DNA of 35,933 nucleotides, from positions 1-35,933 of IMG/VR virus record IMGVR_UViG_3300035698_023622; one strand, written 5' to 3'. A program made the position numbers and the translations under genes. Under the pieces are notes generated by a model. That model had not been told where the DNA came from, did no database searches, and was given only the letters and a program-made list of their open reading frames with translations. Positions 1-35,933 of the stretch are shown in pieces. Positions within the stretch are counted from its first letter, which is position 1. Each line of letters starts with the position of its first letter. Source of the stretch: a virus.

Positions 1-95
1 GTTAGGGAATCAGTGAAAGCTAACACTAAGCTTTGCGGCGTTGCGAGGCACGAGCAATGCAGTCAAGCGGCTGTTAGCGTGTTATTATGACTTAG
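1..95. repeat. Imperfect palindromic element at left edge
   Basis: GCTAACA at 19-25 is the inverse complement of TGTTAGC at 72-78. Inside it, GCGTTGC (39-45) can pair with GCAATGC (55-61) with one G:U pair, giving a two-level stem. No protein-coding signal overlaps it. It could be a REP-like intergenic palindrome or the end of a structured RNA cut by the window edge. The core heptamers do not fit integron attC sites. Confidence 0.35.
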
Positions 96-111
96 GTTAG
101 AATAGGGTTGG

Positions 112-145
112 AAACACTCGTTGCGGTTGCGGCGGGTGTTTTTTT
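112..145 (+). terminator. Rho-independent terminator
   Basis: AAACACTCG (112-120) pairs over nine positions (one U:G) with CGGGTGTTT (133-141), and a run of seven T follows. It ends a + strand transcript entering from the left of the window. The gene it serves is not visible. Confidence 0.6.
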
Positions 146-700
146 GTGGGCTTTTTATAAATATGTATTTAGATAATTGTATAATAATATATTCAAGTGA
201 TCCTTTAATGACTGTTTTGAATAATAAATCTACGATTAATACAAATTTGGAGCGTTTTGGAAGCCCGCTGAATCTGCGTTTTGCCGTTCCCTTGAAACCC
301 TTTGAGATTATTCCAATATTTTTCTTAACTTTTCAACTTCTTATTCTGGTACTTATAATAGTCTTGTTTTCAGTGTTTTATATATTCTTCTATTTTTCTA
401 TTCAAGGAATAAAAAGTTAAGAAAATAGAATAGAAAATAATTTTTGAAAAAAGCGTTTTTCAGGAAAAACGGTGGGAATAGAAAAATTTTGGAGGTTGAA
501 TTGGCTTGAAATAAAAAAGTATAGGTTTTTCGATAGACTTAATATACTTATGAGTAGCTATTTAATACAGTATAAAAGGGGGAATAAAAAATTAAGAAAA
601 TTTTCGGGTTTTACGGAGGCTGCCGAAATAATTTGGAGCGGTGATTATGGGGCTTCTGATGGGTGGTTTTCTTGAGATAGTACAACGATGCTGTCATTTC
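146..700. other. AT-rich stretch without a convincing gene
   Basis: Two open frames exist here (163-420, rich in Phe, Ile and Leu with two possible membrane stretches; and 472-675 with a GTG start). Neither has a recognisable family, a clear initiation region, or composition unlike AT-rich noise. A short hairpin ACGGG-TTTT-CCCGT lies at 701-714 just before the promoter of the next gene. I see nothing else. Junction or degenerate DNA near the left end of the element is a possibility. Confidence 0.4.
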
Positions 701-732
701 ACGGGTTTTCCCGTACTTGTAACAATTGTGGT

Positions 733-740
733 TATCTTTG
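733..740 (+). promoter_or_regulatory. -7 promoter box TATCTTTG
   Basis: TATCTTTG matches the Bacteroidetes -7 consensus TAnnTTTG exactly. The expected transcription start is about 744, giving a 21-nt leader to the ATG at 765. There is no TTTG at -33. Instead the ACGGG/CCCGT hairpin at 701-714 occupies that region and could be an operator. Confidence 0.6.
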
Positions 741-764
741 TAAGAAACCCAATAACTAACTTAT

Positions 765-1223
765 ATGTACGTAGAATTAGATATAAGAACAGATGTTAGA
801 AAGTACCTTTTGTGCCGTTACTCCGCAGATGGGGATGAAATCAAGTTGGATCTGCGTAATCTTCTCGGAGCAGTTTTTCGCGGGCATTTGACAAAAATAG
901 GGTATCTACACACTTTTGCGGCAGTGAAAGAACCGAAGGGTATCAGGTTTGGGTTTTCGGGCTCTTCGATGCGTAATATGTATTTGCTTACGCAAGATGT
1001 CAAACCGCTTAAGTCTTCTCTATACAAGATGTATAGAGAAGAACTAAAGGCTACGTGTGAATGCTTTGAGGCGGTCGGGAAATCTGATTATTCTGCCGTC
1101 AAATATTTTATGGAAAAATACGGGCTTACAGAAGATGATGTCAGTTCTGATAATCTGAGGAAAAAGTACCGTGATTGGAAGGAATGGCAGCGAAAAAAGA
1201 TTGAAAGAAAGTTGGTAGGGTAG
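765..1223 (+). CDS. Probable DNA-binding regulator of phage late genes
   Basis: This 152-residue protein is basic at its C-terminus (KKYRDWKEWQRKKIERK near residues 132-149), preceded by a predicted helical segment around EKYGLTEDDVSSD. The N-terminal half, with VRKYLLCRY and LRNLLGAVFRGHL, resembles a family of small proteins in Bacteroidota mobile elements that I recall but cannot name. No enzyme motif is visible. It has its own promoter (733-740) and is followed by a strong terminator at 1301-1344, so it is transcribed alone immediately before the first structural operon. Position and basic tail make a late-gene activator plausible, but that is inference. It could equally be another nucleic-acid-binding protein. 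Confidence 0.75.
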   Translation: MYVELDIRTDVRKYLLCRYSADGDEIKLDLRNLLGAVFRGHLTKIGYLHTFAAVKEPKGIRFGFSGSSMRNMYLLTQDVKPLKSSLYKMYREELKATCECFEAVGKSDYSAVKYFMEKYGLTEDDVSSDNLRKKYRDWKEWQRKKIERKLVG

Positions 1224-1300
1224 TGTTGTTTGTAGGGAGGTACAGTTGTTTTTTTAGGTTTACCGTTTGGTTTTTAGAGTTACAATTTTGTTTTATTTCG

Positions 1301-1344
1301 AATAAACCGCCTGTTTAATAGCTGAACAGGCGGTTTATTTTTGG
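1301..1344 (+). terminator. Strong Rho-independent terminator
   Basis: A perfect 15-bp inverted repeat, AATAAACCGCCTGTT (1301-1315) with AACAGGCGGTTTATT (1325-1339), is followed by a T run. It separates the gene at 765 from the structural operon starting at 1447. Confidence 0.9.
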
Positions 1345-1359
1345 GGATTACCGTTTTTA

Positions 1360-1396
1360 ACGTCCTACTTTTTGAGCGGCGTTTGGGCGTATTTTG
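1360..1396 (+). promoter_or_regulatory. Candidate late promoter, copy 1
   Basis: ACGTCCTACTTT (1360-1371; one mismatch to the shared 12-mer) is followed after 21 nt by TTTG (1393-1396). It lies upstream of the operon beginning at 1447, with a predicted leader of about 46 nt. Five other copies with identical spacing are listed separately. Confidence 0.65.
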
Positions 1397-1446
1397 TATT
1401 TCTGGTTTAGGTTAACTCTTAGCGAACGAAAAACAATAACGATGTA

Positions 1447-2028
1447 ATGGGGATTACTGAAGAGAAAATTGGCGATGGTTACGTGGGTGCCGCAAATTTG
1501 GGTTACGTGCGGCGGCTTTGGCTGTTGAAACAATCGGATGTTATTGAGGTACCTAACCCTTTGAGCTTTTTCTTAGTAAACAATAACCTACCTCCTTTAA
1601 CGATTGCGATTTCTGGTATTGCGTTGCGGACGGGAGCGGCGAAGGCGACGGAGATCAAGTTTCCGCCGCAGAGCTGCACGTTATCTACCTCACGATTGCG
1701 TACTGATTTTGGTGCGGCGACACAGGTTTCTATCACGACGCAGATCCCGAGGGTTCAACAGCTACTTTCGGCTTTTTTGGCGGAGCACGTCGAGACGGAG
1801 TTTGTGGGTATTGTAGAAGACGCGAACGGCAAATTATACATTGCCGGAGACGAAGAAAATGGCTTGCGGATTGGTTACGAACAAACGATGGCAGACCGAA
1901 ACGTGAACGTTATTTCTTTTACGAGCTTACTGCCGCACCCGTTGTGGTTTTGTGAAGGGGGGAGTTTGGCGGAGCAGTTCCCGGATTCGGAATTTAGTTA
2001 TGAGTTTAATTTAGGTTTCACTTCCTAA
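1447..2028 (+). CDS. Tail-tube-like phage structural protein
   Basis: This is a 193-residue protein without a signal peptide. Its second half has the pattern I associate with phage tail-tube folds: an alternating strand (AATQVSITTQIP), a VEDANGKLYIAG hairpin near residues 124-135, then GLRIGYEQ and a DRNVNVISFTSLLPHPLWF stretch. The same order (strand, 'xDxxGxxxxxG' hairpin, 'DxNxxxFxF') occurs in the two capsid-adjacent proteins at 7059 and 7644. It is the first gene of the operon governed by late promoter copy 1. A baseplate or other tail protein with the same fold is the alternative. Confidence 0.55.
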   Translation: MGITEEKIGDGYVGAANLGYVRRLWLLKQSDVIEVPNPLSFFLVNNNLPPLTIAISGIALRTGAAKATEIKFPPQSCTLSTSRLRTDFGAATQVSITTQIPRVQQLLSAFLAEHVETEFVGIVEDANGKLYIAGDEENGLRIGYEQTMADRNVNVISFTSLLPHPLWFCEGGSLAEQFPDSEFSYEFNLGFTS

Positions 2029-2041
2029 TAGTTATATAGAT

Positions 2042-2527
2042 ATGCCAATTATTAATGATGTAGCGATTAAGAACCAGATTGATAATGATTTTCCGGATGC
2101 GGGGAGTCGTGGGATTTCGGGCAATTTGCTTGCCACGGTGCTGAAAGGTGTGGTGGATTGGGTGAAAAATGAAGTTTTGAGTATAACCCCAGCAAATTTT
2201 AGCCGGACTTATACGGCCATCACCACCGCAAGTGGAACAATTACTGCCAATGGTGCAGACCAAGTTGTCAATTTTACGGCTGCTGGTGCTAAGACGGCAA
2301 CCCTGGCTGGAAGTTTTGGGAATGGTCATATAATTACGATAGTAAATTCTGCTCTGACTGGAGATATTACCGTGTCTGTAACATCGCTGGCGGGTGGTTA
2401 TAGTAACCCAATTGATTTGACAATTCGCTCGGCAAATACTGGTTCGACATTTCAGACGCTGATCACGGTATTCAAGTTTAATGTGAAAATTATAAAGACG
2501 TCGGCGGGTTGGAGTATAATGAACTGA
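2042..2527 (+). CDS. Phage appendage protein, beta-rich
   Basis: 161 residues. The N-terminal ~45 residues (IKNQIDND, then SRGISGNLLATVLKGVVDWVKN) are shared with the next gene. The rest is Thr/Ala/Gly-rich and strand-forming, ending in an aromatic 'SAGWSIMN' typical of small virion decoration or fibre proteins. No catalytic motif is seen. It starts 14 nt after the tail-tube-like gene and 5 nt before the next gene, so the three are one operon. The likely role is a tail-fibre or surface appendage protein attached through the shared N-terminal segment. Confidence 0.6.
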   Translation: MPIINDVAIKNQIDNDFPDAGSRGISGNLLATVLKGVVDWVKNEVLSITPANFSRTYTAITTASGTITANGADQVVNFTAAGAKTATLAGSFGNGHIITIVNSALTGDITVSVTSLAGGYSNPIDLTIRSANTGSTFQTLITVFKFNVKIIKTSAGWSIMN

Positions 2528-2531
2528 TATA

Positions 2532-2894
2532 ATGCAACTGGATGAAACTACGATCAAGGAGACGATAGACGCTAATTTGCGTAGTAACGAAACCCGGCAA
2601 ATATCGGCGGCAGTGTTGCGAAGTGTGCTGAAGGGGGTAGTTGATTGGATACGTGATAGTGTTATTGAAAAGGCAAATATTAAAGTAAATGGCTTGCTAA
2701 ACAATGAGGTGGTGCCACACAATCTAAATACGGAGCGTCTGAGTGTTGAGTTCTTTGAGAACGGCACACGCAAGATGTATGATATTGACTGGGAACCTGT
2801 GAGCGTGAACGCTGTACGAGTGTTTTTGCCCATCTTGGATAATAATATTGAGAGTAGTTTTTCGGGAGACGTATTTTTTATGAAGCGGGTATGA
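2532..2894 (+). CDS. Appendage protein sharing N-terminus with upstream gene
   Basis: 120 residues. The N-terminal segment IKETIDANLRSNETRQISA followed by AVLRSVLKGVVDWIRD repeats the pattern of the preceding protein (IxNxIDxN...RxISxxxLxxVLKGVVDW), while the C-terminal domains differ. This suggests a common docking segment with exchangeable heads. The stop overlaps the next start by 4 nt (ATGA), implying translational coupling. No homologous family can be named. Confidence 0.6.
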   Translation: MQLDETTIKETIDANLRSNETRQISAAVLRSVLKGVVDWIRDSVIEKANIKVNGLLNNEVVPHNLNTERLSVEFFENGTRKMYDIDWEPVSVNAVRVFLPILDNNIESSFSGDVFFMKRV

Positions 2895-3493
2895 AACAGG
2901 CACTAATACTAATGTTGTTTTTATGTATTTTTCTCCACTCCGCTCGAACTGACACCTTTGCCCAGCGGCGGCGTACGGTTGAATTTCAGCGGGATCTGGA
3001 CGTGATGCCGCGGGCTGGACGTTACGGTATTTCTGCATATAATGGGCAGCCGTATTGGATAAGTAGCGATTCTGTTTATTATCAGATTCAGACGAAGCCG
3101 CCATTTATACCGATGTGGTTTATTGGTAGTGATCGGGAAGACACGCTTAGTTTTTACAGCCATTTGGTGACGGTTTGGTTTGATGAAACGGAGCTGTGGT
3201 TTCCGCCAAATGATTCTATACCAGATGGTTGGTATTATCATTTTACGTTTCACGGAATGGATACCGATACGCTGAATTTTGCGGCGGTTGATGCCATTAA
3301 TACAGTATATTTCCCGGACAATGTTTGGGTGAAAAATGCGACTGACGAATGGACCGTTTCTAATTATTTGAGTAGTGATCACCCAAACTCAAATTTCAAA
3401 ATAAAGCCTATGCAGAGTTTTCAATTATATTTTATCAGACCAGAAAACAGGTGGTTACTACAAAGAAGGGAATGGCAGGAATACGATTATTGA
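2891..3493 (+). CDS. Secreted phage protein with Sec signal peptide
   Basis: 200 residues. The N-terminus has a classical signal peptide (Lys, hydrophobic ILMLFLCIFL, cleavage likely after TFAQ at residue ~25). The mature part is rich in Trp, Tyr, Phe and Asp, strand-forming, and ends in ENRWLLQRRE, resembling the ends of the neighbouring appendage proteins. A signal peptide on a protein in the middle of a tail-gene operon is unusual: virions are assembled in the cytoplasm, so this product should leave it. Roles at the infected-cell surface (superinfection exclusion, adhesion) are possible, but the sequence does not show which. The 3' end overlaps the next gene by 22 nt. Confidence 0.6.
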   Translation: MKQALILMLFLCIFLHSARTDTFAQRRRTVEFQRDLDVMPRAGRYGISAYNGQPYWISSDSVYYQIQTKPPFIPMWFIGSDREDTLSFYSHLVTVWFDETELWFPPNDSIPDGWYYHFTFHGMDTDTLNFAAVDAINTVYFPDNVWVKNATDEWTVSNYLSSDHPNSNFKIKPMQSFQLYFIRPENRWLLQRREWQEYDY

Positions 3494-3849
3494 CATTAAC
3501 AATTTTATTATTCTCGACTACGCTACCTGATTCCGTTTTTGGACAGACGACGAAGGTTGTTCAGGTCGTGACGGGTAGTGCGAGTGTGAACTCTACTGCT
3601 GATGTGGTGGTGAATACGGGTACTAGTACTAACCTTACGTTGCCCGCTTCTCCAAGTCCTGGGAGGGTGATTCAGATAATTAATCACGGCACGGGGGATT
3701 TGCTTTTTTCGGATCAGATATGGGTTAGCCTTACTACTAACTTTGATTATCTACCGAGTTATCCGAACGAATACCGGCCACTTATTTCAACTAACTCACT
3801 TTCGATAATATGGGATTCTACAAATTCAAGATGGCGGCTTTTAGATTAG
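3472..3849 (+). CDS. Secreted beta-rich phage protein
   Basis: I chose the ATG at 3472, preceded by AAAGAAGGGA, over the GTG at 3451. The 125-residue product begins with a signal peptide (LLTLTILLFSTTLPDSVFGQ). The mature domain (SVNSTADVVVNTGTSTNLTLP, then VIQIINHGTGDLLF, ending LSIIWDSTNSRWRLLD) looks like the small beta-sandwich head domain found at the tips of phage fibres. It overlaps both neighbours (22 nt upstream, 19 nt downstream). It is the second of three consecutive genes for exported proteins. Confidence 0.55.
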   Translation: MAGIRLLTLTILLFSTTLPDSVFGQTTKVVQVVTGSASVNSTADVVVNTGTSTNLTLPASPSPGRVIQIINHGTGDLLFSDQIWVSLTTNFDYLPSYPNEYRPLISTNSLSIIWDSTNSRWRLLD

Positions 3850-4292
3850 TATTATTTTTTTTATTCACTTTTTATGTGGGAGAAATAACTGTATACGCTC
3901 AGCGTAACGTTTGGCGCGATGATAAGGAAGCTGTTTTGAAAGCAGATACTTCGCTTGTCAAAATTGAAGATAGTTATTTTCAAAAGGTGATTACTGTAAC
4001 ATATAAAGAGGTCACGCCGACGAATTTTGATGATGAACTGGAGAGATTACGCGGGCAGATATCAGATTTGCGTACTCGCTTTGACAGTGATCGTGAGCGA
4101 TTTTTAGGAGAAGTGGAGCAACTCAATTTAAAAATTGATGCTGAGTCTAATTTTATGCGGGCGGCAAAGAAAGAAATGCGTTGGCTGGACAGAGAAGAAC
4201 GACTGAGCCAAAACCCGAAGAAAAACGAGGTGGATATTCAGGCAGAACGCCGAGATTTTTTCAAGTCAAAAACAAAAAATGAAAAGAATTAG
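3831..4292 (+). CDS. Exported coiled-coil protein
   Basis: Start at ATG 3831 gives 153 residues with a signal peptide (AAFRLVLFFLFTFYVGEI, cleavage likely after VYAQ). Residues ~65-135 are charged and heptad-like (DELERLRGQISDLRTRFD, EQLNLKIDAE, EMRWLDREERL), predicting a long coiled coil. The C-terminus is Lys-rich. No known family is recognised. It is the last gene before a perfect palindromic terminator at 4310-4343. It could be a periplasmic or surface-anchored partner of the two secreted proteins encoded just before it. Confidence 0.55.
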   Translation: MAAFRLVLFFLFTFYVGEITVYAQRNVWRDDKEAVLKADTSLVKIEDSYFQKVITVTYKEVTPTNFDDELERLRGQISDLRTRFDSDRERFLGEVEQLNLKIDAESNFMRAAKKEMRWLDREERLSQNPKKNEVDIQAERRDFFKSKTKNEKN

Positions 4293-4575
4293 GTACGCCG
4301 AAAAAGCGGAAAAAGGTCAACCTTATATAAGGTTGACCTTTTTTGATGGGACGAGCTCTGTAATCTGCGGAAAATTGTGTGATTTGCTATATATGATACG
4401 GGTGAACAGAGCGGTGGTAGTTTCTCCAGACGCAGCGTATATTATTGAAGGGAAATGGCTTCACGTTCTTCGTGGCCCTTCGTTTTGCTTTTCCCGACGA
4501 ATGTTGAAGGGATGGCGGGACACCTACCGTCCTACTTTTGGAGATAATAAGGCACTTATTTTGGAACATGGTTGA
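4279..4575 (+). CDS. Small hypothetical protein with embedded terminator
   Basis: A 98-residue open frame overlaps both neighbours (14 nt upstream, 8 nt downstream). No motif is recognised; one short hydrophobic stretch (LCDLLYMI) is present. Codons ~11-22 lie in a perfect 34-bp palindrome followed by T residues, and late promoter copy 2 lies in its 3' end. The frame is dense and the protein is plausible, but its DNA carries two regulatory elements, so it could be coding or a chance frame. Confidence 0.45.
   Translation: MKRIRYAEKAEKGQPYIRLTFFDGTSSVICGKLCDLLYMIRVNRAVVVSPDAAYIIEGKWLHVLRGPSFCFSRRMLKGWRDTYRPTFGDNKALILEHG
4310..4343 (+). terminator. Perfect 34-bp palindrome, intrinsic terminator
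   Basis: AAAAAGGTCAACCTTAT (4310-4326) is followed directly by its exact inverse complement (4327-4343), and the right arm ends in six T. It lies 18 nt after the stop of the exported coiled-coil gene and within the first 22 codons of the overlapping small open frame. It should terminate or attenuate the 1447-4292 operon before the head module. Confidence 0.75.
4527..4563 (+). promoter_or_regulatory. Candidate late promoter, copy 2
   Basis: CCGTCCTACTTT (4527-4538, perfect) is followed by 21 nt and TTTG (4560-4563). The protease ATG at 4568 lies 4 nt after the box, so the predicted transcript is leaderless or nearly so. Confidence 0.7.
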
Positions 4576-5398
4576 TTCACTTTTATCGTCGGTTTGGGCT
4601 TTAGAGCCACGTTTTCATGACGTAAACGCTATGCTTTTTGCAAAACAGTTAGATGCTGGAAACCTTACTGTATTATCTGCACAGGTAAAAGAGCGAATGA
4701 TGCCCTACCTATCTGACGGAGAAATGACGGTGCAGGCGAAGAGCGGGCGAAAGTCTGGCAAAGTGGCTATTCTTCCTATTTTTGGTACGATGACCCGGTA
4801 TGGTGGCTTGTGCTCTCACGGTACAGAGCAAATGGCTGCGTGGATTATGGAAATGGACAGTATGCCCGAAATTAAGGGGATTGTTCTTGAGGCAGAATCT
4901 CCAGGGGGTGAAGTGAACGGCATTGAACTCTTGGGAGATGTTATCAAAAATGCCAAGAAACCTATTGTGGGCTATGTAAAGGGTGTTTGTGCCAGTGGCT
5001 GCTACTGGATTTTGAGCCAATGCAACGAGATTATAGTAGAAAGTGGTGTTTCGAGCGAATTGGGTAGTCTGGGAGTGATGGCAAAACATGTTGACATGTC
5101 TGCGAAGTACGAAAAAGACGGGAAGAAAATAACGATTATCCGTAGCGAAGGTAGCGAAGATAAAGCTCTCTTTAATTCTTTAGAGGCTATGACTCCAGAG
5201 CTTTTGGCCGCAACTAAAGCGGATTTGAAACCGATACGTGACCTTTTTATCGAGAAAGTAAAGAGCGGGAGACCGCAGGTAAAAGACCAGGTGTTTTCTG
5301 GCAAAATGTACGGTGGAAACGAGGCAATTGCCTTGGGGCTTGCCGACCGCATTGGCTATTTGGGCGATGCGATAAAACGAGTAATTGAACTTAGTTAA
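4568..5398 (+). CDS. S49 (SppA/SohB-type) phage head maturation protease
   Basis: 276 residues from ATG 4568. The fold of ClpP/crotonase-type serine peptidases is visible in order: an ILPIFGTMT strand (68-75), the SPGG oxyanion segment (111-114), the nucleophile in CASGCYW (Ser143), GSLGV (166-170), and a candidate general-base Lys199 in SEGSEDK. There is no signal peptide or membrane anchor, unlike cellular SppA. It lies directly before a scaffold-like gene and the major capsid gene, which is the standard place for the phage prohead protease that clears scaffold and trims capsid. The start is set by the late promoter just upstream. Confidence 0.9.
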   Translation: MVDSLLSSVWALEPRFHDVNAMLFAKQLDAGNLTVLSAQVKERMMPYLSDGEMTVQAKSGRKSGKVAILPIFGTMTRYGGLCSHGTEQMAAWIMEMDSMPEIKGIVLEAESPGGEVNGIELLGDVIKNAKKPIVGYVKGVCASGCYWILSQCNEIIVESGVSSELGSLGVMAKHVDMSAKYEKDGKKITIIRSEGSEDKALFNSLEAMTPELLAATKADLKPIRDLFIEKVKSGRPQVKDQVFSGKMYGGNEAIALGLADRIGYLGDAIKRVIELS

Positions 5399-5409
5399 TT
5401 ATATACATT

Positions 5410-5859
5410 ATGAAAGGTTTAAGTGAACTTTTTGGATTTAGTAAAAATGAAGCTTCTGCGACTTCTGAAGTAACCACTCCAGAAGCTGGTGCAGCTCCGG
5501 CGACTCCGGCCGCAACTGCCGAATCGGTTGCGACTGCGACTGCTGAAGCAACCACTCCCGAAGCTGGTGCAACGACGGCGACTCCGGCCGCAACTACCGA
5601 ATCGGTTGCGACTGCGAGGATAGTGACGCTTTCTGTTGCGGAATATGACACGCTGAAGGCAGATGCCGGAATGGTGACTGGTTTGCAAGGTAAGGTTACG
5701 GTTTTTGAGGCGAAAGCAAAAAGATGGGATGCTCACCAGACGGCATTGGGCAATGCCGGTGCGGGTGGTGATACTACCAATAACCTTTCTGCTAAAGAGC
5801 AGGCGGTGGTCACAGCTTCCGAAGAAGAGCAAAAGATACGCAAGTACATGAACGCTTAA
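5410..5859 (+). CDS. Scaffold-like protein with Ala/Thr repeat
   Basis: 149 residues between the protease and capsid genes. Residues ~18-69 are two tandem copies of a 26-residue Ala/Thr/Pro/Glu repeat (TTPEAGA...ATPAAT...ESVATA), encoded by a 78-bp DNA duplication. The second half (EYDTLKADAGMVTGLQGKV onward) is helical and could form a coiled coil, as in scaffolding proteins or delta domains. The location makes scaffold the likely role; low-complexity sequence prevents a family assignment. Confidence 0.6.
   Translation: MKGLSELFGFSKNEASATSEVTTPEAGAAPATPAATAESVATATAEATTPEAGATTATPAATTESVATARIVTLSVAEYDTLKADAGMVTGLQGKVTVFEAKAKRWDAHQTALGNAGAGGDTTNNLSAKEQAVVTASEEEQKIRKYMNA
5461..5616 (+). repeat. 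78-bp in-frame tandem duplication
   Basis: Two head-to-tail copies, 5461-5538 and 5539-5616, differ at only a few positions and encode two 26-residue Ala/Thr-rich units of the scaffold-like protein. The frame is preserved, so copy number can change without disrupting the gene. Confidence 0.85.
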
Positions 5860-5940
5860 CGGCGGCTATCTGATAGAATAGAAGTGGGGAAAACACGGGT
5901 GGTAAGCGTGTAAGATTTTTCATTTCAATATTTATCAAAA

Positions 5941-6960
5941 ATGGCAATAGTTAATGTATCAACCTTAGTTGAGAAGTTGCGTGAGAACCAACTTATCTAC
6001 CAAAAAATTTATGGCGAGAAGTTTGCCCAGTTGCAAGCCGCCAAGCGTGACCTGAATATGCTACCGCTTGCGGAAAGCGAAGAAGTAGTTTTAATGCGGA
6101 GCTTCGTATCAAATATTTCGCAGCCTGGTAAGACCGGAGCGATGAACTATATCAGCTCTATTTCTAATATCAAGCAGCGTATTGGCAAATTACGCCCGTT
6201 TAAAGCGGATATTAAGTTTGATGAGCTGGAGCTGGTGAATATCCAGAAAAACTTTATTGGCGTGAGAGAGCCGGGAGATCCGCGTGACATTCATTCTTTG
6301 CCCGGACGATCATTTTTGATGGGTCAGATTATGAACAAGTTTGAAGGTGAAGTAGCGAGGGGCTTTTATAAGGCGATTGAGAACCCTGCTACTGGAGTAG
6401 TTGGAGGGTTGAACTTGTATGACGGCTTTGAGCACTTGTTTGTTGAAGGCTACGCAGATGTTGCAGACGGTGGCGTGAAGGATATTCCGGACGAAAACAT
6501 AGTTAACGGAGCAGCCGTGACTATCACGCAAGCAAACGTAATACAAGAATTACGCAAGTTTGTAGATACAATCATGGCGGCACCGAGCTTAGAAGAATTC
6601 TATTTTGACGATGCTTCTATTTTTATTGACCCTCGTGTTTTGACTTTGTTGAGCAGAGCTCAGGAAGACAGCGTGGCCAATAAAGATGCCGTGGCGACAA
6701 AAGGAGCTGACGGACAATGGAGACTGAACGATCTACCAAACGTGGTATTCAAAGAGCGTATGTGGATGCTCGGAACAGAGACGATGTTCTTCACGATTGA
6801 CGGTAACTTATTCTACTTGTACGAAGACGAGGTAGAATCTGACGGCCCGAGCATAAAATTCCAAGAAAGTGACCGTGATTTAAAAATCATGATTGACGCT
6901 AACGGCGGGTTGAATTACGCAGACGGGCGATTGATTTGCCTTTACAAGTTGGCTGAGTAA
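5941..6960 (+). CDS. Major capsid protein
   Basis: 339 residues, the usual size for an HK97-type shell protein. The N-terminal region (residues 1-60) is helical and charged. The body includes a QPGKTGAMNY loop, an LPGRSFLMGQIMNKFEGE helix typical of the spine region, FIDPRVLTLLSRAQ, and a C-terminal DRDLKIMIDANGG segment. Capsid identity rests on size, position after protease and scaffold-like genes, and overall composition rather than a diagnostic motif. An 80-nt leader without a gene precedes it, and a hairpin at 7004-7037 follows. Confidence 0.8.
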   Translation: MAIVNVSTLVEKLRENQLIYQKIYGEKFAQLQAAKRDLNMLPLAESEEVVLMRSFVSNISQPGKTGAMNYISSISNIKQRIGKLRPFKADIKFDELELVNIQKNFIGVREPGDPRDIHSLPGRSFLMGQIMNKFEGEVARGFYKAIENPATGVVGGLNLYDGFEHLFVEGYADVADGGVKDIPDENIVNGAAVTITQANVIQELRKFVDTIMAAPSLEEFYFDDASIFIDPRVLTLLSRAQEDSVANKDAVATKGADGQWRLNDLPNVVFKERMWMLGTETMFFTIDGNLFYLYEDEVESDGPSIKFQESDRDLKIMIDANGGLNYADGRLICLYKLAE

Positions 6961-7003
6961 CCCCCACCGTATTCAGAGAATTAATAACATTTTTTACCAC
7001 CCT

Positions 7004-7037
7004 AACCTCCGTGCCGGCTTCGTGCCGCACGGGGGTT
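7004..7037 (+). terminator. Hairpin after the major capsid gene
   Basis: AACCTCCGTGC (7004-7014) pairs over 11 positions (one U:G) with GCACGGGGGTT (7027-7037). Only three T follow, so it is likely a partial terminator or mRNA-stabilising 3' stem that lets capsid transcripts outnumber the downstream tail genes. Confidence 0.6.
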
Positions 7038-7058
7038 TCCCCATAAAATTATTAGATT

Positions 7059-7631
7059 ATGCCAGTAGCTACATTAACAAGTTTTGGGCGGAAAGAACGC
7101 CAAAAAAATAATTTATCCGGATTAGCCAGAATCGTGCTTTTTGGGGCTTCGCAATTTACGGCAGCGTGGCCAACAACAGTAACTGATGGGGAAGTTTCCG
7201 TGGCACTGCCCCTCAAGTCTGATACGCTTGGTGCGGTTGTTACTTTCGACATTGGTAGCGGCCGGGCAAAGACAACAAAAAGCGGTCCGTTAGGACATCA
7301 GAAGCATACACATGAAATGGAGTGCAATATGGCAGGAGTGACAAAAGAAGCATCTGCTGCGGTGGCAAAAACTTTGAATGAAGGCGGAGTTGCACTTTGC
7401 TATCAAAAAGATGGGAGTTGTCAGATTTTAGGATCTAGTCATATACCCCTTAATTTTGAGCACGATTCTGATACAGGAGCGGGTGATAATGATAAGAACA
7501 TTTTCAATTTTAAGGGCATGAGTTCGGACTCTATGCCGTGGGGTTCTGTTTTCCTCGCCGATAGCGTAACGGTACCTTTACCAGCAGAAGAAGATTCTAA
7601 GGGTGAGCCCGCATGGTTCAGTACTGTATAA
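7059..7631 (+). CDS. Tail-tube-like protein A
   Basis: 190 residues. Architecture: an N-terminal VATLTSFGRK segment with NNLSGLARIVLFGA; a charged strand (HQKHTHEMECNMAGVTKEASA); a 'KDGSCQILGSS' hairpin near residue 118; and PLNFEHDSDTGAGDNDKN followed by FNFKGMSSD. This series resembles phage tail-tube proteins ('GTG...DxNxxxFxFxG'), although no profile search was possible. It is paralogous to the next gene, with long stretches of identical DNA. It lies just downstream of the capsid gene, where tail-tube or head-decoration proteins are common. Confidence 0.6.
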   Translation: MPVATLTSFGRKERQKNNLSGLARIVLFGASQFTAAWPTTVTDGEVSVALPLKSDTLGAVVTFDIGSGRAKTTKSGPLGHQKHTHEMECNMAGVTKEASAAVAKTLNEGGVALCYQKDGSCQILGSSHIPLNFEHDSDTGAGDNDKNIFNFKGMSSDSMPWGSVFLADSVTVPLPAEEDSKGEPAWFSTV

Positions 7632-8101
7632 TACATTTTGACTATGGCAGTAGCAACGTTATTAAGTTTTGGAAGAAAGGCACGGCAGGTGAATAACTTA
7701 CCGGGCCTTTCTATGTTGTGCATCATTGGTGCGAGTCAATTCAAGGCGGCGTTCCCCTCTCCTTTATTAATTGGGGTAGAGAGTAGTAGTGTTTCGGCAA
7801 ATATTTACGACTACCTGAAGCAAAACGCAAAGTTGGCGTGGATATTTTTCGACATTGGTAGCGGCCGGGCAAAGACAACAAAAAGCTGCCCGTTAGGACA
7901 CCAGAAACATACACATGAAATAGAGTGCAATATGGCGGGTGTAACGAAAGAAGCATCTGCGGCTTTGGGAAAGACCTTAAACGAAGGAGGGATAGCGATT
8001 GCGATTCTGAAAGACGGTACGCAGCAAATACTTGGATCTAGTCATATACCCCTTAATTTTGAGCACGATTCTGATACAGGAGCGGGTGATAATGATAAGA
8101 A
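7244..8101 (+). repeat. Duplicated gene segments at constant 603-bp offset
   Basis: Positions 7244-7283 and 7431-7498 are identical to 7847-7886 and 8034-8101, a constant offset of 603 bp. The blocks of 40 and 68 identical bp lie between diverged segments. This pattern fits a tandem gene duplication with later divergence outside, or gene conversion inside, the conserved tracts. Confidence 0.85.
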
Positions 8102-8420
8102 TATAATTAGTTTCAAAGGCGTAACCACGTCAATGCCGTGGGGTAATGTCTTTCTTGGATTGCCCTTTGCTAATTGGGGATACGGCTTGAAAGTAAGCAA
8201 CTCGGGAATAAGTTTAAGCGAATCGGCGGTAAGTGCAATTGGTGTTGGGGCTATTTTTCTTAATACAGCTACGATGGTTTTTTACGAAAAATCAAGTCTT
8301 ACACAATCGGCATTTTTTAGTTCAGGTCTGCCCGGTGTAGTGTTGCCGTCAGGGGTTTGGCTCGTAAAAACGGTAGTTAGGCAAACAAACGGTTCTGAGC
8401 CGACTTATTATAGATTATAA
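7644..8420 (+). CDS. Tail-tube-like protein B with extra C-terminal domain
   Basis: I chose ATG 7644 (258 residues) because it aligns with the start of protein A (MxVATLxSFGRK). It repeats the whole protein A fold, including NMAGVTKEASA, the hairpin with KDGTQQILGSS, and the FEHDSDTGAGDNDKN segment. It then carries about 75 additional residues (from FANWGYGLKVSNSG) that look like an added beta domain, as in tail-tube subunits decorated by an Ig-like domain. The two may form an inner tube and a decorated variant, or one may be a tail terminator. It starts 12 nt after protein A. Confidence 0.6.
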   Translation: MAVATLLSFGRKARQVNNLPGLSMLCIIGASQFKAAFPSPLLIGVESSSVSANIYDYLKQNAKLAWIFFDIGSGRAKTTKSCPLGHQKHTHEIECNMAGVTKEASAALGKTLNEGGIAIAILKDGTQQILGSSHIPLNFEHDSDTGAGDNDKNIISFKGVTTSMPWGNVFLGLPFANWGYGLKVSNSGISLSESAVSAIGVGAIFLNTATMVFYEKSSLTQSAFFSSGLPGVVLPSGVWLVKTVVRQTNGSEPTYYRL

Positions 8421-8422
8421 TT

Positions 8423-8656
8423 ATGTATTATATCAAAAAGAAATATTTGGGCAAAGTGAAATTAGTGAGGGGTGCGGAGCAGCTGTTGCTTAACGACGAA
8501 GCAACTCAGGAGCAGCTCGAAAGCTGGTTTGACGACCCTACTGCCCAAAAGTATATTGATTACAATAAAACGAAAAAAGACGATGCAAAAGCAGGAGAAC
8601 AAACAGACGATTCAGAAAATAAAAGCTCAGGCGGCAAAGGTTCTAAAAAGAAATAA
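8423..8656 (+). CDS. Small charged protein after tail-tube genes
   Basis: 77 residues starting 2 nt after the previous stop. The N-terminal ~45 residues are ordered-looking (YYIKKKYLGKVKLVRGAEQLL, QEQLESWFDDPTAQKYID). The tail is low-complexity Lys/Asp/Ser/Gly. The stop TAA at 8654-8656 directly follows a TCT AAA AAG AAA tract. The +1 (equivalently -2) frame stays open to 8732 and continues the same acidic, Lys-rich composition, so a longer product by frameshift or a 1-nt insertion in the A5 run is possible. Small proteins in this position can be tail-assembly chaperones, but nothing here proves it. Confidence 0.65.
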   Translation: MYYIKKKYLGKVKLVRGAEQLLLNDEATQEQLESWFDDPTAQKYIDYNKTKKDDAKAGEQTDDSENKSSGGKGSKKK

Positions 8657-8750
8657 AGCTTCTAAACAGCCCATAGCCATTTCTGAAGAGGAAACAGAAA
8701 ACGCGGTAACGCCCCAATTGCCGACTAAGTAAGAAGGACACAGATACAAA

Positions 8751-8784
8751 AAAAACGCCGGATGTATAATCCGGCGTTTTTTTT
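8751..8784 (+). terminator. Rho-independent terminator of the head module
   Basis: AAAAACGCCGGAT (8751-8763) pairs with ATCCGGCGTTTTT (8769-8781) and a T8 run follows. The -7 box of the next transcript begins only 2 nt after the T run. Confidence 0.9.
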
Positions 8785-8785
8785 G

Positions 8786-8793
8786 TATCTTTC
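8786..8793 (+). promoter_or_regulatory. -7-like box TATCTTTC
   Basis: TATCTTTC differs from TAnnTTTG at the last base and is placed right behind the terminator. With the usual 3-nt gap, transcription would begin at about 8797, the first base of a 13-bp inverted repeat. Confidence 0.5.
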
Positions 8794-8796
8794 GGG

Positions 8797-8910
8797 TGCG
8801 AAAACAAGTTTAAAAATTGCGGGATACAAGTGCTGATATTGTCGGCGAGAGAGGGGGTGCAAGTCCCCTAAGCTTGTATCTACGTACTTGTTTTCGCAGC
8901 ACTTACCGAC
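8797..8910 (+). ncRNA. Structured leader RNA, unknown family
   Basis: TGCGAAAACAAGT (8797-8809) and ACTTGTTTTCGCA (8886-8898) form a perfect 13-bp closing helix. Inside it, GATACAAG (8823-8830) pairs with CTTGTATC (8873-8880). GGGGG/CCCCT (8853-8869) closes a 7-nt loop TGCAAGT resembling a tRNA T-loop, and GCTG/CGGC (8832-8846) can make a third arm, giving a three-way junction. A competing pairing exists: AAGTGCTG (8828-8835) with CAGCACTT (8897-8904), plus GTCGG (8841-8845) with CCGAC (8906-8910). It overlaps the inner and outer helices, so the RNA could switch. The ATG at 8916 follows. No known riboswitch or ribozyme consensus was recognised. Confidence 0.55.
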
Positions 8911-8915
8911 ATTTT

Positions 8916-9205
8916 ATGAATCCGAGCACAAGTGTCTTGAGTGACTTACTCAAGGAGCATGGTATTGAAGCGAGCAAACTGGTAGCTACCTTTAGGGATT
9001 ACCTTCTTTTGCCCGTCAACGAATACGGCGGGAATTTTTTATTGATGAGGTAGCGAACGACCTGCATGTTTTCTACCGACGAGAAGCAATTGAGCAAGTT
9101 ATCGAACTGATTGAAGATGAGCGTAAACTTAATGAAAGCACGTGCAGCAGTAAGGATGCTGAGCAATCTAGTGCAAGCGAAACGAGCACCGCAGAACAAG
9201 CTTGA
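8916..9205 (+). CDS. Hypothetical protein with -1 frameshift heptamer
   Basis: The zero frame (8916-9053) encodes only 45 residues. At 9035-9041 it contains T TTT TTA in the correct phase (codons AAT TTT TTA), the same heptamer as HIV-1 gag-pol. After a -1 slip the frame runs to a TGA at 9203-9205, giving a 96-residue product whose second part (FIDEVANDLHVFYRREAIEQVIELIEDE) is clearly protein-like. That -1 frame has no ATG, GTG or TTG of its own between its upstream stop and the slip site, so it can be translated only by shifting, unless one T is missing from the run. A weak 5-bp stem (9049-9053 with 9073-9077) begins 7 nt after the heptamer. The family is not recognised. Confidence 0.6.
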
Positions 9206-9737
9206 TAATGCGATAATGCGATTACAGGAGCTAGAAGTCAAAGCCCCTGAGGTGCTTACTCATGAACCAGCACAAGCTTCCCCGATTTCGTCAAGAAGTC
9301 CCCTCTCCCACTCTGATGATATTAAGAAGGCTCAGTCTGACTTGAGCGTTGCGGCTGACGTGCTGTTTCGGGAACAGACGGTAATTTCGCAACAAATAAT
9401 TGATTTTGATCCTGCCGTACCATGCCCGCACCTGACCAGTGAGGCAATTGTGAAGCGGCGGGAGATTGAACGTATCTGGTCTAAGAAGAAGCACATTGAG
9501 CGTAACGGCGTGGTTGATGATACGGAAGATGAACCCGAAGCTCGGACAAAAGACGATATCGAAAGGCTTGACGTAATTGCGGGAAAGTTGCCAAGGCTGC
9601 GGGATCAGCGATATAAGCTCGACAAGAAACTTGAAAAAGAGGGAGCAAAAGAGGCCACAAAGGTAAAATGGGCTATCCAGTTAGCTCAGGTGGTTGCGGA
9701 AATTGAACAACTAGTCAACGAAAGAGATTTATTATGA
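9117..9737 (+). CDS. Hypothetical helical phage protein
   Basis: ATG 9117 was preferred to TTG 9111, giving 206 residues. It overlaps the trans-frame end of the previous gene by 89 nt and the next gene by 4 nt (ATGA). It is predicted to be almost wholly helical, with charged heptad-like stretches in the C-terminal half (IERLDVIAGKLPRLRDQRY, LDKKLEKEGAKEATKVKW) and a linker rich in Ser, Pro and Thr near residues 45-65. There is one Cys and no metal-site or catalytic motif. It may be structural or a partner of the ParB-like protein to which it is translationally coupled. Confidence 0.7.
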   Translation: MSVNLMKARAAVRMLSNLVQAKRAPQNKLDNAIMRLQELEVKAPEVLTHEPAQASPISSRSPLSHSDDIKKAQSDLSVAADVLFREQTVISQQIIDFDPAVPCPHLTSEAIVKRREIERIWSKKKHIERNGVVDDTEDEPEARTKDDIERLDVIAGKLPRLRDQRYKLDKKLEKEGAKEATKVKWAIQLAQVVAEIEQLVNERDLL

Positions 9738-10345
9738 GCTTGATTTGGAAAACCGAACAGCGTAAGGTAAAGAACCTGATACCTTACGAATACAACCCAC
9801 GCAAGATGAGTGCAGAGCAGATGAAACATTTGCGGGAAAGCCTCGAAGAATTTGGTATGGTAGAGATACCTGCCATTAATGAGGATGGAATTTTGATTGC
9901 CGGGCACCAGCGGTGTGCGGCAATGATTGCGTTGGGGCGTGGTGAAGAAATGATTGATGTAAGAGTACCGAACATGCAACTCAGCGAAAAACAGCTAAAA
10001 AAGTATAATTTCAACTCTAATGCTATTAAAGGAGATTGGGTAGATGATATTTTGAGATCTCATTTTGAAGATGTGATTGATTTTGCGGATTATGGAATGG
10101 AGATTGAAGAAATTGGGTCTGCCCACGCCGCTCTTGCCGATGCAACGGAAGAACCCGAAATGCCAATCGTTGGGAAGTTTTCCGAAAAATACACTTCGTT
10201 TGTGGTTGTGTGCGTCAATGAAATTGACGAAAATCATATTGCCGAAAAGCTCGGAATTGAACGTGGCAAGTCTTACAAAGGAGGTACTAATATTGCACCG
10301 ATGCATGTAATTCACGCTGCAAAACTGATTGAGTCATGGAAGTAA
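9734..10345 (+). CDS. ParB/Sulfiredoxin-fold domain protein
   Basis: 203 residues. The N-terminal ~95 residues are a ParB-like nuclease domain: LIPYEYNPRKMSAEQM (15-30), LRESLEEFGMVEIPAIN (33-49), then the signature GILIAGHQRCAAMIALG (52-68) with GHQR at 57-60. No helix-turn-helix partition domain follows, so it is not a chromosome-segregation ParB. The C-terminal half is unassigned. In phages such stand-alone domains often sit with DNA methylases or base-modification enzymes. Here it overlaps a glycosyltransferase-like gene by 10 nt. Nuclease, NTPase or DNA-binding scaffold for a modifying enzyme are all possible. Confidence 0.8.
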   Translation: MSLIWKTEQRKVKNLIPYEYNPRKMSAEQMKHLRESLEEFGMVEIPAINEDGILIAGHQRCAAMIALGRGEEMIDVRVPNMQLSEKQLKKYNFNSNAIKGDWVDDILRSHFEDVIDFADYGMEIEEIGSAHAALADATEEPEMPIVGKFSEKYTSFVVVCVNEIDENHIAEKLGIERGKSYKGGTNIAPMHVIHAAKLIESWK

Positions 10346-11070
10346 AAGTTGTTATACCTTCTCACAAAAGATGGGACCGGGTTAGTACGATCAGTGCCGT
10401 GGACGGTGCTCTTTTGTGTGTGGCGGATTCTCAGGCGAAGTTATACCGAGCTTGCAACAAGGGTATTGAGGTGGTAACGCACCCTGATAACATTATTGGT
10501 TTGGCACGGAAACGGGATTGGATTATTAAGCATTTTGGGGATGTGTTTATGCTCGACGATGATATTGATTCATTGAAGCGGACGTATCAGGAAAAAGGCG
10601 AAAGCTCTGATATCGAAGCTGCGGATGCGTTCGACCTGATTCAGGTAGCGGCGAACGCTTGCCGGGATAGTGGGTTCTTCCTTTTTGGTTTTAGTATGTC
10701 GGCAACTCCAGTTCAATTTGATCCTTTCAGACCTATCAAAATGGGTGGGTATTTTACGGGTGCTGCACACGGAGTTTTGAGCGGCTCAAAGCTGTGGTAT
10801 AATCCAGATATTGTTTGCAACGAAGACTACTGGATCAGTTGTTTGAACGCTTATTATCACCGTGGCGGATGGAAAGATAACCGATTTTGCTTTGTGCAAC
10901 GAGATACTTTTATCAACCGTGGTGGGCTTGCCGAGTTCAGGAATTTGGATTCTGAAGAGAAGGACTTCCAATTGTTGCAACGGACTTTTGGCAGCGATGT
11001 TGTAACTTTGAGAAAGAAGGCAGGCAAAAGTCATGCTTTCCAGAAAACCCTAAAATTCCCTTTTTTATGA
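10336..11070 (+). CDS. Probable DNA-base glycosyltransferase (TAGT-like)
   Basis: 244 residues with a GT-A-like layout: a first strand VKVVIPSHKRWDRVST (3-18), an LARKRDWIIKHFG helix, and an acidic metal/nucleotide-sugar motif FMLDDDID (71-78). FTGAAHGVL and NEDYWISC may be later acceptor-site segments. It resembles the TET/JBP-associated glycosyltransferase family described in phages, which adds sugars to oxidised or modified bases. No hydroxymethylase or TET gene is visible, so the acceptor base is unknown. It is coupled to the upstream ParB-like gene and to the next gene (ATGA). Transfer to a protein or cell-wall acceptor cannot be excluded. Confidence 0.65.
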   Translation: MEVKVVIPSHKRWDRVSTISAVDGALLCVADSQAKLYRACNKGIEVVTHPDNIIGLARKRDWIIKHFGDVFMLDDDIDSLKRTYQEKGESSDIEAADAFDLIQVAANACRDSGFFLFGFSMSATPVQFDPFRPIKMGGYFTGAAHGVLSGSKLWYNPDIVCNEDYWISCLNAYYHRGGWKDNRFCFVQRDTFINRGGLAEFRNLDSEEKDFQLLQRTFGSDVVTLRKKAGKSHAFQKTLKFPFL

Positions 11071-11312
11071 GTGGTAAAGTTGCGACGACTTCGCTTATAG
11101 AAAGAGAATTTTACGATCGACTTGAAGGGGTAAGATCTGGAAATTTGTGTAATAAAGTATTGCAAGCTGGATGGGACTGTGACTGTTTAGAAGAGTGTAA
11201 ATACAGCAAGGATTCTGGTCTTAGTGTTCAGTCGGTAAATTCATTTTTGGTGTTATCACCGCCGACATTGCCAAAAAATGAAACTGGGGAGTTATTACCA
11301 CTTCTCCCGTAA
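11067..11312 (+). CDS. Small Cys-containing hypothetical protein
   Basis: 81 residues, starting inside the previous stop (ATGA). Four Cys are grouped in the middle (LCNKVLQAGWDCDCLEECKY), which could bind a metal or form a small zinc-knuckle-like site. The rest has no recognised motif. It is the last gene of the ParB-glycosyltransferase operon before the terminator at 11359-11387, so its function may belong with DNA modification. Confidence 0.5.
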   Translation: MSGKVATTSLIEREFYDRLEGVRSGNLCNKVLQAGWDCDCLEECKYSKDSGLSVQSVNSFLVLSPPTLPKNETGELLPLLP

Positions 11313-11358
11313 AATATAAAGACAACATCACGCAACTATGATTAGCCCGGATGGGCAG

Positions 11359-11387
11359 AAGCTCCGTAGAAATACGGGGCTTTTTTT
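11359..11387 (+). terminator. Rho-independent terminator
   Basis: AAGCTCCGTA (11359-11368) pairs with TACGGGGCTT (11373-11382; one U:G) around a GAAA loop, followed by T7. It ends the 8797-11312 transcript. Confidence 0.85.
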
Positions 11388-11410
11388 GTGCCAAAAAACT
11401 ATTACAAAAT

Positions 11411-11488
11411 TATACGGATTGCGGTTTCCGTATATCGTTCTGTTGTAAGATATTACAGATGTAGTTAATTAATCATCAATCATTTAAA
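11411..11488 (+). promoter_or_regulatory. Palindrome plus shared leader motif, copy A
   Basis: TATACGGA (11411-11418) and TCCGTATA (11427-11434) form an operator-like palindrome. From 11461 the leader motif GTAGTTAATTAATCATCAAT occurs. Related leaders precede the genes at 13093 and 13380. No standard -7 box is obvious. Confidence 0.45.
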
Positions 11489-11498
11489 CATTACATCG

Positions 11499-12227
11499 AT
11501 GAAAAATCAGAACAATTCTATCCGTACGAAAACCGGAAAATTCGCAAAAAAAACATCTTCATTGTACCGCTTTTGCAAGCGTACTGGACTTGACGAAAAC
11601 GCTTATTATGAATGGGCGAAATTATGCGGTATGCGAGCCTCACTCAGTTATAAAGACCGTCAAATTTGTGAACTAATTGGAATTGAAGCAATTCACGATC
11701 TTCAAAGCTACAAGCCGATTGATTGCGAAGGTTTACAGACTGTTGGAGAGTTGAATCAATTCATTTTAACCGAGTGCCTAAATCCCGCGGATCTTGCAGC
11801 TTCCTACCTTGAAATGCTAACGCTTCAAGATGTTGATACGAGTGCAGACGGCTTAATTGATGCTCACCTTACTACCACCACAAAGGCGAGCTTTGAAAGA
11901 TGGGGCGACGTTAACCGATTATCTGATGTTTCGCCGTCTTGGTTTGAAAAGACGGGTACGCCTTTGGACGTGCAAGCTATGAATATCAGCGAGAGCGTTG
12001 GGCGTGAGATTACTGAAAACGATATGGTTGAGTATTTGACCACCTACCGGAAAAACAAGTATAAATCAACCTCTAAGTTGATTATTGAACAGTACGAAGC
12101 TCGTTTTGAGCAGCTTACCGGATTTCGGCTAACTGAAAAATATGCGGAGCATTTGAGAGCTATTTTGAATGGCGATACTGAGCAGGTTGAAGCAGCTTCG
12201 GAAGAGCTTGAAACAGTTGATTTTTAA
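11499..12227 (+). CDS. Hypothetical protein, methylase partner
   Basis: 242 residues, no recognised catalytic motif. The basic N-terminus (RTKTGKFAKKTSSLYRFCKR) is followed by a region that could be a helix-turn-helix (LDENAYYEWAKLCGM, then SYKDRQICELIG). The C-terminal part is helical (LTTYRKNKYKSTSKLIIEQYEARFEQLTG). It lies 2 nt upstream of the N6-methylase-like gene, so they are very probably co-translated, and it may provide DNA recognition or regulation for that protein. That link is inferred from position only. Confidence 0.65.
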   Translation: MKNQNNSIRTKTGKFAKKTSSLYRFCKRTGLDENAYYEWAKLCGMRASLSYKDRQICELIGIEAIHDLQSYKPIDCEGLQTVGELNQFILTECLNPADLAASYLEMLTLQDVDTSADGLIDAHLTTTTKASFERWGDVNRLSDVSPSWFEKTGTPLDVQAMNISESVGREITENDMVEYLTTYRKNKYKSTSKLIIEQYEARFEQLTGFRLTEKYAEHLRAILNGDTEQVEAASEELETVDF

Positions 12228-12229
12228 GC

Positions 12230-12994
12230 ATGAGTATTGTACAAGATGTGCCGGGCGAACTCAAGGAGTTTGCTCGGCTCTTCGATAAGTTAGCTTATCG
12301 GAACAGCGACTACGGGACTGTATTTAGCGATTGGACTACCTATTTATTTTGGGGAATGCTGCTTGAAGGCGACCCGGAAGCAGCTAAGGATTTGCAACGA
12401 AGGTACGGCGATGACTACCCGATTTTTCAGCAGCTCAATATCGAATATCTGAAAGCCCATGAGAAAGGTCTTGGCTACGCTCAGGGTTGGTACGATGGGC
12501 TTGGGATTTTCTACGAAACAATAGCGAGTAGGTACAAAGCATCTGCATTAGGTCAGTTTTTTACACCGCCTACTTTGGTGGAATTGATGTCAGCAATTGT
12601 GCCCCCGCAGCCGAACGAAAAAACGTGTTTAGATCCTTGCTCTGGATCCGGCAGGTTCCTTTTGGCCGCCCACGTGAAGAACCCGCAAATAAGATGCTAT
12701 GCCAGTGACATTGATCCGGTCTGCGTGCGGATGTCGGCAATCAATATGGCGTTGCACGGTTGCCGTGGTGAGGTTGCACATTCAAATGCACTCAGTTTAG
12801 AATGGTGGGGCGGATGGGAAATAAATCCGATGTTTTCAATACCGGGTTGCCCGCCAGTGCCGCATATTCGTCCACTTAGCAAAGAGCAAAGCAGCTTCTA
12901 TTATTCAGAGATAAATGAGCCTAAAACTGCTATACAAGTTGAGATTTCGGAGAAAATAAAACGAGTCAAAGCAGAGCAATTAACGCTTTTTTGA
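12230..12994 (+). CDS. N6-adenine methylase-like protein lacking motif IV
   Basis: 254 residues. The helical N-terminal ~105 residues are followed by the N6 DNA-methylase start GQFFTPPTLVELM (108-120), SAM-binding motif I DPCSGSGRF (135-143) and the adenine-pocket acid in YASDIDP (157-163). The catalytic motif IV ([DN]PP[YF]) expected ~60 residues later is absent. In its place are an INP (198-200) and CPPVPH. So SAM binding is likely but base methylation is doubtful. The last five residues are QLTLF, matching the QL[SD]LF-type peptide that docks on the bacterial beta sliding clamp. Confidence 0.75.
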   Translation: MSIVQDVPGELKEFARLFDKLAYRNSDYGTVFSDWTTYLFWGMLLEGDPEAAKDLQRRYGDDYPIFQQLNIEYLKAHEKGLGYAQGWYDGLGIFYETIASRYKASALGQFFTPPTLVELMSAIVPPQPNEKTCLDPCSGSGRFLLAAHVKNPQIRCYASDIDPVCVRMSAINMALHGCRGEVAHSNALSLEWWGGWEINPMFSIPGCPPVPHIRPLSKEQSSFYYSEINEPKTAIQVEISEKIKRVKAEQLTLF

Positions 12995-13006
12995 TAGTGG
13001 AAAACT

Positions 13007-13035
13007 TAACGGATTTCAGTTTCTGAAATCCGTTA
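13007..13035 (+). promoter_or_regulatory. 13-bp hairpin, terminator or operator
   Basis: TAACGGATTTCAG (13007-13019) pairs perfectly with CTGAAATCCGTTA (13023-13035) around a TTT loop. The T content after it is weak (TTTAT). A related palindrome core (ACGGAT) is found at 11411-11434, before the previous transcription unit, which favours a protein-binding site. Confidence 0.5.
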
Positions 13036-13055
13036 TTTATAACGAATTTACAGGA

Positions 13056-13083
13056 GTAGTTAATTAATCATTCATCATTAAAG
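13056..13083 (+). promoter_or_regulatory. Shared leader motif, copy B
   Basis: GTAGTTAATTAATCATTCAT followed by CATTAAAG nearly repeats the leader at 11461 and is again placed just before a start codon (ATG 13093). Confidence 0.45.
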
Positions 13084-13092
13084 TATTCAGAA

Positions 13093-13290
13093 ATGAAAAA
13101 CAAATTGAAAGCAGTAATGCGAAAAATTGAGCTGGCAGATGGCCCAACGAAGACCATCCTACTTAATTATTACCAGGAGAAACCTGAAAGAATTTACGGG
13201 TTGCAAAAAAGCTTACTGAAGGGGCATAGTGATATGCCGCTGTTTGCGGCTTCGGCAGAAGAAAAGCAGGTGGAATTATTCAGAGAGTAA
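13093..13290 (+). CDS. Small protein with clamp-binding-like peptides
   Basis: 65 residues: a basic helical N-terminal half, then a C-terminal tail containing DMPLF and, near the end, QVELF. Both resemble the pentapeptide (QxxLF, DxxLF) used to bind the beta sliding clamp. The upstream methylase-like protein ends in QLTLF. It is transcribed between two hairpins (13007-13035 and 13297-13320) with its own leader motif. A replication-hijacking or clamp-targeting adaptor is a testable idea; no family is recognised. Confidence 0.55.
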   Translation: MKNKLKAVMRKIELADGPTKTILLNYYQEKPERIYGLQKSLLKGHSDMPLFAASAEEKQVELFRE

Positions 13291-13296
13291 CGAAAA

Positions 13297-13320
13297 TAGC
13301 CCGGTGATCAGACCGGGCTA
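13297..13320 (+). terminator. GC-rich hairpin between genes
   Basis: TAGCCCGGT (13297-13305) pairs perfectly with ACCGGGCTA (13312-13320). No T run follows, so it may act as an mRNA-stabilising or attenuating stem rather than a full terminator. Confidence 0.5.
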
Positions 13321-13345
13321 AAAGTGTTCTTCAAAAACAAAAAAT

Positions 13346-13367
13346 GTAGTTAATCATCAAATCAGAA
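13346..13367 (+). promoter_or_regulatory. Shared leader motif, copy C
   Basis: GTAGTTAATCATCAAATCAG lacks one TTAA unit compared with copies A and B but keeps the same start and position, 34 nt before the ATG at 13380. Confidence 0.4.
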
Positions 13368-13379
13368 CAGGACAAAATT

Positions 13380-13556
13380 ATGCAAGATTATCGGGAATTA
13401 AAAGTGGCTGAAAAACACGTTCGAAACAAGTGGGACGAAAAGAAGGTGCCACAACTATTGCTCTGCGGGGAATGGTTAAGAGCCGCAGGATTTGAGCCGG
13501 GTGATAAGTGTACAATCAAGGTAGAAAAAGGACGTTTAACGATACTATACATATGA
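13380..13556 (+). CDS. SymE-like small protein
   Basis: 58 residues from ATG 13380. The second half has the SymE-type swapped-hairpin signature: VPQLLLCGEWLRAAGFEPGD (27-46), then KCTIKVEKGRLTI. E. coli SymE is an SOS-induced toxin controlled by an antisense RNA, but many family members in mobile elements lack that control and are uncharacterised. The fold is related to AbrB/MazE DNA-binding domains, so a DNA-binding role is equally likely. Its stop overlaps the start of the next gene (ATGA), so the two are translationally coupled. Confidence 0.75.
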   Translation: MQDYRELKVAEKHVRNKWDEKKVPQLLLCGEWLRAAGFEPGDKCTIKVEKGRLTILYI

Positions 13557-14122
13557 AATACGACATTAAGACAATTAACGGGTACGACTTTTTTGAGTGC
13601 AGCTCGGCTCTGCAAAAGAGCATCAGGCGAGGACTGGAAGATGATGCGATGTTTTGGGCAGTAGAGCTTTTTGAGAGCAACTTTGCCGAATACGTTTGGA
13701 AGCGGCTCAGGATTATAAGCAGTGAAGATGTGGGGCTTGCCGAGCCTCACATTTCTTCTGAAATCTTCGCACTATATATGATGCACAAGGAGCAAGCAAA
13801 AAAGAAGGATGATAAGAATAAGCCGGAGCGGCTTTTCATGACACACGCGGTGCTGATGCTCTGTCGAGCTTCTAAATCGCGGCTCATAGACTGGACGTTG
13901 ATTCAATATTGGAATTGTCACAAGCAGATGTTGCGACCAATACCCGATTTTGCTTACGATAAGCACAACGGACATGGCAGAAAATTAGGACGTGGATGGG
14001 GTCATTTCTTTGAAGATGGCACTTTGCTCGAACCACACCTACCCCAACCCGGCGAAACCGAAGCTCGTGAAAAAGCAAAAGGAGCCGTGGATGGAAGTTG
14101 CGGAAATGGGTTGTTTGATTAA
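13553..14122 (+). CDS. Free-standing MgsA/RarA C-terminal domain protein
   Basis: 189 residues. Start 13553 is chosen by the ATGA overlap. It contains the conserved C-terminal region of the RarA/MgsA clamp-loader-like ATPases: SALQKSIRRGLEDDAMFWAV (18-37), then EYVWKRLRIISSEDVGLAEP (47-66). Its C-terminus has GHGRKLGRGWGHFFEDG. The AAA+ ATPase part of RarA is absent, with no Walker A or B. RarA acts at stalled replication forks and forms tetramers through this region. A phage copy of only this domain may bind host RarA or SSB or act in replication or recombination; that is inference. Confidence 0.75.
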   Translation: MKYDIKTINGYDFFECSSALQKSIRRGLEDDAMFWAVELFESNFAEYVWKRLRIISSEDVGLAEPHISSEIFALYMMHKEQAKKKDDKNKPERLFMTHAVLMLCRASKSRLIDWTLIQYWNCHKQMLRPIPDFAYDKHNGHGRKLGRGWGHFFEDGTLLEPHLPQPGETEAREKAKGAVDGSCGNGLFD

Positions 14123-14123
14123 A

Positions 14124-14160
14124 CCGTCCTATTATAATGAAAAGCCACGTTACAAATTTG
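14124..14160 (+). promoter_or_regulatory. Candidate late promoter, copy 3
   Basis: CCGTCCTATTAT (14124-14135; two mismatches) is followed by exactly 21 nt and TTTG (14157-14160). The TTTG lies in the loop side of the terminator hairpin at 14141-14177. The predicted start lies in its 3' arm, ~18 nt before the ATG at 14183. Confidence 0.55.
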
Positions 14161-14177
14161 TAGCGTGGCTTTTTTTT
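14141..14177 (+). terminator. Rho-independent terminator before terminase
   Basis: AAAGCCACG (14141-14149) pairs with CGTGGCTTT (14164-14172), with an inner TACAAA/TTTGTA stem and a T8 run. It ends the SymE/MgsA transcript and overlaps late promoter copy 3. Confidence 0.85.
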
Positions 14178-14182
14178 GTGCA

Positions 14183-14716
14183 ATGAATAAAGAAATAACG
14201 ATTACAAATAACAACATCGAAAAGGGTAAAGACCGCCTCGATGTATTCAAAGAACATTTGCTCGGCAATCGTAACCTGACGTCAAATCGAGACGTGGTAT
14301 ATTTCGAAAAACTTGCAAAAGCATGGGGGTGGGCATGTAAAATGTACAGCCCGCAGCAAATCGTAAAGATGCTAAATATCGAATATGGACATGAGAAAAC
14401 ATTTGCTTACCAAGTACTGAACGATGCGTTCCGGCTCTACGGAGACGCGTACGATATTAACAGAGAAGGAGTTTTGAAAACACTGATTGAAGCGGCTCAT
14501 CTTGCACTGTCAATTTCGATTCGAGACAAAGAATCTGAAGGTATCTTAAAATCCATTGATAGGCTCTACAAAATGTACGGCTTCGATAAGGGTGAAGTAA
14601 ATAACCTGCCTCCTGCCTCGCTCAGGATGCCGGGCGGCACTCGTGTATATACTTCAGGTCCAGTTCAAATAAATAATATCGAACAAAATGGAAGTACTGG
14701 AACTGAAGGTCAATAA
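14183..14716 (+). CDS. terS: Probable terminase small subunit
   Basis: I chose ATG 14183 (177 residues) because the in-frame GTG at 14165 lies in the terminator. The central region (SPQQIVKMLNIEYGHEKTFA, then YQVLNDAFRLYG) has the look of a small-terminase helix-turn-helix; it is followed by helical segments (LIEAAHLALSISIRDKESEG, DRLYKMYGFDKGE) suitable for oligomerisation. It precedes the terminase large subunit and overlaps it by 29 nt, the classical TerS-TerL pair. It would recognise the packaging site on phage DNA and pass it to TerL. Confidence 0.75.
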   Translation: MNKEITITNNNIEKGKDRLDVFKEHLLGNRNLTSNRDVVYFEKLAKAWGWACKMYSPQQIVKMLNIEYGHEKTFAYQVLNDAFRLYGDAYDINREGVLKTLIEAAHLALSISIRDKESEGILKSIDRLYKMYGFDKGEVNNLPPASLRMPGGTRVYTSGPVQINNIEQNGSTGTEGQ

Positions 14717-16250
14717 AAAACAGGCAGAATTTATTGAGCGAGTTTGCGAGAACAAAGCCGATTTCATCGACGAAAAAACGGGGCTTGGTTGGCAGACGGG
14801 TTTCAGGGCTACGTTTCAAGGAGGAAGGGGATCGGGCAAAACAAACGCTTTGATGCGTATGATTGCAGAAGTAGCACACGAATTGCCTCGGGCAAAGATA
14901 GCGTTGGCGAGCCTGACCTATGGACACGTTCAAAACGTCGTCCTTTCTCAAAGCCGAAAAGTTTGGGCAGAATACGGATTGCATGAATACCATCCAAAAC
15001 TCCGCCCATGGGGGCACTATGTAATTAACCGAAAGCCGCCTGAGGATTGGGATACTCCGCTTGAGGGAATGCAATCTTTTGAAAACGTTACCAGCTTTGT
15101 AAATGGGGTAGCGTTAGTTTATGTTTCCGCCGACCGTCCCGAAACGGCACGTGGGCATAATTTTGACGTGCTCCTAATGGATGAAAGTTTTATGCTCAAA
15201 CATCATTTTTACGATGCTATTCTTCGAAAAACAGTGCGGGCAAATAAAGGCACCTACAAAGACCCACGTACAGATAGAAAGGGACATAATCATCCGCTGC
15301 ACTGGCTAATTGCAGACTTTACTAGCGGTGCCTGGATACCAGCACAACAATGGATATATATTACTGAAGAACTTCAGAAGAAATACCCAGAGCGGTACTA
15401 CTTCCTGCAAGCTAACGTCTACGACAACATTGAGAACCTGCCCGGGAACTGGATCCAGATGGAACGCGAAGCTGCTACTTCAGATAGAGCTTTTCGTATC
15501 GAGGTATTAAATGAGCGGGTGAATCAGCTACCCAACTCATTCTACTCAGCATTCGATGATAAGATCCATACTTACTTTCAAATGTCAGACTACGTGTGGG
15601 ACGATGATGCTAAGCTGTATCGGGATATTCGTATTGATTACCAAGCCAACAAGCCGCTCGATCTTGGGCTTGATTTCAATGCAATGTTCACTTCGCTCCT
15701 GATTGCTCAACAAAAAGCAACTGATTATCTGATTATCAAATCGATGTTTGTTAAGCAGTCAAAATCAACTCTCGTTGAGCAGATTGCTAATGATTTCTGT
15801 GATGAATACAAGGATCATCGCAACAAAAAAGTGTACATATATGGCGATCATAGCGGGAAAAGTCGCGACCCAGGACGGCGTAAGACATTATACGAGTCCT
15901 TTTTTGACGTACTACGTGGGCGTGGTTGGGTAGTAATCAATAAGGTCCAGCGGATGTACCCACCCTACCAAATTAGATACCAAGTGCTCAACGCTATCTT
16001 AAACGGAACATCCAAGACCCCAACCGTAAAGGTAAATGAAGTACATGCAAAGGATCTTATCATCTCTATTCAGAATGCACCTGTTGTAAAAGACACTTTT
16101 GAAAAAGACAAGACTTCGGAGCAAAACGAAAACGTTGACCAACGATTTGCGACTCACTTCTCCGACATATTTGATTACATGATTTTCAAAAAGTTCGCAA
16201 GATTCATCCCAAAACTTTCTTCAGCCCGTTCAAGAGTTTCGTTCAAATAA
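14688..16250 (+). CDS. terL: Terminase large subunit
   Basis: 520 residues, normal for TerL. ATPase domain: Walker A GGRGSGKT (45-52) and Walker B VLLMDES (161-167), followed by a possible coupling segment around residue 209 (ADFTSG). The RNase H-like nuclease has acidic residues in LGLDF (Asp329), YIYGDHSG (Asp387) and HFSDIFDY (Asp493/Asp496), as expected for the two-metal site. It packages DNA into proheads and cuts the concatemer. No frameshift or missing motif. It ends the terminase operon. Confidence 0.95.
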   Translation: MEVLELKVNKKQAEFIERVCENKADFIDEKTGLGWQTGFRATFQGGRGSGKTNALMRMIAEVAHELPRAKIALASLTYGHVQNVVLSQSRKVWAEYGLHEYHPKLRPWGHYVINRKPPEDWDTPLEGMQSFENVTSFVNGVALVYVSADRPETARGHNFDVLLMDESFMLKHHFYDAILRKTVRANKGTYKDPRTDRKGHNHPLHWLIADFTSGAWIPAQQWIYITEELQKKYPERYYFLQANVYDNIENLPGNWIQMEREAATSDRAFRIEVLNERVNQLPNSFYSAFDDKIHTYFQMSDYVWDDDAKLYRDIRIDYQANKPLDLGLDFNAMFTSLLIAQQKATDYLIIKSMFVKQSKSTLVEQIANDFCDEYKDHRNKKVYIYGDHSGKSRDPGRRKTLYESFFDVLRGRGWVVINKVQRMYPPYQIRYQVLNAILNGTSKTPTVKVNEVHAKDLIISIQNAPVVKDTFEKDKTSEQNENVDQRFATHFSDIFDYMIFKKFARFIPKLSSARSRVSFK

Positions 16251-16270
16251 TTTTAATTCAAATTTCAAAA

Positions 16271-16333
16271 ATGAGTTTTCACATATTCAAAAGTGAAAAG
16301 AGCGATAGCCAAATCGCCAAAGTGCGGGCATAA
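16271..16333 (+). CDS. Possible 20-residue peptide
   Basis: A short frame (ATG 16271) encodes a 20-residue hydrophilic peptide, 20 nt after the terminase stop. Nothing beyond the start and stop supports it. The 225-nt stretch from 16251 to 16475 otherwise holds only late promoter copy 4. Confidence 0.15.
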   Translation: MSFHIFKSEKSDSQIAKVRA

Positions 16334-16435
16334 GTAAAAAGAAAGGCGGAAGGTTAAGGGTCTAAAAAATTGGTAACACGCTTATGAGTAGGGTTTTGAA
16401 TATATGAAAGAGCGGAATAGCAAGCTGTGCGAGTT

Positions 16436-16472
16436 CCGTCCTACTTTCTTTTGCTTGTTTTCGGGACTTTTG
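16436..16472 (+). promoter_or_regulatory. Candidate late promoter, copy 4
   Basis: CCGTCCTACTTT (16436-16447, perfect) is followed by 21 nt and TTTG (16469-16472). The ATG at 16476 begins 3 nt later, so the transcript is predicted to be leaderless. Confidence 0.7.
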
Positions 16473-16475
16473 AGC

Positions 16476-16784
16476 ATGAAAACAATCTATATCAAGGATG
16501 TTTTGCGGCAAGTGCGACTGGCTGGAAATGGATTCCCTTTAAATTTTGACATTGAATACCGACGAGCTGATGGCACGTTTGGAAGCAAAAAAGATTGTAC
16601 GCGAGCTGGTGCCGGACTTGCGATTTCTGATAAAAAAAGAGACATGGCAAGTATTAGCTACAAAGAGAGCCGGGCAAGCAAATTACAGCTTGAAGTGTGG
16701 GAAGGTGGAAAAGTGAAAGTGTTTGATATTTGGATTTGTTTACTGGTAAAATTTAACGGGCAACTAATTGACCCACGATTTTAA
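16476..16784 (+). CDS. Hypothetical protein before portal
   Basis: 102 residues from ATG 16476, chosen because the promoter box ends 3 nt before it; an earlier in-frame ATG at 16404 would lie upstream of the promoter. The product is mixed alpha/beta with many Lys/Arg (IEYRRADGTFGSKKDCTRAG, then DKKRDMASISYKESRASK). The stop overlaps the portal start (TAATG). No family can be named. It is the first gene of the portal-lysis operon. Confidence 0.6.
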   Translation: MKTIYIKDVLRQVRLAGNGFPLNFDIEYRRADGTFGSKKDCTRAGAGLAISDKKRDMASISYKESRASKLQLEVWEGGKVKVFDIWICLLVKFNGQLIDPRF

Positions 16785-18103
16785 TGAAGAAAGATATTAT
16801 AAAAATTGGCAGTAAAGCACTGGCGTTTCTTACAAACGGCACGAATACCGACGGCGTACGTGACGAAACGAGCGTACGTGGCTCTATTGTCAAACAAGTA
16901 TTTACCGCAGGTGGGAACTATGATATTTATCCTTGGGGGGCAAACAATAAGATGCCACACCTGAAGATCCAACTTTTGCGGAGTAATGGCGATGCTATGA
17001 ATTTGCTTGAAACGCGGGTAGACTTTTTGTACGGCAGCGGCTTTGGGTTTTTTAGGCATGAAGTGAAAGCTGGGAAGTTGATTAAAACGCCTTTTTTTTC
17101 TGATGAGATACTTGAGCTTGATAAAGTTGTGGATCTGCAAATTTTGGCAGTTGAAATGCTAACGGCACTCTGCGAAACTGCCAACTTCGTGTGTCACGTT
17201 TCGCAAGATGGGTCTACTCCTATCCTTACCACCCGCGACGTAATGACATGGAGGCAGGCGGTAGCAGAAAACGGAAAAGTAAAGGCGGGTATCATTTGCC
17301 CGGATTGGTCTGACGAGGATGTGGTAAGTAAAGAATGTATAGCCGTGCCTTATTGGGATGGAAGAAATGGAAATGACGGACTTATACACGGCAAACTGCC
17401 ACAAAGCGGACAATTCTATTACGGATTTCCGAAATGGTGGGCAGAAGAATCCTGCGAGTGGCTTGAAACTATGAATGTTATTTCAGGGCGTATTAAAGAA
17501 ACTGTTGGTAGTAATAACAACGTGAGCCATATCGTGCAAATAGCGAGCAGCTATTTTGACCAAATGGTGGCGGATAGACAAAGTAGCGAAGAGCTTGACG
17601 AAGACTTTGATTTTGAGGCGGAGAAAGCAAAAGCACGTAAGGACTTTCATCAAAACGCTCAAGACTTTCTTTTCAACGGGAAACTTAAAATATTGGTAGA
17701 TGAGTGTGATGTAGATGTAACGGGCAGGCTTTCTCCGTTAATTAATTTTCAGGAAGTCAAACGTTCTTTAAATTCTAAAGAATTTATTGATGCGTATGAT
17801 GCGGCCTTACGTGCTTTTGCGAATGCGAGTGGCATCTTGAGCGGACTGGCGGGAATTTCTGACGGAAAAGTAATTGGTGGATCTGGCAGCGAACTGAAGG
17901 TGAGTGCCAACTATCAGCAATTTTTTCGCACCCCTCGTGAACGGATGTTGGTGAGCCGGGTAATTGATAGGGTGTACCGCCAATATCTGAATTTGCCGAA
18001 CGATGTTTATGCCGGATTTTACTCAGTGCAATTGGTAAATGACAATATGGATAAAGGCGGCGTAAAAACTGATAATTCTGACAACGCAAACTCAAAAAGC
18101 TGA
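16784..18103 (+). CDS. Portal protein
   Basis: 439 residues, a typical portal length. Portal-like features: an N-terminal GANNKMPHLKIQLLRSNGDA segment, LLETRVDFLYGSGFGF (clip/wing start), an acidic insertion (ELDEDFDFEAEKAKARKDF), and a C-terminal stretch around NASGILSGLAGI and GSGSELKVSANYQQFF typical of the portal stem. It lies two transcription steps after terminase and is followed by a connector-like gene. It forms the ring at the capsid vertex through which DNA passes. The assignment rests on these features and context without a profile search. Confidence 0.8.
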   Translation: MKKDIIKIGSKALAFLTNGTNTDGVRDETSVRGSIVKQVFTAGGNYDIYPWGANNKMPHLKIQLLRSNGDAMNLLETRVDFLYGSGFGFFRHEVKAGKLIKTPFFSDEILELDKVVDLQILAVEMLTALCETANFVCHVSQDGSTPILTTRDVMTWRQAVAENGKVKAGIICPDWSDEDVVSKECIAVPYWDGRNGNDGLIHGKLPQSGQFYYGFPKWWAEESCEWLETMNVISGRIKETVGSNNNVSHIVQIASSYFDQMVADRQSSEELDEDFDFEAEKAKARKDFHQNAQDFLFNGKLKILVDECDVDVTGRLSPLINFQEVKRSLNSKEFIDAYDAALRAFANASGILSGLAGISDGKVIGGSGSELKVSANYQQFFRTPRERMLVSRVIDRVYRQYLNLPNDVYAGFYSVQLVNDNMDKGGVKTDNSDNANSKS

Positions 18104-19050
18104 TGCTGATACGCAATATTGACACCATAATCAAATACTTGGGGCGGGCGGTAAATACGTCTATGACTTTTGGCTGGATTGAAGCGTATTGTAACAATGC
18201 CGAAAATGAGTATTTGACCCGGGTTTTGGGTGAAGAACTCTTAGAAGAATTGAATACGGTTCTTGACGGTACACCGACAGGTTTCCCGCAAAAGCTGATT
18301 GAAAAAGCTCAAGAAGTGACGGCGTGGTACGGGTACGGGGCTTATCTGCCATTTAGCATTGGGCAGGATGGAGATTTTGGATTGCAGGAAGAAGATACAG
18401 ATAAATCCTCTCCGGTGCGGATTGGGGTACTGGACAAGCGACAGCGGGAAGCAGCTGAAAATGCAAGTAAGGCGATGGAGCGGCTTTTGGTTTGGCTATA
18501 CTTTAACAAAAACGAATTTGAAACGTGGAAAAGTAGCGATACTTATCAACAACGTGCGGGATTGTGGATTGAAACGGCGACAAAAATGACGAAATGGGTA
18601 CCGCAAGTGGCAAATAGCTACCTACTTTTTGAAACGCTGATGCCGTATTTGGCAAAAACGGAGCGGGATGTGGTACGCCGTGCGGCTGGTGCGGTGGTAT
18701 ATGATGCCTTATTGACGAAAATAAAGGCGGGGGATACGCTTGATGCGACCGAAGCAAAGCAAGTTATTTGGATTGAGCGGCTTATTGCTACTCAGGGGTA
18801 TCTTGAAGCTCTACCACACCTAAATATTGTACAAACCGGATCTGGAGCGTTGCGGGTATTGAGTGATTTTGACGGGATATATAATCGCAAGGCGGTGGAT
18901 GGGAAAGGTTTGCAACGCCTGATTGATTTGGCACAAACTGAGGCAAGACGCTCTATGAACGTGCTAAGGCGTGGTTTTTCTACGGAAGACGGCAGCTTGA
19001 ACAAGTTGCCTGACAATAGTGCGAACGGGATAATTTTCAGAATGAAATGA
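18103..19050 (+). CDS. Head-tail connector-like phage protein
   Basis: 315 residues, starting inside the portal stop (TGATG). Mostly helical, with Trp and aromatic residues (AWYGYGAYLPFS, ERLLVWLYFNKNEFETW) and a basic, Arg-rich C-terminus (ARRSMNVLRRGFS). I believe it belongs to a Bacteroidota phage family of unknown function (DUF6712-like) that regularly follows portal genes. A connector or adaptor at the portal is the natural guess from position. It overlaps the amidase gene by 4 nt (ATGA). Confidence 0.65.
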   Translation: MLIRNIDTIIKYLGRAVNTSMTFGWIEAYCNNAENEYLTRVLGEELLEELNTVLDGTPTGFPQKLIEKAQEVTAWYGYGAYLPFSIGQDGDFGLQEEDTDKSSPVRIGVLDKRQREAAENASKAMERLLVWLYFNKNEFETWKSSDTYQQRAGLWIETATKMTKWVPQVANSYLLFETLMPYLAKTERDVVRRAAGAVVYDALLTKIKAGDTLDATEAKQVIWIERLIATQGYLEALPHLNIVQTGSGALRVLSDFDGIYNRKAVDGKGLQRLIDLAQTEARRSMNVLRRGFSTEDGSLNKLPDNSANGIIFRMK

Positions 19051-19520
19051 GAAACATAAAATACATCGTATTGCATTGCACGGCTACTCCTCAGACAACG
19101 ACGGTGGCGAGTATTCAACGCTACTGGGCGGAAAATCTTAGATGGAAGAATCCGGGCTACCACTACCTTATCAAACCGAACGGTGATATTGTGCAGCTTT
19201 TGCAGATTGGACAGGTAAGCAACGGTGTGGCGGGGTATAATTCTGTAAGTATTCATATCAGCTATATCGGGGGGGTGGATGCGGATAATAAGCCGTTTGA
19301 TAACCGTACGGCGGCTCAGATTTCTTCTCAGATATTATTGTTACGCAAAATGAAGTCTTTTTTTCCGGCAGCGGAAATCAAGGGACACCGAGATTTTCCG
19401 GGCGTAGCGAAAGCTTGCCCGAGCTTTGAGGTCGCAGATTTCCTGAAAGGTATTAATATACTATTACAAGAACCGATTTTGGTGAGGGATGTACCGGAGG
19501 GGGTCATTAGAATAAATTAA
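19047..19520 (+). CDS. N-acetylmuramoyl-L-alanine amidase (endolysin)
   Basis: 157 residues, the size of T7-type single-domain lysins. Zinc ligands fit the amidase_2 pattern: His10 in IVLHCTAT, His114 in GHRDFPG and Cys124 in AKACPSF, very like the T7 lysozyme C-terminal motif. The YHYLIKPNGDIVQL strand (38-51) is also typical. It cuts the amide bond between N-acetylmuramic acid and the stem peptide at the end of infection. It has no signal peptide, so release depends on the holin encoded downstream at 21944. Confidence 0.92.
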   Translation: MRNIKYIVLHCTATPQTTTVASIQRYWAENLRWKNPGYHYLIKPNGDIVQLLQIGQVSNGVAGYNSVSIHISYIGGVDADNKPFDNRTAAQISSQILLLRKMKSFFPAAEIKGHRDFPGVAKACPSFEVADFLKGINILLQEPILVRDVPEGVIRIN

Positions 19521-19522
19521 TT

Positions 19523-19839
19523 ATGGGAGCGATAAAGGAGCATTTTCACGAAGAAATTATAGCAGGGCAAAACGCGGCTGCTAAGGGATTAAAAAATAAA
19601 CAAATTTTAAAAATGGAAGGTCAAAGTTTTGGACAAAAGGCAGTAGGATTAGACTTCAATCCGTCAGGAGACGATGAAGTTGGCACAGCAAAACAAACAA
19701 TAGCGGACGCTATTGATCAGATGAACAATCTGAGAAATTCTGATGTATCAGGCGGGTAAAACGGCATGCTTCTACCGCAATAACTATGCTGGAAGATGCT
19801 CAGATGAGAATGGTTAAAGCTATTACTTGGAAGGAGTAG
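19523..19839 (+). pseudogene. Acb2/Tad1-like anti-defence gene, frame broken
   Basis: The zero frame (19523-19759) gives 78 residues with AVGLDFNPSGDDEVGTAKQT (40-59) and IADAIDQMNNLR. The -1 frame then continues for 28 codons to a TAG at 19837-19839 and encodes RHASTAITMLEDAQMRMVKA. Together these match, in order, a family of small helical phage proteins I know as Acb2/Tad1-type, which sequester cyclic-nucleotide defence signals. One additional G in the GGG run at 19754-19756 would join both parts perfectly. Options are a recent 1-nt deletion, a sequencing error, or frameshifting. It lies between amidase and the secreted protein gene. The family call is from memory of the motif. Confidence 0.6.
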
Positions 19840-19894
19840 GCTTAGTGGGACAGTGACGGGTGGTCAAGTCAAGAATCACTAAAGTTTATAAATT

Positions 19895-21931
19895 ATGAAA
19901 AAGTTTTTTGGATTGTTGTTGGTTGCTTTTTTTGGGCTGCTGAGTTTGGGGGCATTTGCTCAGGATACGCTTGTTACTTCGAAAGGGAAGTACGTGTTGA
20001 AAGACGCGTATTACGCGGCGGATACTACGTTTATGTTTGCTGCGAAAATTGAGAAGGTTTTTATTAGCGAAGTTGCACCGATAGACAATTGTAGGCAGGT
20101 TGTTAATTGGGATAATACGAAGTTTACGAAGGTTATCGACGCCAACACTGATTTTGTAAATTATACGGTTGGTACGGATAACCCGAAGGCACGTGTTGAG
20201 TATTCTGCTGATAATGTGAACTGGCAGGATAGCCCGGTGCTGAAGCTGCGTAATTCTACTAACTGTGAAGGTATATTCTTACGCCTAAAAGGGTGTGAGA
20301 ATGTTAGCACATGGGGCTGTGTAGTGCCATTTGCGGAGACTGAAATTATTACTCCGCCGGTGGTGGTGGGTAAAAAGTATGTTGAGCCAAAAAGCTATGA
20401 TGTTTTTTCGCGGGTGGCTCTACCGGCACAAAATAATTCACAATATTATTTGGGTGCTGACCAGCTGGAGGCGGGAGATAAATCCAAAATGGATGGATTA
20501 GCTGGGTTTAATTATTTCCCGCTGGTGGTTTTACAGGGGAAACAGCGGTGGGATGTGAAGGAATGGAAACAGGATTTTGTATTTACTGCTGATCCGGTTA
20601 CAACATTTACGGATAATAATTCTACCTATTATTTCAGACCGCAATACGATGCTGACAATACGAGTCAGCTTGCGGATTTTGATTTGAAATTTCCCGATTT
20701 CAAGCTGCCGTCTGGTAAAATGACGGTCATGCAAATGACCAACGAACGGCAGAAGCAACTCAAAAATTACACGAACAAGGGCATTACGTATGCATTGGAA
20801 ACGGACGTTTCGAAACGTTACGCTTTTGTTTCTGATGATTGGCTGTACGAACTTGGCTGCCCGCAAGCTTATCAGAGCTCTCAGAAAGATTTTGACGAAT
20901 GGCTGCGGGTTACACCTGCAAACAGCATTCTGGAAAGTTTCAAACGCCGAATTATTCCTTTCAAGGACTACGGATATATAATGCTGAACTGGGAGGCGGT
21001 GGCGAACCGTGCTTTTGGCGAACATCGCGAAAAAATAAAGGATTGCTTGCGGTGGTATAAGCAACAAAAATATAACGCGAAGCTTAGCGCTTGGAACGAA
21101 ACTCCAATTAAGATATCCCGCATACAAATGGAACAGGACAGCCGAGCGGCAGATTATACAGGGGCAGTGAATTATACAGGATTGCTGGCGGATTTTCGGG
21201 AGAAATACAAGCGGCGGATTCAGTACCATGGTGATGATTACGCAAAAAATCTTGATGTTTTGCACGTGGGTGGCTATATGAACTACCCAACGAATTTTTC
21301 TACAATTCATCATTATATCTTGGAATTTCAGCTGAATAAAAAGTTTTATCCGGGAAAAACAATTCTAGCTACTATCTGGCCAACGCAGGAATTGATTGGG
21401 GATTTTCCGCTTGGGCGGCGAGATTTTTCGAATTATTACTGCTGGATTAAGCCCGCAGTTTTTCCGCAGACAATGTTTAACTGGGGCGTTTGGAGTGTTG
21501 CGGTTGGGGATGGTTTCGACTGTTGGTTCGATCCGGTTTATAGTACAAATGACAAGACGAAACAGGGGTTTGACTGTTTCCGTAACGGTCGGCTGAAACA
21601 ATCTAACCCTGAATATCCACACAATAGCTTAAAAAATGTGGATGACCTGATGGCGGGGGTTTGGGCTGTTTCTATCCACAAAGATATTATTGATGCAAAG
21701 ACGTCGTGGGTGTGGAATATGACGGCTGACGAAAGTTTGTTTTCAAAAAAACCATTGGTGGCTACAAAACTAAGTGCTGACGGGAAGGAGATGCTGATCT
21801 TGCTCTACGATGCTTTTAATGGCGAAAAGATTACGGAACACTTTGTACTGAAGCCGCTTAATTTTGGCGGTGGTGGTGCTATGATCAAGGCTTTTGGAAC
21901 GAGAACAAGCGTGGTGCGGGTGAAACTCTAA
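19895..21931 (+). CDS. Large secreted protein of unknown function
   Basis: 678 residues with a clear signal peptide (FGLLLVAFFGLLSLGAFAQ, cleavage after ~residue 23) and no later membrane segment. Residues ~25-150 look like one or two beta-sandwich domains (DNPKARVEYSADNVNWQDSP). Residues ~210-620 are rich in Trp, Tyr and charged residues, with FVSDDWLYELG, GYIMLNWEAVAN, YHGDDYAKNLDVLHVGGYM and ILATIWPTQE, reminiscent of a (beta/alpha)8 glycoside-hydrolase-like fold. No family could be fixed, and catalytic acids are only guessable. Its place between lysin and holin suggests a surface or lysis-related task, or a moron. Confidence 0.6.
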   Translation: MKKFFGLLLVAFFGLLSLGAFAQDTLVTSKGKYVLKDAYYAADTTFMFAAKIEKVFISEVAPIDNCRQVVNWDNTKFTKVIDANTDFVNYTVGTDNPKARVEYSADNVNWQDSPVLKLRNSTNCEGIFLRLKGCENVSTWGCVVPFAETEIITPPVVVGKKYVEPKSYDVFSRVALPAQNNSQYYLGADQLEAGDKSKMDGLAGFNYFPLVVLQGKQRWDVKEWKQDFVFTADPVTTFTDNNSTYYFRPQYDADNTSQLADFDLKFPDFKLPSGKMTVMQMTNERQKQLKNYTNKGITYALETDVSKRYAFVSDDWLYELGCPQAYQSSQKDFDEWLRVTPANSILESFKRRIIPFKDYGYIMLNWEAVANRAFGEHREKIKDCLRWYKQQKYNAKLSAWNETPIKISRIQMEQDSRAADYTGAVNYTGLLADFREKYKRRIQYHGDDYAKNLDVLHVGGYMNYPTNFSTIHHYILEFQLNKKFYPGKTILATIWPTQELIGDFPLGRRDFSNYYCWIKPAVFPQTMFNWGVWSVAVGDGFDCWFDPVYSTNDKTKQGFDCFRNGRLKQSNPEYPHNSLKNVDDLMAGVWAVSIHKDIIDAKTSWVWNMTADESLFSKKPLVATKLSADGKEMLILLYDAFNGEKITEHFVLKPLNFGGGGAMIKAFGTRTSVVRVKL

Positions 21932-21943
21932 CTAAATAATTAT

Positions 21944-22426
21944 ATGAACTTCGAAGGACTTATTAAAACTTTTATTAGCCTTACGACTATTCTTTGGGCT
22001 TTTGTAAAATCGCCGATATTGGGGCTTAGTATAGTTACTGCCCTGTTGATTCAGGTTTCTGATGCAGACGAACTGGCGGTTCATAGCTTGATTGTTTGCT
22101 TTATATTTGACTCGATCCTAGGGATAACGATTGCTTTGAAAGAACAAAGGTTTGATTGGCGAAAACTGCCAAAAATTGTGTACAAATCTGTCGTGTATTT
22201 TTTCTATCTGAAAATTGCACAATTGGTGGGCGACCTGCTTGTACAAACAGGCTTGCAAAACGGCGGTACTGTTTTTACGACTTTTCTGATGCTTATCGTG
22301 GTTTTGGAAGCTCGTTCGGTTTTGCTAAATGGTAATAAGCTGTACCCAAATCGAGTTTTCAAACCTCTGATGAATTTGCTTGATAAAATTAGTGCAAAAA
22401 ACGAATCTAAATTAAACGAAGAATGA
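21944..22426 (+). CDS. Phage holin
   Basis: 160 residues with several membrane segments: ILWAFVKSPILGLSIVTALLI (17-37), HSLIVCFIFDSILGITIAL (47-65) and, further on, VVYFFYLKIAQLVGDLLV and VFTTFLMLIVVLEARSVLL, separated by basic loops. The pattern fits the holin family often called phage_holin_4 / toxin-secretion holin. It would permeabilise the inner membrane to release the amidase encoded upstream at 19047. The stop overlaps the next start (ATGA). Confidence 0.8.
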   Translation: MNFEGLIKTFISLTTILWAFVKSPILGLSIVTALLIQVSDADELAVHSLIVCFIFDSILGITIALKEQRFDWRKLPKIVYKSVVYFFYLKIAQLVGDLLVQTGLQNGGTVFTTFLMLIVVLEARSVLLNGNKLYPNRVFKPLMNLLDKISAKNESKLNEE

Positions 22427-22821
22427 TAAAGCAATTATTATTGAACTGGAAAATGCTGCTGATTGTGGCGGCGTTGTTGGTTTTATTTTCTCAATTCCAT
22501 TCTTGTAGGGTGGGGAAATTGCAGAAGGCTCTCGATTCCGCTCAAACTGAGCGTGATGCGGCAGATCAAGACGCTTATCAGGCGAATGAATTTTTGGATT
22601 CTGCCCGAATCAAAACGCAGCGGCTAACTGGAATTATACTGACTGATAGTACACTGCATGCTGAGCAGATCTTATCGATGCAGAGCATAATTAGTCAAGT
22701 ACGAAATAAAGCAAATAGAGAGAGGGAAATGTATGTTACTCTGATAGAAGAATTAAGAAAGGGCCTGCCACCAAAGGAATGCTATAATTTTTTTGGTAGG
22801 CGAGTGCCGTGTAAAGATTAG
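22423..22821 (+). CDS. Rz-like inner-membrane spanin candidate
   Basis: 132 residues: a short cytoplasmic start, one membrane segment (MLLIVAALLVLFSQFHSC, 11-28), then a periplasmic coiled coil (KLQKALDSAQTERDAADQDA, 32-51; KANREREMYVTLIEELRKG, 96-114) and a C-terminus with two Cys. This is the layout of an Rz/i-spanin. No embedded lipoprotein (Rz1) frame was recognised, so the outer-membrane partner is unidentified. It is coupled to the holin gene and closes the lysis operon. Confidence 0.7.
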   Translation: MIKQLLLNWKMLLIVAALLVLFSQFHSCRVGKLQKALDSAQTERDAADQDAYQANEFLDSARIKTQRLTGIILTDSTLHAEQILSMQSIISQVRNKANREREMYVTLIEELRKGLPPKECYNFFGRRVPCKD

Positions 22822-22846
22822 ATTAGTTGAATAGGTGAGTAGTTTG

Positions 22847-22879
22847 AATACCCGTCGCATTTGAGACGGGTATTTTTTT
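22847..22879 (+). terminator. Terminator of the lysis operon
   Basis: AATACCCGTC (22847-22856) pairs with GACGGGTATT (22865-22874), followed by T7. A second terminator follows 43 nt later. Confidence 0.9.
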
Positions 22880-22921
22880 ACTGTACTTCAACTTTTAATC
22901 GAACTAAGTAGTAGAAATTAT

Positions 22922-22951
22922 CTGAACCAGAAACGGTTCAGGTTTTTTTTT
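22922..22951 (+). terminator. Second terminator in tandem
   Basis: CTGAACC (22922-22928) pairs with GGTTCAG (22935-22941), followed by G and T9. Two terminators in series insulate the next gene from late read-through. Confidence 0.85.
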
Positions 22952-22966
22952 GCCAAATGTACAAAT

Positions 22967-22994
22967 ATATTTGCCCCTTAATAGTGGCAAATAT
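22967..22994 (+). promoter_or_regulatory. Operator-like inverted repeat
   Basis: ATATTTGCC (22967-22975) is the exact inverse complement of GGCAAATAT (22986-22994), with a 10-bp spacer. A further TTTGCC at 22949-22954 makes a direct repeat of the half-site. It lies just upstream of the -7-like box and is a good candidate for a repressor or activator site. Confidence 0.55.
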
Positions 22995-23006
22995 AAAATA
23001 TAGTGT

Positions 23007-23014
23007 TATCTTTA
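23007..23014 (+). promoter_or_regulatory. -7-like box TATCTTTA
   Basis: TATCTTTA differs from TAnnTTTG only at the last base. The expected start is ~23018, leaving a 62-nt leader before ATG 23080. Confidence 0.45.
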
Positions 23015-23079
23015 TAATGTCGTTAAGGCAAAGCAATCCCTGAAGCTATTAGACGGGGCAACAATTAAATAATACGACG

Positions 23080-23484
23080 ATGGAAAATGTAAATGAGTTT
23101 GGAGCGAAAAAAATTAATGTAAACGAAGAGTCTTTAAGGGGTGTACTAAAAACGCAGTTAGAAACAGCTCATGACTTTAATATGCAGGACTGTAGAATCC
23201 CAATCTACGTAGATGAAGAAGGGAATTGTACTTCAGGAAGTTGGCTATCCCAAGGCTCTTATCAGCCCAATGCTGAAGAATTGCCAAAGGTGGTTGAACC
23301 CTGGACAATGAGCGACCGGGAATATCATGGAGAATTTGTTGCTGGTGACCTCGAAGAGGGTCAGGAAGGATACAATCAAGATGATATTGATTACGAAATT
23401 GGTGAGATAATTGAATGGTATATAGACAACGTGATTCGCGAAGAAGAAAGACATCTACCAAACAGGGTATATGTTTTATCCTAA
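23080..23484 (+). CDS. Acidic small protein, independently transcribed
   Basis: 134 residues with about three times as many Asp/Glu as Lys/Arg, including an acidic C-terminal half (GDLEEGQEGYNQDDIDYEIG). No family is recognised. It has its own promoter and operator upstream and its own hairpin terminator, the hallmark of a moron gene expressed from the prophage. Strongly acidic small phage proteins are often DNA mimics against restriction or regulators of host enzymes. That reading is speculative here. Confidence 0.65.
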   Translation: MENVNEFGAKKINVNEESLRGVLKTQLETAHDFNMQDCRIPIYVDEEGNCTSGSWLSQGSYQPNAEELPKVVEPWTMSDREYHGEFVAGDLEEGQEGYNQDDIDYEIGEIIEWYIDNVIREEERHLPNRVYVLS

Positions 23485-23492
23485 AACGCAAC

Positions 23493-23524
23493 AACGCCCC
23501 GACTGCACGAACAGCCGGGGCGTT
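23493..23524 (+). terminator. GC-rich hairpin terminator
   Basis: AACGCCCCG (23493-23501) pairs perfectly with CGGGGCGTT (23516-23524). The T run after it is poor (AACAATT), so some read-through into the gene at 23563 is likely. Confidence 0.6.
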
Positions 23525-23562
23525 AACAATTAACTAATTAACTGAATACAAATTTACGAAAA

Positions 23563-23922
23563 ATGGAAGAGATGATTAGCAATTCGGATGATATATGCAG
23601 TTTTTTGAGAAAGCATCCGCTGATTAGCGTTGCGGGTTTGGAGAAGGCTGGGGCGGTTCCGGCAAAAACAATTACAAAAGCAATGGCGGAGCAGCGTAAT
23701 ATACCTGATATTCATCAATATCGGCTTCGGGAAATTCTTCGAGAATACGGTTATGAAAACGAAAGTAGTATTGATATTGATCGATTTAGGTTAGAGTATT
23801 TTGACGAGGATACGATTTTGTTTGGCTGTGCTGATAAGCAGGGGGAGCACGGTGAAGCGGTACGAATACCGAAGCCAAAAATGATTGGGATTTTGAGTGA
23901 TTTGTACAATAGGTTGTTTTAG
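23563..23922 (+). CDS. Small hypothetical protein, possible HTH
   Basis: 119 residues. The N-terminal 55 residues (ICSFLRKHPLISVAGLEKAG, then AVPAKTITKAMAEQRNIPD) look like a helix-turn-helix used by small DNA-binding proteins of Bacteroidota mobile elements ('FL...P.I....EK...P..T..K....'). The remainder is mixed, ending IGILSDLYNRLF. It shares the moron-like interval between the lysis and tail operons. A regulator is plausible but unproven. Confidence 0.6.
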   Translation: MEEMISNSDDICSFLRKHPLISVAGLEKAGAVPAKTITKAMAEQRNIPDIHQYRLREILREYGYENESSIDIDRFRLEYFDEDTILFGCADKQGEHGEAVRIPKPKMIGILSDLYNRLF

Positions 23923-23955
23923 AAAAAAATAAACAGATGAAAGTACCCTTAAAAA

Positions 23956-23992
23956 CCGTCCTACTTTCTAAAGTGGGGCGGTTTTATTTTTG
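23956..23992 (+). promoter_or_regulatory. Candidate late promoter, copy 5, within terminator
   Basis: CCGTCCTACTTT (23956-23967, perfect) is followed by 21 nt and TTTG (23989-23992), with a full TATTTTTG -7 box at 23985-23992. The element also forms an imperfect hairpin (AAAACCG...CGGTTTT, 23952-23985) ending in T-rich DNA, so it is a terminator and a promoter at once. ATG 24014 follows. Confidence 0.75.
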
Positions 23993-24013
23993 TGTACAAG
24001 CAAAAAAAGATAT

Positions 24014-26110
24014 ATGGAATTTTGGTTAGATGCTAATTATACGGATTTGCAACTTGGGCGGAGCCCGATTATAATTAACGTGGATGCGGTAGTGATAAAC
24101 CCTACCGATGCTGACCGCTCAAATTTGCGTTATGTGCTAGAGGTATGGGTCCAAAACGGCTACCGAGCTACTGATTTTGTACAGGTGGCTGAACTGATGG
24201 CAAGGGAAGAACCAATTTTGGCGGGTGCGACGCTGAGCCAAGGTGCGTTTTTTCGGATTGAGGAAAGACTTGTGGCGGAATTGAGCGTTGAAACCCCGAC
24301 AGTAAGTGCAAACTCGCGTTTTCAAGTTTTGAGTGGTTCTACTCGACAGTATTATACGATTGCGAAACGGTATAATGGCAGTACGCCGATTGATTCGGTT
24401 ACGAGTGTGACGGCGTGGGTGGTTGATGCGGGATTGAGCACGGCTGATTTCAGGGATTGGGGGACTCGTTTTTTTTCTGATTTTATGGGCTCTGGACGGA
24501 GGTTTTTGACATGGCAAGCTGATCGGAAAGTTATTGGACGGCAACAGCGGGAATGGTTGTATTTCCTCTCGAATTTTACGCCTTTGCCGCAAGCCTTGAA
24601 ACTTTGGCGGCGACAGGTGAAATATAATGAACCTGATGCTGACGATCCGAGCGGCTACCGAGTTATTGACGAAACGGTGGACAGTATCGAGGGAGTTTCT
24701 CCCTTCACGGTTTACGGGATTGACGTACGGGTGAATGATTTGCCGGATAATATTAGCACAGTGATTTACTGGCTGACGAATGAAAACGACGAAATTGTAA
24801 GCGAACGCCGGACGTACGTAATTTCTGATGATGCGGTGCGGAACGAGCAAAATCTGATTTTTGAGAATAGCCTTGGTGGGTTTGATACGCTGCGGCTTTT
24901 GGGCGATTTGACGGAGAGTATGAGCTTGCAGCGTGTTGTTTCTGTAAAGTGGGCGGGTTGGAATTTTGCAGCGGAATTTACGGAGCGGGAGATTAGCGAC
25001 GTACGCGGAATCAAAGAAATTTTGGTTACAACGGGGTACTTATCTAAGGTGCAGCAAAAATGGCTTTCGGATATGGCATTGAGCCGGAAATTTTGGCTTT
25101 TACGCGAAAAAGGTCTTATTGGGCTGGAGCCTGCATTTTCTAATTATTTGATTGGGGATAGTAGAGACCAGGCAAGTGGGCGTTTACTTGCTTTTCGCGA
25201 AATGAGCGAACTACTGAGCTTTAGTAATTTGCCGAACAGCGATGTGCTGGAGGCGTTTGCTTGGAGAATGAACCGCACGAGCTGTGGGCTTGATGGTTTT
25301 GGACGGCGGAACGGTCAAAAGGTGGTTCTGGACTTGGAGCTATACGATATAACAACGAACGAAGTGGTGCGACCACGACGGGTAGAAGCTAATGTAGCTA
25401 ACCACCCTGGATATATTGCTCCGTTTCTGAACTCTATTTGCGACGCTGCAAGTACTCCTTTTTCGAGTGCAGAAATTAGTAGAATGGGCACTTTCTTACG
25501 TGATGATTGTGGTGCTGGCTTTCAGGGTGCGGCGGCGGCGACACAGGTTTCTATTGCTATGTTTGGCTCGGAACTTAGTCAAGCCGATGCTGATGCGAAA
25601 GCTGAAGCTGCTTGGATGGCAAAGAATACGCAGGCTTATGCGAACGAATTTGGTAATTGTATTGCCTATGCGGACGGACTGAAAAGTGACTGGTATAATT
25701 TCTCCCCGAATGACGAAACTAACGCTTTTACGGGTGCCATAGCAGCTACACGTACAGACGCCGAGCTTGACTTTTCGGATTTGGAAAGTCAGTTACCTGC
25801 GGGAGTTAATAGCGACTATTTTGCGGTAAGATGGACGGGGAAAATAATTGGTCCGATTTCAGGCACGGTTACTTTTAGCATGCGGCACGATAATGGGCTG
25901 CGGCTTTGGGTAGATGATGAACTGGTGATTGACAGATTTACGACTACTCCTTTTTTCACTTCGGAAGCCGCTATGACACTCATAAAAGGAAAATTACACA
26001 AAATAAAAATTGAGTTTTTTGAGGAAACTGGTGCCGCCATGTTGGTGCTGCGGTGGCGGTATGCGGGTCAAAATACGATTGTGGTACCAGGAGCTAATTT
26101 GAGAAATTAA
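24014..26110 (+). CDS. Tail protein with DUF5977-like and PA14 domains
   Basis: 698 residues from ATG 24014, just behind late promoter copy 5. Residues 1-480 are a large Trp/Tyr-rich structural region. Residues ~491-553 (GTFLRDDCGAGFQGAAAATQ, then SQADADAKAEAAWMA and AYANEFGNC) match the pattern of the DUF5977 repeat found in Bacteroidota tail proteins. Residues ~593-689 are a PA14 domain: DYFAVRWTGKI, GTVTFSMRHDNGLRLWVDDE and LHKIKIEFFEETGAAMLVLR. PA14 domains usually bind carbohydrate, so the C-terminus is a good candidate for host-surface recognition at the tail tip. Confidence 0.75.
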   Translation: MEFWLDANYTDLQLGRSPIIINVDAVVINPTDADRSNLRYVLEVWVQNGYRATDFVQVAELMAREEPILAGATLSQGAFFRIEERLVAELSVETPTVSANSRFQVLSGSTRQYYTIAKRYNGSTPIDSVTSVTAWVVDAGLSTADFRDWGTRFFSDFMGSGRRFLTWQADRKVIGRQQREWLYFLSNFTPLPQALKLWRRQVKYNEPDADDPSGYRVIDETVDSIEGVSPFTVYGIDVRVNDLPDNISTVIYWLTNENDEIVSERRTYVISDDAVRNEQNLIFENSLGGFDTLRLLGDLTESMSLQRVVSVKWAGWNFAAEFTEREISDVRGIKEILVTTGYLSKVQQKWLSDMALSRKFWLLREKGLIGLEPAFSNYLIGDSRDQASGRLLAFREMSELLSFSNLPNSDVLEAFAWRMNRTSCGLDGFGRRNGQKVVLDLELYDITTNEVVRPRRVEANVANHPGYIAPFLNSICDAASTPFSSAEISRMGTFLRDDCGAGFQGAAAATQVSIAMFGSELSQADADAKAEAAWMAKNTQAYANEFGNCIAYADGLKSDWYNFSPNDETNAFTGAIAATRTDAELDFSDLESQLPAGVNSDYFAVRWTGKIIGPISGTVTFSMRHDNGLRLWVDDELVIDRFTTTPFFTSEAAMTLIKGKLHKIKIEFFEETGAAMLVLRWRYAGQNTIVVPGANLRN

Positions 26111-26946
26111 TGATAGAACTTAAATACGGTAAACGGAAATTTTTGCGGCCGGCAAGCTGGGAGGAATGCGAAAGAAATGATTTTGAGCGGCTTGCCGTTT
26201 GTGCTTTGGCCGGTGTCAAGGCAAAAACACAGACAGAAATGTGGGACTACGCAGTGCCCGCGTGGCTGAACGTTTTGGACGAATGGCACAAATGGCGGCT
26301 AACTGCCGCAGAATGGGTACTGCTGAAACGGCAGGTGGAATGGGTTTTTGAGGCTACTACGTTGCGGTGTTCGCCGTGCCTTATAGTTCGAGAAGCTCAG
26401 GAGTGGCTTTTGCCCAGTGCGGGTTTTGGGGATTGTAAGAGTATTGAGCTGGCGATGGGTTTTGTGCATTATTTGGGGTATGCGAAGCCGACGGATACGG
26501 GTGATAGCAACGAAAATGAGGAAGCTGAGCGGGGTGTTTGTTTGGATAAGTTGATTGCTACTTTTTGCAGGCCACGTCGGCGGGATTTGGCGGAATTTCG
26601 GGAGTCTGTTGATTGGGATGGTGACGAACGGGAAGTGTATAACGAAGCTAGACTGATGGAACGATTGACGCTTTTGGCGGACGTGGAGATTGGCAAAAAA
26701 TTGGCTTTTCTCGCTTTTTTTGAGGCTAATCTGACTGAATTTATGAAAGATTATGCGGATATTTTTGGAGCAGGTGGGGGGAAAAAAGCGATGTATAACA
26801 ATGGCATGGGCATGATAATGATGTTGAAAGATGTGGCTAAACAGGGTCATTTTGGAGATTTTGAGCGTGTGTGCATGCAGCCCGTACATTTGGTATGGAC
26901 AGCGGTAATGGACGATATTTTGAAAAATACGACAGATGGAAATTAA
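26110..26946 (+). CDS. Hypothetical tail-module protein
   Basis: 278 residues, beginning at the last base of the previous stop (TAATG). Helical, Trp-rich N-terminal half (EMWDYAVPAWLNVLDEWHKW); an acidic linker (DSNENEEAERG) near residue 140; and a second helical part with a Gly/Met-rich segment (GAGGGKKAMYNNGMGMIMML). No motif is recognised. In this gene order it may be a tail-assembly protein, since the tape measure lies three genes downstream; no slippery heptamer is seen at its 3' end. It overlaps the next gene by 11 nt. Confidence 0.65.
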   Translation: MIELKYGKRKFLRPASWEECERNDFERLAVCALAGVKAKTQTEMWDYAVPAWLNVLDEWHKWRLTAAEWVLLKRQVEWVFEATTLRCSPCLIVREAQEWLLPSAGFGDCKSIELAMGFVHYLGYAKPTDTGDSNENEEAERGVCLDKLIATFCRPRRRDLAEFRESVDWDGDEREVYNEARLMERLTLLADVEIGKKLAFLAFFEANLTEFMKDYADIFGAGGGKKAMYNNGMGMIMMLKDVAKQGHFGDFERVCMQPVHLVWTAVMDDILKNTTDGN

Positions 26947-27475
26947 AATAATTCAAGACCTACGAGGCGTTTATGATTTTATGTCGGGGGCAATCTTGCG
27001 GCCCGACGACGTGAGCAAAGCTCTTGCGGATGCGGTGCTGATGGTAAGCAACGGAGCGGATGGTAATAACGAGGTACAGCGTTATTTTGGAGAAAAAGTA
27101 AAAGCAGGAGAAACGCACGCTTTTTTGCAACTGGCGGAAACGCCGATTTCGGAAACCGGAACACAGAACGAAATAGTGCAGGTGCGTGGTAACGTGATTA
27201 TTGCAGCGAAGTTGGCAGAAACTAAGATTACGAACGAGGTTAGGATTCAGTACAGTGACGAGGTTTGGAAAAAAACATTGAAGCTAATGGGTAGGCTAAA
27301 AACGGCGGGTGATTTCTACGAGAAGCAGCTAGGTGATAACCCAGACGGCTACGATTGCAAAATTAAAACTGACGGGATAATCTCTCCGGTACACCGAATG
27401 AGTAACGCGGTGGTGGTGGGTTGGTACTTTGAATTTGAAGTTGAATTTGCAGTAAACGGATTGATGTATGAATAG
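26936..27475 (+). CDS. Tail completion/neck-like protein
   Basis: 179 residues, mixed alpha/beta, with strands VQVRGNVIIAAKLA, ITNEVRIQYSD and a C-terminal VVVGWYFEFEVEFAVNGL typical of small virion joining proteins. It overlaps both neighbours (11 nt and 8 nt), indicating tight co-translation in the tail operon. Assignment as a tail terminator or completion protein rests on size, composition and position. Confidence 0.55.
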   Translation: MEIKIIQDLRGVYDFMSGAILRPDDVSKALADAVLMVSNGADGNNEVQRYFGEKVKAGETHAFLQLAETPISETGTQNEIVQVRGNVIIAAKLAETKITNEVRIQYSDEVWKKTLKLMGRLKTAGDFYEKQLGDNPDGYDCKIKTDGIISPVHRMSNAVVVGWYFEFEVEFAVNGLMYE

Positions 27476-28073
27476 TGTCGCAAAGGAAATTCAGGAGATT
27501 TTTGAGGACGAGGTCGTGCCTTGGTGCGATAAGGCGTTTACGCACGCGGGCATTACGATGAAAAAGAACCTTGAACTTGCGGGTGTTGAAATGACGCGGG
27601 AGCTAACGAGTTCTATTTTCTCGGAACGGACTTACGTGACTGACCAACTTGAGGTAGGCTTGCGGCTAGGAATGCGGGGGTACGGGCGTTTTAAGGATAT
27701 GCGGGAGTTGAAATATGATACTTTCTTGCCGCACCCGGAAGGCGACTTAATTACTGGCCTTGAAAGATTTGTTGAGAAAACGGGTATTAGAAACTTCTCT
27801 TACGTGCCAGGCTATTACACCGATGCCAAACGGCGTGTGGCGATACCAGACAGCCGGGCGAAAAACCGCATCGCGTGGGGTATTGCAATGAGCATAATTA
27901 AGAAGGGAAGGCAGAAACGAAAGAGCCCATTTTATAACTTAAACCGCGGCAAAGTCTATTCTGACATTATTGAACATTTGATGACGAAACTGCCAGCAGC
28001 GAGTTTGAAAAAGCTAGTGGAGCTATATAATAAACCTGTAAGTGCCTGGGGTGGTGAGGAATCTGACGCATAA
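27468..28073 (+). CDS. Head-tail joining (gp10-like) protein candidate
   Basis: 201 residues. A helical N-terminus (VAKEIQEIFEDEVVPWCDKA), then a basic central part (GMRGYGRFKDMRELKYDTF) and a C-terminal segment (AWGIAMSIIKKGRQKRKSPF) that resembles HK97 gp10-type tail-completion proteins of Bacteroidota phages, where a conserved aromatic/basic tail ends in a helix. It is the last gene of its operon, followed by a strong terminator. Confidence 0.55.
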   Translation: MNSVAKEIQEIFEDEVVPWCDKAFTHAGITMKKNLELAGVEMTRELTSSIFSERTYVTDQLEVGLRLGMRGYGRFKDMRELKYDTFLPHPEGDLITGLERFVEKTGIRNFSYVPGYYTDAKRRVAIPDSRAKNRIAWGIAMSIIKKGRQKRKSPFYNLNRGKVYSDIIEHLMTKLPAASLKKLVELYNKPVSAWGGEESDA

Positions 28074-28095
28074 CACTCCCGTATTTTTTCATTTG

Positions 28096-28130
28096 AAACC
28101 GTCCTACTATAAGAAGTAGGACGGTTTTTT
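28096..28130 (+). terminator. Strong terminator shared with late promoter copy 6
   Basis: AAACCGTCCTACT (28096-28108) and AGTAGGACGGTTT (28115-28127) form a perfect 13-bp stem followed by T6. The left arm is the -33-like element of the next promoter. Confidence 0.9.
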
Positions 28131-28135
28131 CTTTG
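28099..28135 (+). promoter_or_regulatory. Candidate late promoter, copy 6
   Basis: CCGTCCTACTAT (28099-28110; one mismatch) is followed by exactly 21 nt and TTTG (28132-28135). ATG 28165 of the tape measure follows after 29 nt. Confidence 0.65.
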
Positions 28136-28164
28136 TAATTCCACTTATACTTGGTATTACGCTT

Positions 28165-31100
28165 ATGGATTTAGTCGAAAATAGTTATTGGAATCTTCAT
28201 GTAAACGGCAAGCCTGCTATTACGTCTATAACTGAGGTAGAAAAAAAGATTGATGATCTGAAAGCTAAACAGGCGGATTTGACGAGGGGCACAAAGGAGT
28301 ACGCGGCGGTGAGTAAGGAGATACGCGAGGTGAAAAAAGAATTAGAGACGGTGCGAAAGGAATACGGGCTGCAAGGGATGACGGTAAAGCAGTTGGAAGA
28401 TTATCAGCGGCAGCTCCGCCGCGAGATTAAGGCCACTACGGTTGGTACTGCTGCGTATATTGAAAAAACGAAAGAATTTCGTGCCGTACAGGAAAGGCTT
28501 GACGGCGTGCGTACAGATATGCGTGCCGTACGAAAAACGGCGGAAGAGAGCCAATCGACCTGGCAACAGTTAAAGGGCTGGATTCTAGCGGCGTTTACGG
28601 TAGCGGCTCTAATTGAATTTGGGCGGCAATTGATAGATTTGGGGAAACGGGCGTTTGGCGTTGCGATAGATATGGACAGGATGCACGTAGCACTCAAAAA
28701 CGTATCAAAAACGAGCGAAGAATACCGAATCAACTTAAAGTTTTTGAGCGAGTTGAGCGATAAATACGGGCAAGATTTGGGCGTATTAACGGGTGCTTAC
28801 ACTAAGTTTCTTGCGAGCTCGAACAGTACAAATTTAAGTTTAGAGGCAAAACAAAAAATATACCAGTCTATCATCAAAGCTGGTTCAGCTCTTACGCTTA
28901 GTAACGCAGAAATTGAAGGATCGCTATTGGCAGTTTCGCAGATGTTTTCGAAAGGAAATGTGTCTGCTGAAGAATTACGTGGACAGCTCGGCGAGCGGCT
29001 TCCGGGTGCGTTTGGTATTATGGCCGATGCGTTGGGTGTTTCTGAAAAACAACTTAACAAGATGCTAGAGCAGGGGGAGGTTTTGGCTGAGGATGCACTG
29101 CCAAAATTTGCCGCAGCACTAGAGAAAACTTACGGTGCAGCTGCAACGGCAAACGTGGAGCAGTACGGCGGAGCGATGAACCGGGTTGTTTTGAAGGTTA
29201 CGGAGTGGATTGTAAAACAAAACGAAAGTATTGGTTTTACACGAGCGTTGGCTTCGGGGTTGAATTTTGTGGCGGATAATTTCAGAACCCTTGTTTCTAT
29301 TGTAAAGAATGCGGTGGTGGCAGTTGTGGCGTATCAAGTAGCTACACGGGCGGCGGCGGCGGCAACGCTGTTGAAAAATGGGTACATGGTAATCCAGCGA
29401 CTTTTGGTTGGTGAAGTGATGCTTGCCCATCAATCCTTAACAGGGAAAATAATTGTGCAAACTGCGGCTCAAACGGCAGCAACGTCAAGTGCACGGGCTT
29501 TTAATGCCGCTCTGACGGCAAATCCGATTGGATTGGTAATTGCGGCGTTGGGTATTCTATATACTGCCTACGAAGCTTACAGTATATCTGTTGAAGATGC
29601 TCAGGAGAAGCAAAATGAACTTAATAACCGCCTTGCAGATGCCATTGTCCCGCTACGAGAAGAGCAGGCGGAATTCACAAAACTTACAGATGCAGTTCTT
29701 GACGGGAACGCAAAACTTGAAGATAGAGAAGCGGCCTTGACTTCACTAAAAGAGCAATATCCTGAGCAGATGAAGGGTATTGACAACCTGAAAGATGCAG
29801 AAAAAAAATTGGGTAGTGTAATACGCACGGTGAACGCCGATTTTGTGACCCGGCATAAGTTACTTGGAAACGAAGTGCGGATAAATGTAAAGCGTGAGGA
29901 GTTCAACACGTCTTTGCGTGAGCAGATTAAATTAGAAAACGAACTTTTGGCAGCTTCTCACCATCGTACTACGATGGTGACGGGTACGGCAGGATTAGTG
30001 CAGACTTTCAAAAGTGAGGCGGAGAATATTCAGGAAAATATAAATCTTCACAAGAAGCGTGTCTCTGAAATTCAGAAAGGCATGGACGTACTGGCAGCAG
30101 AAAGCGAAAAGTACACCAAGAAACTAAACTATAATTACGTTCAGCAAAATGACGCTGAGGGTAATAAAACAAAAGTAACGGCGGCGGAAATTAAAGCACG
30201 AGCAGCGGCACGGGCAAAGGACTTAAAAGAAGAAGAGAAGGAGTTACTGAAGAGGGCGACGGATATTACGAAGTTGATACAGCAACTTGATAAAGCGAAG
30301 ATTGAGTCTGAAACTGACGAAGTTTTGCGGAATAAAAAGAAGTTGATGTCGAAGTTTGAGGACGAACTTGCGGCATTTGAAGAACTGACTGTTACGCAGG
30401 AACAGTACGCTACTTTTGAGAGGGATTTAAAAATAAAGTTAGTTCGAGATATTGAAGAGATTGACGATAAAGCGGCGGCGAAAAAAAGAGAGGCTTTTGA
30501 TAAGCAATTTGAAACTCTTGAAAAGGAGTTTAAGGTGGTTATTAAATTTGCTGAAGAAGAACACAAGAAAAAACGTGACTTATCTGAAGCGGAATTAAAG
30601 ATGATAAAGGGGGTTCAGACAAAGCGACCGGAGCTTACTGAAGCAGCTGCTTTAAAGGTGGGTGGTATTGAAAAGAGACTGAGTGATCAGATTATTAAGT
30701 TTCATAGAAAAAACGAAGCGTCCCACAAAGAAAGTATTCAAAAACAGATTGAGGAAGAAAATCGGAAGCAGCAAGTTATTGCACTGCTGACACACGCGGT
30801 TGGTGCGGTACTGGAGGCGATGTACCGGAACGTTGAAAATCAGATTGAACTTGCAACGACTGAGACCGAAAAAGCGGCATTACGACAGAAGAAGGCATGG
30901 TTAGACGTAGGGGCTGCCGCACTTACGGCGGTAGGTCAATTTACCTCCGGAAATGTGGTGGGTGGTATCGTTTCTGGAATAGGGGCACTTTTCGGGGCGT
31001 TGAACAATTGGGTCAACAAATCTTCTAATTTGATGGAAGCTCGGCTTGCTGACCTCCGGGCAGAATTGGAAGCGGCAGGGAAACAATTTCTTGAAATAAC

Positions 31101-31797
31101 AAACGGTTTTACAGATGCTATTGACCCGGCAAAAATTGAGGCAGCCTACGAAGGATTATTTAAGCTTTCGCAGATTGAGCCAGTTCGGATGGATTTGGGT
31201 GAATATGATAGTTTTGAGCGAAGAATAAATCAGGAAATGGATATCGCGAATGCTATCAATGAGAACTACGACACAGCGATAAAACGTGAAGATGAGTACA
31301 GTAAGCAAGTAATTGCTAACATTGAGACGGCGTATAGCACTGAGGTAAATCGTATTAACGACAAGTATGACCTACTTGATACGAAGGCGAACCAAAGGTT
31401 AGATGCGGATACGCTGTCGGTGCGTGAGAATCAGACCGCTGAACTGGCGGCTCTGATTGCGAACGAAGACGCAAAGGAATCAGTTTTTGCGAATTACAAC
31501 GCCCGTAAGGCTAATATAATGAAAGCCTTTGCGTTGGCGGATCAGGAAATTACGGCAGACACCGACGAGGCAACTATAAAAGCAATTAACGATTCTATTG
31601 CAGCAAGAGATAAGGCACTGAATAACCTCCAAACTTGGATTAATACCGAGCTGGAGTACATGGTTGACAGTGAAGGGCAGAAGCGTAAAGAAATTTCTGC
31701 AACGGAGAAAATTGCGTTGGACGCGGATCTGGCGGTTTCTGATTTAAATATGAAAAGCACGGCAGCGGCTATTCAACGAACAAAAATAAAAACATAG
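28165..31797 (+). CDS. Tail tape measure protein (main part)
   Basis: 1210 residues. An N-terminal coiled coil (KIDDLKAKQADLTRGTKEYA) leads to a hydrophobic helix (WILAAFTVAALIEFG, ~residues 138-152) and the conserved tape-measure segment: SQMFSKGNVSAEELRGQLGE, RLPGAFGIMADALG and EDALPKFAAALEKTYG. Long charged coiled coils fill the rest, with hydrophobic segments near 365-480 and 860-950. It sets tail length and forms the channel for DNA entry. The frame ends at a TAG (31795-31797) in the middle of a coiled coil, and the protein evidently continues in the -1 frame (next entry). Confidence 0.9.
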   Translation: MDLVENSYWNLHVNGKPAITSITEVEKKIDDLKAKQADLTRGTKEYAAVSKEIREVKKELETVRKEYGLQGMTVKQLEDYQRQLRREIKATTVGTAAYIEKTKEFRAVQERLDGVRTDMRAVRKTAEESQSTWQQLKGWILAAFTVAALIEFGRQLIDLGKRAFGVAIDMDRMHVALKNVSKTSEEYRINLKFLSELSDKYGQDLGVLTGAYTKFLASSNSTNLSLEAKQKIYQSIIKAGSALTLSNAEIEGSLLAVSQMFSKGNVSAEELRGQLGERLPGAFGIMADALGVSEKQLNKMLEQGEVLAEDALPKFAAALEKTYGAAATANVEQYGGAMNRVVLKVTEWIVKQNESIGFTRALASGLNFVADNFRTLVSIVKNAVVAVVAYQVATRAAAAATLLKNGYMVIQRLLVGEVMLAHQSLTGKIIVQTAAQTAATSSARAFNAALTANPIGLVIAALGILYTAYEAYSISVEDAQEKQNELNNRLADAIVPLREEQAEFTKLTDAVLDGNAKLEDREAALTSLKEQYPEQMKGIDNLKDAEKKLGSVIRTVNADFVTRHKLLGNEVRINVKREEFNTSLREQIKLENELLAASHHRTTMVTGTAGLVQTFKSEAENIQENINLHKKRVSEIQKGMDVLAAESEKYTKKLNYNYVQQNDAEGNKTKVTAAEIKARAAARAKDLKEEEKELLKRATDITKLIQQLDKAKIESETDEVLRNKKKLMSKFEDELAAFEELTVTQEQYATFERDLKIKLVRDIEEIDDKAAAKKREAFDKQFETLEKEFKVVIKFAEEEHKKKRDLSEAELKMIKGVQTKRPELTEAAALKVGGIEKRLSDQIIKFHRKNEASHKESIQKQIEEENRKQQVIALLTHAVGAVLEAMYRNVENQIELATTETEKAALRQKKAWLDVGAAALTAVGQFTSGNVVGGIVSGIGALFGALNNWVNKSSNLMEARLADLRAELEAAGKQFLEITNGFTDAIDPAKIEAAYEGLFKLSQIEPVRMDLGEYDSFERRINQEMDIANAINENYDTAIKREDEYSKQVIANIETAYSTEVNRINDKYDLLDTKANQRLDADTLSVRENQTAELAALIANEDAKESVFANYNARKANIMKAFALADQEITADTDEATIKAINDSIAARDKALNNLQTWINTELEYMVDSEGQKRKEISATEKIALDADLAVSDLNMKSTAAAIQRTKIKT

Positions 31798-32606
31798 AGC
31801 TGGTAACTGCCGAAAATGCAAAAAACAAACTATTAGAAAATGAAGCGAGCCGTGTTAATGGGGTATTGGAGACTTTAGGACGAGCTAAAGATACTGCACT
31901 GGCTGAAAGTTTTACGATCTTGAAAGAACTAATAAGTGTTGGCTACGATGAAATGATTCAGAAGGCCCTTGATGCTTTTAATGCTGGAAAACTAACGGCA
32001 GAACAGTACAATGAAATTGCGGCGAAGTTATTTCAGATACAAGGTCAGATTAACGGGATGCCGAAATTTGAGATGCCAAACTTTGACTTTGACTTTAGGG
32101 TACCGCGTTTTGCGGCGGGTACTGAATATGTCGATAAAAATCGAAATTATGAGAGTGGTACCGACAAGGTCCCGGCGTGGTTGAATCGTGGCGAACGGGT
32201 GCTGACCGCTGAACAAAACTCGCTTTTGGGCGGCATGACGAATTCAGAATTGATACAGCGTACTATTAGCAGTATGGGAGCTAACTCTTACGCAAATAAC
32301 AGCGGGATGATCGAAAAAATACGGCAAAGTGCTTTGTACCGTAATGGTGCCGCGGTGGTGAATGTAACGCCGCAAGCGGCAGCTTCGAACGCAAAAGCTG
32401 GCGAGGCATTGGGCGGTTTAACTCCCTCGAATTCGGGGGAATTAGAAAATTTACTACGCGAATTAAACTTGAAGGTTGATAACAGTAACGGTAAATTATC
32501 TGAGCAACTGGCGGCGATGTGTCAGTATATTAGCCTTTTGAGCGATGTAAAACGTGCCACCAACCGTGCGGCGGATGCTAACAATATGAGAAGAAACGAT
32601 TTATGA
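31798..32606 (+). pseudogene. Tape measure C-terminal part, out of frame
   Basis: The -1 frame is open from 31743 to 32606, but its first candidate start is a TTG at 31866. It continues the same coiled coil (ENAKNKLLENEASRV directly after the TAG region) and ends in a typical tape-measure tail: RVPRFAAGTEYVDKNRNYES, GTDKVPAWLNRGERVLTAEQ, then a helical C-terminus. One additional A in the A5 run at 31782-31786 would fuse the two parts into a ~1480-residue protein. Reinitiation, frameshifting, mutation or sequencing error are the alternatives. It overlaps the next gene by 4 nt (ATGA). Confidence 0.7.
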
Positions 32607-34033
32607 GCTTACTGATTAAAATTAACGACGAAGCTGTTTCGCTAGCTCCCGGCACGCGGATTACTTACGAATCATTCAACCCGATGTTTGATTTTGGCGG
32701 GGTGCGTGGCTCAAAAGCGTGGCGATTTTCTATACCAAAAAGCCGCCCGAATGATAAAGTTTTTGGGTTTGCTGGAGACTTGGGAAATGTATCGCCAGTG
32801 CCGAAATTACGAATGGAAATGCGGGTAGCTGGCGGGATGCTAGACTTTGGCACGGCAACGCGGGGAGATGTGACAGATACTGGCTACGAAACAAGTTTTG
32901 GACAAGACTTGTCCAATTTCTTTGGTGAATACGGAAGTCGGGAGCTTCGCACGATTGATTTTGGAAGCGAGGCACTTCCCGCTAATCATAAGGATATTTT
33001 GCCCGAATTTTTTGACGGTGATAGGCTGCGGTACTGTTTACCCAAATTAAAAAACGGCACCTACTATAAAGATGATGCTGGGCTAAATTATGACGGTTAT
33101 ATGAATAGCTACGACGGGGCTGACTACGCGGCAAACAGCCCCAAATGCCCGATGCTTGGTTTTCATTTTGTATTGAAAAAACTGGCGGAATTGGCGGGCG
33201 TAAAAATTGCAGGTGAGTTTATGGAGGATGCGAAGATGAAACGATTGCATTTTTTCAGCACCGTTGACACCTTTGGCATGACAGTGCTGCGTTATGCTGA
33301 TTTTTTGCCGAAAAGCCTAACGGCAAACGGATTGCTTCGTTCGTTGACGTTGCCGCCGCTTGGGGTGAATGTGTATTTTGATAATTTGACGAAAACGGTT
33401 ACGCTGAACTATATGGATAGCTGTTTTTCTGCAATAAAGTATTTGAATTACAGCGATAAGGTTTTGCCAAACATGAAGCCGGAACAATTCAAAAACAAAC
33501 GCATTGAACTTGACTGGCAACTTGACAGCAGTGACGGCGAGATGAAAATTATACCGGATGAACTTGCGGCGTACCGGATTGGTGACGGGGCGGATTTGCT
33601 GAGTTTGAAGGGTGTTTTTTCTACGTTGAAAATGTTGGATGGGTTGCCCGTGGTTGCAATGGAAGGAATAACTACTCGGATTGAACAGGCGGGTGCTGAT
33701 TTTTCGCCGAGGTTATTATTTTGGAACGGAGTTGTGAGCGATGTGCCTACAAGCTCTACAACGCAAGACGGCTTGACTTTGCGGCTTGATGGAGCCGGTG
33801 GACTGGTGGCGGCTTATTGGGCGAATTTTGTGAGATTTTGGCTGAGTACGGTGGGGGTTAACGTTCAGGCGAGGTTATCAGCAAATGACTTAGACCTTTT
33901 TAATTTTCACAAAAAAAAGGGGGAATACGTTGGGTTTTACGCCCAGGGTCATCATTTTTTTGTGGATTCGGTGCGGGCAGAATTACCGCTAAACGGTGGT
34001 ATTAGTACGATGCGGTGTTTTTTGAAGCGTTAG
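32603..34033 (+). CDS. Baseplate hub / distal tail-like protein
   Basis: 476 residues, directly after the tape measure (ATGA overlap), where distal tail or hub proteins belong. The N-terminal ~130 residues (ITYESFNPMFDFGGVRGSKA, WRFSIPKSRPNDKVFGF) are beta-rich and fit a tail-ring domain. Later segments include NVYFDNLTKTVTLNYMDSCF and a C-terminal FYAQGHHFFVDSVRAELPLN. No peptidase motif is seen. It is the last gene of the tail operon. Confidence 0.65.
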   Translation: MSLLIKINDEAVSLAPGTRITYESFNPMFDFGGVRGSKAWRFSIPKSRPNDKVFGFAGDLGNVSPVPKLRMEMRVAGGMLDFGTATRGDVTDTGYETSFGQDLSNFFGEYGSRELRTIDFGSEALPANHKDILPEFFDGDRLRYCLPKLKNGTYYKDDAGLNYDGYMNSYDGADYAANSPKCPMLGFHFVLKKLAELAGVKIAGEFMEDAKMKRLHFFSTVDTFGMTVLRYADFLPKSLTANGLLRSLTLPPLGVNVYFDNLTKTVTLNYMDSCFSAIKYLNYSDKVLPNMKPEQFKNKRIELDWQLDSSDGEMKIIPDELAAYRIGDGADLLSLKGVFSTLKMLDGLPVVAMEGITTRIEQAGADFSPRLLFWNGVVSDVPTSSTTQDGLTLRLDGAGGLVAAYWANFVRFWLSTVGVNVQARLSANDLDLFNFHKKKGEYVGFYAQGHHFFVDSVRAELPLNGGISTMRCFLKR

Positions 34034-34056
34034 GTCTTACTAAAGTATATTTTTAA

Positions 34057-34064
34057 TATCTTTA
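34057..34064 (+). promoter_or_regulatory. -7-like box TATCTTTA
   Basis: TATCTTTA lies 23 nt before the ATG at 34088, giving a predicted start of ~34068 and a 20-nt leader. The same 8-mer precedes the other moron-like gene at 23080. Confidence 0.45.
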
Positions 34065-34087
34065 CTGTTCAACAAACTAGCTTGCAC

Positions 34088-34459
34088 ATGAAAAGATTAA
34101 CCGTTTTAATTTTATGCTGTATTTTTTCAATAAATTCAATGGCTCAGACGATTAACGGACTTGCGATTTCTGATATTAAAAGTCCGTATATGTTGCTGAT
34201 GGGTACTCAACGACTGTTGGGTCCGACTGTTACGATTGAGGTAGATTTTGGCGAAGCTGGAGCATCGAAGGTTTTTAAGAAAAATTCTGAGGTTAAAATA
34301 TTGGACGAGAATAACCGACTCATTGAGGTGACAACAATGGTTGAAGCGGCGAATTTCTTCTATAATTATGGTTACGAGTTCGTGAGTTCTAATTCATTTG
34401 CAACTGGTAACGGTCTGAACGGAACTAATGTTTACCATTGGCTTTTGAAAAAGAAGTAG
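34088..34459 (+). CDS. Small secreted moron-like protein
   Basis: 123 residues from ATG 34088 with a signal peptide (KRLTVLILCCIFSINSMAQ, cleavage at residue ~20). The mature part is small and strand-rich, with IEVDFGEAGASKVFKKNSEV, and ends YHWLLKKK. It has its own promoter box and its own strong terminator and sits between the tail operon and the integrase, the classic place for a lysogenic conversion gene. The target or role cannot be read from the sequence. Confidence 0.65.
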   Translation: MKRLTVLILCCIFSINSMAQTINGLAISDIKSPYMLLMGTQRLLGPTVTIEVDFGEAGASKVFKKNSEVKILDENNRLIEVTTMVEAANFFYNYGYEFVSSNSFATGNGLNGTNVYHWLLKKK

Positions 34460-34473
34460 GATATTTATTTTTC

Positions 34474-34510
34474 AAAAGCCCCGCAACTTGATTGTTGCGG
34501 GGCTTTTTTT
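34474..34510. terminator. Bidirectional terminator between moron and integrase
   Basis: AAAAGCCCCGCAAC (34474-34487) and GTTGCGGGGCTTTT (34494-34507) form a perfect 14-bp stem with T7 on the + strand and an A4 (T4 on the - strand) on the other side. It can stop both the + strand moron and the converging integrase transcript. Confidence 0.9.
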
Positions 34511-34516
34511 GTGGCG

Positions 34517-35725
34517 TTAGATTGCCGGAAATTTGTTGATTTGTTCGTAATCTATGAATAGCCCCAAGTCACGCAAGTACTTTTGGGTTGTCGAAATATC
34601 GGAATGGCGGCATTGCTGCCGGATTAGTTCGATGTTTTGCGTTGCCTGAAAAAGTGCGATAACTCCTGTATGCTTCCAGCTATACATATCAATCTTTTTG
34701 TTTTCAAACTCGCAGAGCTTCAGTATTCGGCGGTGTTTGTTGTACATCCAGTCGCGACCTAAAGGTTCGGGTCCTGGTTCTCCGTTTTGCCCGAACACGT
34801 AGTGATTTTCGGGGTAGCTTCTAAGTTTGTTTTCTTCGATAAGATCCTGTAGCGATGACGGAATAATGACATGCTCAGTGGCGTTGTCTTTTGCGTTTTC
34901 GCCTCGTATCAAAATTGTTTTTTCTTTAATATCAACTATTTTGAGCAATCTAAGCTCAGAGCGGGGGCGGATGTAACAATAGTGAATCATGTTGAGAAAT
35001 AGCCACAATTGATTTTCCTTAATCGTTAGGCAGATGCGTTTGAACTCAGTGACCTGTTTTGCTGTGAGTGCTGAATGCTTCGTGGCGACGGAGTTAAGCT
35101 TGGAGATATTATCAAAAGGGTTTTCGGTGATAATCTTCCGTTTTTTGAAAAAGTTGAACACGGTTGACATCGTGCCTTTTGCGTTGTTCCTGCTCCTATT
35201 TGTTAGCTTTTTCTTGATGATAAGTTCGTCGAGGAACTGATTGGCGTGGCAATCTGTGATTTGTGAAATGCTGTATTTATCGAGCGAATTACGGGTAATG
35301 AACTCCGTGAAGCGTTTGACGTCGGTTGAGTAAGTTTCGTGCGTTCTCGGCTTCAGTATTGATTCTTGGAATTTGAGGTAGTAGGTGCACGACTTCAAAA
35401 TGTGGGTGCTGGTCTGGACGGAGTTAACGGGAGCCTCGTACTTATTTTGCGGGTTAGTTACTGCCCCTGCTTTCAGGTAGCCGTCAATTTCTTTTGCAAT
35501 CTCTTTCCCGGCACGATACCGAGCGGCGGCGGTTTCTTGAGCGAGAACCACTCTCTTTCGCTTGACGTCTTTTTTGAGGTCGTCGAATGCGTAATATTCA
35601 ACGTACCAGACCTTGCTCATGTCGCCACCCGAATCTGCTATCCGACAAAGTTTGAAGGGGTGCATATCGTTAACGGCTTTGAGGTTGTATTTTTTGAGTT
35701 GGAAGGAAATAAAATCGGTTGTCAT
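34517..35725 (-). CDS. int: Tyrosine integrase
   Basis: 402 residues. An N-terminal arm-binding-type region, a core-binding domain (residues ~105-200, including TYYLKFQESILKPRTHETYS) and a catalytic domain follow. Box I Arg is in IRPRSEL (252-258). Box II reads YSWKHTG (348-354), so the usual HxLRH is replaced by Tyr-x-x-Lys-His, a variant I have seen in Bacteroidota phage integrases. His374 (CRHSD) and nucleophile Tyr383 (TTQKYLRD) are present. It faces away from the tRNA-Leu 3' end 84 nt upstream. A 13-bp inverted repeat overlaps the start codon, suggesting autoregulation or arm-type binding. Confidence 0.92.
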   Translation of the reverse strand: MTTDFISFQLKKYNLKAVNDMHPFKLCRIADSGGDMSKVWYVEYYAFDDLKKDVKRKRVVLAQETAAARYRAGKEIAKEIDGYLKAGAVTNPQNKYEAPVNSVQTSTHILKSCTYYLKFQESILKPRTHETYSTDVKRFTEFITRNSLDKYSISQITDCHANQFLDELIIKKKLTNRSRNNAKGTMSTVFNFFKKRKIITENPFDNISKLNSVATKHSALTAKQVTEFKRICLTIKENQLWLFLNMIHYCYIRPRSELRLLKIVDIKEKTILIRGENAKDNATEHVIIPSSLQDLIEENKLRSYPENHYVFGQNGEPGPEPLGRDWMYNKHRRILKLCEFENKKIDMYSWKHTGVIALFQATQNIELIRQQCRHSDISTTQKYLRDLGLFIDYEQINKFPAI

Positions 35726-35768
35726 GTTTTTGTCATGTTTTTGTCATTTCAAGCCTGACAACCGATTT
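35712..35768. promoter_or_regulatory. Inverted repeat and direct repeats over int start
   Basis: AAATCGGTTGTCA (35712-35724) and TGACAACCGATTT (35756-35768) are perfect 13-bp inverses 31 nt apart. Between them are further copies of TGTCATGTTTT at 11-bp spacing (three TGTCA units starting at 35720, 35731 and 35742). The int start codon lies in the left arm. The geometry fits cooperative binding by integrase or a repressor on one face of the helix. Confidence 0.7.
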
Positions 35769-35778
35769 CTTTAGAGTT

Positions 35779-35801
35779 AACTTACTGATTACTAGTAAGT
35801 T
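35779..35801. repeat. Palindrome next to the tRNA 3' end
   Basis: AACTTACT (35779-35786) is the inverse complement of AGTAAGTT (35794-35801), with a 7-bp loop. It is placed 8 bp from the tRNA 3' end, so it may be part of the phage attachment region or a weak terminator for the tRNA transcript. Confidence 0.5.
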
Positions 35802-35808
35802 AAAAGAG

Positions 35809-35894
35809 TACCGAGGACGGGAATCGAACCCGTACGAGTTTAAAAGCTCACAGGATTTTAAGTCCTGCGTGTCTACCAGTTCCACCACCTCGGC
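35809..35894 (-). tRNA. tRNA-Leu (anticodon UAA)
   Basis: On the - strand the 86-nt gene reads GCCGAGG...CCTCGGT with discriminator A. It has a D-arm segment TGGTAGACACG, an anticodon stem-loop with TAA between GGACT and AATCC, a long variable arm (GAGC...GCTTTT region, class II) and a T-arm CGGGTTCGATTCCCG. The acceptor stem begins with G1:U72. CCA is not encoded. It is intact and very likely serves as the phage attachment site, its 3' part being supplied by the phage. Confidence 0.95.
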
Positions 35895-35933
35895 GGGTTA
35901 ATAAACCCTTGTGAAAAAAAAAGCACCCGTTTA

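Follow-up and report, generated by a model that had tools for sequence, protein, structure and literature searches.

A pseudoknotted leader RNA in a Bacteroidota phage operon, probably a translational switch from an RNA class not yet described

What is the extensively base-paired RNA that separates the capsid-side genes of a phage from a small open reading frame, and how could it act on that reading frame? The locus lies in a viral DNA stretch of 35,933 nucleotides (IMGVR_UViG_3300035698_023622), hereafter the window, to whose positions all coordinates refer; the elements of the RNA are on the plus strand. An earlier note, based on reading the sequence, had described a structured leader with a 13-bp helix, an 8-bp helix within it and a three-way junction carrying a hairpin with a T-loop-like loop. 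Folding calculations agree with this description, as the leader (8797–8911) has a minimum free energy of -44.8 kcal/mol compared to -27.3 ± 3.5 kcal/mol for shuffled sequences (z -4.99, none of 200 shuffles as low), and compensatory changes in homologues, described below, lend it further support. The 13-bp outer helix, P1, pairs 8797–8809 with 8886–8898 and is recovered by the inverted-repeat search, the minimum free energy fold and covariation. The inner helix, P2, noted originally as 8823–8830/8873–8880, is present and extends in the minimum free energy fold to 10 bp (8822–8831 with 8872–8881). The same fold contains a 6-bp hairpin, P3 (8832–8846, with 8832–8837 pairing to 8841–8846), and the hairpin P4 (8853–8869) with the seven-nucleotide loop TGCAAGT at 8858–8864, and both of these are found at the junction in homologues. 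In addition, covariation and the spacing to the ATG point to a pseudoknot between a strand of the junction (8840–8849, TGTCGG followed by CGAG) and the segment CTTACCGACA (8902–8911), which ends 4 nt upstream of the ATG.

How widely is this RNA distributed? Phage records contained no DNA with similarity to the window, and the two flanking proteins tried first as queries returned no relatives when the viral collection was searched in this way, and therefore the conserved ParB protein and the TET-associated glycosyltransferase (TAGT) were used instead. A search for the T-loop hairpin with the pattern GGGGGTGCAAGTCCCC returned mostly tRNA T-arms and unrelated RNAs and in addition one distant phage, L011. 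Its gene order is that of the window, namely capsid, terminator, RNA, small open reading frame, coiled-coil protein, ParB, TAGT glycosyltransferase and methylase, with about 40% identity between the proteins of the best conserved genes. Alignments of ParB and TAGT led to more viral contigs and to prophages in Runella, Fibrella, Arundinibacter, Larkinella, Persicitalea and Emticicia. In nearly all loci with sufficient upstream sequence the RNA is located at the same position, directly before a conserved small open reading frame; in two syntenic loci (L053 and L087) it was not found. The homologues of the window type thus belong to related prophages of Cytophagales and occupy the same place. Four GC-rich prophage loci outside Spirosomataceae also carry a window-type RNA in the same gene order, with the pseudoknot strands CCGGGGGA and TCCTCCGG.

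Does the predicted fold hold across these homologues? RNAalifold on an alignment made by MAFFT from sequence only recovered P1, P3 and P4, with double changes in 16 of 20 pairs. A covariance model built from three Arundinibacter sequences found the window with an E-value of 3.6e-6 and 15 other distinct loci with E < 1e-3. Across 28 distinct homologues, standard pairs fill 94.9% of the pair cells and double changes are seen in 34 of the 36 pairs, a count uncorrected for relatedness; the covariation score is 0.756 compared to 0.192 in shuffled alignments (0 of 500 reach it), and slid structures do not exceed 0.10. Most of the alignments were fitted to the P1–P4 structure, which biases them in its favor, and pair counts generally are uncorrected for phylogeny. 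The earlier note had named helices that vary without compensation as the observation that would speak against a functional RNA. The opposite was found, since all modelled pairs of both helices show double changes (9 of 9 in P1, in which 99.6% of cells are paired, and 9 of 9 in P2). The pseudoknot played no part in building the models: 98.7% of its cells are paired, six of eight pairs show double changes and none of 500 shuffles reaches its score. Apart from the pseudoknot, the T-loop, with the consensus TGNRAG(T/A), and a GACC motif, invariant bases are few.

The note had furthermore proposed that the leader adopts two exclusive folds before the ATG, by virtue of two competing pairings that clash with both main helices. 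Both pairings are present in the window, and the shorter one (8841–8845/8906–8910, GTCGG/CCGAC, 5 bp) is part of the conserved pseudoknot. What it excludes is only the small junction hairpin at 8832–8846 and neither of the main helices. The longer one (8828–8835/8897–8904) was rejected: all eight pairs form in the window only, and across the 28 homologues 44.9% are paired against a shuffled mean of 43.2%, so that it is probably due to chance. The idea of two states nevertheless gains support by comparison in an altered form. The lower part of P3 and the pseudoknot are mutually exclusive pairings, and lower P3 covaries independently (0 of 500 shuffles reach its covariation score); as both use one strand and both covary, the comparison speaks for two states. 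Lower P3 is missing or altered in some homologues (L079, L054 and L086), and bistability in this branch is therefore less well evidenced than the fold itself.

Where does transcription start, and where is the RNA located relative to the ribosome binding region? From a -7 box the note had predicted a start at 8797. The Bacteroidota -7 box of the window, TATCTTTC (8786–8793), is one base off the consensus TAnnTTTG, and an exact box is found about 12 nt upstream of P1 in 20 of the 28 homologues compared to a background of 1.2%, which supports the prediction well and indicates that transcription probably starts at P1. Immediately upstream, a 22-bp perfect inverted repeat (8742–8790) forms a bidirectional intrinsic terminator that closes the capsid-side genes, and its 3' T-run, reaching to 8790, merges into the promoter TATCTTTC. 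A terminator-like hairpin lies just upstream of the RNA in L011 as well, and T-runs precede the promoter in most homologues. At the other end, the distance from the pseudoknot to the ATG is 4 to 17 nt among homologues, mostly 6–8 and 4 nt in the window; the pseudoknot therefore sits where the ribosome must bind. The RNA thus has the features of a cis-regulatory leader, being a 5' UTR directly before an open reading frame with a promoter just upstream and a conserved secondary structure with compensatory changes.

Covariance searches of bacterial genomes extended the distribution. The window-type model found the RNA in at least 32 of 222 genomes from the family that contains the Runella genome. 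A variant, the second branch, was found in Dyadobacter-like chromosomes in no phage context, and a model of it detected the RNA in at least 27 of the 222 genomes, with up to six copies each, and in scattered other Bacteroidia and viral contigs. These tallies are lower bounds, as strict filters were used and few candidates were scored per genome. A further search with the pattern CAGTGACCAAYCGGC returned only contigs that were already known. The second branch retains P1, P2, the T-loop hairpin, a GTGAC motif and the pseudoknot, the strands of which co-vary between loci (GGAGAGG/CCTCTCC, GGATAGG/CCTATCC, CCCAGG/CCTGGG, GACCGG/CCGGTC and others). In five Dyadobacter-like genomes the RNA together with a 95-residue open reading frame forms a cassette in one to six dispersed copies, with fragments also present, in unrelated chromosomal neighborhoods. 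A simple profile of the cassette boundaries detected neither inverted ends nor target duplications, and the cassette is therefore not claimed as a transposable element.

Within the second branch, the 3' strand of P1 ends in ten bases that are complementary to the start of the open reading frame, over 8–10 of 10 nt in all 25 loci. The complementarity begins at the G of the AUG in 23 of the 25, and the strands represent 22 different sequences. Swapping the reading frame starts between loci lowered the mean complementary run from 9.5 to 4.8. The observed sum was not reached in any of 20,000 permutations; for the Dyadobacter loci P is below 2e-4. Loci of this branch were in part gathered with a pattern in the sequence surrounding the T-loop hairpin; this pattern spares the strands tested here, and the loci in the test also had to show the pseudoknot pairing. 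Moreover, G·U wobbles are more numerous in P1 than in the pairing with the start codon region at 14 of the 22 loci and less numerous at none, as expected if the start of the reading frame can displace the 5' strand of P1. The same test in the window branch gave nothing beyond a weak excess. Mutually exclusive pairings that reach the translation start, as known from riboswitches, are thus found by comparison in both branches, between lower P3 and the pseudoknot in one and between P1 and the reading frame start in the other.

How might such an RNA work? With the fold, the pseudoknot, both alternative pairings, the promoter and the position established by sequence comparison, the leader is probably a cis-acting translational switch, riboswitch-like and of an undescribed RNA class. 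The stretch in the window would constitute the leader at the 5' end of a phage operon, with transcription beginning where the outer helix begins. Its RNA would fold into P1, P2, the three-way junction with P3 and the T-loop hairpin P4, and the pseudoknot that joins the junction to the bases immediately ahead of the start codon. In the window branch the pseudoknot would place a helix 4 nt upstream of the AUG and block initiation, and pairing of the junction strand within P3 instead would free the AUG. The outer helix itself would be the switch in the second branch: with its 3' strand paired to its 5' strand the start codon would be free, and with the 3' strand paired to the first ten bases of the reading frame, counted from the G of the AUG, the start codon would be covered. 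Since the two platforms differ, which way regulation runs in the window is only what we infer. Small molecules, proteins and other RNAs are all conceivable as the signal. A single core with two routes to the start codon and with unrelated genes downstream is a pattern of riboswitch-like classes. We also lean, by a modest degree, towards a broader proposal, that this is a new class of leaders, widespread among Bacteroidota phages and mobile chromosomal cassettes, in which one strand is matched for each gene to the first ten bases of its reading frame, and a common sensor core, which could thereby be fitted to any gene including antirepressors, decides on the opening of the start codon.

Is the RNA related to a known class? 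The earlier note had recognized no riboswitch or ribozyme core, and the Rfam search it had suggested, run on Rfam 15 with the window and its homologues at gathering and relaxed thresholds, matched no family; as for self-cleavage, no ribozyme model of Rfam matched either. The class was found neither in Rfam nor in the literature searched, an absence that does not prove it to be unpublished. Several known systems share some of its features. The autoregulatory mRNA leader of gene 32 in phage T4 has its pseudoknot ahead of the start and is bound by the gene product at a short 5' pseudoknot; the RNA described here is likewise a phage mRNA leader with a pseudoknot before the start but has a larger junction fold and precedes unrelated proteins. 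Type III toxin-antitoxin RNAs are also pseudoknotted, located upstream of a small gene and present in several copies per genome, but they consist of tandem repeats with a terminator between them and the toxin gene, neither of which is seen here; a repeat search of 8600–9100 found no tandem array of pseudoknotted units. The second branch resembles translational riboswitches in which a strand of P1 sequesters the start region, as here too one strand of the closing helix has the translation start as an alternative partner, but differs from them by a complement of about 10 nt that begins at the G of the AUG in nearly all loci and differs in sequence between them. The closest analogue in the literature covered is the Downstream-peptide motif, a 5' UTR RNA of short reading frames without known family (PMC2864571) that was later solved as the glutamine-II riboswitch, which binds glutamine (PMC6698751). 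Like our RNA, glutamine-II (RF01704), which occurs in bacteria and marine sequences, precedes short reading frames in the 5' UTR and contains a pseudoknot (PMC2864571; PMC6698751). Unlike it, RF01704 is cyanobacterial and about 60 nt long with a pseudoknot-helix core, whereas the RNA described here spans about 115–150 nt with a long outer helix, a three-way junction and a T-loop hairpin, and RF01704 is absent from the relaxed Rfam matches of the window and homologues.

What, then, could the switch respond to? That it is a riboswitch for a small molecule or ion, a narrower form of the preferred explanation, is quite possible if short of favored; T-loop, junction and pseudoknot would form a ligand pocket, and the ligand would stabilize the folded state. 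A single core with two expression platforms and unrelated genes is typical of riboswitch classes, and the association with small reading frames recalls the Downstream-peptide motif with its later-found ligand glutamine (PMC2864571; PMC6698751). The scarcity of invariant bases outside pseudoknot, T-loop and GACC argues against a ligand, as do downstream genes that are not metabolic and the occurrence mainly in phages and dispersed islands; gene contexts that would suggest a ligand are few. Alternatively, the leader could be bound by a protein, either the encoded one, in autoregulation comparable to T4 gene 32, or an RNA-binding protein of phage or host. Phage operator RNAs of comparable size exist, and the RNA keeps its adjoining small-protein gene across many dispersed Dyadobacter copies. 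The downstream proteins are, however, of several unrelated kinds (two main small families without detectable homology, Bro-N and Rha), and autoregulation by each would require separate origins, so that we regard this possibility as rather doubtful.

A purely kinetic or thermal switch that needs no ligand, in which the weaker outer helix is the first to form and gives way once the start of the reading frame is transcribed or the temperature changes, would fit the systematically wobble-rich P1 and the location of its 5' strand right at the presumed transcript start. It would not account for the conservation of T-loop, GACC and pseudoknot, all distant from the strands in competition, and appears unlikely. 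Least probable is an independent non-coding RNA, such as a packaging RNA or a retron or transposon RNA, that just happens to precede a gene. Its own promoter immediately after a terminator would suit such an RNA, but a terminator between RNA and ATG is not seen, the spacing between pseudoknot and ATG is short and narrowly distributed, and the strand of the second branch complements the start of the reading frame. Furthermore, none of the ten neighboring proteins scanned is a reverse transcriptase, whose gene would adjoin a retron RNA, nor was a transposase found among the neighboring genes scanned, and Rfam gave no match. The switch acting in cis on translation remains the preferred reading.

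Which genes would be controlled? In the window the RNA is followed by a small-protein reading frame (8916–9053, plus strand) of a conserved family, which stands directly after the RNA in nearly all syntenic prophages. Its frame breaks at a run of six T (9035–9040), and the shifted continuation FFIDEVANDLHVFYRREAIEQ resembles the homologues. A -1 shift at T_TTT_TTA restores the similarity to the homologues, which are single-frame; the break could stem from an indel, from decay of the gene or from programmed frameshifting. The small protein of the syntenic prophages is predicted to be all-helical with modest confidence (model pLDDT 72), and comparison of the model to the PDB gave no meaningful match. 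Homology between the two main small-protein families, that of the window branch and that of the second branch, was not detectable. Downstream of the second-branch RNA a Bro-N antirepressor is found in four loci (L259, L310, L316 and L332), an antirepressor-like protein in L260 and Rha in a Mu-like prophage (L196/L202); other loci encode a distinct small protein or small proteins without assigned family. If the RNA is linked to the antirepressors Bro-N and Rha, an RNA sensor would be tied to the decision between phage dormancy and lysis. Orphan classes of riboswitch-like RNAs of this structural complexity are uncommon. The strand that matches the start codon region offers a simple, testable rule for the gene that a leader controls, and the many homologues provide material for probing, ligand searches and work on the three-dimensional structure.

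Several other elements were met in the window and the contigs. Downstream of the small reading frame, a ParB-like protein, the TAGT glycosyltransferase and an N6 methylase are clustered at 9734–12994, probably a DNA-modification cluster of this phage group. At the end of the window (34517–35894) a tyrosine recombinase-like reading frame adjoins a tRNA-Leu gene, and this region is probably the prophage attachment site. Seven contigs share a repeated element around AATAGTTCCTCCAGGGGGTGCAAGTCCCCCACCTATTTACATTCCGGGACGCAGATGTTAATGTTCGCACAT. A further compact and conserved element that looks like an RNA is common to ten marine phage contigs; it carries GGTTAAG and the hairpin GGGGGTGCAAGTCCCCC and resembles the D-loop and T-arm parts of tRNA.
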